From positions 1 through 64,000 of the forward strand of contig DASZBM010000002.1 of the NCBI GenBank assembly GCA_035944135.1: DNA of 64,000 nucleotides, read 5' to 3'. A program made the position numbers and the translations under genes. Source of the stretch: Acidobacteriaceae bacterium (lineage in GTDB: Bacteria > Acidobacteriota > Terriglobia > Terriglobales > Acidobacteriaceae). The notes under the pieces are model-generated. The model searched no databases and was not told where the DNA came from. It was given only the letters and a program-made list of their open reading frames with translations. Below, piece by piece: positions 1 to 64,000 of this stretch. Numbering within the stretch: the stretch's first letter is position 1; each line of letters opens with the position of its first letter.

Positions 1-1
1 G

Positions 2-277
2 TCGCGCGGCGGCAAGGGCGTCATCAACATGAAGGCCAACTCCAAGGTCGGCAAAGTCGTCAGCATCCAGCTCGTCGACGACACCACCGAGATGATGGTC
101 ATCAGCCAGTTCGGCAAAATCATCCGCATCGACACCAAGAGTGTCCGCGCCGCCGGCCGCTCCACCTCCGGCGTCCGCCTCCTGAATCTCGAGGCCGACG
201 ACAAGGTCGCCAGCGCCACCGTCATCCCACCCGAAGACCCCAAAACCAACGGCGAAAACGGCACCCTCGTGCAGTAA
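2..277 (+). CDS. gyrA: DNA gyrase subunit A, C-terminal end (partial)
   Basis: This is the 3' end of a gene that begins before the window; the frame is open from base 2. The visible ~91 residues match the last part of the GyrA C-terminal DNA-wrapping beta-pinwheel: a GGKGVINMK stretch, then a blade with MVISQFGKIIRID and AAGRSTSGVRLLNLEADDKV. These are the typical repeated blade motifs of gyrase A. GyrA is the breakage-reunion subunit of the heterotetrameric topoisomerase that introduces negative supercoils with GyrB. The short polar tail (PPEDPKTNGENGT) after the last blade is common in this family. Codons are C-rich at third positions, as in other plus-strand genes of the left part of the window. 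A strong intrinsic terminator follows about 10 bases after the stop. ParC is the only realistic alternative; the GyrA-type last blade makes it less likely. Confidence 0.88.
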   Translation, partial: SRGGKGVINMKANSKVGKVVSIQLVDDTTEMMVISQFGKIIRIDTKSVRAAGRSTSGVRLLNLEADDKVASATVIPPEDPKTNGENGTLVQ

Positions 278-287
278 CCGCCGCTTC

Positions 288-317
288 AAAGAGCGCAGCC
301 TCAGGGCTGCGCTCTTT
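288..317 (+). terminator. Intrinsic terminator after gyrA
   Basis: A perfect 13-bp stem (288-300 pairing with 305-317) with a TCAG loop runs straight into a short T tract ending at 319. It starts 10 bases after the gyrA stop codon, which is the expected place for a Rho-independent terminator of that transcript. Confidence 0.9.
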
Positions 318-375
318 TTGTTGTCATTCCCGAAGGGCATCTGCCTCTCCTTCGGATCACAACCAAACTTGAAGG

Positions 376-443
376 GGCACGGCTTCAGCCGTGCCATAAG
401 ACACCCCATAACACCAAAGGCTCGGGCTTCAGCCCGAGCCTTT
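376..443. repeat. Two GGCTTCAGCC-type hairpins downstream of gyrA
   Basis: Two perfect inverted repeats share a TTCA loop: 376-383/388-395 (8-bp stem) and 416-427/432-443 (12-bp stem, A-rich on the left and T-rich on the right). Both are built on the core GGCTTCAGCC. They look like small dispersed palindromic units. The second could also serve as a bidirectional terminator. Bases 444-629 up to the next gene hold only the presumed promoter of the phosphoesterase gene; I see nothing else there. Confidence 0.6.
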
Positions 444-629
444 GATTTCGTTGTGAGCGCGATTATAGCGATCGATGAGTGAGCGGTAGGTATCTGCAGA
501 CGTCATCCAAAATGACCAGTATGTCTCGAAAAAAAGTTTTCCATAAAGCCTTTGGGTGGTATTAATCTGTCTGCATTCATAACAACTAATCCGCCGCAGT
601 ACTAAACCGCTGAGTAATAGGAGACTGCT

Positions 630-2120
630 ATGGCAACCCCCTTCAAGCGCCTTGTGGTGTTGATGATGGAAAACCGCTCGTTTGACCACATGCTCGGTTT
701 TCTGAAGGCAAAAGACTATCCGATCGATGGACTGAACGGCGACGAAACTAATCCCGCCGCAGATGAGGGAACACCTATTAGGGTCAGTCCGGATGCCCGC
801 AACGTGAATGATCTAACTCCAGATCCAAGCCACGAGTTTCCCGACATCAACTGGCAGATATTTTCTAATGCCGAAGGCACCGACAACGGTCAGGAGAAAA
901 TGCAGGGCTTCGTCCAGAACTATGCAACTGATAGCAACGACGCTGTGCATGGTGCAGTTGTGATGAAGTGCTTTCACGAAGGTACACTGCCAATCCTATC
1001 GACACTGGCCAAGCAGTTTGCAGTTTCGGACAAATGGTTTTCATCGCTACCAGCATCAACCATTCCGAACCGGTTGTTCGCGCACGCCGCATGGTCTGGT
1101 GACTCAATCACGCAAGATGCAATCGCAGCGCCAGCAAAGGCCAGAACGATTTTCGAAGTTATCGACGATCCCAACAATCTAGATGCAACGTACCGCATCT
1201 ACAGCAGCGGCTCTACGATTCTATTGGCGAACATTTATCTGATGCATCATCAAGACAAATTCTTCGACATAGGAGACTTTGCTCAGGACTGTAAAGATAA
1301 TGTCATCCCTCAATACACATTTATCGAGCCGATCTACGATGGAGTGAACGCCAACAGCCAGCACCCTGATTTCGCGGTAGACAAAGGCGAGAGTCTTATC
1401 GCGGAGGTCTACAACGCTATACGGGACAGCCCATTGTGGGAGGACACCCTACTCTTAATTGTTTACGACGAGCATGGCGGCCTCTACGATCACGCGTATC
1501 CGCCTACTCTTCAGAACAACACTGGTTTGCCCGATCTACCGCCCACTAAGGATTTCGGGTTCCGCTTCGACCGCTTGGGGGTCAGAGTTCCGGCCGTCTT
1601 CGTGTCGCCATGGTTGGCGCCTGGAACTATTCTCGCGGATCAGTTTGACCATTGTTCGATTGTCAAGACCGTTCGGGAACTGTTTTGCCTTGATAAGCAA
1701 CCGTTCAATTGGAGAGAGGCGCAGGCGGCGAGCTTTGCCAACATTGCGAATCTGACCGAGATGAGGGTTGACAAACCCGCACTTCCCGACGTTGTAGCGT
1801 CAGACGGGACGATGCAGCTGTCGGCTAGGCGGAAAGTGCTTCCAGCAGCACACAGAGGCTCTCAGGCTCAGAGCCCTGGAACCATCCAAACCATCCAAGC
1901 TCTATCGAAAAGCACTCGAGTCCCCAAGCTTCCAGCTCAGCAACCGCCAAAACTCCGAAAGCCCACGGACCTCACAATGCTAATGGCCCAAGCGATGGAG
2001 TACTCACTCCACACACAAGGCATTAATTTGAGCAAGAGTACCCATCAAATCTACTCAGCCCAGGATGCAGTGAATTACCTCAAGGAAGCCAAGAACGCGA
2101 TAAAGGCTATAGGTCAATAA
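630..2120 (+). CDS. Phospholipase C / acid phosphatase family phosphoesterase
   Basis: The 496-residue product belongs to the alkaline-phosphatase-like superfamily branch of bacterial phospholipase C and AcpA-type acid phosphatases, which hydrolyse phosphate esters. The diagnostic MMENRSFDHMLG motif lies at residues 12-23. A central SSLPASTIPNR block and a metal-binding YDEHGG...YDH block (Asp280, Glu281, His282) follow. The last ~100 residues are a Pro/Lys/Gln-rich linker plus a helical tail. ATG 630 has a TAGGAG ribosome site about 8 bases upstream, and an in-frame TAG at 618-620 excludes a longer N-terminus. The motif therefore starts almost at the N-terminus and there is no signal peptide, which is unusual for a family that is mostly exported. 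Its stop codon overlaps the start of the outer-membrane barrel gene (TAATG). GC content is visibly lower than in the neighbours. Confidence 0.82.
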   Translation: MATPFKRLVVLMMENRSFDHMLGFLKAKDYPIDGLNGDETNPAADEGTPIRVSPDARNVNDLTPDPSHEFPDINWQIFSNAEGTDNGQEKMQGFVQNYATDSNDAVHGAVVMKCFHEGTLPILSTLAKQFAVSDKWFSSLPASTIPNRLFAHAAWSGDSITQDAIAAPAKARTIFEVIDDPNNLDATYRIYSSGSTILLANIYLMHHQDKFFDIGDFAQDCKDNVIPQYTFIEPIYDGVNANSQHPDFAVDKGESLIAEVYNAIRDSPLWEDTLLLIVYDEHGGLYDHAYPPTLQNNTGLPDLPPTKDFGFRFDRLGVRVPAVFVSPWLAPGTILADQFDHCSIVKTVRELFCLDKQPFNWREAQAASFANIANLTEMRVDKPALPDVVASDGTMQLSARRKVLPAAHRGSQAQSPGTIQTIQALSKSTRVPKLPAQQPPKLRKPTDLTMLMAQAMEYSLHTQGINLSKSTHQIYSAQDAVNYLKEAKNAIKAIGQ

Positions 2121-3484
2121 TGAGACGACTGTCATACGCGATCTTAGGTTCCACTGTCCTTTTTGCCACGTTCCTCCATGCACAGACGATCGGGGTCTCG
2201 TGCCCGCAGTTCTTCAAAGATGGCCATCAACGTATCGCCTGTGTGGAAGCCTTGCTTTCGCAGGATGACTATCATTTCACCCTCGCATCCTTGCCCCCCT
2301 CTAACGGGTTTGGCCTCGGGCTTGTTCTTATGCATTCGTTCAAAAGCACCAAGAGTGACAACGAGGTCGACCTCAGTGTCACTGCCGCCGGCACAACGAA
2401 TAATTCGTGGTACACAGGTGGCGATATTGTCTGGTCCCTACCTTTCCGCACGTCGGAAACGGACGGTAACGAGGCAAAGCTTGCATCCGCTACAGAAAAG
2501 AATTGGCATCAAACAGCATTTCATTTCCAGGTAGCTCACCAATCGGTGAAGACGCTGTACTTCTATGGAATTGGCTCAAGGGCTCCTGCTACTGCCTACG
2601 TCTACGCAGAAGACGACACATGGGAAAAGTTATCAGGTCGATTGCCAATCTCTCATCATATTGTGCTAGTAGCCGAAAACGGCGTGCAGGCGACGAATCT
2701 GCCTATGTCATCCGATCCGTCCGCCATCACCGCCAATGTGCCAAGCAGCCAAGTTCCAGGAATAGATCATCAACCCACCATGTTGGAGACCAACGTCGGT
2801 CTTCAAACCCGTGCTCTCAAACGTATTAGTCACGAAATCGAGAAATTGCCTAAAGGCGGGACCCCACACCTTCAACCATTATCGCAGTTCCTGTTCGAGA
2901 ACGACGCGACCGTCCAGTGGGATCATCCCCTCGACGGATCGCAATTGGCATTTAGGCAATTTCGTTTTGATGGCGACGAAAAGCTCAATCTGCGAGCATG
3001 GCTGCGGAACTCATTCGTTCCGGCGCAACACCCATTTGTCTATCATGTGCTCTGTCAGGACAGTAACAAGCAGACCGATGAATGCAATCTGGGTCAGTTT
3101 GATGTTAGAAGCAGACTCATCTTGTCAGGAACGCCAGCCAATAACCAAGTACCGTTCTATCTCCAACCCACATTGGGTGGCAGTGATATAGACAACAACG
3201 TCACCCTGCGTGGATGGGACAATTACCGGTTTCGCGGACGTGATGCCGCGCTGCTTCAGTTCGAGTCGAATTTCGTTGCATGGGATCCGTTTGGTGTATA
3301 CCTCTTTTACGACGCGGGCGGTGTTGGCCAGAACGCAGGCGACCTTTCTTTAGCTCACCTGCGGCAAGACGCAGGAGCGGGAGCATCGTTGCGCATACAA
3401 GGCAGTATTGTGGCGCAAACCTACTACGCGTGGGGCGCAGGCCACGGAGGCCGGTGGGGATACAATTTTGCAAAGGTTTTTTAA
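2120..3484 (+). CDS. BamA/Omp85-like outer-membrane beta-barrel protein
   Basis: The 454-residue product starts with a Sec signal peptide (hydrophobic to about residue 20, cleavage near LHA-QT). The C-terminal third reads like the Omp85 barrel: LRGWDNYRFRGRD resembles the conserved lid-lock RGF/RGY motif, and QFESNFVAWDPFGVYLFYDAGGV and the glycine/aromatic-rich end are typical amphipathic strands. The N-terminal ~200 residues also have alternating strand patterns (for example LGLVLMHSFKS). I see no POTRA repeats, and the protein is far shorter than BamA or TamA. Known Omp85 members insert or export proteins at the outer membrane; whether this one does is inference. It is translationally coupled (TAATG) to the preceding phospholipase C-type gene, which suggests a functional pair. 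The last residues are NFAKVF, ending in the aromatic residue expected for a barrel. Confidence 0.7.
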   Translation: MRRLSYAILGSTVLFATFLHAQTIGVSCPQFFKDGHQRIACVEALLSQDDYHFTLASLPPSNGFGLGLVLMHSFKSTKSDNEVDLSVTAAGTTNNSWYTGGDIVWSLPFRTSETDGNEAKLASATEKNWHQTAFHFQVAHQSVKTLYFYGIGSRAPATAYVYAEDDTWEKLSGRLPISHHIVLVAENGVQATNLPMSSDPSAITANVPSSQVPGIDHQPTMLETNVGLQTRALKRISHEIEKLPKGGTPHLQPLSQFLFENDATVQWDHPLDGSQLAFRQFRFDGDEKLNLRAWLRNSFVPAQHPFVYHVLCQDSNKQTDECNLGQFDVRSRLILSGTPANNQVPFYLQPTLGGSDIDNNVTLRGWDNYRFRGRDAALLQFESNFVAWDPFGVYLFYDAGGVGQNAGDLSLAHLRQDAGAGASLRIQGSIVAQTYYAWGAGHGGRWGYNFAKVF

Positions 3485-3612
3485 GCTCCAGTGTTGGCTG
3501 ATTGGGACATTGCGCCGCTTCGCCAAAAAAGCTTAGTGGGCCAGAGAAAGGCAGGCTACACGGCTACCTTCGCTGCGGCTCCGCCCACGTCTAACCTCTG
3601 CGGAGCCTCACC

Positions 3613-4071
3613 ATGATCCGCGCGACTCTCCTGCTCGCCGCTGCAGCCGTCCTCATCCCCACCGCCCACGCGCAAACTCCGCAGGACCCCTGCACCCTCC
3701 TCACCCCCGACCAGATCAAAGCCGTCCTCAACTCGCCGGTCGAGCCCGGCCAGCCGGGCGTTGCCAAAGGCTCCAACGAATGCACCTGGGGCGACGCCCA
3801 CGGCGAGGACCGCGTCTACATCGCCCTCCGCCCCGCCGCCGACTTCCGCACCACCCGCACCAGCCTCGAGAAGTCCGGCGTCCACCCCACCCCCGTCGTC
3901 GGCCTCGGCGACGACGCCTTCTTCGTCTCCCCCGACGACTCCTCGTCAGCCCTCTATGTCCTCACCAAAAACCACCTGCTGCTCCTCACCGTCACCCTCC
4001 CCGACGCCACCCAGCAGACCAATCAGGCAGCCGAAAAGTCCCTCGCCACCCAGATCCTTCCCAAACTCTAA
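3613..4071 (+). CDS. Small secreted protein, DUF3558-like
   Basis: The 152-residue protein has a clear Sec signal peptide (MIRATLLLAAAAVLI, cleavage after AHA at about residue 20). The mature part begins PCTLLTPDQIKAVLN and later has NECTWGD, so two cysteines are spaced as in small secreted proteins resembling DUF3558 (DPCxLLT...CxW), which are known mainly from actinobacterial lipoproteins. There is no lipobox, so it is probably periplasmic or secreted. Function is unknown. The gene is very C-rich at third positions, unlike the lower-GC pair upstream. It stands alone: the phoD gene converges on it from the right. The assignment to DUF3558 is by eye only. Confidence 0.65.
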   Translation: MIRATLLLAAAAVLIPTAHAQTPQDPCTLLTPDQIKAVLNSPVEPGQPGVAKGSNECTWGDAHGEDRVYIALRPAADFRTTRTSLEKSGVHPTPVVGLGDDAFFVSPDDSSSALYVLTKNHLLLLTVTLPDATQQTNQAAEKSLATQILPKL

Positions 4072-4140
4072 CCAACAGAAAAAAGTGACCCCCCCCACCC
4101 GTTAACTTCCCTGAATCCAATACTTTACCTATAACTCAAT

Positions 4141-4219
4141 TCAAGACTTTGCGCAAAAAGTCCAAGCCTAAGTCCCATCTTCTGAAGACTTTGCACAAAA
4201 ACCGGGGGGAGGGGTACCC
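4141..4219 (-). repeat. Dispersed 3'-flanking repeat element, copy 1
   Basis: Read on the minus strand, this stretch has a CCCCTCCCCCCGG block, then a TTTTTGTGCAAAGTCTTC block, then GGGACTTAGGCTTGGA, then a second GCGCAAAGTCTTGA block. The same blocks in the same order occur on the plus strand at 43951-44090, where 15 of 16 bases of the GGGACTTAGGCT(C/T)GGA core match. Each copy lies within about 65 bases of a stop codon and in the sense orientation of the gene it follows (phoD here). The rest of 4072-4282 holds a C8 tract at 4089-4096 and no gene. Confidence 0.6.
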
Positions 4220-4282
4220 GTCCTTTATTTGCAAGGCGCCGGCAGCCGCGAACTCCCGCACGTGAATTTCGCAGTTGCATTC

Positions 4283-6352
4283 TTAAGTGGAAAGGCCGAT
4301 ATCGCCTTCGAGCACTTGCTGGACGAGCTTCGGCCTTTCGCCCGCTCGCCAAAGCCGCGCGGTATGCACGACGCGATAGCGAAGGGGTCCGCCGTCGGCG
4401 CGTTCACTGCGCGTGATCGGCCGCGGGATGCAGACGAACTCGGTGCGCATTTCATTCGCGGTGAGCCGAACCGTTGCATAGCCGTGGCCGCCAAGGTCGA
4501 CGAACTCGAGGTGTGGGGCGAGTTCGGGGTTCGAAGCGGCATGGGCGCGCTTCAGGTCAAAGCTCTTCGCGTACTCAAGGCACGACCGGACGCCGTGCTT
4601 GAGCAGCATGTTGTAGGTCCAGTCGGGTTTGCCTCCGCCGGGGCGATCGGCAAGGAACAGCGGACGAAGCGGATCGGCTTTCGGAAAACCATGCTCGAGC
4701 GCTTCCATGGTGCCAGCGCTCGAAAGCGACGCGCCGACGAAGCTCAGGCCTACGGGATAGAACTTGCCCGGCGGCAACTCCGACGTTGCGTAGCCCGCCC
4801 AGAAGCTGTGCCGGTCGCCGGAGACAATCGCGAAGCCCGTAATTTTCTCGTCGCGCACAAGGTCGTATATCTCGGCGCGCTCCCGATAAGCCGATCCATA
4901 GTCGCCGCTACTCATCAGGGCGTAGGTGGACTTCGGCCATGTCTCCTTTGTGAGTCCAGGCGGAAGGTTTTGCGGGTCGCTCCGCCAATCCGGCGCGCCT
5001 TCGGAATTGCCCCAAATCTTCCAGGTCGCATTGGATTTGCGTAGCTGGTCCTTGAACCAGGTCTTCTGGGTGGCGCCGAGGATCGTTTGCGGTGGCGCAT
5101 CCTTTCGCGTGTTCGGAACGTGCGCGCCGTTGAAGGAGATTTCGTTCGGCGGGTTGCCGCCATTGAAGGTACGGCCTCCATCAAAGATCTGGGCGGCATC
5201 CTCGGGGTACATGCCGGTGAATTCCGGACCAAAGCTGGCGACAGCTTTGTCGGTGAAGGGATCTGCACTGCGGTAACTATGCTGGTCGGTGATGATGAGA
5301 TCGAGATGCCGACCGTAGCGGTAGGACCGATAGCCGATGAGGCTGTTGATCGCCGTGAGATTGTTGGGCTCGAGGCCGAGGCCGTTCTCATCCCATTGCT
5401 CGATCCGCACATCCTTGACCGGGGGCGGACCGAACGTCTCGAGTGATCCGCTCGGCGGAGCGACGCGCGCGGGCAGATATTCGAACCATGCCTGGTTGGC
5501 GGCGATCTTGATGCTCTGTCCCGGGCGTTCTGGGCCACCTGCCTGCTGGATGCTCTGCCAGCCCTGCCAGGAGAATTCGTGATTGTCCCACATGGCCACG
5601 AACGGCCAGCGAGCCCTTGCATCCTGCAAGTCTGGATCGGCAAGATAGCCGCGATAGATCGCGCGGTAGCCTTCGACCGTCAGCGGATAGTGGAAGTGGC
5701 CGACCTTGCCGCCATCGGGGATCCGCGCGACCTCGTAAATCGTGCGGTCGTAGCGTGTCTTCACTTCGTCGGGGTATTCGACGACCTCGTATATGAAATC
5801 GCCGAGGTGCAGGACAAAACCGAGTTGGTCGGCCGGCGCCGCCCGCTCGTCCTCGAAGATCATGCGGCGGTAGGCGTTGAGCTTGCCTTCGTTGACGTCC
5901 TGGCAGCTAATGAAGGCGAAGTTGACCGGGCGCGGATCATTGGTTGTCGGCGCAGTAATCGTTCGGCCCACGCGACTTCCATTTCCCTCGCTGTCGGTAA
6001 AGCGATACCAGTACACCCTCGCCGGCCTCAGTCCACCCGCCAACACGCGGCACGTCCAGTCGGACTCCACCGAAACTCGCGCTGCCGCGCTCACCACGAC
6101 CCGCCGGAACGCAGGGTCTTCGGCCACTTCGACATGCAGCGTCCGCGGCGCAACACCTGCAGCGTAAGGCCGTCGAGTCCACAACAGAACGCTGCTATGG
6201 TCCGGGTCGCCCGAAGCGACGCCCTCTGGGAACATCGTCCGTTGCTCACGCCACGCAACCCGCGATGCGTGCGCGACGCCATTGCCCCACGCCGCCGTGG
6301 CGCCGACGCTCAGAGCTGCCTGGAGAAACGCGCGGCGATCGATGCGCGACAT
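4283..6352 (-). CDS. phoD: PhoD-like alkaline phosphatase/phosphodiesterase, Tat-exported
   Basis: The 689-residue protein opens with a twin-arginine signal (RIDRRAFLQAALSVGATAAW, cleavage near AHA). It continues with the PhoD N-terminal domain (EGVASGDPDHSSVLLWTRR) and the metallophosphatase domain with FAFISCQDVNEGK, LHLGDFIYE, WDNHEFSW and, further on, SGDRHSFWAG. These match the Fe/Ca-dependent PhoD family, which releases phosphate from phosphomonoesters and diesters outside the cytoplasmic membrane. At about 690 residues it is longer than Bacillus PhoD, as often seen for Tat-exported members. A GGAGGA ribosome site lies just before ATG 6352. It is a single gene with an 840-bp region upstream. 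No phosphate-regulon (Pho box) site was recognised by eye. Confidence 0.9.
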   Translation of the reverse strand: MSRIDRRAFLQAALSVGATAAWGNGVAHASRVAWREQRTMFPEGVASGDPDHSSVLLWTRRPYAAGVAPRTLHVEVAEDPAFRRVVVSAAARVSVESDWTCRVLAGGLRPARVYWYRFTDSEGNGSRVGRTITAPTTNDPRPVNFAFISCQDVNEGKLNAYRRMIFEDERAAPADQLGFVLHLGDFIYEVVEYPDEVKTRYDRTIYEVARIPDGGKVGHFHYPLTVEGYRAIYRGYLADPDLQDARARWPFVAMWDNHEFSWQGWQSIQQAGGPERPGQSIKIAANQAWFEYLPARVAPPSGSLETFGPPPVKDVRIEQWDENGLGLEPNNLTAINSLIGYRSYRYGRHLDLIITDQHSYRSADPFTDKAVASFGPEFTGMYPEDAAQIFDGGRTFNGGNPPNEISFNGAHVPNTRKDAPPQTILGATQKTWFKDQLRKSNATWKIWGNSEGAPDWRSDPQNLPPGLTKETWPKSTYALMSSGDYGSAYRERAEIYDLVRDEKITGFAIVSGDRHSFWAGYATSELPPGKFYPVGLSFVGASLSSAGTMEALEHGFPKADPLRPLFLADRPGGGKPDWTYNMLLKHGVRSCLEYAKSFDLKRAHAASNPELAPHLEFVDLGGHGYATVRLTANEMRTEFVCIPRPITRSERADGGPLRYRVVHTARLWRAGERPKLVQQVLEGDIGLST

Positions 6353-6570
6353 GAGTATCCTCCGTTGAGCTTCTGATTATTATTTGTCCGGGCAGCACAT
6401 GGCTGAAATTGTGACGACTGGTATGTATGCAAGGCTGAATGGCGCTTTACCGCCGCCGTAGCCAGTAAACTCAAAAAGAAGCTCCCAAAGCTTCCGGTCG
6501 CCGCGCCGCTGTTACTAGCGCTTTGAAAAGAGACCGGCTACACCACAGCTGAGAGGGCAATGTTCGCGCA

Positions 6571-7008
6571 TCAGGGCCAAACGCCCCATTGGGACCGGGG
6601 CAAGAAATCTAATTGGTTGTTCCTCTCGTCTGCGCGGACATCGGTTCCAAGGTAGATGGCAATAAACCGCTTAATAGAACGGGCACAATACTGCAGTCTC
6701 TTCACTTCTTCTCGAACAGGGACTTGAGCATCGACTGCCCGGATGGCCTCGCTGCAGGTTCGCCACGTACGGGGAGAGCGCTTTCCAAGAACCGCTACGA
6801 TAAGCCGCGGATTGCGGGCGGGTCCAGTTGCTGTCCAAGGCCGCCTTGGATTTCCGCTGTCTGCCTTCACTGCGGCGCCGTCCATCCGACGAAACGTCTT
6901 ATCGTCTTCAAGCCTCCAATACTGTAACGCCCCGGCCGGCCCATTACTGTCTTGCGGAGTCACCGCTAACTCCTTTACTGCTCTCGTTCGCGGCGTTAAG
7001 TTCGCCAT
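6571..7008 (-). CDS. Hypothetical protein, doubtful
   Basis: This 145-codon frame lies in the otherwise empty 840-bp spacer between phoD and the HD-GYP operon. The product is basic, has no signal peptide, no membrane segment and no motif I recognise. An AAGGAG sequence sits about 12 bases before the ATG, farther than ideal. The low-complexity, arginine-rich content (for example RNPRLIVAVLGKRSPRTWR) is also what a chance frame in GC-rich DNA would give. The flanks 6353-6570 and 7009-7194 show no other gene; they should contain the promoters for phoD and for the operon starting at 7195. Confidence 0.3.
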   Translation of the reverse strand: MANLTPRTRAVKELAVTPQDSNGPAGALQYWRLEDDKTFRRMDGAAVKADSGNPRRPWTATGPARNPRLIVAVLGKRSPRTWRTCSEAIRAVDAQVPVREEVKRLQYCARSIKRFIAIYLGTDVRADERNNQLDFLPRSQWGVWP

Positions 7009-7194
7009 GGGCGAGTTATCTCCTTCGTTTTTCAGCGGCGGTATCCCACCTCCGCGTCATTGGTGAACTAAAGTCGCATTGGCCTTTTCTTTAGTAACCC
7101 CTACACCTATGCCCACGACTTCTCTGTTCCTGTGAGGATGCTCAAGAGCACGGAACGGCTGAATCGTCGGTCGTAATCGACCGTTGGGTATGCA

Positions 7195-9162
7195 ATGACG
7201 TTTCCGTCCAAAGCGGTTGTATGCGCGGTGGTGACTGCCGGCGCTGCCAGTCTCTACTCGGCGCGCGGAACCCCGGGTCGGCACTGGCTGCATTTCTTCG
7301 TCTACCTTCTCGCGATACTTCTCAGCTCGGGGATGAAGGTCGCGATGCCCAAGACCAACGGGACGATGTCAGTAAACTTCCCGTTTGTCCTTCTCGGTAT
7401 CGTTCAGCTTTCGCCGCTCCAGGTCATCGCTTTGGCGGTCGCGAGCGTCATTGCGCAATGCCGGATCAAGGTCGTCAAGTCATTCACCGTAGTTCAGATT
7501 ATCTTCAACGTGGCCAACGTTACCACGGCGACGGTGCTGGCATGTTTCATCTATACACGGTCGCTGCATGTGGTTCACGGCGAAGTCGCGCCCGCACTCA
7601 CGATAGCGGCAACAGCGTACTTCCTGGCGAATACCGTTCCGTTGGCTCTGGTGCTCTCTTGCGAGTCGGAGTCCTCGCCTTTCAAGCTCTGGGGCCAGGA
7701 ATTCCCATGGTATTTCCCGTTTTACGTCGTGGGCGCGATTCTGGCGTTTCTAGCCGATTTTGTTGGCATCCACTTCGGCTGGATGACATCGCTGCTGATT
7801 ATTCCAATGGTCTACACCGTCTACCGCGCGTATCGCGCTCAGATGGCGATCATTCGCGATCGCGAGCAGCACATTGTTGAGATCGAGGCTTTGCACTTGC
7901 GCACCATCGAAGGCCTTGCTATGGCCGTCGAGGCAAAGGATCAAAACACCCACGAACACCTGATGCGGGTGCGCGTCTACGTGTCCGAGTTGGGCAAGAT
8001 CATGGGCCTCGACTCACTGCAAATGAAGGCGCTGGCCACGGCCGCCTCTCTGCATGACATTGGCAAGCTGGCGGTGCCTGAACACATCATTAACAAGCCA
8101 GGCAGGCTGACCCCGGAAGAATTCGAAAAGATGAAGATTCACCCTGTGGTCGGCGCCGATATTCTGGAGCGCGTACGGTTCCCGTATCCGGTCGTTCCCA
8201 TCGTACGGTCGCATCATGAGGCTTGGGACGGCAGTGGCTACCCGGATGGCCTGGAGGGTGAAGAGATTCCGATCGGAGCGCGCATCCTTTCCGCGGTCGA
8301 CTGTTTCGATGCGCTTGCTTCGGACCGGCCATACCGCCGGGCATTGCCGGTTGAGGAAGCTCTGGCATACCTGAAGAGCAAAGCCGGCGTTCAGTTCGAC
8401 CCTGAAGTCGTTCGCCTGTTGGAAGAACATTACCCAGAGCTTGAAGCGCGCGCGCACCAGGAAATCGAAGAGATGATGCCGCTCGACACAGACCTGGTCA
8501 TCGAGCGCGGCGCAGCGCCCAGCGCCGGATTTGAGCAGGAGCATGTCGCGCTGGAATCCGCCTCGCCGATATTGCAGTTCAAATCTCCGCGACTGGCGGC
8601 CACGAGCGATCAACGAGCCCAGGCAATTGCCAAATTGAAACAGGCGTTGGCAGCGTCGCGTAGTTTGCGCGGAGCAAGCAGGGCGATCGCTGAGGTCTTG
8701 CAGTCCGTGACTCCCTTCGATTGCTTTGCGGTGTATCTGAAGTCAGAAGCAAGCATCATTGCGATGTACATCGAGGGTCCTGGCGCCGAAGGATTCTCGA
8801 CGCAGCCGATTCCGATAGGAGAGGGTCTATCGGGATGGGTCACGAAGAATGCACGTAGCATTCTCAACGGTAATCCCACGGTGGAACCCAACATTCTCAT
8901 CGAAGCCGACTTGTTTACAAGCCGCAGTTCTGCACTTTCAGCTCCCGTGTTGAGTTCAAGCGGCGATGTCATGGGTGCGATCACGCTTTATTCCCGCGAA
9001 CAATCGGCGTATTCGAAAGACCATCTGAGAGTCCTTGAAGAGATCGCGCGGGAGTTTGCATGGGCGATGCAGAATGTGCCCCAAGACACGGATGCAGCAT
9101 TGGAGGGAATTTACTCGGACGCAGTGGACGGCTCCATTCTTGAAGTCGAACACGCGTCATGA
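7195..9162 (+). CDS. Membrane-bound HD-GYP phosphodiesterase with GAF domain
   Basis: The 655-residue protein has about 220 N-terminal residues of membrane helices, then an HD-GYP domain, then a GAF-type sensor domain (about 470-630). The HD pair is in HDIGK at His287-Asp288, and HHEAWDGSGYPDG starts at His340, giving the GYP signature. HD-GYP proteins hydrolyse the second messenger cyclic di-GMP to pGpG or GMP. The catalytic and metal ligands look complete. The C-terminal domain (FDCFAVYLKSEASIIAMYIEG, IPIGEGLSGWVTKN) is a standard GAF fold that may bind a small ligand. The membrane part probably senses an extracytoplasmic or lipid signal. The gene heads an operon: its TGA overlaps the next ATG by four bases. 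ATG 7195 is chosen from the frame; its ribosome site is weak. Confidence 0.88.
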   Translation: MTFPSKAVVCAVVTAGAASLYSARGTPGRHWLHFFVYLLAILLSSGMKVAMPKTNGTMSVNFPFVLLGIVQLSPLQVIALAVASVIAQCRIKVVKSFTVVQIIFNVANVTTATVLACFIYTRSLHVVHGEVAPALTIAATAYFLANTVPLALVLSCESESSPFKLWGQEFPWYFPFYVVGAILAFLADFVGIHFGWMTSLLIIPMVYTVYRAYRAQMAIIRDREQHIVEIEALHLRTIEGLAMAVEAKDQNTHEHLMRVRVYVSELGKIMGLDSLQMKALATAASLHDIGKLAVPEHIINKPGRLTPEEFEKMKIHPVVGADILERVRFPYPVVPIVRSHHEAWDGSGYPDGLEGEEIPIGARILSAVDCFDALASDRPYRRALPVEEALAYLKSKAGVQFDPEVVRLLEEHYPELEARAHQEIEEMMPLDTDLVIERGAAPSAGFEQEHVALESASPILQFKSPRLAATSDQRAQAIAKLKQALAASRSLRGASRAIAEVLQSVTPFDCFAVYLKSEASIIAMYIEGPGAEGFSTQPIPIGEGLSGWVTKNARSILNGNPTVEPNILIEADLFTSRSSALSAPVLSSSGDVMGAITLYSREQSAYSKDHLRVLEEIAREFAWAMQNVPQDTDAALEGIYSDAVDGSILEVEHAS

Positions 9163-10013
9163 GGCGAATCTTCGCGATCATCAAGTGGCTTGGCAGAACG
9201 CTGGGCATCGTTGTCCTGGTCATGATCGGCTCTACCGTTCTCGTTCGCTACGCTCCCGGATACTTGAGCGACCCGGGTGAGATGGACGCGCGTTACGCGC
9301 ACGTAGTTCGTGCAGAACTGTCGGAGGAGGCCGCGCGAAGCCACTCCATCACGCAGATGCTCGGCACCGAAATCACGGGAATGAGCCGGGGGAGCGCCGG
9401 GATTTCGCGGCAATTTGACGTCCCGGTCCTAGAACTCATCCGCCCGCGCCTGGCAGTTACAGGAGAGCTGCTGCTGCGCTCGCTGCTTGTTGGCTGGGCG
9501 CTGGCGTTGTGCGCTTCGCTTATTGCGAGCGCAGGAAAGGAGCCGTCCCTGCTGTGGCAGGCCCCAGGGACGCTTTTACTCGCGGTGCCCACCGCAGCCA
9601 TGGCGACTCTGTGTCTGCTGGCGGAGAAGGGCGGTCCGGTTCTCGTGATGGCTCTCCTGATTGCAGCACGCGACTTCAAATTTCTCCATCGGCTATTGCG
9701 CAAGGCATGGCTTGACCCGCATGTGTTGCACGCGCGCGCCCAGGGGATCAGGCAGCGGCGCTTGCTTGTGGCGCACCTCTTGCCGGCGTTCGTTCCCCAG
9801 CTTGCCGCGCTTGCCAGTCTCTCCATCGTGACGGCGCTGAGTGCGTTGGTGCCCGTCGAAGTCCTCTTCAACGTACCCGGGCTCGGCCAATTGGCATGGA
9901 ACGCCGCGCTCAACCGCGACCTTCCCGTATTGCTGGCCGTTACGCTGACGATGGCGATTGCGGTTGCGTGCTCTGGAATGGCGCCGAGCCGCAAGGTGGA
10001 GCTGTGCGCATGA
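9159..10013 (+). CDS. ABC transporter permease, DppB/OppB type
   Basis: The 284-residue product has an N-terminal membrane helix (LGIVVLVMIGSTVLVRYAPG), a periplasmic loop and four or five further helices. Near the C-terminus is the binding-protein-dependent permease signature: ARAQGIRQRRLLVAHLLPAF followed by VPVEVLFNVPGLGQLAWNA, the usual EAA-loop and GLG region of DppB/OppB/NikB permeases. It would form half of the membrane channel of a peptide or nickel importer. It overlaps the HD-GYP gene by ATGA at 9159-9162 and the next permease by ATGA at 10010-10013. At 284 residues it is somewhat short for this family (usually above 300), mainly in the periplasmic loop. Confidence 0.82.
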   Translation: MRRIFAIIKWLGRTLGIVVLVMIGSTVLVRYAPGYLSDPGEMDARYAHVVRAELSEEAARSHSITQMLGTEITGMSRGSAGISRQFDVPVLELIRPRLAVTGELLLRSLLVGWALALCASLIASAGKEPSLLWQAPGTLLLAVPTAAMATLCLLAEKGGPVLVMALLIAARDFKFLHRLLRKAWLDPHVLHARAQGIRQRRLLVAHLLPAFVPQLAALASLSIVTALSALVPVEVLFNVPGLGQLAWNAALNRDLPVLLAVTLTMAIAVACSGMAPSRKVELCA

Positions 10014-10798
10014 AGTTCCATCGCTTGCCGGCCTGGCTCCTTCTCGGTCTTGTTCTGATTGCAGCGGCGATCATCGCCGCACCGGGCGCAAGCTATTCTC
10101 ATCAGGATCGCGACCAGCCTCTCGCCATTGCTTCCGTGCGCCACCCGGCTGGCACCGACGCTCTCGAACGCGATCGCCTGGTGCGCGTCTCGGCTGCTCT
10201 CTTGCTCAGCCTGATCGGGGCGCTGGCTGCCGCAGCCGTCACGACCGCCGCCGCCGCAGGTGTGGGGACGTTGGCAGCCTTCGCGGCGAGCGGCCTTGGT
10301 TGGATCCTCATGCTCGCTTGCGACGTGTTTCTCGCGCTCCCATGGCTCTTTCTGCTCATGATGGTTCGTTCTGCGCTGCCGCTGAACACGTCGCCTGCCC
10401 ATTCGGCAGCCATTACGTTTTTCGTCCTTGCGGCTCTGGGTTGGCCCGCATGTGCCCGCGCGGTCTACCAGGGAGCAATCGACCTGAAAAACTCCGAATG
10501 GATGCTGCAAGCTCGTGCGGCAGGACTGCGGCGCCCTCAGGTGGTTCGCCATGTTGTACCCAACCTGCTGCCGCTGCTTCTGCCGCAGTTTCTCGTTTGT
10601 GTTCCCGCATTCGTGATGGCCGAAGCGAACCTTGGCGCCCTGGGGCTGGGAATCGGTGAGCCGCTGCCGTCCTGGGGAGGGATGCTGCTCGAACTCGACA
10701 ACTCCTCTATGCTGCTCCAATCCAATTGGGTGTATTTTCCCGTTGCCCTGCTGGTTGTGGTTCTGCTTCTGCTTGAAGCAGTCGCGGTGGAGAACTGA
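10010..10798 (+). CDS. ABC transporter permease, DppC/OppC type
   Basis: Start ATG 10010 overlaps the previous stop (ATGA) and gives a 262-residue protein beginning MKFHRLPAWLLLGLVLIAAA, a membrane helix. Frames that start further upstream add a stretch antisense-like in composition and lacking support. The C-terminal half carries ARAAGLRRPQVVRHVVPNLLPLLLPQF, the EAA loop that contacts the ATPase, and ANLGALGLGIGEPLPSWGGML, a hallmark of DppC/OppC permeases. It pairs with the preceding gene as the second channel subunit. The stop at 10796-10798 is one base before the next start. Family assignment is firm; the transported substrate is not known. Confidence 0.85.
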   Translation: MKFHRLPAWLLLGLVLIAAAIIAAPGASYSHQDRDQPLAIASVRHPAGTDALERDRLVRVSAALLLSLIGALAAAAVTTAAAAGVGTLAAFAASGLGWILMLACDVFLALPWLFLLMMVRSALPLNTSPAHSAAITFFVLAALGWPACARAVYQGAIDLKNSEWMLQARAAGLRRPQVVRHVVPNLLPLLLPQFLVCVPAFVMAEANLGALGLGIGEPLPSWGGMLLELDNSSMLLQSNWVYFPVALLVVVLLLLEAVAVEN

Positions 10799-10799
10799 G

Positions 10800-12443
10800 A
10801 TGCGGCGCGTTCGCATTCACACGGTCTCGTTCGCTGCCGTCCTGGCGATCTCGGCCGTCACGCTGATCGCGAAGTGTGGTGCCCAGGCCGCGCAGCGCCT
10901 GCCCGGCGAACTCGCATGGACCATTGGCTACGACCCGAAGACCTTCGATCCCGCCAAAGTCGACGACCTCGATTCGGAGACGATTCGCTATCTCACGGCC
11001 GGCGTCCTGCTGCGCGTCAATCGGCTTACCCAAAGTGTGGAGCCGCAGCTCGCCCAAAGTTGGGACCTTTCGCGGGACGGCAAGACTATCGTCTTCAAGG
11101 TTCGATCCGGACTCAGGTTCTCTGACGGCAGCAGCCTGACTTCACGCGACGCGGCCTGGTCTATACGCCGTGTTCTGCTTCCGGCCACGGCCGCTCCGGT
11201 CGCAGATGAGTTCATCAATGCGGGCGGCGTCACCGTCGAAACCCCCGACCCAGCCACGGTCATCGTTCATCTGCCCCAGCGAGTGATTGGCATCGGCAAG
11301 GTCTTCGACGAGATCGCCATTGAACCTGCCGACCGTCCCAGCGAAGGCCGGATCACCTCCGGCCCGTTCGTCGTGGCCGATTACCTGCGGTCGCAATACG
11401 TGCGCCTGCACCGCAATCCTTACTACTGGGAAAAGGGCTCGAACGGTCTCTCCATTCCATACGCAAGCGGCGTACGCCTCGACATCCTCAACAATCCCGA
11501 GCAGGAGACCCGGCTCTTCCTGCGCAGCGAATACGACCTCATCGATCACATCCCACCGGATTACTTCGAGCTTCTGAAGAAGAAGGCTCCATCCACAGTG
11601 CGCGACCTCGGCCCATCGCTGAACACCGAACAGATGTGGTTCAACCAGTCGCCGTCGTCGCCGCTTCCTGCGTGGGAGAGATCCTGGTTTCAACAACGAG
11701 CGTTTCGCGTCGCTGTTTCGGAGGCCATTCACCGCGACGACCTGGCGCGTATCGCCTATCAGGGCCACGCCACTCCGGCTTATGGTTTTGTCTCGCCGGT
11801 TAACGCGGTCTGGTACAACCGAAACCTGTCCGCGCCCCACACCGATATCTCAGCCGCAAAGGCTGCGCTCGCCCGCGCCGGCTTCCATTGGGCTGGCTCG
11901 CGGCTCGAAGATGCGGCAGGCCACCCCGTCCGCTTCTCAATCCTGACCAACGCCGGAAATGCCGCGCGGCAAAAAATGGCAACTCTGATTCAGCAGGATC
12001 TTGCTGCACTGGGCATGGAGGTCAATGTCGTCGCACTCGACTTTCCCGCGCTTGTCGAGCGCTTGATGCATACCCAGGACTATGAAGCCTGCTTGCTCGG
12101 ACTCGAGAACGTCGAGCCCGACCCCAACGCCATGATGAACGTATGGCTCAGCTCCTCGCCCAACCATCAGTGGAGCCCGTCGGAAAAAGCGCCGGCAACA
12201 CCGTGGGAGGCAGAGATCGACCGTGAGATGAACGTGCAGGCCACGAGCATGAAAGATCCGGTCCGTAAGCAGGCTGTCGATCGTGTGCAGCAGATCGTCG
12301 CCGATCAGCAGCCTTTCATCTACCTCGTTTATCCCAATGTTCTAGTTGCGGTCTCACCGCGCATTGAAGGCGTGCAGCCCGCAGTGCTCGAACCGGAACT
12401 GATCTGGAATGCTGAGTATCTTCGGCTGCGGAGTTCGCGATGA
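10800..12443 (+). CDS. ABC transporter substrate-binding protein, family 5 (peptide/nickel type)
   Basis: The 547-residue protein starts with a Sec signal peptide (hydrophobic core FAAVLAISAVTLIA, cleavage near AQA-A). The Cys at about residue 26 follows Lys, so it is not a lipobox. The mature part has the SBP family 5 pattern: AWTIGYDPKTFDPAKV, then VEPQLAQSWDLSRDGKTIVFKVRSG, then FRVAVSEAIHRDDLARIAYQG and PFIYLVYPN near the end. Such proteins bind oligopeptides, dipeptides, nickel complexes or glycosides in the periplasm and hand them to the permeases. ATG 10800 lies one base after the previous stop; the longer frame upstream overlaps the permease and is rejected. The stop overlaps the ATPase start (ATGA). 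Confidence 0.88.
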   Translation: MRRVRIHTVSFAAVLAISAVTLIAKCGAQAAQRLPGELAWTIGYDPKTFDPAKVDDLDSETIRYLTAGVLLRVNRLTQSVEPQLAQSWDLSRDGKTIVFKVRSGLRFSDGSSLTSRDAAWSIRRVLLPATAAPVADEFINAGGVTVETPDPATVIVHLPQRVIGIGKVFDEIAIEPADRPSEGRITSGPFVVADYLRSQYVRLHRNPYYWEKGSNGLSIPYASGVRLDILNNPEQETRLFLRSEYDLIDHIPPDYFELLKKKAPSTVRDLGPSLNTEQMWFNQSPSSPLPAWERSWFQQRAFRVAVSEAIHRDDLARIAYQGHATPAYGFVSPVNAVWYNRNLSAPHTDISAAKAALARAGFHWAGSRLEDAAGHPVRFSILTNAGNAARQKMATLIQQDLAALGMEVNVVALDFPALVERLMHTQDYEACLLGLENVEPDPNAMMNVWLSSSPNHQWSPSEKAPATPWEAEIDREMNVQATSMKDPVRKQAVDRVQQIVADQQPFIYLVYPNVLVAVSPRIEGVQPAVLEPELIWNAEYLRLRSSR

Positions 12444-13309
12444 GCACCCAGCCTCTTCTGCGTGTGCGGCTTCGCGCCAGTTATGGCGACAAGTCCGTCC
12501 TGCACGACATCGACTTCGATCTTCATCGCGGTGAAGTGTTGGGACTCGTCGGCACCAGCGGCGCGGGGAAGAGCACGCTGGTCCTGTCGCTGCTAGGCCT
12601 GCTGCCCTGGCGTGGTGGGCGAGTCACCGGCCAGATCGTCCTTGACGGACAAGACCTGCTTCAACTCTCCGAGGGCAGACTGCGCGAACTGCGTGGTCGT
12701 CAACTTGCCTTGATTCCGCAGAGCCCCATGACCGCGCTCAACTCTGCAATCAGTCTTGAGAATCACTTCCGCGAAGCATGGAGAGCGCATGAGAAGAATG
12801 GGAGTGCAGAATTCTCGGCGCGCGTGCAGAGGCTTTTCGACGAGGTCCAACTGCCATCGGACCCGGAATTTTTGCGCCGGCGGCCATCGCAGATTAGCGT
12901 TGGCCAGGCCCAGCGCGTACTTATTGCACTCGCGCTGCTGCACTCCCCGGCGCTGATTATTGCCGACGAACCCACCAGCGCACTCGACCCTGTAACGCAA
13001 GCCCAAATCGTCGACCTGCTCAAGGGATTGAGCCGCAATCACGGCGCCACGCTTCTCTATGTCTCGCATGACTTGGTCTCTGTGCTCAGGATTTGCGACC
13101 GGATCGCTGTGCTCGAATCCGGGGCGATTGTGGAGACGCTGCCTGTTCACCAGCTCGCTGCCGCTCGGCACCCCGCCACCCTCAATCTCTTATCGACGCT
13201 CCCCGTGCCTCCTTCCGTTTTACTGAGTTACCGTAGCCGACCTGTACGAAAAGGTAGCTATGCAGAAGAGCATTTCCGTACCAAAGCGCTCTCGCAATTC
13301 GTTACCTAA
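12440..13309 (+). CDS. ABC transporter ATPase, DppD/NikD-like, variant signature
   Basis: The 289-residue ATPase has Walker A GTSGAGKST, a Q-loop (LIPQSPMTALN), Walker B ALIIADEPTSALD and an H-loop SHD, all as expected. The signature motif is ISVGQAQR instead of LSGGxxQR, so the second glycine-type position is Val; the Ser and the following Gly are kept. It energises the two upstream permeases. Peptide importers usually have two ATPases (DppD and DppF); only one is found here, and it lacks the C-terminal oligopeptide/HPY extension. So the transporter would use a homodimeric ATPase or a partner encoded elsewhere. The gene overlaps its predecessor by ATGA and ends the operon; a 175-bp spacer with a C8 tract (13363-13370) follows. 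Confidence 0.85.
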   Translation: MSTQPLLRVRLRASYGDKSVLHDIDFDLHRGEVLGLVGTSGAGKSTLVLSLLGLLPWRGGRVTGQIVLDGQDLLQLSEGRLRELRGRQLALIPQSPMTALNSAISLENHFREAWRAHEKNGSAEFSARVQRLFDEVQLPSDPEFLRRRPSQISVGQAQRVLIALALLHSPALIIADEPTSALDPVTQAQIVDLLKGLSRNHGATLLYVSHDLVSVLRICDRIAVLESGAIVETLPVHQLAAARHPATLNLLSTLPVPPSVLLSYRSRPVRKGSYAEEHFRTKALSQFVT

Positions 13310-13484
13310 GTCGATAATGTGACCCACTCTGGTTACAACGAAGGGGTCATTGAGGTTGTAGATCCCCCCCCACTAAAGTTGCGTGAACACAGGGGTATTT
13401 CAAGTTGAACGGCCCTCTTGCCGTCACAACTTCGTACCCACGTGAGCCAGCAACTGTGAGACGACCTGGCGGGAGGTAACCATC

Positions 13485-15329
13485 TTGAATTCGAGGCTTC
13501 GTTCGATTCTTGTCCTTGGGTTAACGATTGCGATTGTGGGCTCGACCTCTGTCGACGCGCAGACCACAAACAGCAAAATATCGCCTGATCTGGCGGCGAA
13601 CCCGACCTCCGGAAATGTCCAGGTAATCGTGCAGTACTACAAGCCGCCTTCTGCTGGTGAAGGTGGGCTGCTGGGCGGCGTGCTCGGCCTTGTTGGAGGC
13701 TTGGTCAAAACGGTGCTCGGGATCGTCGATGCCGTCGTGGAGGTCGTTCCCTACAGCAATCTCAACAGCATTGCCGCTGATCCAAACGTGAAATACATAT
13801 CGCCCGACCGGACGGTCGGCGCGCGCCAGGTTGTGTCGATCCCCAGCGCCGAATACACGACCGAGCCCATCAACGCACCTGCGGTGTGGCACGCGGGCTA
13901 TCAGGGAACGAACGTCGGTGTGGCCGTGATTGATAGTGGAATCACACCGGTGCCCGATCTCAACCTGACCCCCTCACTCATGCTGGGCACTGCCATTCTG
14001 TCCGAGCCGCTGTTCTCGTCGACCGAGGCGCCTCCTTATGCCACCGGCAGGATCGTGTACAGCCAGAATTTCGTGCCGGGTCAAAACGATGCGCTGGATC
14101 ACTACGGACACGGCACGTTAGTCGCGGGCCTCATCGCCGGAAACGGCGCTGCGTCTACGGGCTCGCAATATTTCCGCACCTTCCGCGGCTCCGCTCCCAA
14201 CGCCAACATCATCAACCTGCGGGTCCTCGATCAGAATGGCGCGGGAACCGATTCGGCAGTGATTAGCGCGATCGGTCAGGCGATCTCTCTTAAGAGCAAG
14301 TACAACATCCGCGTCATCAATCTTTCGATTGGGCGCCCGATCTATGAGAGCTTCACACTGGACCCTCTTTGCCAGGCCGTGGAGAAAGCCTGGAAGGCCG
14401 GCATCGTGGTGGTGGTCGCGGCAGGCAATGATGGTCGCGACCTGACGCTGAATCCTGAAGGCTACGGCACCATCGACGCGCCCGGCAACGATCCGTATGT
14501 CTTGACGGTCGGCGCGATGAACACCAATCTCACGCCGCAAATCAATGACGACGTCATTGCAAGTTACAGCTCTAAGGGTCCTGCGTTCATTGACCACACA
14601 GTGAAGCCGGACATCGTTGCGCCGGGCAACATGGTTACCAGCCTCAGATTCGCGAACGATCCGCTCGCTACCGATAATCCCGGTTTCTACACGTTGTATT
14701 CCTTCTACCAGACCCACGGCGCGAACAGCCCGTCATCATCCTATTTCGCGATGAGCGGCACCAGCATGTCAGCAGCTGTGGCTTCCGGTGCCATTGCCGA
14801 TCTGTTGCAGGCCGCCCCGAAGCTGACCCCGGATCAGGCCAAGGCTCTGCTCATGGCCAACGCCGACCGCAGCTATTTCCCGGTTACCAGCAGTGTCTCG
14901 GCTGATGGAGTGAACTACGTCGCGAATTACGATGTGTTCACCGTCGGCGCCGGCTATCTCGACATCGACAAAACAATCCAGGCTGCGCTCGTGAAGAATG
15001 GCTCGGTGCCGTCGGGCACCGCCATGTCACCGATCGCAACCTACAACACGTCGACCGGCAATATCACTGCCATTACTGATCCAAGCGCGCTTTGGACGAA
15101 CTCCGGGCCTTGGTCGGCATCCAGCGTCTACGCCGGCAATGCGTTTCTCTCTGGAACAGATTCCGCCGCGATGTGGGGCGTAACCCCGCTGTGGACCAAC
15201 GACGACCCTGATGGCGCCACGGCTCTGTGGGGTAAGACGGCTCTTTGGGGCAAAGGTTCCCCCGAAGCCGAAACGGCTTTATGGGGCAAGACCGGAACCG
15301 ACGCCTCGTCAGTGCCACTCCAATTCTGA
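13485..15329 (+). CDS. Secreted subtilisin-like serine protease (S8) with ALWGK repeats
   Basis: The 614-residue protein starts at a TTG (13485) with GGAGG nine bases upstream. A Sec signal peptide (VLGLTIAIVGSTSVDA) is followed by an inhibitor-like propeptide region with a glycine-rich stretch (GGLLGGVLGLVGGLVK). The S8 triad is intact: Asp150 in VAVIDSG, His209 in HYGHGT, Ser427 in SGTSMS. The oxyanion Asn is in VVVAAGNDG. The last ~50 residues hold repeated ALWTN/ALWGK units (three TALWGK copies from residue 579), an ending I know from acidobacterial subtilases and of unknown use. It acts outside the cell or on the surface. Its position directly after a peptide-type ABC importer suggests that it could feed that transporter, but it has its own spacer and may have its own promoter. 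Confidence 0.92.
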   Translation: MNSRLRSILVLGLTIAIVGSTSVDAQTTNSKISPDLAANPTSGNVQVIVQYYKPPSAGEGGLLGGVLGLVGGLVKTVLGIVDAVVEVVPYSNLNSIAADPNVKYISPDRTVGARQVVSIPSAEYTTEPINAPAVWHAGYQGTNVGVAVIDSGITPVPDLNLTPSLMLGTAILSEPLFSSTEAPPYATGRIVYSQNFVPGQNDALDHYGHGTLVAGLIAGNGAASTGSQYFRTFRGSAPNANIINLRVLDQNGAGTDSAVISAIGQAISLKSKYNIRVINLSIGRPIYESFTLDPLCQAVEKAWKAGIVVVVAAGNDGRDLTLNPEGYGTIDAPGNDPYVLTVGAMNTNLTPQINDDVIASYSSKGPAFIDHTVKPDIVAPGNMVTSLRFANDPLATDNPGFYTLYSFYQTHGANSPSSSYFAMSGTSMSAAVASGAIADLLQAAPKLTPDQAKALLMANADRSYFPVTSSVSADGVNYVANYDVFTVGAGYLDIDKTIQAALVKNGSVPSGTAMSPIATYNTSTGNITAITDPSALWTNSGPWSASSVYAGNAFLSGTDSAAMWGVTPLWTNDDPDGATALWGKTALWGKGSPEAETALWGKTGTDASSVPLQF

Positions 15330-15349
15330 TCGGCCAGTTGGCCGATCAG
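15326..15349. terminator. Hairpin overlapping the subtilase stop, probable bidirectional terminator
   Basis: A perfect 10-bp stem (15326-15335 with 15340-15349, loop AGTT) begins on the subtilase stop codon and lies between two convergent genes. There is no T tract, so intrinsic termination would be weak; an mRNA 3'-end stabiliser is the alternative. Confidence 0.5.
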
Positions 15350-15379
15350 AGTTCGCCACTATAGCTCAAGTAATAGGGC

Positions 15380-15703
15380 TCACTCTCGCCACCCCAGCCT
15401 TGCCGCCTGCTCCGCAGTGAGGTGTAACAGATATAAGAAGCCCTCATGGCTCTCAATGTGAGCCAAGACATCTCGCACATCAGAACCCTGCGGGAGAAGG
15501 GGATTTACGGCTTCGACTAGTTCGAACTCGTCGCCGAAGTCGTGCTCCCGCGGCCTCGCCCCTTGCCGGGTGCTTGGTACCCACGGGCGTATGTGCCCGA
15601 CGTAGTGCCACTTCCCGGATTCCCCCCCCCAAGTGCACGAAAGATGGAGTACGTACCGTCTGGTCCGCCGGGCAATGCTCTGTTTTGGATCCAGCGAAGT
15701 CAT
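15380..15703 (-). CDS. Hypothetical protein at the end of the carotenoid operon
   Basis: The 107-residue product has no signal peptide or membrane segment and I recognise no family. It has mixed, globular-looking composition: KWHYVGHIRPWVPS, then an acidic stretch DFGDEFELVEAVNPLLP, then a helical end with HLTAEQAARLGW. Support for it being real is its position: ATG 15703 overlaps the stop of crtO by ATGA, exactly like the four junctions upstream. A run of nine G on the coding strand (15622-15630 as C on plus) lies inside the frame near residues 25-28 and could cause slippage in replication or sequencing. If real, it would be made together with the carotenoid enzymes. It could also be a chance frame. 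Confidence 0.5.
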   Translation of the reverse strand: MTSLDPKQSIARRTRRYVLHLSCTWGGESGKWHYVGHIRPWVPSTRQGARPREHDFGDEFELVEAVNPLLPQGSDVRDVLAHIESHEGFLYLLHLTAEQAARLGWRE

Positions 15704-16176
15704 GAGAGTGCAGTAAAAGAACTTGTGCGTGCGAAACGAGCAAGTAGGATCCTGTTATAGCGTTGCGCGAGGATGCACGGCAGATTCGCTGCCGACGCAT
15801 AGGAGATGATCACCACTCGCGCCCAGAGTGGATTCCACAGCAGAAAAAGCGGCAAGAACCCGAGCATGCACCAATGGGCGATCTCTGCGCGACGCGTCTC
15901 GGCAAGAAACCTGAGAACCTGTTTGTGGTTCCACGCAAAGAGCCCCGTCTTTGCTACGCCGCCAATCCAGGGCGCACCGTCTGGCAAAAGGCGCTTCCAC
16001 TTGCGGATGGCGAACACGTCGCGGTAAATCCTGCCGTCTCGCTCCCAGTGTCTCGGCGCCGTGAGCCATGTATCGTGTGCGAAGAACTCGTCCGGGATGC
16101 GAACGGCAGCGCTGCCAATGAGAAGGTGAATCGCCGGCCAACCAAGCACGTTCGCGATCCATGCTCCTGGGTTCAT
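15700..16176 (-). CDS. crtO: CrtO-like glycosyl carotenoid acyltransferase
   Basis: The 158-residue membrane protein resembles Staphylococcus aureus CrtO, the glycosyl-4,4'-diaponeurosporenoate acyltransferase that adds a fatty acyl chain to the sugar in the last step of staphyloxanthin synthesis. Matching blocks are RIPDEFF, FAIRKWKRLLPDGA, ETRRAEIAHW and ANLPCILAQRYNR, in the same order and with a similar total length (about 165 in S. aureus, from memory). Hydrophobic segments lie at residues 5-20 and about 100-140. ATG 16176 is chosen because it overlaps the crtQ stop (ATGA); the frame upstream of it only adds antisense-like sequence. Together with crtP and crtQ it points to an acylated glycosyl carotenoid product at the membrane. 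Confidence 0.8.
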   Translation of the reverse strand: MNPGAWIANVLGWPAIHLLIGSAAVRIPDEFFAHDTWLTAPRHWERDGRIYRDVFAIRKWKRLLPDGAPWIGGVAKTGLFAWNHKQVLRFLAETRRAEIAHWCMLGFLPLFLLWNPLWARVVIISYASAANLPCILAQRYNRILLARFARTSSFTALS

Positions 16177-17243
16177 ACCTCCCGCCCTCGCCACACCGAT
16201 TTTTGCTTTAACATGCGTCGCAATGCAGACCGACTGAATACCGCACAGTAGTAGCTGAGCGGGACAGGGTAGATGAGACACGTGAGGAGCCGGTAGCTCC
16301 CGAACTGCCGCGCCAGCCACGCGAGCTGCAACGCAAGCAGAAGATAGATCATCAACAAGGCGCCGCGATTCGCGACATCGAATCCGATCATCAGGACGAC
16401 GCTCCAGAGTGCTGAGATCCAGACGATGGAGTACATAACAACGCCTTGACCTGAGGCAGCGGCGCCCTGCACGAATGCTTTGGCCCAGCTCTCCGACATC
16501 TGACGCATCCCGTCAGGGAACATTCGCATGTGCATTGTTCCGCGGCCGCCGAAGCAGAGAATGCGTCCGCCGGATTCCTGAATTCTGCTCGAGAGCCGCA
16601 GGTTCTCGAGGATGACATCGCGTACCGCGGAATGTCCTCCTGCAGCAAAGTACGTCGACTTATCGATCAGCAGCGACTGCCCGAAGAGGCGAGGCACAAC
16701 GCGAACTCCGAATCCGCCGGCACCCGCAGCCATCAGGATGTTGAAAACCAGCGAGAGTTGCTCATACTCTGCTCTCGTCTCGTGATACGGCAGGATTGAA
16801 AACACAAGGCGGGGGTCGCGGTAACGAGACCACAGTGAGAGCGTGCGATCAAGGCCGCCCGGTCGCAGGTATGTGTCTGCATCAAGAAACAGCAGTATCC
16901 TGCCCGACGAACCTTCTGCTCCTTGCTGACAGGCCCACGCTTTTCCCGTCCAGCCGGGTGGTAAAGGCTTGGATCGCACCACCTTCGCGCCTAGGGCCTC
17001 TGCTATAGCCGCGGTTTCATCTGTAGATTCATCGTCAACGACGAGGACTTCAAGTGGAGGTGCTCCGGCCGCCGGAAGCGAGGCTAGCAATCGGGCCAGG
17101 TTCCGTTCCTCATTGCGAGCGGGAATGACGATCGATAACCCCGGTGCGTCGTACGCGCACGCTGGTGGACACACGGGTACCCTCCGTATCAAGAAAAATC
17201 CCGCGCTGAGTCCAACCACCGCAATGATTAGTGGCACGATCAC
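16173..17243 (-). CDS. crtQ: CrtQ-like family 2 glycosyltransferase (carotenoic acid glycosylation)
   Basis: The 356-residue protein has an N-terminal membrane anchor (residues 2-20), a GT2 catalytic domain and two or three C-terminal helices. Domain motifs are LSIVIPARNEERNL, VLVVDDESTDET, LFLDADTYL (the DxD metal site) and a later SESWAKAFVQGA of the acceptor-binding region. This architecture matches CrtQ, which transfers glucose to the carboxyl end of 4,4'-diaponeurosporenoate in staphyloxanthin synthesis. The neighbours crtP and crtO catalyse the steps before and after, which supports the assignment over a generic GT2. Start and stop overlap the flanking genes by ATGA, so translation is probably coupled. 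Confidence 0.82.
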   Translation of the reverse strand: MIVPLIIAVVGLSAGFFLIRRVPVCPPACAYDAPGLSIVIPARNEERNLARLLASLPAAGAPPLEVLVVDDESTDETAAIAEALGAKVVRSKPLPPGWTGKAWACQQGAEGSSGRILLFLDADTYLRPGGLDRTLSLWSRYRDPRLVFSILPYHETRAEYEQLSLVFNILMAAGAGGFGVRVVPRLFGQSLLIDKSTYFAAGGHSAVRDVILENLRLSSRIQESGGRILCFGGRGTMHMRMFPDGMRQMSESWAKAFVQGAAASGQGVVMYSIVWISALWSVVLMIGFDVANRGALLMIYLLLALQLAWLARQFGSYRLLTCLIYPVPLSYYCAVFSRSALRRMLKQKSVWRGREV

Positions 17244-18748
17244 GAGTGTCGCTCCGCTGCATCCTCAAGTATGGTCTTCGCTACCAACTGTCCGCTGAGC
17301 GCAACCATAGGCATCCCTGCGCCCGGATTCACGCTTCCGCCCACGAAGAAGAGATTGCTGAACTCCTTACTACGCTTAGGCGCTTTGAACGCGAAGTTGC
17401 GACGCCTGTCGCACACCACGCCGTAGATCGATCCGCGATTAGAGTTGTAGCGCTCTTCAATGTCGAAAGGTGTCCAGAAGTCTTCCACAATAATGTGGCG
17501 GCGCAGATCCGTGAGTCCCATACGCTCCAGCTTGTCGAGACAGAGCTCCTTGAGCGCTACATAATCCTGTCGAGTGTAGGGATGCCGCTCATTAACGTGC
17601 GGAATATGCGGAAGTATCTTGATGTTGTCGCATCCTACCGGTGCCTGCGTCGGATCACTGCGCGTCGGTGCTACCAGGTAGATCGTCGGATCGTCGGGCA
17701 GCTTCTTCTCGCGGAAAACGCGGCGGAAGTGAGCATGAAGATCGTTCGAGTAAAAAAAGTTGTGATGAGCGAGCTGCGGATAGACGCGATCAAGCCCGAG
17801 ATGCAGCACGATGCCGGAGCACGAAGGCTCGAAACGCTCGAGCTTCTTCATGGCCTGATCGGGCATATCGAGCAACCGCCGCATGGCGGGGATCACTTCC
17901 ATGTTCGAGACAACATAGTCGGCAGGTAGTATCCGGCAAGTGCCGTCGCCATTGCGAACCTCCACGCCAGTCACTTTCCTTCCATTGCGAGTAATTCGCA
18001 GCACCTCGTGGTTCAAGCAGAGCGCGACGCCGGTCTCATCGAGACGCTTTTTAAACGCGCGCGCGAGTTGATACATTCCGCCCGCGACGTACCAGAGCCC
18101 GAACTGCATCTGGATATTCGGCATGAGATTCATAAAAGCCGGCGAGTCGAGCGCACTAGAGCCCACATACTTGATGAAGTACTCGAATGTGTCGCGAAGG
18201 TACTTATTGCTCAGCCGCTTGTGGATGCTGCCGGACATTGTGTGCAGAAAGTCGAGGTCCCGCGCGTCTTTCCACCCGTAGAAACGCATGAACTCACCGA
18301 AGGTGTCGAATCCGTGGCTCAGATATCCACGCTCAACGATGTCGTATTGACGGCGCGAGTATTCCAGGAAGCGTTGGTACTCTTCGAATGCGGTGGGGCC
18401 AAATCGAGCGAGTTCGTATCGCATGCGTTCGCGATCTTCCCAAAGATCGAGCACGACCCCGTCTTCGAAGAAGTTCCGCCACTGCGGATCGACCCGCTGA
18501 AGGGAAAAGTAATCTTCGAGTGTCTGCCCGTCGCCTTCGAACAGCGGTCGAAATATCTGTGGGAGCGTGAAAATCGAAGGGCCGAGATCAAAACTGAATC
18601 CTTTTGTCTCGAGGACATTCAACTTGCCGCCGACGTGCGCGTTCTTCTCCAGGACGGTTACTTGAGCGCCACTGCGTGCCAACATAATGGCTGCGGACAT
18701 TCCGCCCAAGCCGGCGCCAATTACGATGACCTTTTGATTGTTCATCAT
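17240..18748 (-). CDS. crtP: CrtP-like carotenoid oxygenase (diaponeurosporene oxidase)
   Basis: The 502-residue FAD enzyme is strikingly close to S. aureus CrtP. It has the dinucleotide fold VIVIGAGLGGMSAAIMLA, then FDLGPSIFTLPQIF, FIKYVGSSALDSPA, VSNMEVIPAM, QLAHHNFFYSND, LPDDPTIYLVAPTRSDPTQAP, IKILPHIPHV and a C-terminal FVGGSVNPGAGMP. CrtP oxidises the terminal methyl group of C30 carotenoids to an aldehyde. ATG 18748 is chosen because it gives an ATGA overlap with the upstream aldehyde dehydrogenase gene; a second ATG follows immediately, and the longer frame upstream overlaps the DUF2141 domain and is not needed. The aldehyde made here is the expected substrate of that dehydrogenase. 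A CrtN-type desaturase is the main alternative. Confidence 0.87.
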   Translation of the reverse strand: MMNNQKVIVIGAGLGGMSAAIMLARSGAQVTVLEKNAHVGGKLNVLETKGFSFDLGPSIFTLPQIFRPLFEGDGQTLEDYFSLQRVDPQWRNFFEDGVVLDLWEDRERMRYELARFGPTAFEEYQRFLEYSRRQYDIVERGYLSHGFDTFGEFMRFYGWKDARDLDFLHTMSGSIHKRLSNKYLRDTFEYFIKYVGSSALDSPAFMNLMPNIQMQFGLWYVAGGMYQLARAFKKRLDETGVALCLNHEVLRITRNGRKVTGVEVRNGDGTCRILPADYVVSNMEVIPAMRRLLDMPDQAMKKLERFEPSCSGIVLHLGLDRVYPQLAHHNFFYSNDLHAHFRRVFREKKLPDDPTIYLVAPTRSDPTQAPVGCDNIKILPHIPHVNERHPYTRQDYVALKELCLDKLERMGLTDLRRHIIVEDFWTPFDIEERYNSNRGSIYGVVCDRRRNFAFKAPKRSKEFSNLFFVGGSVNPGAGMPMVALSGQLVAKTILEDAAERHS

Positions 18749-20610
18749 GCTGTTGGAACCACCGTGATGGATATCGTCTGGTTGGCTCCACTCAGCCGGA
18801 ACGAGCATTCCTCAAATCGTGGCGCGCCATGGCGAGCAGGCGGATTGTTGGAGACACCCACCGGTTCGCGCGGAATTCCTAAAAAGTTGCGATCCAACTT
18901 GTGATTTCCGTTCAGATCTTCGTAGACGCTCACAGCGTACGTGCCGGCGGGAAGATCCGTGCTGAACTCGATCATTTGCGAGCGATTTGCAATCGGAAGA
19001 AAACCGCGGCGGACAGCTTTATCGCGGTCACTTGGGAAGCCGTTTGCTGAAGCAAAGATCAGGTACGCCAGCTCGCCGTGTGCGCCGGGCGCCAGGCTGA
19101 CGCGTACTGAAAAATGAGTTTCCGGGCCTGTCCGTCCCGCCCACGCGACCGCTAAAAACGCTGAAAAGATCAGCGATAGCAATATGGAAAAGCGCGCGAA
19201 CGAACGGAATCCCCCGTGCCGCAGCCGGATGACCGACGCAAGCTGACGAGTTATCTTTTCTGCGAACGGAAACCAATGGATCTCCCGCGCTGCGCTGTCA
19301 TTCGAGATCATGACAGTCTTAACCCGCGAAAACGTACGGAGCCCTTCCGGGCCGTGATAGCGCCCGTAGCCGCTCGAGCGATTGCCGCCAAAAGGTGCGA
19401 ACGGGTTTGCAATCACACGGATTACGTCATTGACGGCGCAGCTGCCGGACGAGAGTTGCGACGCGACTTTGCGGCCGTGCTTGCGATCGCTCGTCCACAC
19501 GCTACTGCTCAATGCAAACTCGCTGGCGTTTGCGAGCGCTACTGCTTCTTCTTCATCTTGGAACGAAGAAACGCAGACAACAGGGCCAAACAATTCTTCG
19601 AGGAGGATACGGGCTTCCCGAGGAACATTCGAGAGCACCACAGGACCGGCAGTAAGCTTTTCCGCTTGCTCTGGAAACTCAAGGATGGCACCGCGGGCCA
19701 GCGCATCCTCGATCTGTTGTTGCAAGCAGATCGAGAATCCGCCCGGCTCGGGGCAGAGATCGGCTCCGAGATCTGGGCCAACATTGAGGCGCTTCAAGCG
19801 ATCCTTGAAACATTCAAGGAAGCCGGCATATATGCCGGTCTCGACATAGACGCGCTTGACAGCAACGCACACGCGTCCGTCGTTCGAAAACGCACCGTAG
19901 GTGATGCCCTCGATGGCGCGTTTGAGATTGCAGTCTGCGAATACGATTGCGGCGTCTTTGCCGCCCAGTTCGAGAGCGCAAGGAATCAGATTCCTCGCTG
20001 CATGCTCAGCTACCGCGCGGCCGTTTGCGCTGCTCCCGGTAAAGAAGATAAAGTCTGGCCGAGCGTCGATGAGCGCCGCAGCTTCATCTGGTCCGGAACA
20101 CAGAACCTGCACAAGTCCTCTCGGCAGCCCGGCACGCTCGCAAAGGTGTGCGATGACCGATGCCGTTGCAGGAGTGCGTTCAGAACACTTAAGCACCACG
20201 GCATTTCCAGCAACAAGAGCCGTCGCAAGTGGTATTACGGATAGTTGGAAGGGGTAGTTAGAGGCGCCGAATATGAGAGCTACGCCGTGAGGTTCCGGAT
20301 AACTCTCGAATTGTGATCCGCGGAAGAAGATCCATGGCTTGCCTACTCGTTCTTTGCGAAGAATTCGCACCGCATGGCGTTCGTAGTACCGAAGATGCTC
20401 TAGCGTGACCAGAACATCTCCTGAGAGCGCATCAAGAGCAGGCTTAGCTACTTCCGCTGCAATGGTGCCTGCGATTTGTTCGGCGCTGGCCGCAATCTCA
20501 CGCCGGAGACGTCGAAGCATCTTGCACTTTCTGGATACCTTCAGCGCGGCCCAATCCCGCTGCGCCTCTCGTGCGCGGAGTAGAATTCGGCTTGCCGTGA
20601 GCGGGGTCAT
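18745..20610 (-). CDS. Aldehyde dehydrogenase fused to a membrane segment and DUF2141 domain
   Basis: One uninterrupted 621-residue frame combines three parts. Residues 1 to about 455 are an NAD(P)-dependent aldehyde dehydrogenase with PHGVALIFGASNYPFQ, FFTGSSANGR, ALELGGKD (catalytic Glu) and NDGRVCVAVKR (catalytic Cys). Residues about 472-490 are a hydrophobic helix (FSILLSLIFSAFLAVAWA). Residues about 500-621 form a DUF2141-like beta domain with VYEDLNGNHKLDRNFLGIP and PVGVSNNP. The dehydrogenase probably oxidises the carotenoid aldehyde made by CrtP to the acid that CrtQ glycosylates, the role of AldH in staphyloxanthin synthesis. The helix would anchor it and put DUF2141 in the periplasm. 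Free-standing DUF2141 proteins are small secreted proteins; a fusion to ALDH is not something I know. ATGA overlaps at both ends. Confidence 0.85.
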   Translation of the reverse strand: MTPLTASRILLRAREAQRDWAALKVSRKCKMLRRLRREIAASAEQIAGTIAAEVAKPALDALSGDVLVTLEHLRYYERHAVRILRKERVGKPWIFFRGSQFESYPEPHGVALIFGASNYPFQLSVIPLATALVAGNAVVLKCSERTPATASVIAHLCERAGLPRGLVQVLCSGPDEAAALIDARPDFIFFTGSSANGRAVAEHAARNLIPCALELGGKDAAIVFADCNLKRAIEGITYGAFSNDGRVCVAVKRVYVETGIYAGFLECFKDRLKRLNVGPDLGADLCPEPGGFSICLQQQIEDALARGAILEFPEQAEKLTAGPVVLSNVPREARILLEELFGPVVCVSSFQDEEEAVALANASEFALSSSVWTSDRKHGRKVASQLSSGSCAVNDVIRVIANPFAPFGGNRSSGYGRYHGPEGLRTFSRVKTVMISNDSAAREIHWFPFAEKITRQLASVIRLRHGGFRSFARFSILLSLIFSAFLAVAWAGRTGPETHFSVRVSLAPGAHGELAYLIFASANGFPSDRDKAVRRGFLPIANRSQMIEFSTDLPAGTYAVSVYEDLNGNHKLDRNFLGIPREPVGVSNNPPARHGAPRFEECSFRLSGANQTISITVVPTA

Positions 20611-22151
20611 GCGTGTGCCAGCTCCAGCGGCTTAGCCACCGGATGTGGAATCTCGTACTTTTGGCAGAGCAGATTCGCTGCGATTCGGGCGGACTCGAAA
20701 ATGGTTGGCAGACCACTGCCTGGATGCGTCCCACCTCCAACGAGATAACAATTCGAAAACTCTTCGAATTCGTTATGAGGGCGCATGTAAAGCATCTGAT
20801 TCCAGCTGTGCGCCATGTTGAAGGTGGCGCCCAGAAATACGGAGTGCTTGTGCTCCCAGTCTTCGGGAGTGATGATCATTTCCTGTCTAATGTGCGGCGT
20901 AATGTCGCCAAAGGCTGTCCGTTCGCGAAGTGTTCTGAGAACGTATTCCCGGCATTTCTCCTTCTGCTCTGTCCAGTTGATCCCGCTGGTGTTGTTAGCG
21001 ACCGGAACGAGAACGTAGACGGCCGAGTGACCCTCAGGTGCCGAGGATGGGTCGGTAACTGCGGAGTTCCGGATATAAAGCGACATATCCTCAAAGCTCG
21101 CTTGCCCTCTGGTGATAGCCTCGATGTTCTTCTTGTAGTTCTTGGCAAAGATGATTGTGTGATGGTCAACGTTGTACTTCCGATCGAGACCTATGTACAT
21201 CATGAAGGTTGAGCAGGAGAAGCGCTGCTTCCTCAACTGATCGGGCCGATAGCGTGAGCGAAGGCGCTCGCTCTCGAACAACGTGCTCATCGCGTGGCCG
21301 AAGTCGGCGTTGATAACTACGTCATCGCATAAGATTTTTTCACCATTCTCCAACTCGACTCCGCAACTCCGGCGACCATCGAGAAGGATGCGCTTGACTG
21401 GAGTAGAGACGTGGATCTCAGCTCCTTCCTCGCGCGCCACTTCGGCGAAGGCTTCGCTGATTCTCGACAGACCTCCCATCACGTGGTAAACGCCATGAGC
21501 GTGCTCCGTGTAGGGAATCATTGTGAACAGTCCGGGACAATCCCACGGTGACATGCCCAGATACTTAGACTGAAACGTGAATGCCAGTCGCAGCTCCTCG
21601 GACCGGAAGTAATCGGCGAGCACGTTGTGCAGAGAGCGTCCAAGGGCGACGTGCGGTACGGCGCCGAGAAGAGTTGGACTGATGAGGCTCGCAAGTGTGC
21701 CGTAGGGCTTCTGCAGGCACGGATAAAGCTTCTTGAAGCGCAGACTCTCGCGCTCAATGAAGCAGTCGAAGCTCGCTCCCTCTCCGGGAAAGTGGCGCTC
21801 GATCTCAGCCTTCATCGCGTCCGGTTCGGATCGGGCGCGCATGATCTTGTCCGGAAAGGTCAGCGCGTACATCGGATCCAGCCTGCGAAACTGGAGATAG
21901 TCGCTTGACCTGCGCCCTCCCTCAGCGAAGAGTTCGTCGAGAAGGAACTTCATCATGAGGAAAGTGGGCCCAAGATCAAAGCTGTACTCGCCCAGCGTGA
22001 CCCTGGCGTTACGTCCTCCGATGGTGTGCTGTTTCTCAAAGACCTGCACACGGAAGCCACGCTGCGCAAGAAGCATTGCACTCGCCAGGCCACCGGGCCC
22101 CGCACCTACGATGATGATGTGTTTCTTGGACCATGGCTGGTAGCCGCTCAT
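20607..22151 (-). CDS. crtN: CrtN/CrtI-like carotenoid desaturase
   Basis: The 514-residue flavoprotein starts with the FAD-binding fold IIIVGAGPGGLASAMLLA and EKQHTIGGRNA, followed by FDLGPTFLMMKF. It ends with the family signature YLVGGGTHPGSGLPTIFESARIAANLL. These are features of phytoene and diapophytoene desaturases, which introduce double bonds into the C40 or C30 backbone. Because the operon holds CrtP, CrtQ and CrtO homologues, a C30 desaturase (CrtN) is the likelier role, but the sequence alone does not settle the chain length. No crtM/crtB-type synthase is present in the window, so the backbone must come from elsewhere. It is the first structural gene of the operon, 129 bases after the regulator gene, and overlaps the next gene by ATGA. 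Confidence 0.8.
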   Translation of the reverse strand: MSGYQPWSKKHIIIVGAGPGGLASAMLLAQRGFRVQVFEKQHTIGGRNARVTLGEYSFDLGPTFLMMKFLLDELFAEGGRRSSDYLQFRRLDPMYALTFPDKIMRARSEPDAMKAEIERHFPGEGASFDCFIERESLRFKKLYPCLQKPYGTLASLISPTLLGAVPHVALGRSLHNVLADYFRSEELRLAFTFQSKYLGMSPWDCPGLFTMIPYTEHAHGVYHVMGGLSRISEAFAEVAREEGAEIHVSTPVKRILLDGRRSCGVELENGEKILCDDVVINADFGHAMSTLFESERLRSRYRPDQLRKQRFSCSTFMMYIGLDRKYNVDHHTIIFAKNYKKNIEAITRGQASFEDMSLYIRNSAVTDPSSAPEGHSAVYVLVPVANNTSGINWTEQKEKCREYVLRTLRERTAFGDITPHIRQEMIITPEDWEHKHSVFLGATFNMAHSWNQMLYMRPHNEFEEFSNCYLVGGGTHPGSGLPTIFESARIAANLLCQKYEIPHPVAKPLELAHA

Positions 22152-22280
22152 GAGCCCACATTAGTTGTCAGGGGAGAGCCATTGAACGCCGGCGGATCGT
22201 CGCCACGCAATCATTTGACTGGTATGCAAGATAACGGACTCACAGTTAACTGCCACTCAATCGCACAAAATTGCTCGGCG

Positions 22281-22937
22281 TTATCGGTTCTGACCGGTCG
22301 TAACAACGACAGCTGCGCATGGAGCTTTGGACAGACTCCGGTAGGAATGCTTCTGCATGGAGTCGAAATAGATTGAATCGCCCCGGGAGAGTGTGTAGTG
22401 CTCTGTACCAACGATCATTTCCAGCTTTCCCTCGATTAGATACAGAAGCTCAACTCCCGGATGGAAGTGCGGAGTGACACGTTCGGGAGCAACCGGGTGG
22501 AAGTGAGCTAGGTAGCCGTTAAGCTTACGTTCGTTCACGCGAAAGTCGAGGCTCTCGAAATGCCACGGAACCGAACCTGCCTCTTTTGGATCTGACGGTA
22601 GAATCTCGCGTTCGCTGCGTCGGGCGACGGCGACGACATGGCGCTTCCTTGGATCGCTGAAAAAATAGTCAAGACCAACGTTGAAGACCAGAGCGATTCG
22701 GGTAAGGGTCGGTAAAGTTGGCAGTAGACGACCATTCTCTAACCGGGAGAGCATCGCTACTGAAAGTCCGGTGTGTTCGGACAGTTGTGCAAGGCCCATA
22801 CTGCGCCTCAGCCTCAGGGTGCGCAGTTTGTCCGCAATCGCATACGGTCGTATCGACTCTGCGATCGCAGAGTCTCCTGAGGCGAGCCGAGATTTGTCCT
22901 TATGGTTGACTTTACGCACGCTCAAAATGCTTTGCAT
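22281..22937 (-). CDS. XRE-family regulator with C-terminal cupin domain
   Basis: The 218-residue protein has a helix-turn-helix of the XRE type at about residues 36-92 (LRLRRSMGLAQLSEHTGLSVAMLSRLENGRLLPTL in pattern) and a cupin beta-barrel at about 145-215 with HFHPGVELLYLIEGK and a closing DSIYFDSMQKHSY. Cupin metal-ligand histidines appear present (HFHPG, with a later Glu and His). Such two-domain proteins (PuuR, SutR and relatives) are transcription factors that sense small metabolites. It lies just upstream of the carotenoid operon on the same strand, with a 129-bp gap, and is the obvious candidate to control it. A close paralogue is encoded at 55655-56365, near mmsA. The start is the first ATG; the first ~25 residues look disordered. 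Confidence 0.85.
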   Translation of the reverse strand: MQSILSVRKVNHKDKSRLASGDSAIAESIRPYAIADKLRTLRLRRSMGLAQLSEHTGLSVAMLSRLENGRLLPTLPTLTRIALVFNVGLDYFFSDPRKRHVVAVARRSEREILPSDPKEAGSVPWHFESLDFRVNERKLNGYLAHFHPVAPERVTPHFHPGVELLYLIEGKLEMIVGTEHYTLSRGDSIYFDSMQKHSYRSLSKAPCAAVVVTTGQNR

Positions 22938-23100
22938 TATTGTAAATGTCGCGTGCAGTAAGAATGACAGGAACGTAGGTCGCGCCAGACATCACCTACA
23001 GGAGCGAGTCTCGCTTGTCGTTCAAAGTATTGCGGATAACCTATTGATTATAAAAGGGAATTATAAACTTCGCTTTCGGGGCGTTGCAGCCCCCGCAGTG

Positions 23101-24312
23101 TTACTGGTGCGAGGGGCGCAGCCGCAGCATAACTACTCCGTGGCTTGGTACCACTGCGGTATAGCTTTCGTGCAGGACGCCGATCTTGCTGTGCGTCCAC
23201 AGGTCTTCCGCTTCCGCGTCGCCGTGAATTCCGAGATCTGTGAGGTTGAGGATCATGTGAGTTGCGGATGTGAGTTGATTGAAGAGGCCTACTGCCACTG
23301 CGCCACCGCTCAGCGGACGTGCCCACACCTCAAGTGGTCCTTGCTGCGACACGCGCTCGCCAGCCTTGCCGAGAGGATCCTGATCCACCGCAATGACATC
23401 ACGATTCAGCAGAATGCTCTTCGTCTGCGCTGACATATCCGTGAGATCGTTGCCTGCCATCAACGGGGCAGCCAGCAGTGCCCATAAGCTGAAGTGCGAC
23501 TTCTGTTCGTCAAAGGTCATTCCACTGTTTCCGACTTCGAGAAAGTCGGGATCATTCCAATGGCCGCGGCCGGCAAAGCGTGAGAGGCCGGATTGGCGGT
23601 CCGCGATAGACATCATGCGCTCATAGGTGTCATTGATGTCATTGCTTGTGCGCCACATGTTGCCCCCCACCTGCGGACCCCATTCCCATACCTCGCCAAG
23701 TCCGTACTGGCACAAGCTAAAAACCATCGGGCGCCCGGTCTTCAGGATTGCCCGGTGCATTTTGTCGTATGCTGCCCGCATCATTGACTCGGCCTTTGTT
23801 ACATCGCCGCCGGATTCAATCTGCATGATCATGCGATAGCTGCAGAGGTCGTATTTCAGGTAGTCCACACCCCAGCTCGCAAACATCTGGGCGTCCTGTT
23901 CTTCGTGCCCGTAACTTGCCTCGGCGCCTGCGCATGTGACCGGGCCCGGGCCGCTGTACAGACCAAACTTCAGACCTTTGGAATGGATGTAGTCGCCGAG
24001 CGCTTTCATGTCTGGAAACGTGGGCAGCGGATGCAGGACGCCGTTTGCGTCGCGCTGCCCCTCCCAACCACCGTCAATGTGCACGTACACGTAGCCCGCG
24101 TCGCGCATACCGCTCGCAACCATTGCATCTGCCTGTTCACGGATCAGCTTGTCCGAGATGTTGTGAGCGTAATGGTTCCAGGTGCTCCAACCCATCGGTG
24201 GAGTCGCAGCAATGATTGTTGTCGCGGGTGGACTAACCTCAGGTGCACGCTGCGCCGTACTTACTGATCCAGCGCCAAACATCAGTAACAGTGCGCATGC
24301 GAAGGCGCGCAT
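23101..24312 (-). CDS. Alpha-galactosidase, glycoside hydrolase family 27
   Basis: The 403-residue enzyme has a Sec signal peptide (CALLLMFGAGSVSTA) and the full GH27 fold: PPMGWSTWNHYAHNI at the start, HIDGGWEGQRD, LGDYIHSKGLKFGLYSGPG, and YLKYDLCSY with the likely nucleophile Asp155. RTSNDIND contains the likely acid/base Asp225. RGHWNDPDFLEVGN and the C-terminal beta domain follow. It removes terminal alpha-linked galactose from oligosaccharides or galactomannan in the periplasm or outside. Alpha-N-acetylgalactosaminidase and beta-L-arabinopyranosidase are known alternatives in GH27. AGGAGGG lies before the ATG. It is the last gene of the minus-strand sugar locus, 26 bases after the isomerase-like gene. 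Confidence 0.92.
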   Translation of the reverse strand: MRAFACALLLMFGAGSVSTAQRAPEVSPPATTIIAATPPMGWSTWNHYAHNISDKLIREQADAMVASGMRDAGYVYVHIDGGWEGQRDANGVLHPLPTFPDMKALGDYIHSKGLKFGLYSGPGPVTCAGAEASYGHEEQDAQMFASWGVDYLKYDLCSYRMIMQIESGGDVTKAESMMRAAYDKMHRAILKTGRPMVFSLCQYGLGEVWEWGPQVGGNMWRTSNDINDTYERMMSIADRQSGLSRFAGRGHWNDPDFLEVGNSGMTFDEQKSHFSLWALLAAPLMAGNDLTDMSAQTKSILLNRDVIAVDQDPLGKAGERVSQQGPLEVWARPLSGGAVAVGLFNQLTSATHMILNLTDLGIHGDAEAEDLWTHSKIGVLHESYTAVVPSHGVVMLRLRPSHQ

Positions 24313-24338
24313 CGTTCTTCCCTCCTAAATTCGTTCTT

Positions 24339-25196
24339 TCAGGCGTGCGACGAAAGCTGCTGGCGTACGAAAGCCATGTTTGCAACTGTGTCTGCGATGC
24401 ATCGCTCGGGCGAGGCGTGCTCGGTCTCGAAGCAATACCAATGGTTGTAATGGATCACACGAAACTCACGAATCGCTTCCGCCCAGTTGACCTTGGCAGG
24501 CTCCTGGTTTAATAAGCGGTCTCCATTCTTGAGGTGAACCTCGCCAATATAGTTGCGAAGAGTCAGGATGCCAGACAGCGACGAACCAGGATGATAGGTT
24601 TCGACATTTGTTGCGTCGAAGTAGACGCGGAACGCCGGATGGTTCACCATCTCGATCAGCTTGCGATCATGCTCCGGAAGCAGGGAAGTCTCCACACAAA
24701 GCTTTGTGTGCGCGTCTGCTGCCCGCGGCGCCATCCTGCGAAATAACTCCACGACCGGACCGTACGACTTCGGGTCACTCATGTCCGGACAATTTTCCTT
24801 GAACATGACGACAAGGATGACACCGGCTTCGAGTGTGGCAGCGGTGCGGATCGCATTGTTGATCGCACGCTCAGCTACCGCGCCGGCGAAGATGTTTTCG
24901 CCGTGTTGCCAGATGCCGGCGATCGATGGCGTGAGCATTCCGTTGTCGCGTGCCTGCAGTTTCAATTCGCGTGCGCGGTCACCCTGGGAGATGTCCTCAC
25001 CCTGCCAGAACATCTGCAGTTGCACACCCGACAGCCCCGGAATCTTCGCCGCAAACTCAAACACATTCTGACCAGGCGGTAGCGGCATTTGCGCCTGGCG
25101 ATGCGCGAACCGCGGCCCCTCAGGACGAGACGGTTGTGCGCTGACTGCAGTGGCCGCCAAAGATGCGGCGAGGAATTCCCGGCGATTCACGCTCAC
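24339..25196 (-). CDS. Sugar phosphate isomerase/epimerase-like TIM barrel, Tat signal
   Basis: The 285-residue product starts with a twin-arginine signal (NRREFLAASLAATAVSA) and continues as an AP-endonuclease family 2 / xylose-isomerase-like TIM barrel. Seen features are GVQLQMFWQGEDI, VILVVMFKENCPD, KLCVETSLLPEH, VYFDATNVETYHPG and GEVHLKNGD, which include the Glu, Asp and His metal-ligand positions of the family. Members isomerise or epimerise sugars and sugar acids; the exact reaction is unknown, and Tat export suggests periplasmic action or an inactive relative. The start is a GTG at 25194-25196 that overlaps the stop of the preceding gene, with a second GTG two codons later. It belongs to the same operon as the alpha-galactosidase. 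Confidence 0.75.
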   Translation of the reverse strand: MSVNRREFLAASLAATAVSAQPSRPEGPRFAHRQAQMPLPPGQNVFEFAAKIPGLSGVQLQMFWQGEDISQGDRARELKLQARDNGMLTPSIAGIWQHGENIFAGAVAERAINNAIRTAATLEAGVILVVMFKENCPDMSDPKSYGPVVELFRRMAPRAADAHTKLCVETSLLPEHDRKLIEMVNHPAFRVYFDATNVETYHPGSSLSGILTLRNYIGEVHLKNGDRLLNQEPAKVNWAEAIREFRVIHYNHWYCFETEHASPERCIADTVANMAFVRQQLSSHA

Positions 25197-26041
25197 ACTC
25201 CAAAGATCCTATGAATGTAAGCACGATCAGGACCCACGGCGGCGCTGTCGGCCGTCTTGCCGCCGCCTTCTTCATCGATCAGCCAGCCGTGCCATCCTGT
25301 GCTGCGGATGGCGGCGGCAAGATACTCAAAGCCGAAGTCACCCTGGCCCAGAGGTACTTGTTCTGTTTTGTTCCTGAAGGTCTTCAGGTGGCATCCGACG
25401 AGTCGGCGGGGATTTCGGCGGAGAAACTCGGCAGGATCACCTCCGCCCTGATAGGCGTGCCCTGCATCCATAAGGAAGCTGACCAGTTCTGGGTTCGTGC
25501 GGTCCGCGAGTCCTTGCATCTCGGCATTGTGGTTGGCGAACTCCGGCATGTGGTTGTGGTAGGCCAGAGTTATCCCATGCGCCTTGCATATCTTTCCGTA
25601 GCGTTCGAGATGCGCCGCCTTCTCCGCCAGCGCGTCGGGCGTAAATACGCCTGCAGGAGAGAGCCCTGCGGCACTCATGACGATATTGCGACAGCCGAGC
25701 GCAGCACCTCCCGCGCAGATCGCGTCCAAACTACTATCAGCTTCATTCATGGACATGTGCATCCCGATAAACTCGAGCCCCGTGGCCTGAATCTTCTTGT
25801 GGGCCTCGGCTGGATTCGCAAATTGGCTTTGCACCAGATGGTTGTTGCACTCGAATCCGGCATATCCCAGTGAGGCGATCGTCCTCAAGACCGGCAGCAG
25901 CGCTTCAAAGTCGCCGGTACGCGTCACAAATCCATTCGCTTGGCAGCCGACTCGCGGCTTCAGGGCTTGCGCCATTGACCTCCACGTGAGGCTTGCTGCA
26001 GCCGCTGTACCGAGGAATGTTCTGCGATTGAGCTTGTGCAT
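25193..26041 (-). CDS. Sugar phosphate isomerase/epimerase-like TIM barrel, Tat signal
   Basis: ATG 26041 gives a 282-residue protein with a Tat signal (LNRRTFLGTAAAASLTW) and a xylose-isomerase-like barrel: LGYAGFECNNHLVQ, GLEFIGMHMSMNE, GITLAYHNHMPEF, VSFLMDAGHAYQGG and GCHLKTFRNK. The Glu, His, Asp and His positions of the divalent-metal site can be traced. It is similar in plan to the products of 24339-25196 and 30800-31708, so this locus carries three such proteins. They probably act on sugars released by the alpha-galactosidase or taken up by the TonB receptor. The longer upstream frame overlaps the receptor gene and has no family similarity, so it is rejected. It is translationally coupled to the next gene (GTGA). 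Confidence 0.78.
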   Translation of the reverse strand: MHKLNRRTFLGTAAAASLTWRSMAQALKPRVGCQANGFVTRTGDFEALLPVLRTIASLGYAGFECNNHLVQSQFANPAEAHKKIQATGLEFIGMHMSMNEADSSLDAICAGGAALGCRNIVMSAAGLSPAGVFTPDALAEKAAHLERYGKICKAHGITLAYHNHMPEFANHNAEMQGLADRTNPELVSFLMDAGHAYQGGGDPAEFLRRNPRRLVGCHLKTFRNKTEQVPLGQGDFGFEYLAAAIRSTGWHGWLIDEEGGGKTADSAAVGPDRAYIHRIFGV

Positions 26042-26130
26042 ATTGACCGGGTGTCTCTCCTGAACATTCTGCAATGTGAGAGTCGGCACCCTGGAAAGAG
26101 TGCCGACTTCGATTGAGCGCTGACCGCTGG

Positions 26131-29100
26131 CTAGAAGATGATCTTCGCGCCGAACTGGAAGACGCGCGGCAGGCCTAGGCTGTCCAAACCGGTGCTGCTC
26201 GGTGTCGCGGTGATCTGCCCGAACGTTCCGGAGTTCACGGCTGAGGTTGGATTTGCAAAGTTTGGATGATTGAAGAGATTGAAGCACTCTGCCCGGAACT
26301 GCCCATGCACACGTGCCTCTGGGAAGAAGTTTTTGAACAGCGAAGCATCCACTTCTTCGTAGCCGGGGCCCGTGAGGTTGTTGCGGTGGACACTTCCAAA
26401 GGTGCCCAGCGCTGCTGGTTGGAACGCTGCAGTATTGAACCACTCCTTGTGGAAGTCCACTCCCGATGGGCGCGCTGGGCTCACGCCCGGGACAGGATCG
26501 GCAAAATCGTTGCCCACGCCGGACAGCGAACGATCCGTTCCGCTGGTGACCGTAAAGGGAAGGCCGCTTTGACCTTGCCAGATCAGGTTTGCTTCATAGC
26601 CGTTAACCACCTCAGAAAAGAATCCGTTCCCGACCGGGATCTTTTCCTCAACATAGTTGACTGAAATGTTGGTGCGGAACTTCTGATTGAAGTCGGCTGG
26701 ACCATAGGCGGCACTCAGGTTGAATGGGTTGTTCGGACCGGCGCTACCCTCATTTCCGCCCGACGCATTATCCATGTCCTTCGACCAGACGAAGTTTGCC
26801 ATGACCTTAAAGCCATGCGAGACGCGGCGAGTCAGTGTCGTCTGTAGAGAGTTGAACTCTGCATACTCGTAGGCGTCGGCGAACTCGACTGCGCCCAAAC
26901 CCGGAAATAACCGTCGTGCATTCTCGTTACCGGTAGTGCAGGTGGAGCATGTCGAGTTGTTGAAGTTTGAGCATGGTGCACCAGCGGCGCACACTGCAGG
27001 ATTGAACTGACGCGAACTCATAATGTGTTCGGCGTGGTTGCCAACGTAAGCGACAGTCGCGGAAAAGCCTGCCGGAAGCCTCTGGTCGATGGTGAGGTTG
27101 TAGGCCTGCGTGTACTCCACGTGCGACGCCGGGTTGAGCACACCGCCCGAGACCGGCAGCAGGAACGAATACGTAGAAAACTGGCTCGGCGTTACGTGGG
27201 CGCGCGGGAACGGGTCCCCGCCCGGGTAATTGTTGTAGGTGTTGTCCCACGTTCCGCCAGGGTTGTTCCCGCCCGGTGCCGAGATGTTCAGGTAAAGATC
27301 CACCGGCTGCATTGCGTCCGTGCGCTGATAAAGCAAACCTTCGGGGAAGCCATAAAAGAGGCCGTAAGCTCCGCGGACCACTGTGTTCGCCTTGCCTCCG
27401 ATGTTGTATGCGAATCCGATGCGTGGGGCAAAGTCCTTCCAGTCCTGCCGGTAGATCGAGGCAGACACGCCAGGATCCCCAACGAACTGCATCCCGACTG
27501 GCGCATTAGGAGCAATGGTTGATTTGAATCCTGGTTGAAAACCTACGAGCGTACCGTTACGGTCGATCGGCGGAAGCCATGGATCCCAGCGGAGTCCCAG
27601 GTTCAGAGTCAACTCTCTGGATACCTTGTAATCATCCTGAAGGTACGCAGCGGGCCGGCTTTCGCGCAGATAAAAGCGGCGACCATTGTCCTGGAAGAAT
27701 TGGGAATCCAGGCCGAAATAAAAGTCGGACATACCCAGTCCACTACGGCTGCCGTCAAACGTGTTGTCGCCCGGCGTGTAGGAGTAGTCGGTCGCGTTGA
27801 TCTGGTCATGCTCGAATGTGAACCCGAAGCTGAACTGGTGAGGTCCGTGAATCTTTACTGCCTCTGCGCGATATTCCAGGGAGGTCGGATCCTGTTGCAA
27901 CGCTCCGCCGGAGAAGATGTTCACAAAGCCGCCTGAGATATTCGAGCGGATGCCCGGAAAAATCGGAACCTGAGTACCCAGCGCCACCTTCGACCCAAGG
28001 TCTTGCAGCGATTTCAGTCCTGGGGCCACAGGAATCTGTGTGCGTGCGTAGCGCCCGAAGTCCAGATGGAACATTGCCGTCAGCGTGTTGCTGAACGTTT
28101 GCACGTCAGAGAGAACAAGGTTCTGGTTGCGGAAAAGATTGAGAGCGAAGAATCCCAGCGGTGCGGCGAAGGGGCGTTGGAAGTTGTCCTGGTTGTAGAA
28201 GTAACGCGCCGTGAAATGGTTGCTCTGCGTGACCTGATGGTCCATGTTCAACACGTACTGCGTGCTATCGATGTTCTTATTCTCAAATGTGATATAGCCG
28301 CCGCTAACCGGATCGACGCCAGCCAGGGGAATTGTGTAGGTCTTCGCGACCGCCAGCGAAAGCGGATTCACCGCATCGGTGATGATGTTGTTCGCGTAGG
28401 CGGCGCCGGTCACTGGATTTTTGATCTGCTTGCACGCCGAAGTGCCAAGCTTGATCGCTGCAGTGGATGCAGCCGGGCAGGTGCCCCCGCTCGGATAAAA
28501 TGCCGAAAAGTCTCCGGACATCTCTTTCGCCGTGGGTAGAAAGATCGTCGCGGTTACAGGAGATGAGCGCCTCTGCAGGTCCTCGGCGGAAAAGAAGAAG
28601 AAGGTCTTATCTCGCCCGTTATAAATCTTCGGGATGTACAGCGGACCGCCAATGGTTCCGCCGAATTGATTTAGCTTGAAGGGCGGTTTGGCTTGCGGTG
28701 GTGGATTGAAATAATTGCGTGCGTTCAGCACTGTATTCCGGATGAACTCGAATGCATCCCCATGCAACGAGTTTGTTCCTGACTTGCTCGAGAGTTGCAC
28801 CAAGCCACCGGCGCCTCCATATTGCGCCCCGAAGTTTGCGGCTTCTACGGTGAACTCCTTCAAAGCGTCCGGATTCGGCATGATCGGTACGGAGTCAAAG
28901 AAGCGGTTCTCGAACACTGCTCCGTCCAGCTGAAAGTTGTTTTCGGTCGCGCGCAGACCGTTCACCACAAGTCCGGTCTGATCCTGCTGTCCACTTTCAG
29001 TGCCGACCGTCGTAAGTACGGCGCCAGGAGTGAGTGACGTGAGTTGAAGTGCATTGCGCTGGTTCAGTGGCAGATCCACCATCTGCTGCTGGTCAACCGT

Positions 29101-29523
29101 GCTGGCCACCTCTGAGGTCGCGGTCTGCACCTGCTGGGTCTCCGTGCCTACCTCGACTGTTTCCACCTGGGTACCGATCTTAAGAGAAACGTCGATACCG
29201 ATGGTTTGCCCCGTCAGCAATTCGGTTGCGGTGCGCTTCTGGGTCTCAAAGCCATTTTTCGAGATCTGCATCGTGTACGAACCAATGGGTAGATCAGGAA
29301 ACAAGAAGACGCCGCTGGCGTTCGTCTGCACTGAGCGGCTCTGTCCAGTGCCGACGTTGTTGACGGTCACGGTGGCATCGGGGATGGCAGCATTCGTGGG
29401 ATCGATCACTGAGCCGGTGATGGTGCCGGTCGACTGTGCCCTCGCGCCGGTCGCGGCGAGGAACAGCACTAATAACGCAAAAAACAGATAGGTGAGTTTA
29501 CGAGCTTCTTTTCCAAGCGTCAT
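26131..29523 (-). CDS. Oar-like TonB-dependent receptor with carboxypeptidase-regulatory domain
   Basis: The 1130-residue protein has a signal peptide (LTYLFFALLVLFLAATGARA), then a CarboxypepD-regulatory/Ig-like domain (GTITGSVIDPTNAAIPDATV ... DLPIGSYTMQISKNGFE), then a plug and a long 22-strand-type barrel. It ends in FQFGAKIIF, the aromatic C-terminus of outer-membrane proteins. Such Oar-like receptors are greatly expanded in Acidobacteriota and are thought to take up plant or microbial glycans, though few substrates are known. The position between sugar isomerases, an oxidoreductase and an alpha-galactosidase suggests an oligosaccharide substrate. No TonB box was recognised. ATG 29523 is preferred over a TTG nine codons earlier because it directly precedes the signal peptide; GAAAGGA lies about 12 bases before it. 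Confidence 0.9.
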   Translation of the reverse strand: MTLGKEARKLTYLFFALLVLFLAATGARAQSTGTITGSVIDPTNAAIPDATVTVNNVGTGQSRSVQTNASGVFLFPDLPIGSYTMQISKNGFETQKRTATELLTGQTIGIDVSLKIGTQVETVEVGTETQQVQTATSEVASTVDQQQMVDLPLNQRNALQLTSLTPGAVLTTVGTESGQQDQTGLVVNGLRATENNFQLDGAVFENRFFDSVPIMPNPDALKEFTVEAANFGAQYGGAGGLVQLSSKSGTNSLHGDAFEFIRNTVLNARNYFNPPPQAKPPFKLNQFGGTIGGPLYIPKIYNGRDKTFFFFSAEDLQRRSSPVTATIFLPTAKEMSGDFSAFYPSGGTCPAASTAAIKLGTSACKQIKNPVTGAAYANNIITDAVNPLSLAVAKTYTIPLAGVDPVSGGYITFENKNIDSTQYVLNMDHQVTQSNHFTARYFYNQDNFQRPFAAPLGFFALNLFRNQNLVLSDVQTFSNTLTAMFHLDFGRYARTQIPVAPGLKSLQDLGSKVALGTQVPIFPGIRSNISGGFVNIFSGGALQQDPTSLEYRAEAVKIHGPHQFSFGFTFEHDQINATDYSYTPGDNTFDGSRSGLGMSDFYFGLDSQFFQDNGRRFYLRESRPAAYLQDDYKVSRELTLNLGLRWDPWLPPIDRNGTLVGFQPGFKSTIAPNAPVGMQFVGDPGVSASIYRQDWKDFAPRIGFAYNIGGKANTVVRGAYGLFYGFPEGLLYQRTDAMQPVDLYLNISAPGGNNPGGTWDNTYNNYPGGDPFPRAHVTPSQFSTYSFLLPVSGGVLNPASHVEYTQAYNLTIDQRLPAGFSATVAYVGNHAEHIMSSRQFNPAVCAAGAPCSNFNNSTCSTCTTGNENARRLFPGLGAVEFADAYEYAEFNSLQTTLTRRVSHGFKVMANFVWSKDMDNASGGNEGSAGPNNPFNLSAAYGPADFNQKFRTNISVNYVEEKIPVGNGFFSEVVNGYEANLIWQGQSGLPFTVTSGTDRSLSGVGNDFADPVPGVSPARPSGVDFHKEWFNTAAFQPAALGTFGSVHRNNLTGPGYEEVDASLFKNFFPEARVHGQFRAECFNLFNHPNFANPTSAVNSGTFGQITATPSSTGLDSLGLPRVFQFGAKIIF

Positions 29524-29609
29524 GGCGGAGCGGCATCCTTTCAAGGTCAATCGAGCAGCTGCGGCTTCAGGTTTTATCGTTTTGTACTGTGATTTCTGGG
29601 GCCGTAGGG

Positions 29610-30800
29610 TTACGAAAGGTCTTCAGGAGTTGCAGTCTTGTGAGACCAGTAGGACTTGAGGCACATCTGTACCGGAAGCGTCGCGTCCAAGCCGGCGCTG
29701 AGGGGCGCGCTGACGGGCGTTCCAGTGATGATCGCGTCCAGGAAATTCCTGGTGTGCGCCACCTCGAGATCTTGCGTTGACTTAAAGATCACCGGTTCAC
29801 CTTTGTTGGGCGAGTAGGTGTAACCGGCACGTGTGATGTTCAGCGTTCCGTCCGTTCCTTCAAAGAAGACTGAAGGGTGCTCGTCCCGCAGAGAGAGCAC
29901 GCTGGACTCAAAGTTCAGATTCCAGCCCTTGTACTGCACGATTGCGCTGACAGTATCAGGGTTCTGGAAATATCCATGCAGATCGTACAGACCACCCAGC
30001 GCGGCCGCAGAGACCGGATGCGCGTCGTTCAGCATCCACTGCGCCACGTCCACCCAGTGCGTCAGAATGTCGGCGAGCACACCTGCGCCGTAGTCAGGGA
30101 AGGAACGCCATGAGGTATAGCGCGGATACTCATATGGAACCTTGGGCGCGGGTCCAAGGAAGAGCTCCCAATCCAGATCCGCAGGCTTGGACGTATCTGG
30201 AAGCTGACGCCGCTGCCAGGGAAAGTTATGCCACACGGCGCGCGCGAGAACCACCTTGCCCAGCTTGCCGGAGTCAAAGAACTCCTGCTTCGCCTGCGCA
30301 TAATGCGATCCACTGCGCTGTTGCGTACCACATTGCAGAAGCTTTCCACTGCGTTCAAGCGCCTGCTCCAGGCGCATGCGATCGTTCCAGTGGTGAACGG
30401 TAGGCTTCTCCAGATACACATGCTTGCCGGCGGAAAGTGCATCGGTCGCAATCATTACGTGCAGGTGATCCGGCGTCGCGATGTAAACCGCGTCGACATC
30501 TTTGCGCGCCAGGAGGTCCTGGTAGCGAATTGAGACGGCCGGCTGCGAAAGATGTGCCTGCATCTTCGATTGGTAATTGCGTGTTTGTTCTCCGTAAACA
30601 TCACAGAGAGCGACAATGCGGACGCGCGGATCCTGCACGAAGCCGTTGCTCACGATAAGCCCACGGCGTCCCAGCCCAATCACACCGAGTCCGACGCGAT
30701 CGTTCGCGCCCGGCACAGCAGCATACGATCGCGCCGTCATTCCGGCGCTTGAAAGTGTCCCAAGGGCCGCTGCTCCGGCCACAAACTCACGGCGGTTCAT
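29610..30800 (-). CDS. Gfo/Idh/MocA family oxidoreductase, Tat signal
   Basis: The 396-residue protein starts with a Tat signal (NRREFVAGAAALGTLSSAG). A Rossmann fold follows (VGLGVIGLGRRG), then YIATPDHLHVMIATDALSAGKHVYLEKP with the EKP motif, and CGTQQRSGSHY, a feature of the exported acidobacterial/Bacteroidetes type of this family. These enzymes use tightly bound NAD(P) to oxidise or reduce sugars and sugar alcohols; Tat export fits folding with the cofactor before secretion. ATG 30800 overlaps the preceding stop (TGATG); a GTG one codon earlier is also possible. It lies between an isomerase-like gene and the TonB receptor and is likely to act on the same imported sugar. Confidence 0.87.
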   Translation of the reverse strand: MNRREFVAGAAALGTLSSAGMTARSYAAVPGANDRVGLGVIGLGRRGLIVSNGFVQDPRVRIVALCDVYGEQTRNYQSKMQAHLSQPAVSIRYQDLLARKDVDAVYIATPDHLHVMIATDALSAGKHVYLEKPTVHHWNDRMRLEQALERSGKLLQCGTQQRSGSHYAQAKQEFFDSGKLGKVVLARAVWHNFPWQRRQLPDTSKPADLDWELFLGPAPKVPYEYPRYTSWRSFPDYGAGVLADILTHWVDVAQWMLNDAHPVSAAALGGLYDLHGYFQNPDTVSAIVQYKGWNLNFESSVLSLRDEHPSVFFEGTDGTLNITRAGYTYSPNKGEPVIFKSTQDLEVAHTRNFLDAIITGTPVSAPLSAGLDATLPVQMCLKSYWSHKTATPEDLS

Positions 30801-31708
30801 CACGCGAATGCCTCTTTCATAGCGCGGTATGCGGGCTCGATGACCTTGGCGCCGTTATGCGACAGGTCTTCTCGCTCCTCTTCGTTCTCGACCCAGCCTT
30901 TCCACCCAATCTCCTTGATGGTCGTCGCAACCTCCTTCAGCGGAAACGTGCCGGTACCGAGTGTCACCAGGTGGCCATCCTTGTAGTCCCGCAGATGGAA
31001 CACTACGATCCGATGCTGATGAGTGCGGATGAACTGTGGCACATTAGCCCCGCCGCGATAAGCGTGCCCCGCATCCAGCACAAAGGAAACGATGCTTGGG
31101 TCCGTGCGGGTATAGAGGGCATCAATCTCCCCGATCTTGGATTCGAACTCGGGCCAGTGATTGTGGTATGCGGCCTTTAGGCCCACCGACTTTGCAAAGC
31201 TCCCCGCCTTGTTCAGCGCGTCGATCTTGCGTTTCAGCATGTCACTGTCGGAGGCGGGCGCCCCGCTCAGGATAAGGTAGCGGGCGCCAAGGGCCGCACC
31301 GCCGCGCGCGACCTCCTCATACAGTGACTCGGGTGCGATGCCGGTCGCGGCGTCGTACATTGGCGTGCTCAAAAAGATGTGGATTCCAACGAAGGTCAGT
31401 CCGGACTGTTCAATCCGTTTGCGTGCTGCCCCGGCATTCTTGAACTGTCCATTTACAAACCGGAAGCCGCTCTCGAAGCCCTCGTAGCCGATCCGCTTTA
31501 CCTCTCCGAGCGCGCCGAGAAACGTCTCAAAGTTCGCTGGATCGATCGGAAATGCGTTGAGCTGCACGCCAAAATGCACGTTCGAACGCGCTCCTTCTTC
31601 CTGCGCAAATGCGGAGCAGATTGGTGCCCGACCGAACGCTCCGGCCGCTGTTCCGGCAGCGAGACACTTCACCACCGATCTGCGCGTTAACCCCCGTCCG
31701 TTCAGCAT
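30800..31708 (-). CDS. Sugar phosphate isomerase/epimerase-like TIM barrel, first gene of sugar operon
   Basis: The 302-residue product has a Tat-like signal (LTRRSVVKCLAAGTAAGAFG) and the xylose-isomerase-like barrel: IGYEGFESGFRFV, GLTFVGIHIFLS, GLKAAYHNHWPEFE, VSFVLDAGHAYRGG and VVFHLRDYKDGHL. The metal-site residues correspond to those of the protein at 25193-26041, its likely paralogue. Substrate and exact reaction are unknown; family members include hydroxypyruvate isomerase, tagatose epimerase and inosose dehydratase. It is the first gene of the minus-strand sugar locus, and a perfect 12-bp palindrome lies 65 bases before its start. Translation continues into the oxidoreductase gene by a TGATG overlap. 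Confidence 0.8.
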   Translation of the reverse strand: MLNGRGLTRRSVVKCLAAGTAAGAFGRAPICSAFAQEEGARSNVHFGVQLNAFPIDPANFETFLGALGEVKRIGYEGFESGFRFVNGQFKNAGAARKRIEQSGLTFVGIHIFLSTPMYDAATGIAPESLYEEVARGGAALGARYLILSGAPASDSDMLKRKIDALNKAGSFAKSVGLKAAYHNHWPEFESKIGEIDALYTRTDPSIVSFVLDAGHAYRGGANVPQFIRTHQHRIVVFHLRDYKDGHLVTLGTGTFPLKEVATTIKEIGWKGWVENEEEREDLSHNGAKVIEPAYRAMKEAFA

Positions 31709-31772
31709 TCAGCAACGCTCCGACTAGGCTCTGGATTTTCGGCCGGAGTATAGATACACGGCAACTGCTATG

Positions 31773-31784
31773 TCAATCGATTGA
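31773..31784. promoter_or_regulatory. Candidate LacI-family operator upstream of the sugar operon
   Basis: TCAATCGATTGA is a perfect 12-bp palindrome with a central CG, the typical core of LacI/GalR-family operators. It lies 65 bases upstream of the first gene of the sugar operon (start at 31708) and in the only spacer before it. A partial repeat (AAATCGAT) follows directly. No lacI-type gene is in the window, so the regulator would be encoded elsewhere. Confidence 0.45.
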
Positions 31785-31817
31785 AATCGATGAAGGGTGG
31801 ATTTCGTCTGGACGGAC

Positions 31818-32390
31818 TCACCAGGCTCGAGACCACCGCGCACTTGTTGAGTCCTCACGTAGTCGCGCATCATCTCCAGCATTTCTCTCCAGAACCCGGC
31901 CAAAGAGCCAAATCAGGTCAGACAGCCGGTTCAGATAGGCAATCGTTTCCGGCTGGACGTCCTCGCCACTTTCCGCCAGCCGAACCGCGCATCTTTCCGC
32001 ACGGCGGCATACCGTCCTCGCCACCTCAAACGCCGACGAGGGCACCTGCGCCCCGGGCAGTGACCAGTCAGCCAGTATCCCCTCGATCGCTTCTATGCGA
32101 TGGACTTGTTCTGTGAGGTCTTCCACATCAGCAACGCTCAACACTGCTACGCCTTTTCGGCTCTGCGCGGGTGTCGCAAGCGACGCGCCCACGTTGAATA
32201 GCATCCTTTGGATCTTCTCGGTGGCAGTGCGAATGGATTCATCCGGGCAAAGACTACGGGCAAGCCCCAAGGCCGCATTCAGTTCGTCTACCGTTCCATA
32301 GGCCTCGACTCGCATATCCGCCTTTGATACACGCGAGCCCCCGATAAGACCTGTCTGCCCGCTGTCTCCCAGTTTCGTCGCAATACTCAT
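31818..32390 (-). CDS. pduO: Cob(I)alamin adenosyltransferase, PduO type
   Basis: The 190-residue protein transfers the adenosyl group of ATP to cob(I)alamin to make coenzyme B12. It shows all family blocks: TKLGDSGQTGLIGGSRVSKADMRVEAYGTVDELNA near the start in pattern (ATP-binding), LFNVGASLATP, then VCRRAERCAVRL and IAYLNRLSDLIWLFGRV, with the RRAER and NRLSD motifs. It is soluble and normally trimeric. The C-terminal ~15 residues after the last helix are variable. GGGAGA lies six bases before the ATG. The gene is divergent from the Fur-family regulator. The stop is about 35 bases from the operator region of the sugar operon. Physiological link to the neighbours is not evident. Confidence 0.92.
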   Translation of the reverse strand: MSIATKLGDSGQTGLIGGSRVSKADMRVEAYGTVDELNAALGLARSLCPDESIRTATEKIQRMLFNVGASLATPAQSRKGVAVLSVADVEDLTEQVHRIEAIEGILADWSLPGAQVPSSAFEVARTVCRRAERCAVRLAESGEDVQPETIAYLNRLSDLIWLFGRVLERNAGDDARLREDSTSARWSRAW

Positions 32391-32485
32391 GAGCGTCTCC
32401 CGCTAATTACTCCAATGGTAATGTGGTTATTCCAACTCCACGCGCGTTGAGCCGAGAGCGTATTCTTGCAACCAGGAGCGAGTAC

Positions 32486-32863
32486 TTGGCTACACAATCG
32501 CGCAATACGCGTCAGAAAGCAGCGATTCGGGAGGCATTTCTCCGGGCCGATCGTCCGCTCTCACCTGAAGAAGTTCTAACAACAGCACAGACTGAAGTCG
32601 AAGGGTTGAGCATCGCTACCGTGTACCGCAACATCGGTTCGCTGCTCGAGAAGGATTGGCTCACAACCGTCTCAATGCCCGGTGAAGCCTTGCGATACGA
32701 GGTTGCAGGCAAGGCGCATCATCATCATTTCCGCTGCAATGGATGTGGGAAGGTCTTCGAACTCCAGGGATGCGATCTCAGCGCTCACCCGAAGCTTCCG
32801 CGCGGCTTCCGCGTCACCGGCCATGAATTCTTCCTTTTTGGACGTTGCGCCGATTGTGCCTGA
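32486..32863 (+). CDS. Fur-family metal-responsive regulator, possibly Zur
   Basis: The preferred start is TTG 32486, with AGGAG at 32474-32478, seven bases upstream; this gives 125 residues beginning at ATQSRNTRQKAAIREAF. A GTG 63 bases upstream is in frame but has no comparable ribosome site. The winged helix has LSIATVYRNIGSLLEKDWL, the standard Fur DNA-recognition segment. AHHHHFRCNGCGKVFEL and the final GRCADCA give two CxxC pairs of the structural zinc site and His ligands of the sensory site. A ZIP-family metal transporter gene converges with it nine bases downstream, which suggests Zur (zinc) or another divalent metal rather than iron. A short inverted repeat ATTAC(N7)GTAAT at 32406-32422 could be an autoregulatory site but is weak. 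Confidence 0.85.
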   Translation: MATQSRNTRQKAAIREAFLRADRPLSPEEVLTTAQTEVEGLSIATVYRNIGSLLEKDWLTTVSMPGEALRYEVAGKAHHHHFRCNGCGKVFELQGCDLSAHPKLPRGFRVTGHEFFLFGRCADCA

Positions 32864-32872
32864 TGACTCTCG

Positions 32873-33607
32873 CTACGACGCCAGTCGTGTAGCAAAAAAT
32901 ATGAGCAAAGCCCCGCCTGCTACAGCCAGCGCCAGGAGAATCCGTGGTGTGCTGTCGGCGCGCAGTTGAGGCAACAACTCGTCGGCTACCATGTGCAGAA
33001 AAAAGCCCGCCGTAATCGCGAGTAGCGCAGCCGAGCCAGCCATCGACAGCGGCAGCCATGCGGTTAACAGGCCGCCAGCTAACGGTGCCAGGCTATCTGC
33101 GGCCAGCATCAGATAGTCGAAGCGTTCCGGGTTATTACCACGCGTGCTCAACAGGATTGTGTTAACCCCATCGCCGATGTCATGCGCTGCAATTCCTGCC
33201 GCAACGATGTAACCCGCCTGCCTCGACGCAGCGTAGGACAACCCGATCGCCATCCCATCCCGGAAGCTGTGCGCAATCAGCAGTCCGCCGCCGATCCGGC
33301 CCAATGTACGCGGAGAGTTTTGCAGATTGAGGTGCGCACTCCACGTGTCGAACAGATTCTGTAGCAGCAGAAATGTGACAAATGACAGCAGCACCAAGGC
33401 AAATGTTGTCGCTATCCCATGGCCTGCAAGGCGTTGGAGGTTGACCGCCTCCGGCAGGAGATCGAGCAGCGCGGCTCCAAGCAGCAATCCGGTACTCAGC
33501 GCTACCAATATCCCCAGCGACGACCGGAGGCGCAGTGCGAGCAGCCCGCCCAGCAGGGTTGAGAAAACCGGCACGATAAGGAGATAAATCGGCAAAGAAG
33601 AGATCAC
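32873..33607 (-). CDS. ZIP-family divalent metal transporter
   Basis: The 244-residue protein has about eight membrane helices and the ZIP metal-site motifs: AHSFRDGMAIGLSYA in helix IV, AAGIAAHDIGDGVNTILLS in helix V, and FLHMVADELLP near the C-terminus. ZIP transporters import zinc, iron or manganese into the cytoplasm. The loop between helices III and IV is short, with a few His and Asp residues. The start is a GTG at 33605-33607; the ribosome site is poor (AGAAGAG directly before it). A Fur-family box candidate lies just upstream at 33619-33634, and the Fur-family gene is convergent. This suggests metal-dependent repression of uptake. Confidence 0.87.
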   Translation of the reverse strand: MISSLPIYLLIVPVFSTLLGGLLALRLRSSLGILVALSTGLLLGAALLDLLPEAVNLQRLAGHGIATTFALVLLSFVTFLLLQNLFDTWSAHLNLQNSPRTLGRIGGGLLIAHSFRDGMAIGLSYAASRQAGYIVAAGIAAHDIGDGVNTILLSTRGNNPERFDYLMLAADSLAPLAGGLLTAWLPLSMAGSAALLAITAGFFLHMVADELLPQLRADSTPRILLALAVAGGALLIFFATRLAS

Positions 33608-33618
33608 TCTCTTCTAAA

Positions 33619-33634
33619 TGATACTAAATTCTCA
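33619..33634. promoter_or_regulatory. Candidate Fur/Zur box before the ZIP gene
   Basis: TGATACT-AA-ATTCTCA is an imperfect palindrome of two 7-base arms (5 of 7 positions pair) that resembles the TGATAAT/ATTATCA pattern of Fur-family boxes. It lies 12 bases upstream of the ZIP transporter start. The neighbouring Fur-family regulator would be the natural ligand. Confidence 0.4.
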
Positions 33635-33677
33635 ATAAAGGCACGGCGGTATTGCGGTTGGCCTATGCAGAGTTGAC

Positions 33678-34814
33678 TCACGCTGCGTGCGCTGCGAGCC
33701 CTGGTTGCATCTCGGTCGGCGGGCGAAGTATCGTGCGACCGGCGAGCAATGCGCGATACATCTGTTCGTATCCATTCGTCATTCGCTCAGCCGTAAGTTC
33801 GCTCGCTCGCAGGAACGCCTGCTGGCGTAACATCGCGAGCTCTCCCGGATTCCGATTCAACTGGTGAAGCACCGCCGAAAGCGATCGTGCTCCACTGAAG
33901 TACAAGGCTGCGTCTCCCCAAACCTCTCTCAGAGACGGAATATCGTTTGCTACCACTGCGCATCCGCACAGTGCAGCCTCGAGCGGCGCAAGCCCGAACG
34001 GTTCGTAGATTGACGTCGCGATGTAGATACTGCTCCGGGTGAGTAGAGAGACAAGCGCCGGGTCCGATAGAGAGCCCAGCAAAATCGAGTGGCCGAGCTG
34101 CTTCGGTGCGACAGCCTTTCCATGGTGTCTCTCGCCTGCCACGTAAATGGGAATCGGCGAATTTACATCCCTCAGCATTCCGACGTTCTTGGCTACATCC
34201 CACAACCGCCCAACGGTGACAGCCTGCACTGTCCGCATCTGACCCTGCGGCGCACTCAGGTTTCGGCCATTCGACACCACATAACAGCCTGGAAGCCCAT
34301 CGTAGTGACGCGCCAGTGCGTTCGCCATCCACTGCGTCGGAGTAGTGACTGCCTCACAAGCGTGCAACCCATGCGTCACGAGCGACCGATACTGTCTCAG
34401 CCAGCGCGAGTTCTCAAGCCCGCGAGGACGGCAGGCGTCTGCCCAGCTCAACACATCACTGTGCGCAGTTATCAGCTTCGGAATGTCCAGGCTCATTGCG
34501 CCGAAACAGAATTGGTTGGAATGCAGCAGGTCTGGGCGGAAGTGCCTTGCGACGTGGGACAGAACCCCCGCGCCTTGAGTAAACACAAACTCGTTCTTCT
34601 CCATCCACTCCAGCGGAGCATTGGAGGCAGTGAATTGAAAATCGTCCCCATGCCTCAAATGGAGTCCGGCACACCATGCCTGTTGCTCGTGTGACGGCTG
34701 CCGGCCAAAGCTTACCAGCGCGACTGCATGACCCCGGTTCAGTAGCTCCGTCGTCAACTCTTTTGTAAACGTCCAGACACCGCCAATTGTGTCAGTCGTC
34801 AGCAGAATGCGCAT
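33678..34814 (-). CDS. Glycosyltransferase family 4
   Basis: The 378-residue protein has the GT-B fold of family 4. The N-terminal domain starts MRILLTTDTIGGVWTFTKELT and contains DLLHSNQF; VTTPTQWMANAL leads into the C-terminal domain with AVTVGRLWDVAKNVGML and the nucleotide-sugar site SIYEPFGLAPLEAALCGCAVVA (EPFGLAPLEA, the E-x7-E motif). It transfers sugar from a nucleotide donor with retention; donor and acceptor are unknown. No signal peptide or membrane segment is present, so it is cytoplasmic. AAGGAG lies five bases before ATG 34814. No glycan-synthesis partners are nearby, so its pathway is not given by context. Confidence 0.85.
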   Translation of the reverse strand: MRILLTTDTIGGVWTFTKELTTELLNRGHAVALVSFGRQPSHEQQAWCAGLHLRHGDDFQFTASNAPLEWMEKNEFVFTQGAGVLSHVARHFRPDLLHSNQFCFGAMSLDIPKLITAHSDVLSWADACRPRGLENSRWLRQYRSLVTHGLHACEAVTTPTQWMANALARHYDGLPGCYVVSNGRNLSAPQGQMRTVQAVTVGRLWDVAKNVGMLRDVNSPIPIYVAGERHHGKAVAPKQLGHSILLGSLSDPALVSLLTRSSIYIATSIYEPFGLAPLEAALCGCAVVANDIPSLREVWGDAALYFSGARSLSAVLHQLNRNPGELAMLRQQAFLRASELTAERMTNGYEQMYRALLAGRTILRPPTEMQPGLAAHAA

Positions 34815-35165
34815 GCAAACTCCTTATCTGAAGCGTCCCGTCGCAGAACGCGCGGGAATGCGTATCGAAGACTGCTCTTCGCCGAAAGTCAGGTTCTGTT
34901 GTGCGCAAAGGAGGCACCGTGTGTAGACACGCAGCCGAGTCCGGCAGTCGACATCAGTCGTTGCGCGCGACGACCTCATATCCGTAGCACTCACCCCCAG
35001 GTGTTCGTGCTGGAAATCGTTACCGCGTCAATGTGTACAAGACACACCGCACCCGGCGCATATGCTGGTAGAAGCTCGAAATGTGGATTTGGTTGCCTGC
35101 ACTGTTTCGAATTGGTTTCGATCGCCGCTGGGCGGATTAGCCGGATCCTGATACGCTGGCCTCCC
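34815..35165. other. Spacer between divergent genes, no gene seen
   Basis: This 351-bp spacer separates the glycosyltransferase (minus) from the pyrimidine locus (plus). It should hold both promoters. The hydrolase frame is open through much of it, but the extra residues are Cys/Arg/Pro-rich and unlike the family, so I treat it as noncoding. I see no tRNA, hairpin or clear operator. Confidence 0.5.
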
Positions 35166-36404
35166 ATGATCGATGCAGCGGCAGTCATCTCGCATCTTGA
35201 AGAGCTTCGCTCACTTACGGCCGACGAGAACGGCGCGCAACGCATTGCCTGGTCTCCCACGTGGCTCCGCGCACGCGCATGGTTCGAGCAGAAGCTCGAC
35301 GGCCTTCCCGTCGAGCACCATTACGATGCCGCAGCCAATCACTGGATCACACTCCGCGGCGAATCCGAACGCGCTCTCGTCCTCGGCAGCCACCTCGATT
35401 CAGTCCCCAACGGCGGTTGGCTGGACGGCTGTCTCGGTGTTATCACCGGTCTCGAAGTCCTCAAGCATCTCGCACGCAAGTACAACAACCGCCCTCCCTG
35501 CACGATCAAGCTCGTCGACTGGGCTGATGAAGAAGGCGCGCGATTCGGCCGCAGCCTGTTCGGCTCTTCTGCCTTCGCGGGCACTCAGACTATCGAGGCC
35601 GATCGCAAGCGCGCGGATCGCGATGGCACGACCCTCGAAGCCGCGCTCGCCGGTTGCGGCATCTTGGTAGACAACATCGGCGAGGCTGCAGTCGAGCGCA
35701 AAAACCTCGCCGCATACCTTGAGCTCCACATCGAGCAGGGGCCCATCCTCGAACGCCTCAACAAGCCTCTCGGCGTGGTCCTCGGCACCAAGGGTGTCGA
35801 ACGCTGGGCCATCACCTTCCACGGCCAGGAGGCCCATTCGGGCTCAACACCGATGGAGGTTCGCCGCGACGCACTGGCAGCCTGCGCGAAGCTCGCGCTC
35901 GAGATTCGACCTATCGCTCGCAAGCATCCGAACTCCGTCGCCACCATGGGCAGCGTCAAAACCTTTCCCGGAATCGTGACCTCTGTCGTCGGCCGTTGCG
36001 AGGCCACGCTCGACATGCGCGATCTCAACGCAGAAGTCCTTGCCAGCATGCTTCGCGAAGCTCGCGAGGCTAGCGAACGTTTCGCCGCCGAAGAGCGCTG
36101 CACCGTCGAGTGGTCACAGATCTGGTCCATCGAACCCATCCCATTCAACCCTGACCTCATCAAGCTCTGCGATAAAGCAATCTCGGAAACGGTCGGTGTC
36201 ACCGAACACCTTCCCTCCGGCCCGCTCCACGATGCTGCTGAGGTCGCGCGCCTCGGCATTCCCACCGTCATGATGTTCGTGCAGTCGCTCAATGGGCTCA
36301 GTCACAACCGCGCCGAAGATACAAAGCGCGAACACCTTGAGCAAGCTGCCACCGCGATGAATCGCCTCGCTGAGCTCACCATGGATTGGATCCTGCGCCA
36401 CTAA
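35166..36404 (+). CDS. Zn-dependent amidase, probable N-carbamoyl-beta-alanine amidohydrolase
   Basis: ATG 35166 gives 412 residues, the usual length of the M20 hydantoinase/carbamoylase family. Metal ligands are visible: His76 in GSHLDSVPNGG, Asp87 in GWLDG, and Glu122/Glu123 in WADEEGARFG. ELHIEQGPILE and the lid-domain GQEAHSGSTPM also match, and the C-terminal HDAAEVARLGIPTVMMFV supplies the last His. Members include N-carbamoyl-L-amino-acid hydrolase, allantoate amidohydrolase and beta-ureidopropionase. Beta-ureidopropionase is preferred because PreT, PreA and dihydropyrimidinase follow; it would release beta-alanine (or 3-aminoisobutyrate), CO2 and ammonia. The reading frame extends 89 codons upstream, but that part is not family-like. 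A 153-bp spacer precedes preT. Confidence 0.85.
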   Translation: MIDAAAVISHLEELRSLTADENGAQRIAWSPTWLRARAWFEQKLDGLPVEHHYDAAANHWITLRGESERALVLGSHLDSVPNGGWLDGCLGVITGLEVLKHLARKYNNRPPCTIKLVDWADEEGARFGRSLFGSSAFAGTQTIEADRKRADRDGTTLEAALAGCGILVDNIGEAAVERKNLAAYLELHIEQGPILERLNKPLGVVLGTKGVERWAITFHGQEAHSGSTPMEVRRDALAACAKLALEIRPIARKHPNSVATMGSVKTFPGIVTSVVGRCEATLDMRDLNAEVLASMLREAREASERFAAEERCTVEWSQIWSIEPIPFNPDLIKLCDKAISETVGVTEHLPSGPLHDAAEVARLGIPTVMMFVQSLNGLSHNRAEDTKREHLEQAATAMNRLAELTMDWILRH

Positions 36405-36557
36405 AGAGTTACGGCCCATGTTCACCATTCGAGTCCAAATGATGCATAATCGTGACTTCCAATCGCCGGGGCTGGGAAACTCCTGAACCTGCAGCCTCGC
36501 TGCCCGGTTCTATCGTCTCTCCCCACTCGCCGGCGGGAAGAGGAGTGCACGACGCCT

Positions 36558-37916
36558 TTGAGTGAGCCGTTGACCTTCTTTGAGCAGTCCCCTTGTAGTC
36601 CGGAGATTGCTGCGCGTTTTCCCGACCTGCATCCGCCCTTCGACAAAACTGCAGCCGTGGCCGAGGCCAATCGCTGCCTCTATTGTTTCGACGCGCCCTG
36701 CACCACCGCCTGTCCCACACACATCGACGTCCCGCGCTTCATCAAGAAGATCGCCAGCGACAACCTCGAAGGCTCCGCGAAGACCATTCTGGACTCCAAC
36801 ATCCTCGGCGAGAGCTGCTCGCGCGCCTGCCCCGTCGACGTCCTCTGCGAGGGCGCCTGCGTCATGCATCGTTACAACAAGCAGCCCATTCAGATCGCGC
36901 GGCTGCAGCGCTTCGCCATGGACTCACTCACTGAATCGGGCGCTGGCCTTCCATTCACGCCCGCACCCGACACCGGAAAGTCCGTCGCGCTCATCGGCGG
37001 CGGCCCCGCATCGCTCGCCTGTGCGGCCGAGCTCCGCCGCCATGGCGTCCGCGCCGTCATCTACGACGCGCATCCACTCCCCGGCGGTCTCAACACCTAC
37101 GGCATCGCCGAGTACAAACTCACTCCCGCCGCCAGTCTCCGGGAGATCGACCGCATCGCCGCACTCGGTGTCGAGTTCCGCCTCAACACCACCGTCGACG
37201 CCGACATGCTCACGCGCCTTGAATCCGAGCACGACGCCATCTTCATCGGTGTCGGTCTCGGTGCCATCCATCGCCTCGGCATCGCCGGCGAAGAGATGTC
37301 CGGCATCACCAACGCGCTGACCTTCATCGCCGACTACAAGCGCGGCGCCCTCACGCAACTCTCCGGACACGTCGCTGTCGTCGGCGCAGGCAACACCGCC
37401 ATCGACGCCGCCAACGCCTCCGTCCGCCTTGGCGCCGACTCCGTCACGATGATCTACCGCCGCGGCCCCGAACAGATGTCCGCCTTCGACTTCGAGTACG
37501 AACACGCCAAGCAGGAAGGCGTCAGCTTCCTCTGGCACGTCCAACCCGTCGGCCTCAAAGGCAAACAGCACATCGAATCCCTCCATCTCGAGCGCCTCGA
37601 AACCACCACCGACGGCTCGCTCATCCCCATCGCAAACTCCGCCTTCGACCTCCGCGTCGATCACGTCGTCCTCGCCATCGGTCAATCGACGCACACAGAC
37701 ACCCTGATCGCCAACAGCACCACACCCGCGAAGCTCAAGCTCGAGCGCGGCCGCATCCTTATCGACCGCGCTACAGGTCAGACATCGAACCCGAAATATT
37801 TCGCCGGCGGCGACTGCACCAACGGCGGCCGCGAAGTCGTCGACGCCGTCGCTGACGGCAAACGTGCCGGCATCGCAATGAGCGCTTGGATTCAAGGGAG
37901 AGATGCCAATGCCTAA
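36558..37916 (+). CDS. preT: NAD-dependent dihydropyrimidine dehydrogenase subunit PreT
   Basis: The 452-residue subunit carries the N-terminal Fe-S region (NRCLYCFDAPCTTACPTHIDVPRF and SCSRACPVDVLCEGACV) followed by FAD and NAD(H) folds: VALIGGGPASLACAAELRRHG, LPGGLNTYGIAEYKL, VAVVGAGNTAIDAANASVRLGA and MIYRRGPEQM, ending with YFAGGDCTNGG. It shuttles electrons between NADH and PreA to reduce uracil or thymine to the 5,6-dihydro form. The start is a TTG at 36558 with AGGAG 12 bases upstream; no better ATG lies in front of the Fe-S region. preA overlaps the end of the gene by eight bases. A glutamate synthase small chain is the nearest relative, but the paired preA settles the call. Confidence 0.92.
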   Translation: MSEPLTFFEQSPCSPEIAARFPDLHPPFDKTAAVAEANRCLYCFDAPCTTACPTHIDVPRFIKKIASDNLEGSAKTILDSNILGESCSRACPVDVLCEGACVMHRYNKQPIQIARLQRFAMDSLTESGAGLPFTPAPDTGKSVALIGGGPASLACAAELRRHGVRAVIYDAHPLPGGLNTYGIAEYKLTPAASLREIDRIAALGVEFRLNTTVDADMLTRLESEHDAIFIGVGLGAIHRLGIAGEEMSGITNALTFIADYKRGALTQLSGHVAVVGAGNTAIDAANASVRLGADSVTMIYRRGPEQMSAFDFEYEHAKQEGVSFLWHVQPVGLKGKQHIESLHLERLETTTDGSLIPIANSAFDLRVDHVVLAIGQSTHTDTLIANSTTPAKLKLERGRILIDRATGQTSNPKYFAGGDCTNGGREVVDAVADGKRAGIAMSAWIQGRDANA

Positions 37917-39336
37917 CCCAACCCTCGAAACCACCTTCGCCGGCATTAAATGCCTCAATCCTTTCTGGCTCGCTTCCGCTCCACCCACCAACTGTGGCGA
38001 GCAAATCATGCGCGCCTTCGACTCTGGCTGGGGCGGCGCCGTCTGGAAGACCATCGGCGAGCCCATCACCAACGTCTCCTCGCGTTACTCCTCCATCGAC
38101 TACAACGGCACCAAGATGATGGGCCTTAACAACATCGAGCTCATCAGCGACCGCCCCATCGAGGTCAACCTCCGCGAGATCGCCGAGGTCAAACGCCGCT
38201 ACCCCAAGCACGTCGTCATCGCCTCGCTCATGGTCGAATCCAAACGCGAAACATGGCACGACATCGTGAAGCGCGCCGAAGGCGCCGGCGCCGACGGCCT
38301 GGAGCTCAACTTCGGCTGCCCGCACGGCATGAGCGAACGCGGCATGGGCTCCGCCGTCGGCCAGGTTCCCGAATACTGCCAGCAGATCACCGAGTGGGTG
38401 AAAGAAGCCGCGCGCACTCCCGTCATCGTCAAGCTCACGCCCAACATCTCCGACATCCGCATGCCCGCGCGCGCCGCCAAGCGCGCCGGCGCCGACGCGC
38501 TCTCCGCCATCAACACCATCAACTCGATCACCTCCATCGACCTCGACACCTTCGAGCCGCGCCCCAACGTTGACGGCAAGTCCTCGCACGGCGGCTACTG
38601 CGGCCCCGCCGTCAAACCCATCGCACTCAACATGGTTCAGCAGGTCATGAGCGATCCGGCCGCCGCGCTCCCCATGAGCGGCATCGGCGGCATCGCCACC
38701 TGGTCTGACGCCGCTGAGTTCATCCTCCTCGGCGCCGGCACCGTGCAGGTCTGCAGCGCCGCCATGCACTACGGTTATCGCATCGTCGAAGACATGGCCG
38801 ACGGCCTCCTCGCCTGGATGCGCCGCAAAAACTTCGCCACACTCGACGACTTCCGCGGCCGCTCGCTTCCCAACGTCACCGAGTGGAAGCACCTCAACCT
38901 CAACTACAAAATCGTCGCGCACATCCACGAAGACAAGTGCATAGGCTGCGAGCTCTGCTACACCGCCTGCTGGGACGGCGCGCACCAGTGCATCCATCTC
39001 GACCGCACCCTGCCGCACCCAGACACCACACGCACACCGCAGTCCATCGCTGCTGAAGCGCCGCTACGCATCACCACCACACCCATCCCCAAGCTCGACC
39101 TCAACGGCGCCGGTGCAGACGGCCCATATCTCACGCCACTGTCTCGCATCCCACGCGTAGACGAACACGAGTGCGTTGGTTGCAATCTCTGCTCGCTTGT
39201 CTGTCCTGTGCCCGACTGCATCACGATGGAACGCATCCACAACGGTCTCCCGCCGCAGACTTGGGATGAACGCGTCGCCGCCGGCATCGTGCCCGAAGCT
39301 GCAGAACACGCAAGGTTGGCGAACCCAAACGCTTAG
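37909..39336 (+). CDS. preA: NAD-dependent dihydropyrimidine dehydrogenase subunit PreA
   Basis: The 475-residue catalytic subunit has an FMN-binding TIM barrel of the dihydroorotate dehydrogenase type (FAGIKCLNPFWLASAPPTN, GADGLELNFGCPHGMSERGMG, VIVKLTPNISDI, MSGIGGIATWSDAAEFILLGA). A C-terminal double 4Fe-4S ferredoxin domain has CIGCELCYTACWDGAHQCI and CVGCNLCSLVCPVPDCITM. It reduces the pyrimidine ring with electrons from PreT. ATG 37909 is preferred over ATG 37903 because AAGGGAG at 37894-37900 then has an eight-base spacing. The ferredoxin domain is interrupted by a Thr/Pro-rich linker of about 45 residues between the two clusters. It is clearly one operon with preT. Confidence 0.93.
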   Translation: MPNPTLETTFAGIKCLNPFWLASAPPTNCGEQIMRAFDSGWGGAVWKTIGEPITNVSSRYSSIDYNGTKMMGLNNIELISDRPIEVNLREIAEVKRRYPKHVVIASLMVESKRETWHDIVKRAEGAGADGLELNFGCPHGMSERGMGSAVGQVPEYCQQITEWVKEAARTPVIVKLTPNISDIRMPARAAKRAGADALSAINTINSITSIDLDTFEPRPNVDGKSSHGGYCGPAVKPIALNMVQQVMSDPAAALPMSGIGGIATWSDAAEFILLGAGTVQVCSAAMHYGYRIVEDMADGLLAWMRRKNFATLDDFRGRSLPNVTEWKHLNLNYKIVAHIHEDKCIGCELCYTACWDGAHQCIHLDRTLPHPDTTRTPQSIAAEAPLRITTTPIPKLDLNGAGADGPYLTPLSRIPRVDEHECVGCNLCSLVCPVPDCITMERIHNGLPPQTWDERVAAGIVPEAAEHARLANPNA

Positions 39337-39343
39337 CATAACT

Positions 39344-39655
39344 ATGGCCGAGATCGACGTTACTTTCGCAAACCAGATTCTGAACGAGGTTGTGAATGGA
39401 TTCCGCATACCGCATTTCGAAGAGACGTTAGGCGTAACCCACACCAGCGCTAGGGAATTGCTAGCGAAAGTCCATGCCGCAGCTATCCGGCGCGGGGGTA
39501 ACACGCAGGCCTTCACTTTTTCGGAAGAAGAAACTCGCTTCTTTCGAAGAGCGCTTCTAGCAACGCTCGATGAACTTGGCGAGGACGAGTTTGAGACGCG
39601 AACCGGTTATTCACTCGAAGACGGGCAGAAGACGCTAGCCGGTTTGCCGGAGTAA
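39344..39655 (+). CDS. Small uncharacterised protein between preA and dihydropyrimidinase
   Basis: The 103-residue acidic protein starts at ATG 39344, seven bases after the preA stop, and ends two bases before the dihydropyrimidinase start, so it is embedded in the operon. No signal peptide or membrane helix is present. The pattern MAEIDVTFANQILNEVVNGF, then ELLAKVHAAAIRRGG, then SEEETRFFRRALLATLDELGEDEFETRTGY suggests an all-helical fold. I recognise no family. The longer frame reaching back to 39176 overlaps preA and is rejected. Possible roles are an assembly or regulatory partner of the pyrimidine enzymes; this is inference from position only. Confidence 0.7.
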   Translation: MAEIDVTFANQILNEVVNGFRIPHFEETLGVTHTSARELLAKVHAAAIRRGGNTQAFTFSEEETRFFRRALLATLDELGEDEFETRTGYSLEDGQKTLAGLPE

Positions 39656-39657
39656 AT

Positions 39658-41073
39658 ATGGGAACCCTGATCAAGAATGGAACCGTCGTTAACGCAAACG
39701 GCTCACAACGCGCCGACGTCCTCATCGAAGGCGAGAAGATCGCGCAGGTTGCACCGAACATCGCCAACGACAGTCACAAGATCGTCGACGCAACCAACCT
39801 TCTCGTCATGCCCGGCGGCATCGACGTGCACACACACCTCGACATGCCCTTCGGCGGCACAACCTCAGCCGACGACTATACCACCGGCACGCAAGCCGCA
39901 GCCGTCGGCGGCACGACCACCGTCATCGACTTCGCGCTGCAGAACCAGCAGAGCACGTTGCAGAACGCCCTCGAAACCTGGCTCAAAAAATCCGACAACA
40001 AAGCCTGCGTCGACTTCTCGCTCCACATGGCCGTCACCAACCTGCACGGCAAGAACGGCGAAGAGACACTCCACGAGATGGAAGAGATGGTGAAGTTCGG
40101 CATCACCAGCTTCAAGCTCTTCATGGCCTACCCGAACGTGCTGATGATTAACGATGAGCTCATGTTTCGCGTCATGCAGAAGGCCGCGAAGCTCAACGGC
40201 CTCTGCCTCATCCACGCCGAAAACGGCAGCGCCATTGATGTTGTTGTGGCGCAGATGATCGCCGAAGGCAAAACCGCGCCGCACTTCCACGCACTCTCGC
40301 GCTCGCCGAAAGCCGAAGCCGAAGCCACGCATCGTTCTATCGCGCTCGCCGACATGGCCGGCGCCGCCGTCTACATCGTGCATCTCTCTAACGAGTACGC
40401 ACTCGACGATCTCAAGTTCATGCAGCAGCGCGGCGCACGCGCCCTTGCCGAGACCTGCACGCAATATCTCGTTCTCTCCATCGAAGACCAGATGCCCGGC
40501 AAGAGCTGGGATGAAGCAAAGTTCGTCTTCACGCCCCCGCTGCGCGAGAAGCGCCATCAGGCGCCGCTCTGGAACGCGCTCAACGATGGCTCGCTCTCCG
40601 TCGTCTCCACGGATCACTGCCCCTTCCGCTTCAAAGACCAGAAGGAACTCGGCCGCAACGACTTCACAAAAATCCCCAACGGCGGCCCCGGCATCGAAAA
40701 CCGTCTGCAGATCCTCTGGCACTTCGGCGTAAATCAAGGGCGCATCACACCGGAAAAGTTCGTCGAGCTTAGCTGCACCAACCCCGCGAAGATCTTCGGC
40801 ATGGGCAAGCAGAAGGGAAGCATCACACCGGGCCTCGACGCCGACATTATGCTCTGGGACCCGAACGCCAACTACACCATCACCGCCGCAACGCAGTGCA
40901 TGGCTACCGACTACAACATGTTCGAAGGCTGGACGGTGAAAGGCAACGCCGCCAAGGTCTTCTCGCGCGGCGAACTCGTCGTCGACAATACAACGCAGCC
41001 CGGCAAATTCCTCGGTAAAACCGGACGCGGCCGCTTCGTCAAGCGTGAAGCGAACGCTGGAGGGCTCGCCTGA
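39658..41073 (+). CDS. hydA: Dihydropyrimidinase / D-hydantoinase
   Basis: The 471-residue amidohydrolase opens the dihydropyrimidine ring to N-carbamoyl-beta-alanine. The binuclear zinc site is complete: His58 and His60 in GGIDVHTHLD, Lys153 (the carboxylated lysine) in SFKLFMAY, His186 in HAENG, His242 in VHLSN and Asp319 in STDHCPF. The Tyr of FMAYPN and the loop NGGPGIENRL are those of true dihydropyrimidinases and hydantoinases rather than allantoinases. The protein forms a cytoplasmic tetramer in known cases. The start follows the small protein gene by two bases, and the NCS1 permease follows after 17 bases. Context makes dihydrouracil or dihydrothymine the natural substrate. Confidence 0.93.
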   Translation: MGTLIKNGTVVNANGSQRADVLIEGEKIAQVAPNIANDSHKIVDATNLLVMPGGIDVHTHLDMPFGGTTSADDYTTGTQAAAVGGTTTVIDFALQNQQSTLQNALETWLKKSDNKACVDFSLHMAVTNLHGKNGEETLHEMEEMVKFGITSFKLFMAYPNVLMINDELMFRVMQKAAKLNGLCLIHAENGSAIDVVVAQMIAEGKTAPHFHALSRSPKAEAEATHRSIALADMAGAAVYIVHLSNEYALDDLKFMQQRGARALAETCTQYLVLSIEDQMPGKSWDEAKFVFTPPLREKRHQAPLWNALNDGSLSVVSTDHCPFRFKDQKELGRNDFTKIPNGGPGIENRLQILWHFGVNQGRITPEKFVELSCTNPAKIFGMGKQKGSITPGLDADIMLWDPNANYTITAATQCMATDYNMFEGWTVKGNAAKVFSRGELVVDNTTQPGKFLGKTGRGRFVKREANAGGLA

Positions 41074-41090
41074 TCTCATCCGCCAACGCG

Positions 41091-42563
41091 ATGGATCCCG
41101 AAATGGATCCAGGCTCGCCGCATCGTCTCGACGGCCGCGATCTTGCGCCTGACCCGCGCCTCTACAACGCCGATCTCGCACCCACCGAGCCCATCCGCCG
41201 CACGTGGTCGACCTACAACTACATCGCGCTCTGGTTCTCGATGTCGATGGAGGTGACGACCTACATGCTGGCGTCGTCGCTCATCGCCGGCGGCATGAAC
41301 TGGAAGCAGGCGGTGCTTACGATCCTGTTGGGCAACCTCATCGTGCTCGTCCCGATGCTGCTCAACGCGCATGCAGGAGCAAAGTACGGAATTCCATTTC
41401 CAGTCTTCGTGCGTGCGCCATTCGGTCCGGTTGGCGCAAACATTCCTGCCATCCTGCGCGCCATCGTTGCGTGCGGATGGTTCGGAATTCAGTCATGGAT
41501 TGGTGGGCAGGCGATTGATGCGATGATCAACGTGCTCTGGCCGCAGACCACAGGCAAGCCGCTTGTCCTTTGGCTCTGTTTTCTCGGCTTCTGGCTGCTC
41601 AACATGCTGGTGGTATGGCGCGGCGTCGAGTCCATCCGTTTCCTGCAGAGCTACTCCGTTCCATTCATGATCGTGATGTCCGCGCTTCTGCTCGGCTTCA
41701 TGCTGCACAAGGCAGGCGGGTTCGGTCCCATGCTCTCCGCGCCCGATCACTTCGCCACGCGTCACGATTTCTGGAAGTTCTTCTTCCCCTCGCTTACGGC
41801 GATGGTGGGTTACTGGGCGACGTTGTCACTCAACATTCCGGACTTCACCAGGTATTCGAAGAACCAGGAGGCGCAGCTCGTTGGACAGGCGATCGGTCTG
41901 CCGGTTGCGATGGTGCTGTTCTCTTTTCTGGGCATTGCAGTCACGTCAGCATCTGCGGTTGTCTTCGGCAAACCGATCTGGAATCCGGTCGAACTGCTCG
42001 GCCGTTTCCATCAGCCGCTGCTCGCCTTTCTCGGCTTGATCGCGCTGCTCGTTGCGACGCTAAACGTCAATATCGGAGCGAACGTCGTCGGCCCTTCGAA
42101 TGACATTTCGAATCTTGCGCCGCGCTACATCAGCTTCCGCATGGGCGGCCTCATTACCGGCTTCCTCGGGATACTTATGTGTCCCTGGTACTGGTTGTCT
42201 ACGTTCGGCAATTACGTCTTCGGCTGGCTGCTTGGTTATTCCGGACTGCTTGGCCCTGTAGCGGGAATCATGGTCACGGACTACTTCCTTGTGCGCGGCA
42301 CGAAGCTTGACACGTACTCGCTCTACCGCCGAGGCGGCCTCTACGAATACCGCAACGGCTTCAATCCCGTCGCGATCTTCGCGCTCGTCTGCGGTGTCGT
42401 CACTGCATTAATCGGCCGCTTCGTGCCAAGCCTCGCGTTCCTCTACGGTTACGCTTGGTTCGTCGGTTTCTTCGTCGCCGGCGTTATCTATTATTTGTTG
42501 ATGGTCAGGCTGCGCTCACGCCTCGAACATCCACTCCACCAGGAACGAAAGGCAGCCGCATGA
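41091..42563 (+). CDS. NCS1-family nucleobase permease
   Basis: The 490-residue protein has about twelve membrane helices and the NCS1 signatures: RRTWSTYNYIALWFSMSMEV in the first helix region, AHAGAKYGIPFPVFVRAPFGPVGANIPAILRAIVACGWFGIQSW in pattern around helices II-III, and NIPDFTRYSKNQEAQLVGQAIGLP later. These belong to cation symporters for uracil, allantoin, hydantoin, cytosine or thiamine. Placement between dihydropyrimidinase and the aminotransferase suggests uracil, thymine or a dihydropyrimidine as the cargo. ATG 41091 and a second ATG at 41103 are both possible starts. The stop overlaps the next ATG (ATGA at 42560). Confidence 0.9.
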   Translation: MDPEMDPGSPHRLDGRDLAPDPRLYNADLAPTEPIRRTWSTYNYIALWFSMSMEVTTYMLASSLIAGGMNWKQAVLTILLGNLIVLVPMLLNAHAGAKYGIPFPVFVRAPFGPVGANIPAILRAIVACGWFGIQSWIGGQAIDAMINVLWPQTTGKPLVLWLCFLGFWLLNMLVVWRGVESIRFLQSYSVPFMIVMSALLLGFMLHKAGGFGPMLSAPDHFATRHDFWKFFFPSLTAMVGYWATLSLNIPDFTRYSKNQEAQLVGQAIGLPVAMVLFSFLGIAVTSASAVVFGKPIWNPVELLGRFHQPLLAFLGLIALLVATLNVNIGANVVGPSNDISNLAPRYISFRMGGLITGFLGILMCPWYWLSTFGNYVFGWLLGYSGLLGPVAGIMVTDYFLVRGTKLDTYSLYRRGGLYEYRNGFNPVAIFALVCGVVTALIGRFVPSLAFLYGYAWFVGFFVAGVIYYLLMVRLRSRLEHPLHQERKAAA

Positions 42564-43936
42564 GCACTACTACAACGAATCCATCCGAGACGACGCAGAA
42601 CTCCCTGACCTCTCAGGAGGTCGTGCAGATCACGCGCGAGACGAATTACGGCACATGGCGCTTCCAGAAGGGATGGAACCCTCTGCACATCGTCGATGCG
42701 GAGGGATGCTACATCACTGACGCGAACGGTAAGCGCTATCTCGACTTCAGCGCGCAGCTCATGTGCATGAACCTCGGCCACAAAAATCAGGCGGTGATTG
42801 ACGCGATCAAGCAGCAGGCGGAAGACCTCGCCTATGCAATGCCTGGATATGCGACGACCGCGCGCGCGGAGTTGTCGAAGCTACTGCTCGAGGTGCTGCC
42901 GAAGGGGCTGAACAAGTTTTTCTTCACGACCAGTGGAACCGACGCAAATGAAGCTGCGTTCAAGATCGCCAGGATGTATACGGGCAAGACGAAGATCATT
43001 GCGCGTTACCGCTCGTATCACGGGTCTACATCATCGAGCATTGCTGCGACCGGCGATCCGCGGCGGTGGGCGATGGAGCCGCGGGGGAAGGGGCCGGGGG
43101 TGATCTTCGGGCCGGAGGTGCACTGCTACAAGTGTCCGATCCAGCATTCCTATCCTCAGTGCGGGATCGCGTGCGCGGACTATATCGAACACATGATCCG
43201 GAACGAGAGCGATGTGGCTGCGGTGTTGGTTGAGCCGATCGTGGGGACGAACGGTGTCATCGTTCCGCCGCAGGAGTACATGGCCAAGCTGCGCAGGATC
43301 TGCGACGACAACGGCGTGCTGCTGATTGCGGATGAGGTGATGAGCGGGTGGGGCCGGGCTGGGGCGTGGTTTGCGATGGACCTGTGGGGGGTCGCACCGG
43401 ACATCCTGACGACGGCGAAGGGGATTACGTCAGCGTACGTGCCGCTGGGGCTGTGTGCGACGAGCGAGAAGATAGGGGACTACTTTCAGGACCACTACTT
43501 CGCGCATGGGCATACCTATGAGGCGCATCCGATGACGCTGCTGCCGGCGGTGGCGACGATCAACGAGATGAAGCGGCTGAAGCTGGTGGAGCGGGCGAAG
43601 GAGCTGGCGCCGTTCGTGGAGCAACGGCTGAAGGCGCTGAAGGCGAAGCATCCGAGCGTGGGGGATGTGCGCGGGAAAGGGCTCTTCTGGGCTGTGGACT
43701 TGGTGAAGGACCAGCAGACCAAGGAGCCGTTCAACACGTACTCGGACAAGGTCAGCGGGAAGCCGCTGCTGGTGGACCAGATAGCGGCGAAGATGGCTGG
43801 GGATGGAGTGATGATTCAGGCGTGGGTGAGCCATTTCGTGATTGCGCCACCGCTGATCGTGACTCGCGAGCAGCTGGATGAGGGAATTTCTGTTCTCGAC
43901 CGGCACTTGTCGATTGCGGATGAGCAGTGCGTTTGA
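42560..43936 (+). CDS. Class III aminotransferase, probable beta-alanine transaminase
   Basis: ATG 42560 overlaps the permease stop and gives a 458-residue PLP enzyme. Family features are CMNLGHKNQAVIDAIKQQ, FFTTSGTDANEAAFKIARMYTG, RYRSYHGSTSSSIAATGD, IADEVMSGWGRAGAWFA and TTAKGITSAYVPLG with the PLP lysine at 287. It resembles omega-amino acid:pyruvate and beta-alanine transaminases. Given the four preceding genes, it would convert beta-alanine to malonate semialdehyde, or 3-aminoisobutyrate to methylmalonate semialdehyde. A run of extra cysteines (EVHCYKCPIQHSYPQCGIACADY) is seen in related enzymes of this branch. The base composition changes within the gene: the first part is balanced and the second half strongly G-rich on this strand. 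Confidence 0.85.
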   Translation: MSTTTTNPSETTQNSLTSQEVVQITRETNYGTWRFQKGWNPLHIVDAEGCYITDANGKRYLDFSAQLMCMNLGHKNQAVIDAIKQQAEDLAYAMPGYATTARAELSKLLLEVLPKGLNKFFFTTSGTDANEAAFKIARMYTGKTKIIARYRSYHGSTSSSIAATGDPRRWAMEPRGKGPGVIFGPEVHCYKCPIQHSYPQCGIACADYIEHMIRNESDVAAVLVEPIVGTNGVIVPPQEYMAKLRRICDDNGVLLIADEVMSGWGRAGAWFAMDLWGVAPDILTTAKGITSAYVPLGLCATSEKIGDYFQDHYFAHGHTYEAHPMTLLPAVATINEMKRLKLVERAKELAPFVEQRLKALKAKHPSVGDVRGKGLFWAVDLVKDQQTKEPFNTYSDKVSGKPLLVDQIAAKMAGDGVMIQAWVSHFVIAPPLIVTREQLDEGISVLDRHLSIADEQCV

Positions 43937-43950
43937 GGAGATGAGGGAGG

Positions 43951-44090
43951 GTCCCCCTCCCCCCGGCTTTTTGGCAAAATCTTCATAAAAGGGGACTTAG
44001 GCTCGGACCTAATGCGCCTGTGTTGTGCAAAATATTGAAAACAAATGGTATTATCTACAAAATCTTAGAAACAAAGGACTTAGATGGTTG
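43951..44090 (+). repeat. Dispersed 3'-flanking repeat element, copy 2
   Basis: The element begins 14 bases after the aminotransferase stop with a CCCCCTCCCCCCGG block and a CTTTTTGGCAAAATCTTC block. GGGACTTAGGCTCGGA and an AT-rich part with two AAAAT(A/C)TT(G/A)(A/G)AAACAAA(T/G)G units follow. It matches copy 1 at 4141-4219 (minus strand) in order and spacing. The AT-rich tail is longer here. No gene lies between 43937 and 44428. Confidence 0.6.
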
Positions 44091-44213
44091 AAAGCCGGGC
44101 TGCGTGAGGTGAGTTAATTTTTGCCCCCTGCCTGGACGCTCGGGTTTGTCAAGCAGGGTGGATTCGGTTCGTGGTTGAAAAGGGTCGCGAGCTGGAGGCG
44201 CGCCGCGCGGTCT

Positions 44214-44440
44214 CGGGGTCCTTCGACTGCGCCCGCTATGCGGCTTCGCTCAGGATGACGGTCCATCGGTGAGGGCGGCAAAAATACTGAGGTCCTTCGC
44301 CTGGGGCTCAGGATGACGGCTCTTTTACGCAGCTCAATATGACGGTTTGTCGGTGAGGGCGGCAAAATAGCGAGGTCCTTCGCCTACCACCGACGAGGAG
44401 AGAACGCTCGCCGGGGGCCCCGGACGGCTCAGGATGACGG
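44214..44440. repeat. Cluster of TCCTTCG...GCTCAGGATGACGG repeats
   Basis: Three degenerate copies of a unit with the ends GGTCCTTCG and GCTCAGGATGACGG lie at about 44217-44260, 44291-44319 and 44374-44440. The space between the two ends differs (the third copy holds a 40-base insert), and CGGTGAGGGCGGCAAAA is repeated directly at 44267 and 44351 between them. A fourth partial end (CTCAATATGACGG) is at 44333. The third copy supplies the stop codon (44429-44431) of the metallophosphatase gene. Such units are common between genes in related genomes as I know them. Confidence 0.75.
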
Positions 44441-45730
44441 TGCGCCGGTGGGCGCGGGCGTGTTGCCGCGTACGGGCGTGTTGCTGTGCGCGTGGGTTGG
44501 TTCGGTGAGTTGGACGGAGCCGGAGGGGGTGGAGGTGAAGGTTTCGGTGTAGAGGCGGCGCTTTTCGATGTCGAGGTAATCGATGGTGAGGTGGGGCCCG
44601 GAGATGGTGAGGTTGGCGTAGCCGTTCCAGCCGGCGGTGTCGCCGTTGCCGATGGGGTAGTCGTTGCGAGAGTCGTAGAAGCGGAGGGGGACTTCCTTGA
44701 ATTTAGGCGGAGTCTTTTCGACGGGCATGCCGCCGTGGCCGATGCAGCGTCCGAAGCAGCTGAGGGCGGGGGTGTCGGGTGGCGCGTGGAGATCGTAGAC
44801 GGCGAGGCGGTGCTCATGGCCCCAGAGCCAGAGGACGTCCTGGTTGGGGAAGAACTCGGCGAGCTGCTGGCCGGGCTTGGGGAAGGTTTCGTCGGGGAAG
44901 GCGGAGTAGTACTGGTGGTGCGAGAGCAGGATGGTGGCTTTGGGGCGCTCCTGCGGGCGGACGTTGGTGCGAAGCCAGTCGATCTCGCTGGGTTCAAGCC
45001 GGCCGTCGCCGCCGATGGCTTTGATGGAGCGCAGGCCGGGGACGGAGCCGAGGATGGGGACTCCGGCGGAGTTGTAGCCGGTGTCGAGGCCGATGATGCG
45101 CCAGTGGTCGGACTCGAGGCAGAAGTAGCTGGCGCGTTGCTGCTGACCGGGTGTGGGCGAGCCGAAGGGCAGGACCTTGGTGTAGTAGGGGCGGCCGCCG
45201 GCGTAGAGCTCATGGTTGCCGGGCATGGTGAGCGTGCCGACGGCGCCGCGGGGGAATCGGACGGGAGTCTGGCCGGTGCATTGGATGCCGAGGAAGTTTT
45301 CTTCGACCTCGACCTCATCGCCGATGTAGTAGACGTCGCCGAGATGGATGGTGTAGTCGGGGTGAAAGTCGGCCATGTTGGTGGCGATACGCGCGGCCTC
45401 TTCGGTGCCGGTGCCCCAATCGCCGGCGATGGAGAGGCGGATGGGGTCGTGGCCCTTGGCGGAATGGAGCGGGTAGATGCCGGAGTGGCCGTCGAGTGGG
45501 TAGGTGGGGAACGGCTTGTAGCGGCCGGTGAAGATGCCGCGAATATATTTGCGGATCCAAGGCCAGGGACGCTGCACGAAGATGGCGAGCAGAGGATAGC
45601 GGCCGATATGGCCGGACTCGGCGAGCGAGCTCTGCATGTGGGCCATGAGCGGCGAACGGCCGATCAAGGGGATATTGCTGTGGCGGGCGATTCGATTGGA
45701 CTTGTAGTGGTGCTTAGCGTTCTTGGACAT
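44429..45730 (-). CDS. Calcineurin-like metallophosphoesterase
   Basis: The 433-residue protein contains the five metallophosphatase blocks: SIAGDWGTG, IHLGDVYYIGDE, TMPGNHELY, LLSHHQYY and LWGHEHRLAVYD. The dimetal-site Asp, Asn and His residues are all present. The substrate class cannot be told; purple-acid-phosphatase-like and cyclic-nucleotide-type members share these motifs. No signal peptide is seen. A basic N-terminal region of about 90 residues with membrane-lipid or partner-binding character (HMQSSLAESGHIGRYP) precedes the domain. ATG 45730 is preferred; the frame runs on 22 codons to a TTG without a good ribosome site. The last ~20 residues are Pro/Thr/Ala-rich low complexity, and the stop falls inside a dispersed repeat. 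Confidence 0.8.
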   Translation of the reverse strand: MSKNAKHHYKSNRIARHSNIPLIGRSPLMAHMQSSLAESGHIGRYPLLAIFVQRPWPWIRKYIRGIFTGRYKPFPTYPLDGHSGIYPLHSAKGHDPIRLSIAGDWGTGTEEAARIATNMADFHPDYTIHLGDVYYIGDEVEVEENFLGIQCTGQTPVRFPRGAVGTLTMPGNHELYAGGRPYYTKVLPFGSPTPGQQQRASYFCLESDHWRIIGLDTGYNSAGVPILGSVPGLRSIKAIGGDGRLEPSEIDWLRTNVRPQERPKATILLSHHQYYSAFPDETFPKPGQQLAEFFPNQDVLWLWGHEHRLAVYDLHAPPDTPALSCFGRCIGHGGMPVEKTPPKFKEVPLRFYDSRNDYPIGNGDTAGWNGYANLTISGPHLTIDYLDIEKRRLYTETFTSTPSGSVQLTEPTHAHSNTPVRGNTPAPTGAPSS

Positions 45731-45762
45731 TCGATGGGTTGGATGCAAAACGGAATGAAGGA

Positions 45763-46101
45763 TTACTGTTGCCGTGGGTGGGTGAAACAGCCCCAACCGT
45801 CATTGTGTCCGCCCCATACATCGGCAGTCTTTTGCAGCAGCGATTCAAACTCCTCTATTTCCTGATGAGACGGCTGCATACGCTTAGCAACAACGACGTC
45901 CCACGGAAACTCCTGCTTACATTCTGTCAACTTGACCGCTACTCTGTAGCCGAGTTCTTCCAAATCTCGAGCGAAGCCTTCTGCCGATGCCTGGTCGGGA
46001 AACACCACTGTGAAATCAACGTTTCGTGGCAGGGACAGATCATCTCCTTCTGCGAGTAGCCGCCTGAGGGCATCTCCATTGTCGTCATTGGGAAGAAACA
46101 T
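45763..46101 (-). CDS. rraB: RraB-family regulator of RNase E
   Basis: The 112-residue protein matches the RraB (ribonuclease E inhibitor) domain: an N-terminal NDDNGDALRRLLAEGDDLSLPRNVDF-like segment, VVFPDQASAEGFARDL, and the highly characteristic end PWDVVVAKRMQPSHQEIEEFE...GGHNDGWGCF. In E. coli RraB binds the C-terminal scaffold of RNase E and changes mRNA decay. Proteins with this domain are widespread and often annotated only as DUF1260, so function outside enterobacteria is uncertain. It lies 32 bases upstream of the metallophosphatase gene on the same strand. Confidence 0.85.
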   Translation of the reverse strand: MFLPNDDNGDALRRLLAEGDDLSLPRNVDFTVVFPDQASAEGFARDLEELGYRVAVKLTECKQEFPWDVVVAKRMQPSHQEIEEFESLLQKTADVWGGHNDGWGCFTHPRQQ

Positions 46102-46143
46102 TCTGGTAACAGCAAGTGTAGCTGCAGTGTCAATGCGGAATTG

Positions 46144-46296
46144 CGCCGGGCAGGCGGTTCTGGAAAGAGGTACGCAATCGCTTCCAGCTGCGAGCCGCGA
46201 GCTGCCAGATAGAGTTGCGGCGTGCGATTCATCTATTGCGGGCAGACGGGCTGCTCTGGAAAGGGGCAGGCAATCAGCTGTGAGCTGTGAGTTGAG
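46144..46296. repeat. Degenerate ~60-bp direct repeat with AGCTGYGAG cores
   Basis: Two copies (about 46144-46206 and 46237-46296) share the order GGCAG-CGG, TCTGGAAAG(A/G)GG, GCAATC, and AGCTGYGAGC. The AGCTGTGAGCTGTGAG end of copy 2 is itself a tandem of 8-mers. The same 8-mer tandem occurs inside ligD at 57425-57467. The rest of 46102-46434 has no gene; it must contain the sulfatase promoter. Confidence 0.55.
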
Positions 46297-46434
46297 GCGA
46301 CATCGCGGCCACGAGATGAGGAAAGCTCCGTCCCATGCGTAATGAGGGCGAGTTATCGGACGATTTCGTTGTAAGGTGGGGCGGAGTTGTGGGCTACGAC
46401 GGGAACGATTTGTAGAAGCGAGGGGTGAGTGAAT

Positions 46435-47907
46435 ATGCGATCTGAGCAGCGGACGAGCGATAACCCCGGGACGGGGAATGTGACGCGGCGTGAGGTGCTT
46501 CGAGGAGCGGCGGCGGTGGGGCTGGCTGCGCTGGCTTCCGGCGGGGAGCCGTTGTTTGGTGAGGCGAAGAGCGGACGTCCGAATGTAGTCTTCATCATGG
46601 CGGACGATCTGGGTTATGCGGATGTGGGGTGCTATGGGCGTCCTGATCTGCGAACGCCGAACATCGATGGCCTGGCAGCAAAGGGTGTGCGGTTTCTGCA
46701 GGCTTATGCGAACTCCGCGGTGTGCTCGGCGACGCGCACGGCGCTGATTACGGGTCGCTATCAGGATCGGCTGTCGATTGGGTTGGATGAGCCGCTGGCG
46801 GGACGCGATGTGGGTCTGCCTCCGGATGTTCCGACGCTACCGTCGTTGCTGAAGAAGGCTGGGTATGGAACGACCCTGGTGGGCAAGTGGCATCTTGGAC
46901 TGCTGCCGGCATATGGTCCGCTGAAGAGTGGATATGACCATTTCTACGGGATTCGGAAAGGAGCGGCAGACTACTACACGCATTCGAATGATTTGTGGGA
47001 TGAGGATGTGCGAGTGGACCAGGTGGGGTATCTGACGGACCTGCTCGGCAACCATGCGGTGAATGTGGTGAATGGATATGCGAAGGCGGGGCAGCCGTTT
47101 CTGCTGAGTCTGCACTTCACGGCACCGCATTGGCCGTGGGAGGTGCCAGGAGATGACTCAGAGTCGAAGCGGCTGGTGGGCAAACGTCTGGATGACTTTG
47201 ATGGGGGCTCGCAGAAGACGTATGAGCTGATGGTCGAAGACCTGGATCGGCAGGTGGGGCGCGTGCTTGAAGCGCTGCGCAGTAACGGGCTGGATGAGAA
47301 CACGATTGTGATTTTCACGAGTGATAACGGTGGCGAGCGCTTTGCGGATACATGGCCGTTTACGGGAAGGAAGACGGAACTGCTGGAAGGTGGGCTGCGG
47401 ATTCCGGCGATCTTCTCGTGGCCGGCGCGCAATCGGCAGGCGCGAACGACGAACCAGGTGGGGATCAGTATGGACTGGCTGCCGACGTTGCTGGCCGCGG
47501 CGGGCACCGCGCCGGATGCAGGGTTTCCTTCGGATGGGATGAACCTGCTGCCGATGCTTGTGGGAGATGCGGCGCCGGTGGAGCGCAGGCTGTTCTGGCG
47601 ATACAAGGGGAACGCGCAGCGGGCCGCGCGAGATGGCGATTACAAGTTTCTGAAGATTCTGGACAACACGTTTTTGTTCAATGTTGTGGAGGACCCGATG
47701 GAACGAGCGAACCTGAAGGTACGCGAGAAGGAGATCTACGATCGGCTGGAGGCGGAGTGGTTTGCGTGGAATGCGACGATGCTGCCGGAGATCGACGAGA
47801 GTTTTACGGACACGTTTGACGGATCGCAACTGGCGGACCACATCGGTCTAAAGCCGGCGAGTGGGAAAGCGGATAATCCGACGCAAGGCAAGCCGGGGCC
47901 GAAGTAG
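46435..47907 (+). CDS. Type I sulfatase, Tat-exported
   Basis: The 490-residue enzyme has a Tat-type signal (TRREVLRGAAAVGLAALASG) and the alkaline-phosphatase-like sulfatase fold: NVVFIMADDLGYADVGCYG at the start, and SAVCSATRTALITGRY with Cys97 in a CxAxR motif, the site converted to formylglycine. GKWHLG, HFTAPHWPWEVP and VIFTSDNGGERF follow. It hydrolyses sulfate esters, probably of a polysaccharide or aromatic compound, in the periplasm. Whether a formylglycine-generating enzyme is encoded is not visible here. ATG 46435 is preferred over a GTG two codons earlier because AGGGG at 46421-46425 then has a nine-base spacing. The C-terminus ends in a Gly/Pro/Lys tail. Confidence 0.9.
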   Translation: MRSEQRTSDNPGTGNVTRREVLRGAAAVGLAALASGGEPLFGEAKSGRPNVVFIMADDLGYADVGCYGRPDLRTPNIDGLAAKGVRFLQAYANSAVCSATRTALITGRYQDRLSIGLDEPLAGRDVGLPPDVPTLPSLLKKAGYGTTLVGKWHLGLLPAYGPLKSGYDHFYGIRKGAADYYTHSNDLWDEDVRVDQVGYLTDLLGNHAVNVVNGYAKAGQPFLLSLHFTAPHWPWEVPGDDSESKRLVGKRLDDFDGGSQKTYELMVEDLDRQVGRVLEALRSNGLDENTIVIFTSDNGGERFADTWPFTGRKTELLEGGLRIPAIFSWPARNRQARTTNQVGISMDWLPTLLAAAGTAPDAGFPSDGMNLLPMLVGDAAPVERRLFWRYKGNAQRAARDGDYKFLKILDNTFLFNVVEDPMERANLKVREKEIYDRLEAEWFAWNATMLPEIDESFTDTFDGSQLADHIGLKPASGKADNPTQGKPGPK

Positions 47908-47975
47908 ATGGGGCTGCGCTTTGCTTGTCGTGCCGGGTTGACGTAGTGTTTTTGGTGTTGTCTCAGGAGAGCGCG

Positions 47976-48500
47976 ATGAAGCGAGTTTTGTTTGCAGCGG
48001 CAGCGGTGTGGTTTGCGGCGGTGACTTGTGGAGCTCAGAGTGCGGCGCCGAGTGGGCCGGCGGCTGAAGTGCAAGGGAGCTATAACCGGCTGAAGCCGAA
48101 TGTGATCAAAGCGGCGGAGAAGATGCCGGATGCGGATTATCAGTTCAAGCCGACGCCGGATATCAGGACGTATGCGCGGATTGTGAATCACATTACGGAG
48201 GCGCAGCAGCATACGTGCTCGGCGTTGAATGGGACGGCGTTTGATGCGAAGACGGTGCCGAGCGATACGGCGGACAAGGCGACGATTGTGGCGGCGCTGA
48301 AGGCGTCGTTTGATAACTGCGATAAGGCGTATGGCGCGCTGACGGATGCGAATGTTGCGGAGATGGTGGGCACGGCACCGAGACAGCGGTCGCGGATTGG
48401 GATGGCGTGGGGGAATGTGTCGCATGACAACGAGCAGTATGCGGAGTTGTCGACGTATTTGCGGCTGAAGGGATTGGTGCCGCCGACGGCGGAGAAGTGA
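47976..48500 (+). CDS. DinB-like protein with signal peptide
   Basis: The 174-residue product has a Sec signal peptide (VLFAAAAVWFAAVTCGAQS) and a DinB/YfiT-type four-helix bundle. The His residues of NHITEAQQH and NVSHDNEQY correspond to the metal triad of that superfamily. Family members include thiol S-transferases and many proteins of unknown role; exported ones with this plan are frequent in Acidobacteriota. AGGAGA lies six bases before ATG 47976. The longer frame starting at 47925 adds 17 residues and is not supported. It follows the sulfatase by 68 bases and could be transcribed with it, without evident functional link. Confidence 0.8.
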   Translation: MKRVLFAAAAVWFAAVTCGAQSAAPSGPAAEVQGSYNRLKPNVIKAAEKMPDADYQFKPTPDIRTYARIVNHITEAQQHTCSALNGTAFDAKTVPSDTADKATIVAALKASFDNCDKAYGALTDANVAEMVGTAPRQRSRIGMAWGNVSHDNEQYAELSTYLRLKGLVPPTAEK

Positions 48501-48512
48501 GCGGCGCGTTCG

Positions 48513-49382
48513 TCAGAAGGTGACGGAGGGGAGGAAGGCGCCGGCGGGGGCGTTGTAGAGGCCGAGGCTCATGAGGGTCATGGGCTGGGTGACGCGGAGG
48601 CCGTTGGCGAGGCACCAGCGGAAGAGCGCGGCGTTGCGGGTGGGGACGAGGATGCCGGGGCCGGCGAGGGTGTCGGCGGCGGCGATGAGGGCGCAGAGGT
48701 CCGGGGTGGTTTCGGCGGTGGCGTGGCCGAAGAAGCCGAGGATGTTGGCGTAGGCGGTGATGCGGCCGGCGCGCTCGGTGACGATGGCGCTGCCGTGCTC
48801 GATGGAATGCGCGAGGTCGGCGGAGCGGTCGAAGCCGTGCACGGCCATAGAGAGCGCGTTGCACGCGGCGAGGTCTGCAGGTGTGGCGGGGCGTACGGTG
48901 CAGCCGGGGATTTCGCGTGTGGTGCTGCGGCCCTGCATGCAGGCGAGAGGCTCGCGGACGTCGAAGCCGAGGCTGGTGTAGAGCGAGAGCGAGCGGTTGT
49001 GGAAGGCGGCCTGCACGAGTCGGACGCCGGCGGCGTGCTGTGCGGTGGAGCGGTCGAGCACGGCCTGCATGAGGAGGCGGCCGACGCCGCGGTTCTGCGT
49101 GGTGGGGTCGACGGTGATGGGGCCGATGCCGTGGATGATGGCGCGCTCGTCGAGGACGTTGCTGCCCAGGATGCTGCCGCTGTCTTCGGCGACGAGGCAG
49201 TAGAAACCGGGCGTGGAGAAGAGCATGGTCATGAGGCCGATGGCGTGCTCGGGCGCGGGGAGATCGGGAGGGAAGTTGTGGGCGGTGCTGATGGTGTGGA
49301 AGGCGTCGTAGCAGATGCGGCCGGCGAGGGGAGCGTCGGCGGGCGTGGCCGGGCGGATGGTGATGGACGTTTGAGAGGACAT
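48513..49382 (-). CDS. Tandem GNAT acetyltransferase
   Basis: The 289-residue protein holds a complete N-terminal GNAT domain (about 5-160). It has IRPATPADAPLAGRICYDAF and the acetyl-CoA pyrophosphate loop TTQNRGVGRLLMQAVLD (Q/RxxGxG/A). A second, more divergent GNAT-like half follows from about residue 168 (TVRPATPADLAACNALSMAVHGFDR) and lacks a clear acetyl-CoA loop. The enzyme would acetylate an amine, with substrate unknown. ATG 49382 is used; the reading frame continues far upstream across the neighbouring esterase gene but the product there is low-complexity Pro/Ser and not real. It converges with the DinB-like gene and is divergent from the esterase. Confidence 0.82.
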   Translation of the reverse strand: MSSQTSITIRPATPADAPLAGRICYDAFHTISTAHNFPPDLPAPEHAIGLMTMLFSTPGFYCLVAEDSGSILGSNVLDERAIIHGIGPITVDPTTQNRGVGRLLMQAVLDRSTAQHAAGVRLVQAAFHNRSLSLYTSLGFDVREPLACMQGRSTTREIPGCTVRPATPADLAACNALSMAVHGFDRSADLAHSIEHGSAIVTERAGRITAYANILGFFGHATAETTPDLCALIAAADTLAGPGILVPTRNAALFRWCLANGLRVTQPMTLMSLGLYNAPAGAFLPSVTF

Positions 49383-49438
49383 GAGTGGTCGGTTGAGTGA
49401 CCCGCGAAGTATACAGGTGGCTTGGAGGAGCGGATAGG

Positions 49439-50395
49439 ATGGGGAACATGAAGAGCTTGCGGTTGGCGGCGGCGGTTGTTTGTGCGGGGTTGATGGCGAG
49501 TGCGGGGATTGCGCAGAGCGGAGCGGGAGCGGTGACGATTGATCCGGGATTGAATATTCACACGGTGGAGCTGTGGCCGGGCGGGGCTCCGGGGCAGCAG
49601 GGGAGCGAGCCGAGCGATGTGCCGGCGCTGAGTGTGTTTGCTCCGCGCAAGGGGAAGGCGAATGGGACGGCGGTGGTGATTGCGCCGGGAGGGGCTTATC
49701 GCGAGCTGGCGTCGGACCTGGAGGGGCGCGAGGTTGCGGATTGGTTTTCGGCGCGGGGCGTGACGGCTTTTGTGCTGCGGTACAGGATGGGAGACAAGTA
49801 TCAATATCCGGTGCCGCTCGAAGATGCGCAGCGCGCGGTGCGGTGGGTGCGGGCGAATGCGGCGAAGTATGGGGTTGATCCGCAGCGGATTGGGCTGATG
49901 GGGTTTTCGGCGGGCGGCCACTTGGCGGCAATGGAGTCGGTGAGCGCTGGAGCGGCGGATGCGAATGCAGCGGATGTGATCGATCGGGTGTCGGGCAGGC
50001 CGGACTTTGTGGTGCTGGGGTATCCGTGGCTGAATGCGATGACGCCGAATACGACGGGGCTGATTACGTACTGCGCGAATAATCCGACGGTGCATGAGGT
50101 GTCAGCGGCGAAGTGCAAGGAGTTTGCGACGAAGTACGATCCGGTGCGGTTTGTGACGACTGCGACGCCGCCGACGTTTATCTACATCACGTCGGATGAC
50201 AAGACGGTGGATGTGCAGGCGTCGATTGATTACTACGAGGCACTGCGCGCGGCGAAGGTGCCGGTGGAGTTTCACAGCTTCGCGCATGGAGCGCATGGAA
50301 GTGGGATGGGGAGTGGAGATCCGGCGCTGGATTTGTGGCCGACGCTGCTGGATGCGTGGTTAAGAGGGCAGGGGTTTCTGGGGGCGAAGCGGTAG
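49439..50395 (+). CDS. Secreted alpha/beta-hydrolase, acetyl xylan esterase-like
   Basis: The 318-residue protein has a Sec signal peptide (LRLAAAVVCAGLMASAGIA) and an alpha/beta-hydrolase fold of the BD-FAE / pectin acetylesterase-like type. VIAPGGAYRELA forms the oxyanion region, RIGLMGFSAGGHLAA contains the nucleophile Ser, and FIYITSDDKTVDV and FAHGAHGSG carry the Asp and His. Such enzymes remove acetyl or feruloyl groups from plant polysaccharides, which fits the carbohydrate-active character of the organism. ATG 49439 is chosen because GGAGGAG (49424-49430) has an eight-base spacing; a second ATG at 49448 is possible. Confidence 0.85.
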   Translation: MGNMKSLRLAAAVVCAGLMASAGIAQSGAGAVTIDPGLNIHTVELWPGGAPGQQGSEPSDVPALSVFAPRKGKANGTAVVIAPGGAYRELASDLEGREVADWFSARGVTAFVLRYRMGDKYQYPVPLEDAQRAVRWVRANAAKYGVDPQRIGLMGFSAGGHLAAMESVSAGAADANAADVIDRVSGRPDFVVLGYPWLNAMTPNTTGLITYCANNPTVHEVSAAKCKEFATKYDPVRFVTTATPPTFIYITSDDKTVDVQASIDYYEALRAAKVPVEFHSFAHGAHGSGMGSGDPALDLWPTLLDAWLRGQGFLGAKR

Positions 50396-50430
50396 GTTCG
50401 ACAGAATGGCCGCAGCGTATTCTGGAAGCC

Positions 50431-51255
50431 ATGCAGAGACGAATCTTGTGCGTGGACGATGAGGAGATGATTCGCCTCACGCTCGGTACCGTGCTTCGAC
50501 AGCACGGTTTTGAAGTGACCACGGCGGCAACCGTGGCCGAGGCATTGCAGAAGATCACTTCAGAGAAGTTCGACGTACTGCTGTCGGACCTGAACATTGG
50601 GAATCCGGGCGATGGGTTGACCGTGGTCAGTGCGATGCGGAGAACACAGCCGGAGGCGGTGACGATGATCCTGACCGGTTATCCGGCGTTTGAGACCGCG
50701 CTCGAAGCGATCCGGCAGCAGGTGGATGATTACATCGTGAAGCCGGCCAGTATCCCGGTATTGGTCAGCACGATTGAGAGCAAGCTGGCCATGCCGCCGA
50801 GACAGCGGCAGTTGCCGCCGCCGAAGCGAGTGGCGATGCTTTTGCAGGAACACATAGAACGCATCGAGGAGCTGTGGCTGTCGTCGATTGAGGAAGACAA
50901 GGCGCTGTCGAGGGTGTTGTTGAGCAGTGAACGGCGGCTCGATCATCTTCACGGCGTTCTGGCGGAGATTATTCCGGTGGCGCAAGCGTACAGCGGAGAG
51001 AAGCTGCCGAAGGACGAAGACGTTGTTGCGAGGCCCACAGCCGGACGGACTTTTGAGGGATACACGCCAAGCATGATGCTGAGCGAGTTCTGCCTACTGC
51101 GGCGGATCATTGCGCAGATTGTTCAAGAGAATCTGCTCGCGGTGAATCTCAGCTATGTGATTCCCGACCTCGCGCAGATTAATGAATCTCTGGATGACCA
51201 GGCGCAGGCCGCGCTTGTGGCTCTGGCTGAGCTGGTCGGGCGTGCGAGGGGTTAG
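50431..51255 (+). CDS. Response regulator with helical RsbRD-like output domain
   Basis: The 274-residue protein starts with a receiver domain: acidic pocket Asp9-Asp10, phospho-acceptor Asp53 in VLLSDLN, Thr82 and Lys104 in IVKP. After a Pro/Arg-rich linker (about 125-140), the C-terminal ~130 residues are all-helical with HIERIEELWLSSIEEDKALS and SEFCLLRRIIAQIVQEN. That pattern reminds me of the RsbRD N-terminal domain found with sensor kinases and stressosome proteins. No DNA-binding domain is visible, so output is probably by protein contact. No histidine kinase lies next to it. The start is the ATG at 50431; the frame upstream overlaps the esterase. Confidence 0.8.
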   Translation: MQRRILCVDDEEMIRLTLGTVLRQHGFEVTTAATVAEALQKITSEKFDVLLSDLNIGNPGDGLTVVSAMRRTQPEAVTMILTGYPAFETALEAIRQQVDDYIVKPASIPVLVSTIESKLAMPPRQRQLPPPKRVAMLLQEHIERIEELWLSSIEEDKALSRVLLSSERRLDHLHGVLAEIIPVAQAYSGEKLPKDEDVVARPTAGRTFEGYTPSMMLSEFCLLRRIIAQIVQENLLAVNLSYVIPDLAQINESLDDQAQAALVALAELVGRARG

Positions 51256-51284
51256 TTGGGGGTGGACGATAGCATGGGAGGCGC

Positions 51285-51896
51285 GTGAAGCCGAAATATC
51301 GAGTTCGCGTGGAGGATGCATCCGTCAGCGTTGAACACCGGGCGTCATTTGGGCCCGCTGTTTTTGGTCCCCTGTTGCTCTGTTACGCGTGCCTCTGCCT
51401 ATTGCCAGATGTAAGAAGAAATTTGATCGACTTCTATACCTCGCGCGATCTTGCATCGGGTGTATCTGTTTTCTTTGTATTGCTCTTTCCGGTGCTAACA
51501 GGCGTGAGTTGGCTTAGGTTCGCTTCCGGCGAAGTTCTCCATTGCGATCGCGATCAATTACGTTTTGCACGAAGACGAACATGGGGCCGATGGCACCGGT
51601 TTCGATTTCATTCAAGTGAAATAAAGAAGTTGCGGCGAGCTATTCGAGGCTCGAGTAAGAGTCGGAATTATTCGGTGCTGACTTTCGAAGTTCAGGGCCG
51701 GACCTATGACATGTTAGAGGATTTGAGCTATACGGACTCGGACCGAGTGCTACGCGCGTGTAGGTCGATGGGAGTCGACGTGGTCATCGACGAAACAGCC
51801 GATGCAATGTTGAAGGATATTGAGAAGCGCGGTTGGTGGATCAATCCGTTTCGAACCGATGACCTCGGAGCTTCTTCGGACTCTTCGCAAAAGTAA
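51285..51896 (+). CDS. Hypothetical membrane protein
   Basis: The 203-residue product has two hydrophobic segments (about 25-42, FGPLLLCYACLCLLP, and about 58-77, SVFFVLLFPVLTGVSWL) followed by a soluble domain of about 120 residues rich in basic residues and beta strands. FEVQGRTYDMLEDLSYTDSDRVL suggests a PH-like or bacterial membrane-associated fold. The plan of two helices plus a beta domain resembles YdbS/PH-like membrane proteins, but I would not name it. The start is a GTG at 51285 with GGGAGG just before it, at a short spacing. GC content is lower than in the flanking genes, so it may be a recent arrival. Confidence 0.6.
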   Translation: MKPKYRVRVEDASVSVEHRASFGPAVFGPLLLCYACLCLLPDVRRNLIDFYTSRDLASGVSVFFVLLFPVLTGVSWLRFASGEVLHCDRDQLRFARRRTWGRWHRFRFHSSEIKKLRRAIRGSSKSRNYSVLTFEVQGRTYDMLEDLSYTDSDRVLRACRSMGVDVVIDETADAMLKDIEKRGWWINPFRTDDLGASSDSSQK

Positions 51897-51941
51897 AAGG
51901 CAGAGCCGCGTCGCTCTGCCTTGTTGTTCGTGATTTGGAGC

Positions 51942-53495
51942 CTAGCCGAGGGTGGGCATGGAGGTGTCGACGCCGGTGCGGATGCCGGTGGGCCAGCGGG
52001 CGGTGATGGTCTTGAGGCGGGTATAGAAGCGGACGCCTTCGGGGCCGTAGATCGAATGGTCGCCGAAGAGAGAGCGCTTCCATCCCCCGAAGGAGTGGAA
52101 GGCCATGGGCACGGGGATGGGGACGTTGATGCCGACCATGCCGGCCTGGACGCGGCGGCCGAAGTCGCGGGCGGTGTCGCCGTCGCGGGTGAAGATGCTG
52201 GTGCCGTTGCCGTACTCGTGCTCGTTGATGAGCTCGAGGGCCTTTTCGAAGTTGTTGACGCGGACGACGCCGAGGACGGGGCCAAAGATCTCTTCCTTGT
52301 AGATACGCATGTCGGGCTTGACGTGGTCGAAGAGGCAGGCGCCGAGGAAGAATCCTTCGCCGCGCGGAAGGGTTTGTGCGCGGCCATCGACGACGAGCTC
52401 TGCGCCTTCGGTTCTGCCGAGGTCGATGTAGCTGGAGACTTTTTCGCGATGCTGTTTCGTGATGAGCGGGCCGAAGTCGGCCTCGCCGTCTGAGGAGTTG
52501 GGTGCTCCGTCACCGATGCGGAGTTTTGCGATGCGGTCTTCGAGTTTGGCGAGGAGGTCGTCGGCGGTCTGGTGGCCGACGGTGACAGCGACGGAGATGG
52601 CCATGCAGCGCTCGCCGGCGGAGCCGTAGGCGGAACCGACGAGGGCGTCGGCGGCCTGGTCGAGGTCCGCGTCGGGCATGACGATCATGTGATTTTTTGC
52701 GCCGCCGAGGGCTTGGACGCGCTTGCCGTGTTTTGTGCCGGTGGCGTAGACGTACTCGGCGATCGCGGTGCTGCCGACGAAGGAGACGGCCTGAATAGTG
52801 GGGTGCGCGAGGATGGCGTCGACAGCGGACTTGTCGCCGTGGACGACGTTGAAGACGCCGTCGGGAAGGCCGGCTTCCTTGAGCATTTCGGCGAGCAGGA
52901 TGGACGCGGAGGGGTCGCGCTCTGAGGGCTTGAGGACGAAGGTGTTGCCGCAGGCGATGGCGAGCGGGAACATCCAGAGCGGAACCATGGCGGGGAAGTT
53001 GAAGGGCGTGATGCCGGCGACGACGCCAAGCGGCTGACGCATCGACCAGGTGTCGATGCCGGTGCCGACCTGCTCAGTGAATTGGCCTTTGAGGAGCTCG
53101 GGGATGGCAGTGGCGTACTCGATGTTTTCGAGGCCGCGCATGACCTCGCCTTTGGCGTCGGAGAAGACTTTGCCGTGCTCGCGGTTGAGGAGTGCGGCAA
53201 CCTCGTCCATGCGGGACTCGAAGATGTCGCGGAGGCGGAAGAGGACGCGGGAGCGCCGGAGCGGCGGCTGGGCGGACCAGTCGGGGAAGGCTGCTGCTGC
53301 GGCTTCGACGGCGGAGTTGAGTTCGGCGTCAGTGGCGAAGGGGACGCGAGCCTGCACGGTGCCGGTGGCGGGATGGAAGACGTCGCCGAAGCGGGCTGAT
53401 TGCCCGCGCACAGGTGTGCCGTTGATCCAGTGGGTGATCTCGCGGAGGTTCGTGCTTTCAGTGGTGGATTCGGGTGCGGACGCGAGTGTGGCCAT
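51942..53495 (-). CDS. mmsA: Methylmalonate-semialdehyde dehydrogenase (acylating)
   Basis: The 517-residue CoA-acylating aldehyde dehydrogenase matches MmsA/Iol[11 protein letters not shown] at the start, [47 protein letters not shown], and catalytic Cys297 in [27 protein letters not shown] and [10 protein letters not shown] end the domain. It converts methylmalonate semialdehyde to propionyl-CoA or malonate semialdehyde to acetyl-CoA with NAD and CoA. This fits the end of the pyrimidine pathway whose transaminase lies 8 kb away on the other strand; valine or inositol breakdown are alternatives. ATG 53495 is chosen because AAGGAG precedes it by eight bases; the frame runs on ten codons without need. 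Confidence 0.92.
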
Positions 53496-53549
53496 CGGGT
53501 GCTCCTTGAAGAAAGAAGCACCCATGGTAGCAGGGGAGTTTGAGCGGTG

Positions 53550-53714
53550 TCAGGGCTGGGATTTGCGCGGTTTGGGTTTACTGCGGGTTGTTGCGGGCGG
53601 CTTCAGGTCTTTATATCCGGGGTGGACTTTGGGGGTGAGGCCCTGCGCAGCGGCGATCTTTTGGAGCAGCGCTGCAAGTTGTTCTACTTCAGCGCTGTTG
53701 AGGCCGGAGGACAT
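53550..53714 (-). CDS. Small ORF, 54 residues, upstream of mmsA
   Basis: A 55-codon frame on the same strand as mmsA, 54 bases before its start. The product begins with a helix (LNSAEVEQLAALLQKIAAAQGL), continues with TPKVHPGYKDLKPP, and ends in a basic Lys/Pro/Arg tail. The composition looks protein-like and not random, and the gene is too short for ordinary ORF calling. I recognise no family. The rest of the spacer (53715-53952) shows no gene. Confidence 0.4.
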   Translation of the reverse strand: MSSGLNSAEVEQLAALLQKIAAAQGLTPKVHPGYKDLKPPATTRSKPKPRKSQP

Positions 53715-53952
53715 GAGTTTTGTTGTGGGTTCGGGCGAGGTCGCCGATTTGCGCGAGCGTGTCCGAGCCGCGGTTGCAGGAACAAAAGGGGAGTGGAAGG
53801 CGTATCACCAAGCACGAAATCGCAAGAGCACGAATCGTGTTCCCTCATCCATTCCGGTTGCCGCCGGTGAGCCCACGAAAGACACCATCGGTCAGATGTT
53901 GTCGCAGGCCAGCTGGTGTTCTTACATGCGAATTGGCGACCAGGAGTTGGAT

Positions 53953-55530
53953 ATGTGGATGTTTCCCTCGAAGGCCCTGATCGGACGTGTCTTTTTCGCC
54001 GTTGTTCTAACAGCATCGTCTGCCGCGATAGCTCAGAGTCCCAGCGCATCGACGGACGCTGGCGTACTATCGGGCGTCCACGAGAGCGGATTGAGTGTTT
54101 ACAAGGGCGTGCCGTTCGCTGCGCCACCGGTGGGTGATCTCCGGTGGCAGCCTCCGGCAGCGATGACGCACTGGGCGGGTACACGCAAGGCGGATGCGTT
54201 TGCGCCGGCGTGTATGCAGACAGGTGTGTCGATGCCGGGCGAGACGCCGCCGGTGGTGAGTGAGGATTGTCTCTATCTCAACGTCTGGACGCCGGCGAAG
54301 AGCTCGAAGGAGCGGTTGCCGGTGATCGTGTGGATTTATGGCGGGGCCTATACGAACGGATCGGCCTCGATGCCGCTGTACTGGGGCGACCGCCTGGCGC
54401 ACAAAGGCGTGATCGTCGTGACGATTGCGTATCGGCTCGGGCCACTGGGATTCCTGGCGCACCCGGAATTGACGCGCGAGTCACCGCACCACACCTCCGG
54501 CAACTACGGCTTGATGGACCAGATTGCTGCACTGCAGTGGGTGCAGAGGAATATCGCGTCGTTTGGCGGAGACGCGAAGAATGTAACCATAGCCGGTCAA
54601 TCCTCGGGAGCAATCTCGGTGAGCATCCTGATGGCTTCGCCGCTTGCGAGGGGATTGTTTCAACGCGCGATCGGAGAGAGCGGCGGTCTGTTTGAGCCGC
54701 TGCAAATCGCGCCAAAATACCTGCTGGCCAATGCGGAACGCGATGGGGAGAAATATGCGCTCTCGCTGGGGGCGACATCACTTCAGGAACTGCGCGGTCT
54801 GCCGGCAGAGCGGTTCACCGGCAATCCGGCTGGCATTGTTCACCCGGTGATCGAACCTTATGTGCTTCCGGTCTCACCGTACGAGGCGTTCGCGGCAGGG
54901 CAGCAGAATGATGTGCCACTTCTTGTTGGTTCAAACGCCGAGGAGGCACGCTCGCTGACGGATGTCAGGGGAGTGAAGGCGGCGACGTTTGAGAAAGATG
55001 TGGAGCAGAGTTTCGGTCAGCTTCCGCCGGCGCTGCTCGCGGCGTATCCGCATGCGACTGACGCAGACGCTCAACAGGCGAGGCTCGACCTCGAGCGCGA
55101 CCTGCGGTTCGGCTGGGACATGTGGGCGTGGGCGCGGTTGCAGGCAGGAACCGGGAAGAGTCCGGTGTACTACTACACATTCCGACAGCGGCCGCCATTT
55201 CCGGCCGGCTCAGTGTACGAAGGCTGGGGCGCCGGCCACTTCGCGGAGCTGTGGTATGTCTTCGATCATCTGGACCAGGAGCCCTGGCGCTGGACGAAGG
55301 CCGATCGGAGAGTGGCTGCGCAGGTGTCCGGCTATTGGGTCAACTTCGCGAAGTCGGGCAATCCGAACGGACCGGGCCTGCCATTGTGGCCGGCTTTTGG
55401 CAATTCCGACAGCAAGGTTATGTATCTAGCCGACCCGGTGCGCGTTGGTCCGGTGCCGGGTATGAGTGGCCTCGGTGTCTTCGATACGGTCTACACGAGC
55501 GTGCGTAAGGCACCAGTGAGCGCGCCCTAG
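53953..55530 (+). CDS. Type B carboxylesterase, exported
   Basis: ATG 53953 with CAGGAG six bases upstream gives 525 residues beginning with a Sec signal peptide (LIGRVFFAVVLTASSAAIA). The type B carboxylesterase fold follows: VYKGVPFAAPPVGDLRWQPP, SEDCLYLNVWTP, VIVWIYGGAYTNGS (oxyanion hole), and FGGDAKNVTIAGQSSGAISV with the nucleophile Ser. The acidic residue is probably in VGSNAEEA and His in GAGHFAELWYVF. The enzyme hydrolyses carboxylic esters in the periplasm. The reading frame is open far upstream (back across mmsA), but that sequence is antisense to mmsA and not family-like. The gene is divergent from mmsA and convergent with the XRE-cupin gene. Confidence 0.9.
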   Translation: MWMFPSKALIGRVFFAVVLTASSAAIAQSPSASTDAGVLSGVHESGLSVYKGVPFAAPPVGDLRWQPPAAMTHWAGTRKADAFAPACMQTGVSMPGETPPVVSEDCLYLNVWTPAKSSKERLPVIVWIYGGAYTNGSASMPLYWGDRLAHKGVIVVTIAYRLGPLGFLAHPELTRESPHHTSGNYGLMDQIAALQWVQRNIASFGGDAKNVTIAGQSSGAISVSILMASPLARGLFQRAIGESGGLFEPLQIAPKYLLANAERDGEKYALSLGATSLQELRGLPAERFTGNPAGIVHPVIEPYVLPVSPYEAFAAGQQNDVPLLVGSNAEEARSLTDVRGVKAATFEKDVEQSFGQLPPALLAAYPHATDADAQQARLDLERDLRFGWDMWAWARLQAGTGKSPVYYYTFRQRPPFPAGSVYEGWGAGHFAELWYVFDHLDQEPWRWTKADRRVAAQVSGYWVNFAKSGNPNGPGLPLWPAFGNSDSKVMYLADPVRVGPVPGMSGLGVFDTVYTSVRKAPVSAP

Positions 55531-55594
55531 CTTTATCGTTTGATACCCCACCCAGCGAACAAGTTGACTGGGAATCCGGACCGCAAGCGACAAA

Positions 55595-55623
55595 CCTACC
55601 CTTTCACTTCGTGAAAGGGTAGG
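55595..55623. terminator. Bidirectional hairpin terminator
   Basis: A perfect 13-bp stem (55595-55607 with 55611-55623) and a TTC loop lies between the convergent carboxylesterase and XRE-cupin genes. There is no flanking T tract, so termination efficiency is uncertain. Confidence 0.6.
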
Positions 55624-55654
55624 CCGCCAGATTTGTGGTGGTCCGGGTGTGGCG

Positions 55655-56365
55655 TTAGCTGACGGGAGTGGGGCGGCGGCGGGGTTCGGATTCGCGGTCG
55701 AAGCTGATGATGAGGGCGCGGGCGGGCTCGTCGCCGGCGCAGCGGTAACTGCGCGCGGTTTCGCCGGAGATGTAGCAGACGTCGCGGGCTTCGAGAAGAT
55801 GCGGCTCGCCCTTGCGGCGGAGTTCGATGGCGCCGTTGAGGACGTAGACCATCTCGACGCCGGGGTAGCGGTCGGGGTGGAAGGCGGAGCGATCGTCGCC
55901 GGCGAGGAACTCGGCGACGCAGGGACGCATGCCGCCTTCGGGGACGAGGATGCCGAAGCTTTCGGCGACGTAGTCGGGGTCGGGCGAGCCTACGGGCAGG
56001 CGGACGCGGTCGCGACGTCGCTGGATGCGGAAGACGGATTGACCGGAGGACTCGAAGAACCAGGAGAGGTCCTTGTTGAAGACGAGGGCGATGCGGGCGA
56101 GATTGCGAAGCGTGGGGACGACGCGGCCGGTCTCGAGCTGCGAGAGGAAGCTGGCCGAGAGGCCGGTGAGGCGGCCGAGCTCGACGAGGCCCATGGAACG
56201 CTTGAGGCGAAGGCGCTTGATGCGCTGGCCGAGTTGGGCGGCCGAGAGCAGGGCCTCTGCGGCAGTCGGATCGACAGAGAGGCTGTCGTATGGCTGGGGC
56301 GGCACCGGGGGCAGGTGCTGTGCGGTGGCAATGTCCAAAATTTCGGCAGGGGTCTCGGCGGCCAT
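55655..56365 (-). CDS. XRE-family regulator with C-terminal cupin domain
   Basis: ATG 56365 gives 236 residues with a helix-turn-helix at about 45-105 (LRLKRSMGLVELGRLTGL, LSQLETGRVVPTL) and a cupin barrel at about 155-230 (FHPDRYPGVEMVYVLNGAIEL, LEARDVCYISGETARSY). The plan and wording of the HTH are very close to the regulator upstream of the carotenoid operon, so the two are paralogues. Cupin regulators of the PuuR type control amine and amino-acid catabolism; mmsA lies 2 kb upstream of this gene, but no direct link is shown. TGGAG lies seven bases before the ATG. The N-terminal ~40 residues are Ala/Pro-rich and probably flexible. The longer frame (to 56446) only adds low-complexity sequence. 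Confidence 0.85.
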   Translation of the reverse strand: MAAETPAEILDIATAQHLPPVPPQPYDSLSVDPTAAEALLSAAQLGQRIKRLRLKRSMGLVELGRLTGLSASFLSQLETGRVVPTLRNLARIALVFNKDLSWFFESSGQSVFRIQRRRDRVRLPVGSPDPDYVAESFGILVPEGGMRPCVAEFLAGDDRSAFHPDRYPGVEMVYVLNGAIELRRKGEPHLLEARDVCYISGETARSYRCAGDEPARALIISFDRESEPRRRPTPVS

Positions 56366-56442
56366 CGGGGACTCCAATAAAAGAGGGTACGTGCTAGACG
56401 GTTGGATGCGAGACGAGGGGCGCGCGGGCGACCACCCAGGAT

Positions 56443-59400
56443 TCATCCGGTAACGAGGGCTGCTGGGTCGAGGTTCTGTCGGAGGGAGAGCATGGGCTTC
56501 CAGGGGTCGGAGCGAAGGTGTTTGCGGAGCTCGGAGCCGGGGTCGTCGAGGTCGGTCACGCGGAAGATAGGGCGCTCAGGCAGCTTGAGGGCAGACCAGG
56601 GCAGCGGGAGCGAGATGGAGGCGCCAACGCGGGCGCGGGGAGAAAACGGGGCGACCGCGGTGGCGCCGCGCTCGTTGCGGAGGTAGTCGAGATAGATTTT
56701 GCCGACCCGGGCGGATTTGGTCATTTTCGTGAGGTAAAGCCGGGGGTTGGAGCGCTCCATGGCGAGGACGAGGTTGTGAGCGGCCTCTTTGACGGTGCTC
56801 CAGTCGTGTTTGGGGTCGATGGGCGCGACGATGTGGAGCCCCTTACCACCGGTGGTTTTGAGGAAGGATTCGAGGCCGGCGCGTTTGAGGCGCTTGCGGA
56901 CATCGGCGGCGGCGTCGGCGAGCGTGGTCCAAGGGAGGGACTCGTCGGGATCGAGGTCGAAGATCAGGCGATCGGGATGCTCGAGGTCGTCGTTTTTGGA
57001 TCCCCAGGGGTGAACTTCGAGGACGCCCATCTGGGCGAGGCCGGCGAGGGTTTCGGGCTTGGCGTTCGCGGTGGTGATGGTGATGTAAGGCTCGGGCTTG
57101 CCGGTCTTCTTGTCGGGGACGTCGACGCCGGTGATGCCGGGCGGCAGCATGGAGTTGACGTGCTTCTGGAAGAAGCAGGGCTTGCCAGCGCCCTCCGGGC
57201 AGCGGACGAGGGAGAGCGGACGGTCGACGATGTGGGGAAGCATGCGGTCGGCCACGGTGAAGTAGTAGGCGGCGAGCTGGTGTTTGGTGAGGCCGGATTC
57301 GGGGTCGAGGAGTTTTTGCGGGTGGGTGAGGCGGACGGTGGCGGGGAGCGCGATGGGATCGCTCGATTTGTTTTTTGGATTTGAGTTTGCAGTTTGCAGT
57401 TTGGAGCTTTCAGGTTTTTTGGCTGAGGAGCTACGAGCTGTCGGCTGTGAGCTGCGAGCTGAGGCGGTGCGGGCGGACTTGTCGGATTTTGGTTTCACAG
57501 TAGCGACTTCGCGAACGACTTCATGTGGGGATTTGTCTTCGCGAAGGCCGAGGAAGGCGGCCTGACGGATGTTGTTGTCGGCGGTCCAAGAGGCGAAGCG
57601 GACTTCGGCGACGAGTTTGGGTTGAACCCAGTGGTAGCCGCGGCGGATGTCCTGTGGCTTTTGAGAAAACGGCATCTTGTTTGTTTCCAATTTATGCAGC
57701 TGATCGTAAAGGCTTCGCTTGAGCTTCTGGGTGAAGCCGGTTCCGGAGCGGCCGACGTAAAGAAGCTGGGGTGAGCTGGACTGGTGGGGGCTGTCGTTTT
57801 CGTAGACGCCGAGGATGAGGGAGCCGATGCGGCCGGGGCCTTCGGTGGAGTCGGTGAAGCCGCCGATGACGAATTCCTGCTCGAGGAGGCACTTGGATTT
57901 GAGCCAGTCGGAGGAGCGGCCGGAGCGGTAGGGCACATCGCGTTTGGAGATGATGCCTTCGGTGCCGAGCTTGCAGGCTTCGTGGAAGATCTCGGGACCT
58001 TTGCCGTCGATATGGTCGCTGAAGCGGACGGTGCCGTCGTCGGTTGAGGGGATGATTTTGGCGAGGAGTTGTTTGCGCTGGCGGACGGTGAGGTTGCGGG
58101 TGTTGCAGCCGTCGAGGTGGAGTAGGTCGAAGACGAAGTAGGTGAGGGAGAAGCGCTCGCCTTCGTTGAAGGAGGCCTGGAGATTGGCGAAGGAGGAGAT
58201 GCCGTTGTCGTCGAGCACGACGACCTCGCCGTCGAGGGTGAGCTTGTCGGCGGGAAGGGCGGCGAGGGCGTCGGCGACGGCGCGCATGCGGTGGGTCCAG
58301 TCGAGGCCTTTGCGGGTGAGGAGTTGGACGCGGGAGCCGGACTTGCGGGCCTGGATGCGATAGCCGTCGAGCTTGATCTCATGCAGCCAGTCGGGGCCGT
58401 CGGGGGTGGCGGTGGTCTCTTCGGCGAGTTGTGGCGGGATGAAGGCAGGCTGGGATTCGGCGGGGAGGTTGGCGAGGGTGGCGGGATCTATAGAGCGGGC
58501 ATTCAGCCCTTTCTCGGTTTTGATGACCGCCGACCCAGGGCTCGTATAGGTTGCGCCCTTGGCACTCTTCGATGAGCGGCGTGGATTGATGTCGAACTTC
58601 TCGCCTACGTTAGAGTTACTGGAGGAAGCTCTTGTAGTGGACGAGGAACCGTTTGACCCGGGTGGAGCGTCCCGGCGATACCAGGCACGGCCAGTGCCGG
58701 CGGTTTCTTTGGAGTTCCAGACGTGGTCGCTCTCGTGGGCGATCTGGTCCATGGTGCGGCCGGTGACGGCGGAGTTGGGCTCGGCATCGGTGATGGCCGG
58801 GTCGTTGGGGCCGCGTTCGAAGTCGTCGTGCTCTTTGATCAGGAGCCAGTTGGGCTTGTCGGAAGAGCCCCAGCGGGAGCCGGACGAGCTGGAGGATTTG
58901 GGGCCCATCCGGACGAGCGTCCACTTGCCGTGCATCTTGGTGCCGTCCATGAGGAATTTGAGTGAGCCCTTACGGAGGGCCTCGGTGACGTCTTCGTAGC
59001 CGGGCTGAGGGCGCCAGGTGCCCTGGTCCCAGACCATGACGGTGCCGCCGCCGTACTGGCCTTTGGGGATGATGCCTTCGAAGCCGCCGTACTCCATGGG
59101 GTGGTCTTCGACCTGGACGGCGAGGCGGCGGTCGCCGGGGACGTAGCTGGGACCTTTGGCGACGGCCCACGATTTGAGGACGCCGTTCCAGCCGAGGCGG
59201 AAGTCGTAGTGGAGGTGCGAGGCGGCGTGCTTCTGGATGACGAAGGGGAGCGCGTTTTCGTCGGTCGTGGCGGACTTGGCGCGCTTGGAGCCCGAGGGCT
59301 CGGCCGTGATGTGAAAGTCGCGCATGGAGCGGTAGCGCGAGAGTTGCTCGTCGACGGAGTCGGCGGCAGAGGCTGATTTGCGGCGAGCGGGTTTTGTGGG

Positions 59401-59526
59401 CTTGGCGGACTTGGCCGCGTGCGCGGGTTTCGGTGGGGATTTTTTGGCGGCGGATTTTGTGGGCGTCTTCTTCGCGGCCGATTTGGTTTTTGCTGATTTT
59501 CGGGAGGCCTTGCGTGGGGGTGCCAT
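56443..59526 (-). CDS. ligD: Multifunctional NHEJ DNA ligase D
   Basis: The 1027-residue protein carries three enzyme domains in the order phosphoesterase - ligase - polymerase. A Lys/Ala/Ser-rich N-terminal tail (about 1-60) leads to the 3'-phosphoesterase (FVIQKHAASHLHYDFRL, VEDHPMEYGGFEGIIPKGQYGGG). The ATP-dependent ligase has HEIKLDGYR with the adenylated lysine at 385 and DGEVVVLDDNG. The primase-polymerase starts at about 735 (LTHPQKLLDPESGLTKHQLAAYY) and has RLIFDLDPDE with the metal Asp pair. LigD repairs double-strand breaks with Ku. The linker between ligase and polymerase (about 685-720) is low complexity and coincides with a dispersed DNA repeat. ku lies upstream on the same strand beyond an oppositely oriented hydrolase gene. 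Confidence 0.95.
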   Translation of the reverse strand: MAPPRKASRKSAKTKSAAKKTPTKSAAKKSPPKPAHAAKSAKPTKPARRKSASAADSVDEQLSRYRSMRDFHITAEPSGSKRAKSATTDENALPFVIQKHAASHLHYDFRLGWNGVLKSWAVAKGPSYVPGDRRLAVQVEDHPMEYGGFEGIIPKGQYGGGTVMVWDQGTWRPQPGYEDVTEALRKGSLKFLMDGTKMHGKWTLVRMGPKSSSSSGSRWGSSDKPNWLLIKEHDDFERGPNDPAITDAEPNSAVTGRTMDQIAHESDHVWNSKETAGTGRAWYRRDAPPGSNGSSSTTRASSSNSNVGEKFDINPRRSSKSAKGATYTSPGSAVIKTEKGLNARSIDPATLANLPAESQPAFIPPQLAEETTATPDGPDWLHEIKLDGYRIQARKSGSRVQLLTRKGLDWTHRMRAVADALAALPADKLTLDGEVVVLDDNGISSFANLQASFNEGERFSLTYFVFDLLHLDGCNTRNLTVRQRKQLLAKIIPSTDDGTVRFSDHIDGKGPEIFHEACKLGTEGIISKRDVPYRSGRSSDWLKSKCLLEQEFVIGGFTDSTEGPGRIGSLILGVYENDSPHQSSSPQLLYVGRSGTGFTQKLKRSLYDQLHKLETNKMPFSQKPQDIRRGYHWVQPKLVAEVRFASWTADNNIRQAAFLGLREDKSPHEVVREVATVKPKSDKSARTASARSSQPTARSSSAKKPESSKLQTANSNPKNKSSDPIALPATVRLTHPQKLLDPESGLTKHQLAAYYFTVADRMLPHIVDRPLSLVRCPEGAGKPCFFQKHVNSMLPPGITGVDVPDKKTGKPEPYITITTANAKPETLAGLAQMGVLEVHPWGSKNDDLEHPDRLIFDLDPDESLPWTTLADAAADVRKRLKRAGLESFLKTTGGKGLHIVAPIDPKHDWSTVKEAAHNLVLAMERSNPRLYLTKMTKSARVGKIYLDYLRNERGATAVAPFSPRARVGASISLPLPWSALKLPERPIFRVTDLDDPGSELRKHLRSDPWKPMLSLRQNLDPAALVTG

Positions 59527-59675
59527 CAGGTCAACTCCATGTGGATTCTCAGATGTATCAGATGCGCGGTAAGGACGGGCAACTGCTTATTTCTCGTTGG
59601 TTTGCATGATCGGACTGGGGTGTTAGGCTGTGTCATCGTTTCCAACCTGATTGTTCGAGTTGCGAGGTGAGAGGT

Positions 59676-60452
59676 ATGTCGCGCAGAGGTGCGGTTTCTC
59701 GTCGTGGATTTTTGGGTGGCGGCCTGGCCGCTGCGGCGCAGCTTGCTGCGCCGGTCGCAGCAAGGGCTGATCCGAAGGCGCGGACGTTTGTGCTGGTGCA
59801 TGGAGCGTGGCACGGCGGATGGTGCTGGCGGCGCGTGGCGGATCGGCTGACGGCGAAGGGCCATTATGTGGTGGCTCCGACGTTGTCGGGGGTGGGCGAG
59901 CGCTCGCATTTGAAGGCTGAGGATATTGATCTGACGACGCACGTTGAGGATGTGGTCGGCGAGATGAAGTGGAAGGACCTGGATGATGTGGTCCTGGTGG
60001 GGCACTCGTATGGCGGGATGGTGATTACGGGTGTAGCGGAGCAGATGAGAGAGCGGATCGCGGCGATTGTTTATCTGGACGCGTTTATGCCGGGCGATGG
60101 GCAGTCGCTTGCGGATTTTACAAACAGGACGTCCTGGCCGGAGCCTGTGACCCCGGCGCCGCCGGCGACGTACTTCCACGTGAATGAGAAGGATGCTGCG
60201 TGGGTGCAGAGCAAGCTGACGGCACATCCGACGCGATGTTTCACGCAGAAGCTGAAGGTGACGGGAGCGTATCAGTCGATTGCGAAGAAGCTTTATGTGC
60301 GGGCACCACTGTTTGCGCAGAAGGGGTTCGATCAGGCGCTGGAACAGTGCCGCGCAGATAAGTCGTGGCAGACCGCGACGGTGACCTGTGGACACGACGT
60401 AATGATCGATCAGCCAGGGGAACTGGCGGCGATGCTGGAGAAGTTCGCTTAA
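59676..60452 (+). CDS. Alpha/beta hydrolase, Tat-exported
   Basis: ATG 59676 gives 258 residues with a Tat signal (VSRRGFLGGGLAAAAQLAAPVAARA) and the hydrolase core FVLVHGAWHGGWCWRRVADRL, then VVLVGHSYGGMVITGVA with the nucleophile Ser, LDAFMPGDGQSL, and a C-terminal TCGHDVMIDQP with the His. The wording is that of the MeNA/hydroxynitrile-lyase and salicylate-esterase-like branch (HGAWHGxWCW). The substrate is unknown. A GTG nine bases earlier is an alternative start. It sits between ligD and ku on the other strand, and its stop shares the palindrome TTAA with the ku stop. A role in DNA repair is not implied. Confidence 0.85.
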   Translation: MSRRGAVSRRGFLGGGLAAAAQLAAPVAARADPKARTFVLVHGAWHGGWCWRRVADRLTAKGHYVVAPTLSGVGERSHLKAEDIDLTTHVEDVVGEMKWKDLDDVVLVGHSYGGMVITGVAEQMRERIAAIVYLDAFMPGDGQSLADFTNRTSWPEPVTPAPPATYFHVNEKDAAWVQSKLTAHPTRCFTQKLKVTGAYQSIAKKLYVRAPLFAQKGFDQALEQCRADKSWQTATVTCGHDVMIDQPGELAAMLEKFA

Positions 60453-61444
60453 GCGCTCTTGCGCTTATGGGTCGTGCGCGCGGTCTTCTCGCTCTTCGGC
60501 GGTTTCTTGGTGCCGGAGGAGATGGAGACTGTCTTTTTCTCGGCCGCGGCGGATTTCTTTGGAGAGCGCTTGGCGGGTGCTTCTTCATCGGCGGATGATT
60601 TCGCACCAGAGCTGACGGATTTGCGGAGCGCGTCCATCAGGTTGATGACCTTGCCCTTGGCGGGTGCGGGCTCCTCGTCCTTGGGGATGGGCAGGTGTTT
60701 GAGCTTGGCTTCGACGAGCTCTTTCACGGCAACCTCATAGCCGTCGACGAATTTCTCGGGATCGAACTTGGCCGTGCGGCGCTTGATGAGCTCTTTGGCG
60801 AGGTCGAGCGATTCCTTGTCGATGGAGTGGTGCTTGATGTCGGAGAAGTAGTCGGCGGGCTTGCGGAGCTCGGCGTCGTAGCGGAGGGTGTAGGCCATCA
60901 TGCCGCCGGTTTCGGATTTGTTGTCGGTGCCGCCGGGGCCGCCGGGTGCGAGGGCGACGATGTGCTCGCGGCCACCGAAGGCGATCTTGGTGATGGCGAC
61001 CTTTTTGGTTTCCTGGAGGGCCTTGCGGACGGTGAGGAAGGCCTCGGTCTGGGCGTCGTTTTCGGGGACGACGAAGTAGGGCTTCTCGTAGAACTCGGGG
61101 TCGATCTCGTCTTCGTTGACGAACTGCGTGACCTCCATGGTGTGCTTGGAGGGGACGCGGAGGTGGGCGAGCTCTTCGGGCTCGATGGTGACGTAGTGAC
61201 CCTTGGAGTACTCGTAGCCTTTGACGATCTGGGATTTCTCGACAACCTCGGACTGATCGGCGGCCTCGTCGGGGCTACGCTCGATTGCGGAGGCGAGGAC
61301 CTTCTGATGACGCACGCGCTCGCCGGTGGAGCGGTCGATCTGATGGAAGCTGATCTGGCTTTTGGCTTCTGTAGCCACGAAGAGCTTGACGCCGAAAGAG
61401 ACGAGCGAAATTGTTACCTGTCCACTCCAGTAGGGACGTGCCAT
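60449..61444 (-). CDS. ku: Non-homologous end-joining protein Ku
   Basis: The 331-residue Ku homologue forms the ring that binds DNA ends and recruits LigD. It begins with the family signature RPYWSGQVTISLVSFGVKLF, followed by SFHQIDRSTGERVRHQKVL, VKGYEYSKGHYVTIEPEEL, and FGGREHIVALAP, then YTLRYDAELRKP. The core ends at about 255. The remaining ~75 residues are a Lys/Ala/Ser-rich basic tail (KRSPKKSAAAEKK), which in other bacteria adds DNA binding. The gene ends in the TTAA palindrome shared with the convergent hydrolase gene. It is separated from ligD by 922 bases, so co-transcription would produce an antisense run across the hydrolase. Confidence 0.95.
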   Translation of the reverse strand: MARPYWSGQVTISLVSFGVKLFVATEAKSQISFHQIDRSTGERVRHQKVLASAIERSPDEAADQSEVVEKSQIVKGYEYSKGHYVTIEPEELAHLRVPSKHTMEVTQFVNEDEIDPEFYEKPYFVVPENDAQTEAFLTVRKALQETKKVAITKIAFGGREHIVALAPGGPGGTDNKSETGGMMAYTLRYDAELRKPADYFSDIKHHSIDKESLDLAKELIKRRTAKFDPEKFVDGYEVAVKELVEAKLKHLPIPKDEEPAPAKGKVINLMDALRKSVSSGAKSSADEEAPAKRSPKKSAAAEKKTVSISSGTKKPPKSEKTARTTHKRKSA

Positions 61445-61577
61445 CCTTCACCTCAACTGATAAGAAGCTGGGGGCCGGTCAGTAGTTGGATGGTACCGCG
61501 GAAGCGAGGATGGTGCCAGATCGTTGTGAATGAGGTATTAGCGTGTGCGTTAGGCGAAATGAAATCGAAGAAAGTAT

Positions 61578-63194
61578 TCAGGCGGTGTAGATCTCGCGGT
61601 CGAGCACGCGGGCGTAGGCGGGGACGGTGAGGAAGTCCTGGAACTTGGGGGCTTTGATGAGCTCGCGCATGAGGAAGGCGGCGTGCTCGTAGGCTTCGTA
61701 GCGTGGAGCGGGGACGTTTTCTTTGGCTCGGGCGAGCTCGGCGTCGATGAACTCGTCGCAGAGCTCGGTGGTGATCGGAAGGCCGGCGTATTGGCCGTCG
61801 GAGAGTTTGGCGCCGTGGTGGACCCATTGCCAGAGCTGTGCGCGGGAGATTTCGGCGGTGGCGGCGTCTTCCATGAGGTTGAAGAGCGGGACGCAGCCGA
61901 TGCCGCGCAGCCAGGCTTCGACGTAGCCGAGGCCGACGGCGATGTTCTGCTTGAGGCCGGCTTCGGTGATGGTGCCCGCGGGGACGGCGAGGAGGTCGGC
62001 GGCTGTGGGGTTGTAGTCGGGGAGCTGCTTGTCGATCTGGTTGGGCTGCGGCATGAGGCGATCGAAGACCTCTTTGGCGACGGGGACGAGGCCGGGGTGC
62101 GCGACCCAGGTGCCGTCGTGACCGTCGGAGGCTTCGCGCTCTTTGTCGGCGCGGACCTGGGTGAGGGCGCGCTCGTTGGCTTCGGGGTCTGACTTGATGG
62201 GGATGAACGCGGACATGCCGCCCATGGCGTGGATGCGGCGGCGATGGCAGGTCTTGATGCAGAGCTTGGAGTAGCTGCGCATGAAGTGCGTGGTCATGGT
62301 GACCTGTGAGCGGTCGGGGAGGAGGATGGAGGTATCGGCGGCGAGCTTTTTGATGAAAGAGAAGATGTAGTCCCAGCGGCCGCAGTTGAGGCCGGCGGAG
62401 TGCTCGCGGAGCTCGAAGAGGATCTCGTCCATCTCGAACGCGGCGAGGATGGTTTCGATGAGGACGGTGGCGCGGATGGTGCCGCGCGGGATGGCGAGCA
62501 TGTCCTGTGCGCGGAGGAAGATGTCGTTCCAGAGGCGGGCTTCGAGGTGGGACTCGAGCTTGGGAAGATAGAAGTAGGGGCCGGAGCCGCGGGAGGTGAG
62601 CTCGCGCGCGTTATGGAAGAGGTAGAGGGAGAAATCGAAGATAGAGCCGGACATGTACTCGCCGTCGACGACAAGGTGGCGTTCTTCAAGGTGCCAGCCG
62701 CGCGGGCGGATGACGAGGACTGCGGGGTTGTCGATGAGGGCGTAGTGCTTGTGGGTGGAGGGGTCGTCGAAGGTGATGGTGCGGCGGACGGCGTCGATGA
62801 GGTTGAGCTGGCCGTCGAGGAGATTCTCCCAGGTGGGCGTGGTCGAGTCTTCGAAGTCAGCCATGAAGACGCGCGCGCCAGAGTTGAGGGCGTTGATGAT
62901 CATCTTGCGGTCGACGGGGCCGGTGATCTCGACGCGGCGGTCCTGGAGATCAGCGGGGATGGGCGCGACGGTCCATTCGGTCTCGCGGATCTGGCGGGTC
63001 GAGGCGAGGAAGTCGGGGCGTTCACCGGCGTCGAGGCGAGTTTGGCGAGCTGCGCGCGCGGCGAGGAGCTGCTTGCGGCGCGGGTTGAACTCGCGGTGCA
63101 GAGCGACGGCGAAGGCGAGGGCTTCGGGCGTGAGGACGCGTTCGTAGCGGTCGGCGGTGGTGGCGTGGATTTCGGTGTTGGGTGGGAGGGTCAT
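61578..63194 (-). CDS. aceB: Malate synthase A
   Basis: The 538-residue enzyme condenses glyoxylate and acetyl-CoA to malate in the glyoxylate cycle. It shows the isoform A pattern: EITGPVDRKMIINALNSGA, MADFEDSTTPTWENLL, PRGWHLEERH, FYLPKLESHLEARLWND, TVLIETILAAFEMDEIL, and the C-terminal WVHHGAKLSDG. Length is that expected for AceB (about 530). AAGGA lies six bases before ATG 63194. Isocitrate lyase is not in the window. The neighbour upstream on the same strand is a hydratase-like gene. Growth on C2 units, such as acetyl-CoA from the pyrimidine pathway, would need this enzyme. Confidence 0.95.
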   Translation of the reverse strand: MTLPPNTEIHATTADRYERVLTPEALAFAVALHREFNPRRKQLLAARAARQTRLDAGERPDFLASTRQIRETEWTVAPIPADLQDRRVEITGPVDRKMIINALNSGARVFMADFEDSTTPTWENLLDGQLNLIDAVRRTITFDDPSTHKHYALIDNPAVLVIRPRGWHLEERHLVVDGEYMSGSIFDFSLYLFHNARELTSRGSGPYFYLPKLESHLEARLWNDIFLRAQDMLAIPRGTIRATVLIETILAAFEMDEILFELREHSAGLNCGRWDYIFSFIKKLAADTSILLPDRSQVTMTTHFMRSYSKLCIKTCHRRRIHAMGGMSAFIPIKSDPEANERALTQVRADKEREASDGHDGTWVAHPGLVPVAKEVFDRLMPQPNQIDKQLPDYNPTAADLLAVPAGTITEAGLKQNIAVGLGYVEAWLRGIGCVPLFNLMEDAATAEISRAQLWQWVHHGAKLSDGQYAGLPITTELCDEFIDAELARAKENVPAPRYEAYEHAAFLMRELIKAPKFQDFLTVPAYARVLDREIYTA

Positions 63195-63215
63195 GGCAAT
63201 CCTTGCAAGAAGCAG

Positions 63216-63230
63216 ATCCCCTTCGGGGAT
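63216..63230. repeat. Small hairpin unit before malate synthase
   Basis: ATCCCC-TTC-GGGGAT forms a perfect 6-bp stem and is followed by GACAGAAAG, 22 bases upstream of the malate synthase start in the short spacer to the next gene. It looks like another small dispersed palindromic unit; a regulatory role is possible. Confidence 0.4.
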
Positions 63231-63257
63231 GACAGAAAGAAAGGCAACGGCAAAAGC

Positions 63258-64000
63258 TTAGGCGAAGCGGAGGTCGACGCGGCCCGCGGTGGAGAAGACG
63301 ACCTCGACGGCAGAGCCGGCTGAGGCGAGAGTGTTGCCCGTCCAGGAGCCGGTGGTGATCCATTGGCCTTTGCGGAGGCCGCCGGTGCGCGCGGCGCCTT
63401 CGTTGGCGAGCCAGGGAAGAAGGCGGAGTAGGTCGCCGGCAGTGTTAGAGCCGGTGCGCTCGACGCGGACGATGCCGTCGACCGCGAGCATGACGTGCTC
63501 TTTGGTGAAGTCGATCGATTGCCAGTTGGAGACGGCGGGGCCGTAGACGAAGCCGCCGTGCATCTGGAGGTCAGCGATTACGGCAAGGCGAGCGGCCTTG
63601 GTCGGGTCTTCGAAGGCTGGTTCAAGGATTTCGATGGCGGGATGGCAGGAGGCCATCGCGGCGAGAGTTTCCTCACGCGTGTAGGGGTGTGCGCGTGGTG
63701 GGAGATCGCGGCCGACGAGGAAGGCGATCTCGGCTTCGAGGCCGCGGTAGCGCCAGCGCTCGCCTGCGAGTGTGCTGCCGGAGGCTGCGATCCAGGCGAG
63801 CGGCATGGGAGCGTACATGGGCGTGGCTTCTGGTGTACCAGCTCCGATCTTCCATCCGCCGATTTCGCCGAAGGCTGGAGCGATGCGGTCGTGGATGGCA
63901 TACGCCTCGTCAAGAGACTGGGGCTGCAGGTTGGCGGGGAGATCGGCGAGCAGATGGCCGGTGCGGCGGGCGTTGAGGAGGGCGTCGGTCGCGTCGATGA
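63258..64000 (-). CDS. 2-keto-4-pentenoate hydratase-like protein (partial)
   Basis: The gene runs off the window: the minus-strand frame is open from 63998 to the stop at 63258, giving 246 visible residues and no start. The sequence has the FAH-family/MhpD pattern: AYAIHDRIAP, GGWKIGAGTPEA, YRGLEAEIAFLVGRDLPPR with the metal-ligand Glu residues, and PAIEILEPAFED. WQSIDFTKEHVMLAVDG and a C-terminal GQWITTGSWTG end the domain. Hydratases of this family act in meta-cleavage pathways of aromatic compounds; related decarboxylases share the fold. An internal ATG at 63818 would drop the first conserved helix and is not the true start. It is separated from aceB by a 63-bp spacer. Confidence 0.82.
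   Translation of the reverse strand, partial: IDATDALLNARRTGHLLADLPANLQPQSLDEAYAIHDRIAPAFGEIGGWKIGAGTPEATPMYAPMPLAWIAASGSTLAGERWRYRGLEAEIAFLVGRDLPPRAHPYTREETLAAMASCHPAIEILEPAFEDPTKAARLAVIADLQMHGGFVYGPAVSNWQSIDFTKEHVMLAVDGIVRVERTGSNTAGDLLRLLPWLANEGAARTGGLRKGQWITTGSWTGNTLASAGSAVEVVFSTAGRVDLRFA

Follow-up and report, generated by a model that had tools for sequence, protein, structure and literature searches.

The well-studied Omp85 proteins of the outer membrane assemble outer-membrane proteins or translocate proteins. Among the members of the phosphoesterase superfamily PF04185, PlcH, PlcN and AcpA are exported enzymes. The PlcP-type phospholipase C (PLC) of phosphate-starved bacteria is intracellular and acts in lipid remodelling. 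A lipase is coupled to an Omp85-type barrel of 16 strands in the type Vd, or patatin-Omp85, systems such as PlpD and FplA, where a patatin-like enzyme with a Sec signal, a POTRA domain and the barrel are all found in one polypeptide. The PlpD lipase is kept in the periplasm, and phospholipid levels are altered (PMC11116518). Omp85 barrels without an N-terminal domain (the 'noNterm' subfamily) are described by Heinz and Lithgow (2014, PMC4104836) together with other enzyme-linked Omp85 types; in the part of that survey available to us, none of these is paired with a PLC, and noNterm proteins are reported without an enzyme partner in their operon. In the Arabidopsis phospholipase NPC4, seven catalytic residues (E23, N24, H79, T158, H264, D299 and E300) are known, and activity is almost abolished when the C-terminal domain is absent (PMC9837106).

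The window, which is the whole stretch of 64,000 nucleotides analysed here, carries a two-gene locus that combines an NPC-type PLC with an Omp85-like barrel. An earlier note had placed the pair at 630-3484, and two ORFs, 630-2120 and 2120-3484, were recovered there on the forward strand (Table 1). A search of open-access papers returned no description of such a PLC-barrel pair.

Table 1. Features of the PLC-barrel locus in window coordinates
Feature	Position	Strand	Description or basis
In-frame TAG stop 5' of the PLC start	618..620	+	sequence; rules out an N-terminal signal peptide
Shine-Dalgarno-like AGGAG of the PLC	619..623	+	sequence; fits ATG at 630
PLC gene	630..2120	+	496 aa, NPC-type phospholipase C, PF04185, no signal peptide
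Phosphoesterase domain of the PLC (aa 1-385)	630..1784	+	
C-terminal helical module of the PLC (aa 430-496)	1917..2117	+	position, prediction; predicted helices 448-462 and 477-495
TAATG, PLC stop overlapping barrel start	2118..2122	+	sequence
Barrel gene	2120..3484	+	454 aa, predicted POTRA-less Omp85-fold outer-membrane barrel, 16 predicted strands (aa 51-450)
Putative barrel signal peptide (aa 1-21)	2120..2182	+	sequence inspection
Barrel N-terminal segment (aa 28-41)	2201..2242	+	conserved Cys28 and Cys41, predicted helix
Omp85 L6-type signature LGGSDIDNNVTLRGWDNYRFRGRD (aa 352-375)	3173..3244	+	conservation

The pairing of PLC and barrel in soil Acidobacteria is real and conserved. This was established in two surveys, which have some loci in common. 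The first covered about 400 genomes, made up of the class and its nearest relatives, and every barrel match below 1e-50 was directly preceded by a PLC match in the same orientation (51/51 loci, the window included); weak generic Omp85 matches in these genomes had no PLC directly upstream. For the second, 84,980 species were scanned with the barrel alignment, since a single-sequence scan of genome contigs with the window barrel gave no match where the alignment succeeded. The scan yielded 80 barrel loci, nearly all from Acidobacteriota. A PLC lies within 700 bases upstream in 70 of them and at 758 bases in one, contig ends cut seven, and the only true exceptions are an orphan barrel (L218) and a fragment (L242); that is, the PLC is directly upstream on the same strand in 71 of the 73 testable loci. 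The survey for co-occurrence that the earlier note had proposed therefore speaks for its pair. L235, a locus with the label Rhodanobacteraceae, falls within Granulicella in the tree and is probably misbinned. The paired PLCs form a single clade (support 100/97), and PLC and barrel distances are correlated (r = 0.88), although common ancestry alone could produce such a correlation. Named isolates with the system are Granulicella aggregans M8UP14, G. paludicola DSM 22464 and Acidobacteriaceae bacterium KBS 146. No other gene, whether for lipids, secretion or a client outer-membrane protein, is generally conserved around the operon in relatives.

No intact single-chain fusion of PLC and barrel was found among the loci. 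A 1385-aa open frame around an unpaired PLC (L162) was judged to be open by chance. A 222-aa ORF that joins the PLC N-terminus to the barrel C-terminus (L147:3674-4342) was judged a deletion remnant; it apparently arose by an internal deletion of the operon and comes from a MAG. The GC content of the window pair (501-3500) is about 0.52, compared with 0.60 for the whole window, whereas in other genomes it averages 0.582 for the operon and 0.584 for the flank. This suggests that the window copy may have been acquired recently.

The enzyme belongs clearly with the NPC-type PLCs. It matches the Pfam family Phosphoesterase (PF04185) with an E-value of 2.1e-68, and its best solved relative is Arabidopsis NPC4 (8hav), at 8.3e-67 for the sequence alone and 5.7e-95 with a family profile. 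An AlphaFold model (mean pLDDT 70.8, pTM 0.73) is closest in fold to the fungal RePLC (Z 35.9) and to NPC4 (Z 34.6 over 336 residues, 35% identity). PlcN, AcpA and PlcH, of the same superfamily, are more distant (Z 25-30), and all of these are well above the sulfatases. All seven catalytic residues of NPC4 have a counterpart in the window PLC (E14, N15, H68, T144, H245, D280 and E281) and are invariant or at least 90% conserved across the family. Given the NPC4 fold and the full set of catalytic residues, the window PLC is probably active. Where NPC4 has its C-terminal helical domain, helices are also predicted in the window PLC (448-462 and 477-495). Unlike NPC4 and RePLC, the window PLC is coupled to a gene for an outer-membrane barrel.

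A second peculiarity is the lack of an export signal. The in-frame TAG is exactly 12 bases ahead of the PLC ATG at 630, as the earlier note had seen when it described the enzyme as having no signal peptide. For paired homologues from the first survey, 14-30 residues commonly separate the last in-frame stop from the ENRSFDH motif; in the 66 named loci this distance has a median of 33 and is at most 20 in 12 loci. Because the first strand of the fold starts about 10 residues ahead of the motif, a Sec or Tat signal would not fit in most paired PLCs. Where the upstream open frame is longer, it mostly contains no strongly hydrophobic segment. In the nearest unpaired paralogues, too, a start codon mostly falls just ahead of ENRSFDH, which argues that the absent signal is a trait of the NPC-like subfamily and not of pairing with a barrel. 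The generalisation that PLC-family proteins are usually exported, from which the earlier note had started, thus fails for this subfamily.

In contrast to the enzyme, the barrel protein appears to be exported. Its N-terminus, MRRLSYAILGSTVLFATFLHA followed by QT, has by inspection a signal-peptide pattern ending in HA before the QT, in line with the signal-bearing barrel described previously. The PLC TAA (2118-2120) and the barrel ATG (2120-2122) have one base in common, as had been noted, and this overlap suggests translational coupling of the two genes. Searches of Pfam and PHROGs with the barrel gave no match, and in NCBIfam it reached Omp85_fam at E 1.2e-4, weaker than the cut-off of that family. 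An AlphaFold model built with 65 sequences (pLDDT 84.0, pTM 0.80) has 16 strands within residues 51-450, a short N-terminal helix and no POTRA; about 29 residues, partly helical, separate the signal peptide from the first strand. Foldseek placed BamA and TamA at the head of its matches (E 2e-9 to 5e-9), and VIA-align gave Z-scores of 23.8 for Sam50, 23.4 for TamA, 23.2 for BamA and 21.5 for CdiB and FhaC. An Omp85 fold without POTRA is therefore predicted, as proposed before, and the possibility that the barrel is unrelated to Omp85 falls away with the model. Cys28 and Cys41, ahead of the strands, are at least 90% conserved.

The motif first noticed as RGW...RFRGRD is part of LRGW...YRFRGRD at aa 363-375, within the L6-type region, and LRGW fits the (V/L)RG(F/Y/W) signature of Omp85 loop L6. 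Across 65 homologues, LGG and YRFR in this region either do not vary or reach at least 90% conservation. The equivalent in generic POTRA-less relatives is LRGF/Y..RFR, and most paired relatives have kept YRFR and lost RG. On this pattern of conservation, the motif in the window barrel is not a chance occurrence. In four loci (L139, L140, L144 and L145), generic POTRA-less barrels adjoin a conserved protein of 520-550 aa with a KFYPDDPL-like start; two of these neighbours were scanned and had no Pfam match.

The loci contain a third module, which was not part of the earlier note, as were neither the fused and split architectures nor the regulatory link described below. In the majority (class I), a PLC of about 405-412 aa is followed by a small ORF, usually of 80-170 aa, and then by the barrel; in two class I loci (L113 and L115) there is no small ORF by the criterion used. 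In class II, which includes the window, the PLC is longer and its C-terminus overlaps or abuts the barrel start. The small-ORF profile matches the C-terminus of class II PLCs with E-values down to 3e-19, and a combined small-module profile matches down to 1e-27, while unpaired PLCs do not reach 0.01 with the small-module profiles. The window module was not reported as a member of the small-module family over the full ORF set; direct comparison gave an E-value of about 0.05, and the one profile-profile comparison gave 0.0096 at low probability. The modules of the window and of its two nearest relatives, L123 and L125, have diverged too far for a placement by sequence, and have position, length and predicted helices in common. 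From its position, its helices and the fused members found elsewhere (3e-19), the window module is regarded as the positional equivalent of the class I small ORF. In a tree rooted at the midpoint, class I forms a single clade (100/100) that arises from within class II, and L123 (78% identity) and L125 are the companions of the window PLC. On this tree the fusion is ancestral and the split occurred once.

The class I PLCs end near residue 405-412, where the catalytic domain of NPC4 ends. Since NPC4 needs the domain that follows at this position, the helical module is, by analogy, a likely activator of the PLC. Most relatives encode the module as a gene of its own, unlike the NPC4 domain, to which it has no detectable sequence match; small-module searches also found no relative in the PDB and no match in Pfam. 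The small proteins of class I have a conserved core and Lys-rich tails, which could bind an anionic membrane. A short hydrophobic motif like (L/I)xIAAxA recurs in these tails (for example in L091, L096 and L101).

In some relatives, the operon may be under a common control with other genes. Sites resembling TGAAACG-N15-TCACTAT (score 12 or more of 14) are located 5' of the PLC in 29/67 loci, compared with 0.2 in shuffled sequence and 2 on the reverse strand, and the spacer is nearly always 15 bases. A sigma-W-like promoter, TGAAAC-N-CGTA, was considered and dropped, the conserved second box being TCACTAT-like. Across 12 genomes, 49 sites were counted versus 8 for a control pattern. The genes that follow the motif encode zf-HC2 anti-sigma factors, a signal-less phage-type lysozyme, a class 3 lipase and a pro-kumamolisin peptidase; many other sites are inside or beside unrelated genes. 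In the anti-sigma loci, genes for an ECF sigma factor and a membrane-spanning zf-HC2 anti-sigma factor are accompanied by one for a 270-aa protein of unknown family and one for a TPR-CHAT protein whose start resembles a lipobox (by inspection). Six such loci (L314, L315, L316, L317, L318 and L319) have the motif TGAAACG-N15-KCACYA in common. The PLC operon is beside or within about 10 kb of an ECF/CHAT locus in four genomes (G170, G294, G240 and G293), where about 0.05 would be expected by chance according to a rough calculation based on genome size. A PLC-operon site (score at least 12) is present in 7/15 genomes with the anti-sigma factor and in 0/7 without it (Fisher p 0.051, uncorrected for relatedness). 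Several genomes carry the operon without the regulator, and in the window genome neither the promoter site nor an ECF/CHAT locus was found, so that the link is not claimed for the window.

A comparable arrangement is known from the type III-E CRISPR system Csx29-Csx30-CASP-sigma, where a TPR-CHAT protein is linked to an ECF sigma factor and the protease can control the sigma factor by cleaving its inhibitor (PMC10028731). The loci in relatives differ from it in the lack of CRISPR, in the zf-HC2 membrane anti-sigma factor and in the lipoprotein-like CHAT protein.

The reading that we favour, although we put it at somewhat less than an even chance, is an envelope-lipid system in which a PLC at the cytoplasm or inner membrane is co-expressed with a separately exported barrel. 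Its three modules, the NPC-type PLC, the helical module and the POTRA-less Omp85-fold barrel, would have one origin in Acidobacteriota. The PLC would remain cytoplasmic or sit at the cytoplasmic side of the inner membrane and, like NPC4, cleave phospholipids to diacylglycerol; the helical module, fused in the window and encoded by a small gene in most relatives, would probably switch it on. The barrel most likely travels by Sec to the outer membrane, where it would act in the same lipid or envelope response from the outer-membrane side, and the enzyme would not be threaded through it. This account is based on the pairing, the single PLC clade, the missing signal peptide in most homologues, the NPC4-like fold, the intact catalytic residues, the likeness in position between the helical module and the domain that NPC4 needs, the Lys-rich tails of the class I small proteins and the predicted POTRA-less Omp85 fold of the barrel. 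The common promoter motif and the adjacency in relatives to an ECF sigma factor, a membrane anti-sigma factor and a lipoprotein-like TPR-CHAT protein points to an envelope response. PlcP offers an analogy as an intracellular, lipid-remodelling PLC, but is of another enzyme family and has no barrel. PlpD provides a precedent for an Omp85-linked lipase with a role in lipids, but has access to Sec, as the window PLC does not. Several observations count against this account: the well-studied Omp85 proteins act in protein assembly or translocation, Pho-box-like sites upstream of the PLC are no commoner than in shuffled sequence, no other lipid gene is conserved nearby, and the ECF/CHAT link is absent from the window genome.

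Of the two readings offered in the earlier note, these results agree better with a cytoplasmic enzyme and a barrel that acts separately than with a split lipase-barrel system. In the latter, a PlpD-like split type Vd, the enzyme would reach the periplasm by Sec and be held or translocated by the barrel. PlpD, in which a lipase and an Omp85 barrel are joined (PMC11116518), resembles the pair in function, which speaks for this reading, but enzyme and barrel are here encoded by two genes, POTRA is lacking, and the PLC is of the PF04185 family and not a patatin. Above all, neither the window enzyme nor its relatives have a Sec or Tat signal, which largely refutes this reading and leaves it very improbable. 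A less unlikely, though still doubtful, proposal is that the folded PLC crosses the envelope independently of Sec, with the helical module as a targeting or chaperone part, and passes through or docks on the barrel. This would be a new two-partner device; the locus departs from two-partner secretion (type Vb) in its signal-less enzyme, the lack of POTRA and the absence of a TPS domain among the Pfam matches. Near-obligate pairing in the fixed order of enzyme then barrel, the TpsB-like 16-strand fold with its matches to FhaC and CdiB, the small protein with conserved core and basic tail, and the occurrence in relatives of the same promoter motif before other signal-less hydrolases would all suit such a device. 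Against this, there is no known route over the inner membrane for the PLC, the barrel has no POTRA to receive a substrate, no other secretion gene is conserved near the operon, and the unpaired paralogues mostly lack signals as well, so that signal loss is not tied to the barrel.

The pair could also be read as a lysis or suicide effector: the PLC would attack the inner membrane from inside, the barrel would weaken the outer membrane, and the triggered cell would lyse. This we consider unlikely. The operon adjoins an ECF-sigma/TPR-CHAT (caspase-like) locus in relatives and has a promoter motif in common with it, the motif also stands before genes for the signal-less phage-type lysozyme, the class 3 lipase and the pro-kumamolisin, and control of an ECF sigma factor by a TPR-CHAT protease is on record (PMC10028731), but the CHAT proteins look by inspection like lipoproteins, unlike the cytoplasmic Csx29, and the regulator is missing from the window genome and several others with the operon. 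Less probable still is that the barrel serves solely in assembly at the outer membrane, as a dedicated factor, and that the PLC only tunes the lipid composition for it. Membrane-protein biogenesis is proposed for noNterm Omp85 proteins by Heinz and Lithgow (PMC4104836), and the source genome encodes two POTRA-bearing Omp85 proteins elsewhere, so that the window barrel is an additional one. However, the operon has no conserved neighbour that could be a client outer-membrane protein. The near-obligate PLC partner distinguishes the pair from the noNterm subfamily as described. A wider formulation, in which a cytosolic PLC, a separable activator and a dedicated Omp85 barrel, controlled in some lineages by ECF sigma and TPR-CHAT, would act by Sec/Tat-free export or by breaking the envelope from both sides, is likewise speculative, and we doubt it to about the same degree as Sec-independent export.

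The near-obligate pairing of a non-exportable enzyme with an Omp85 barrel breaks the logic of the type V lipase-barrel systems. Two explanations offer themselves: export of the enzyme by an unknown route, or a role of Omp85 barrels in lipids or the envelope apart from protein translocation. The natural split between catalytic domain and probable activator makes the mechanism of NPC activation directly testable in bacteria.

The surroundings of the pair in the window can be described briefly. Within positions 1-447, the C-terminus of a DNA gyrase A-like protein (1-277, by inspection) comes first, and GC-rich inverted repeats lie behind it at about 371-447. Shortly after the pair, on the reverse strand (4283-6352), is a gene for a PhoD-type phosphatase with a Tat-like start, a neighbour that does not recur in relatives.
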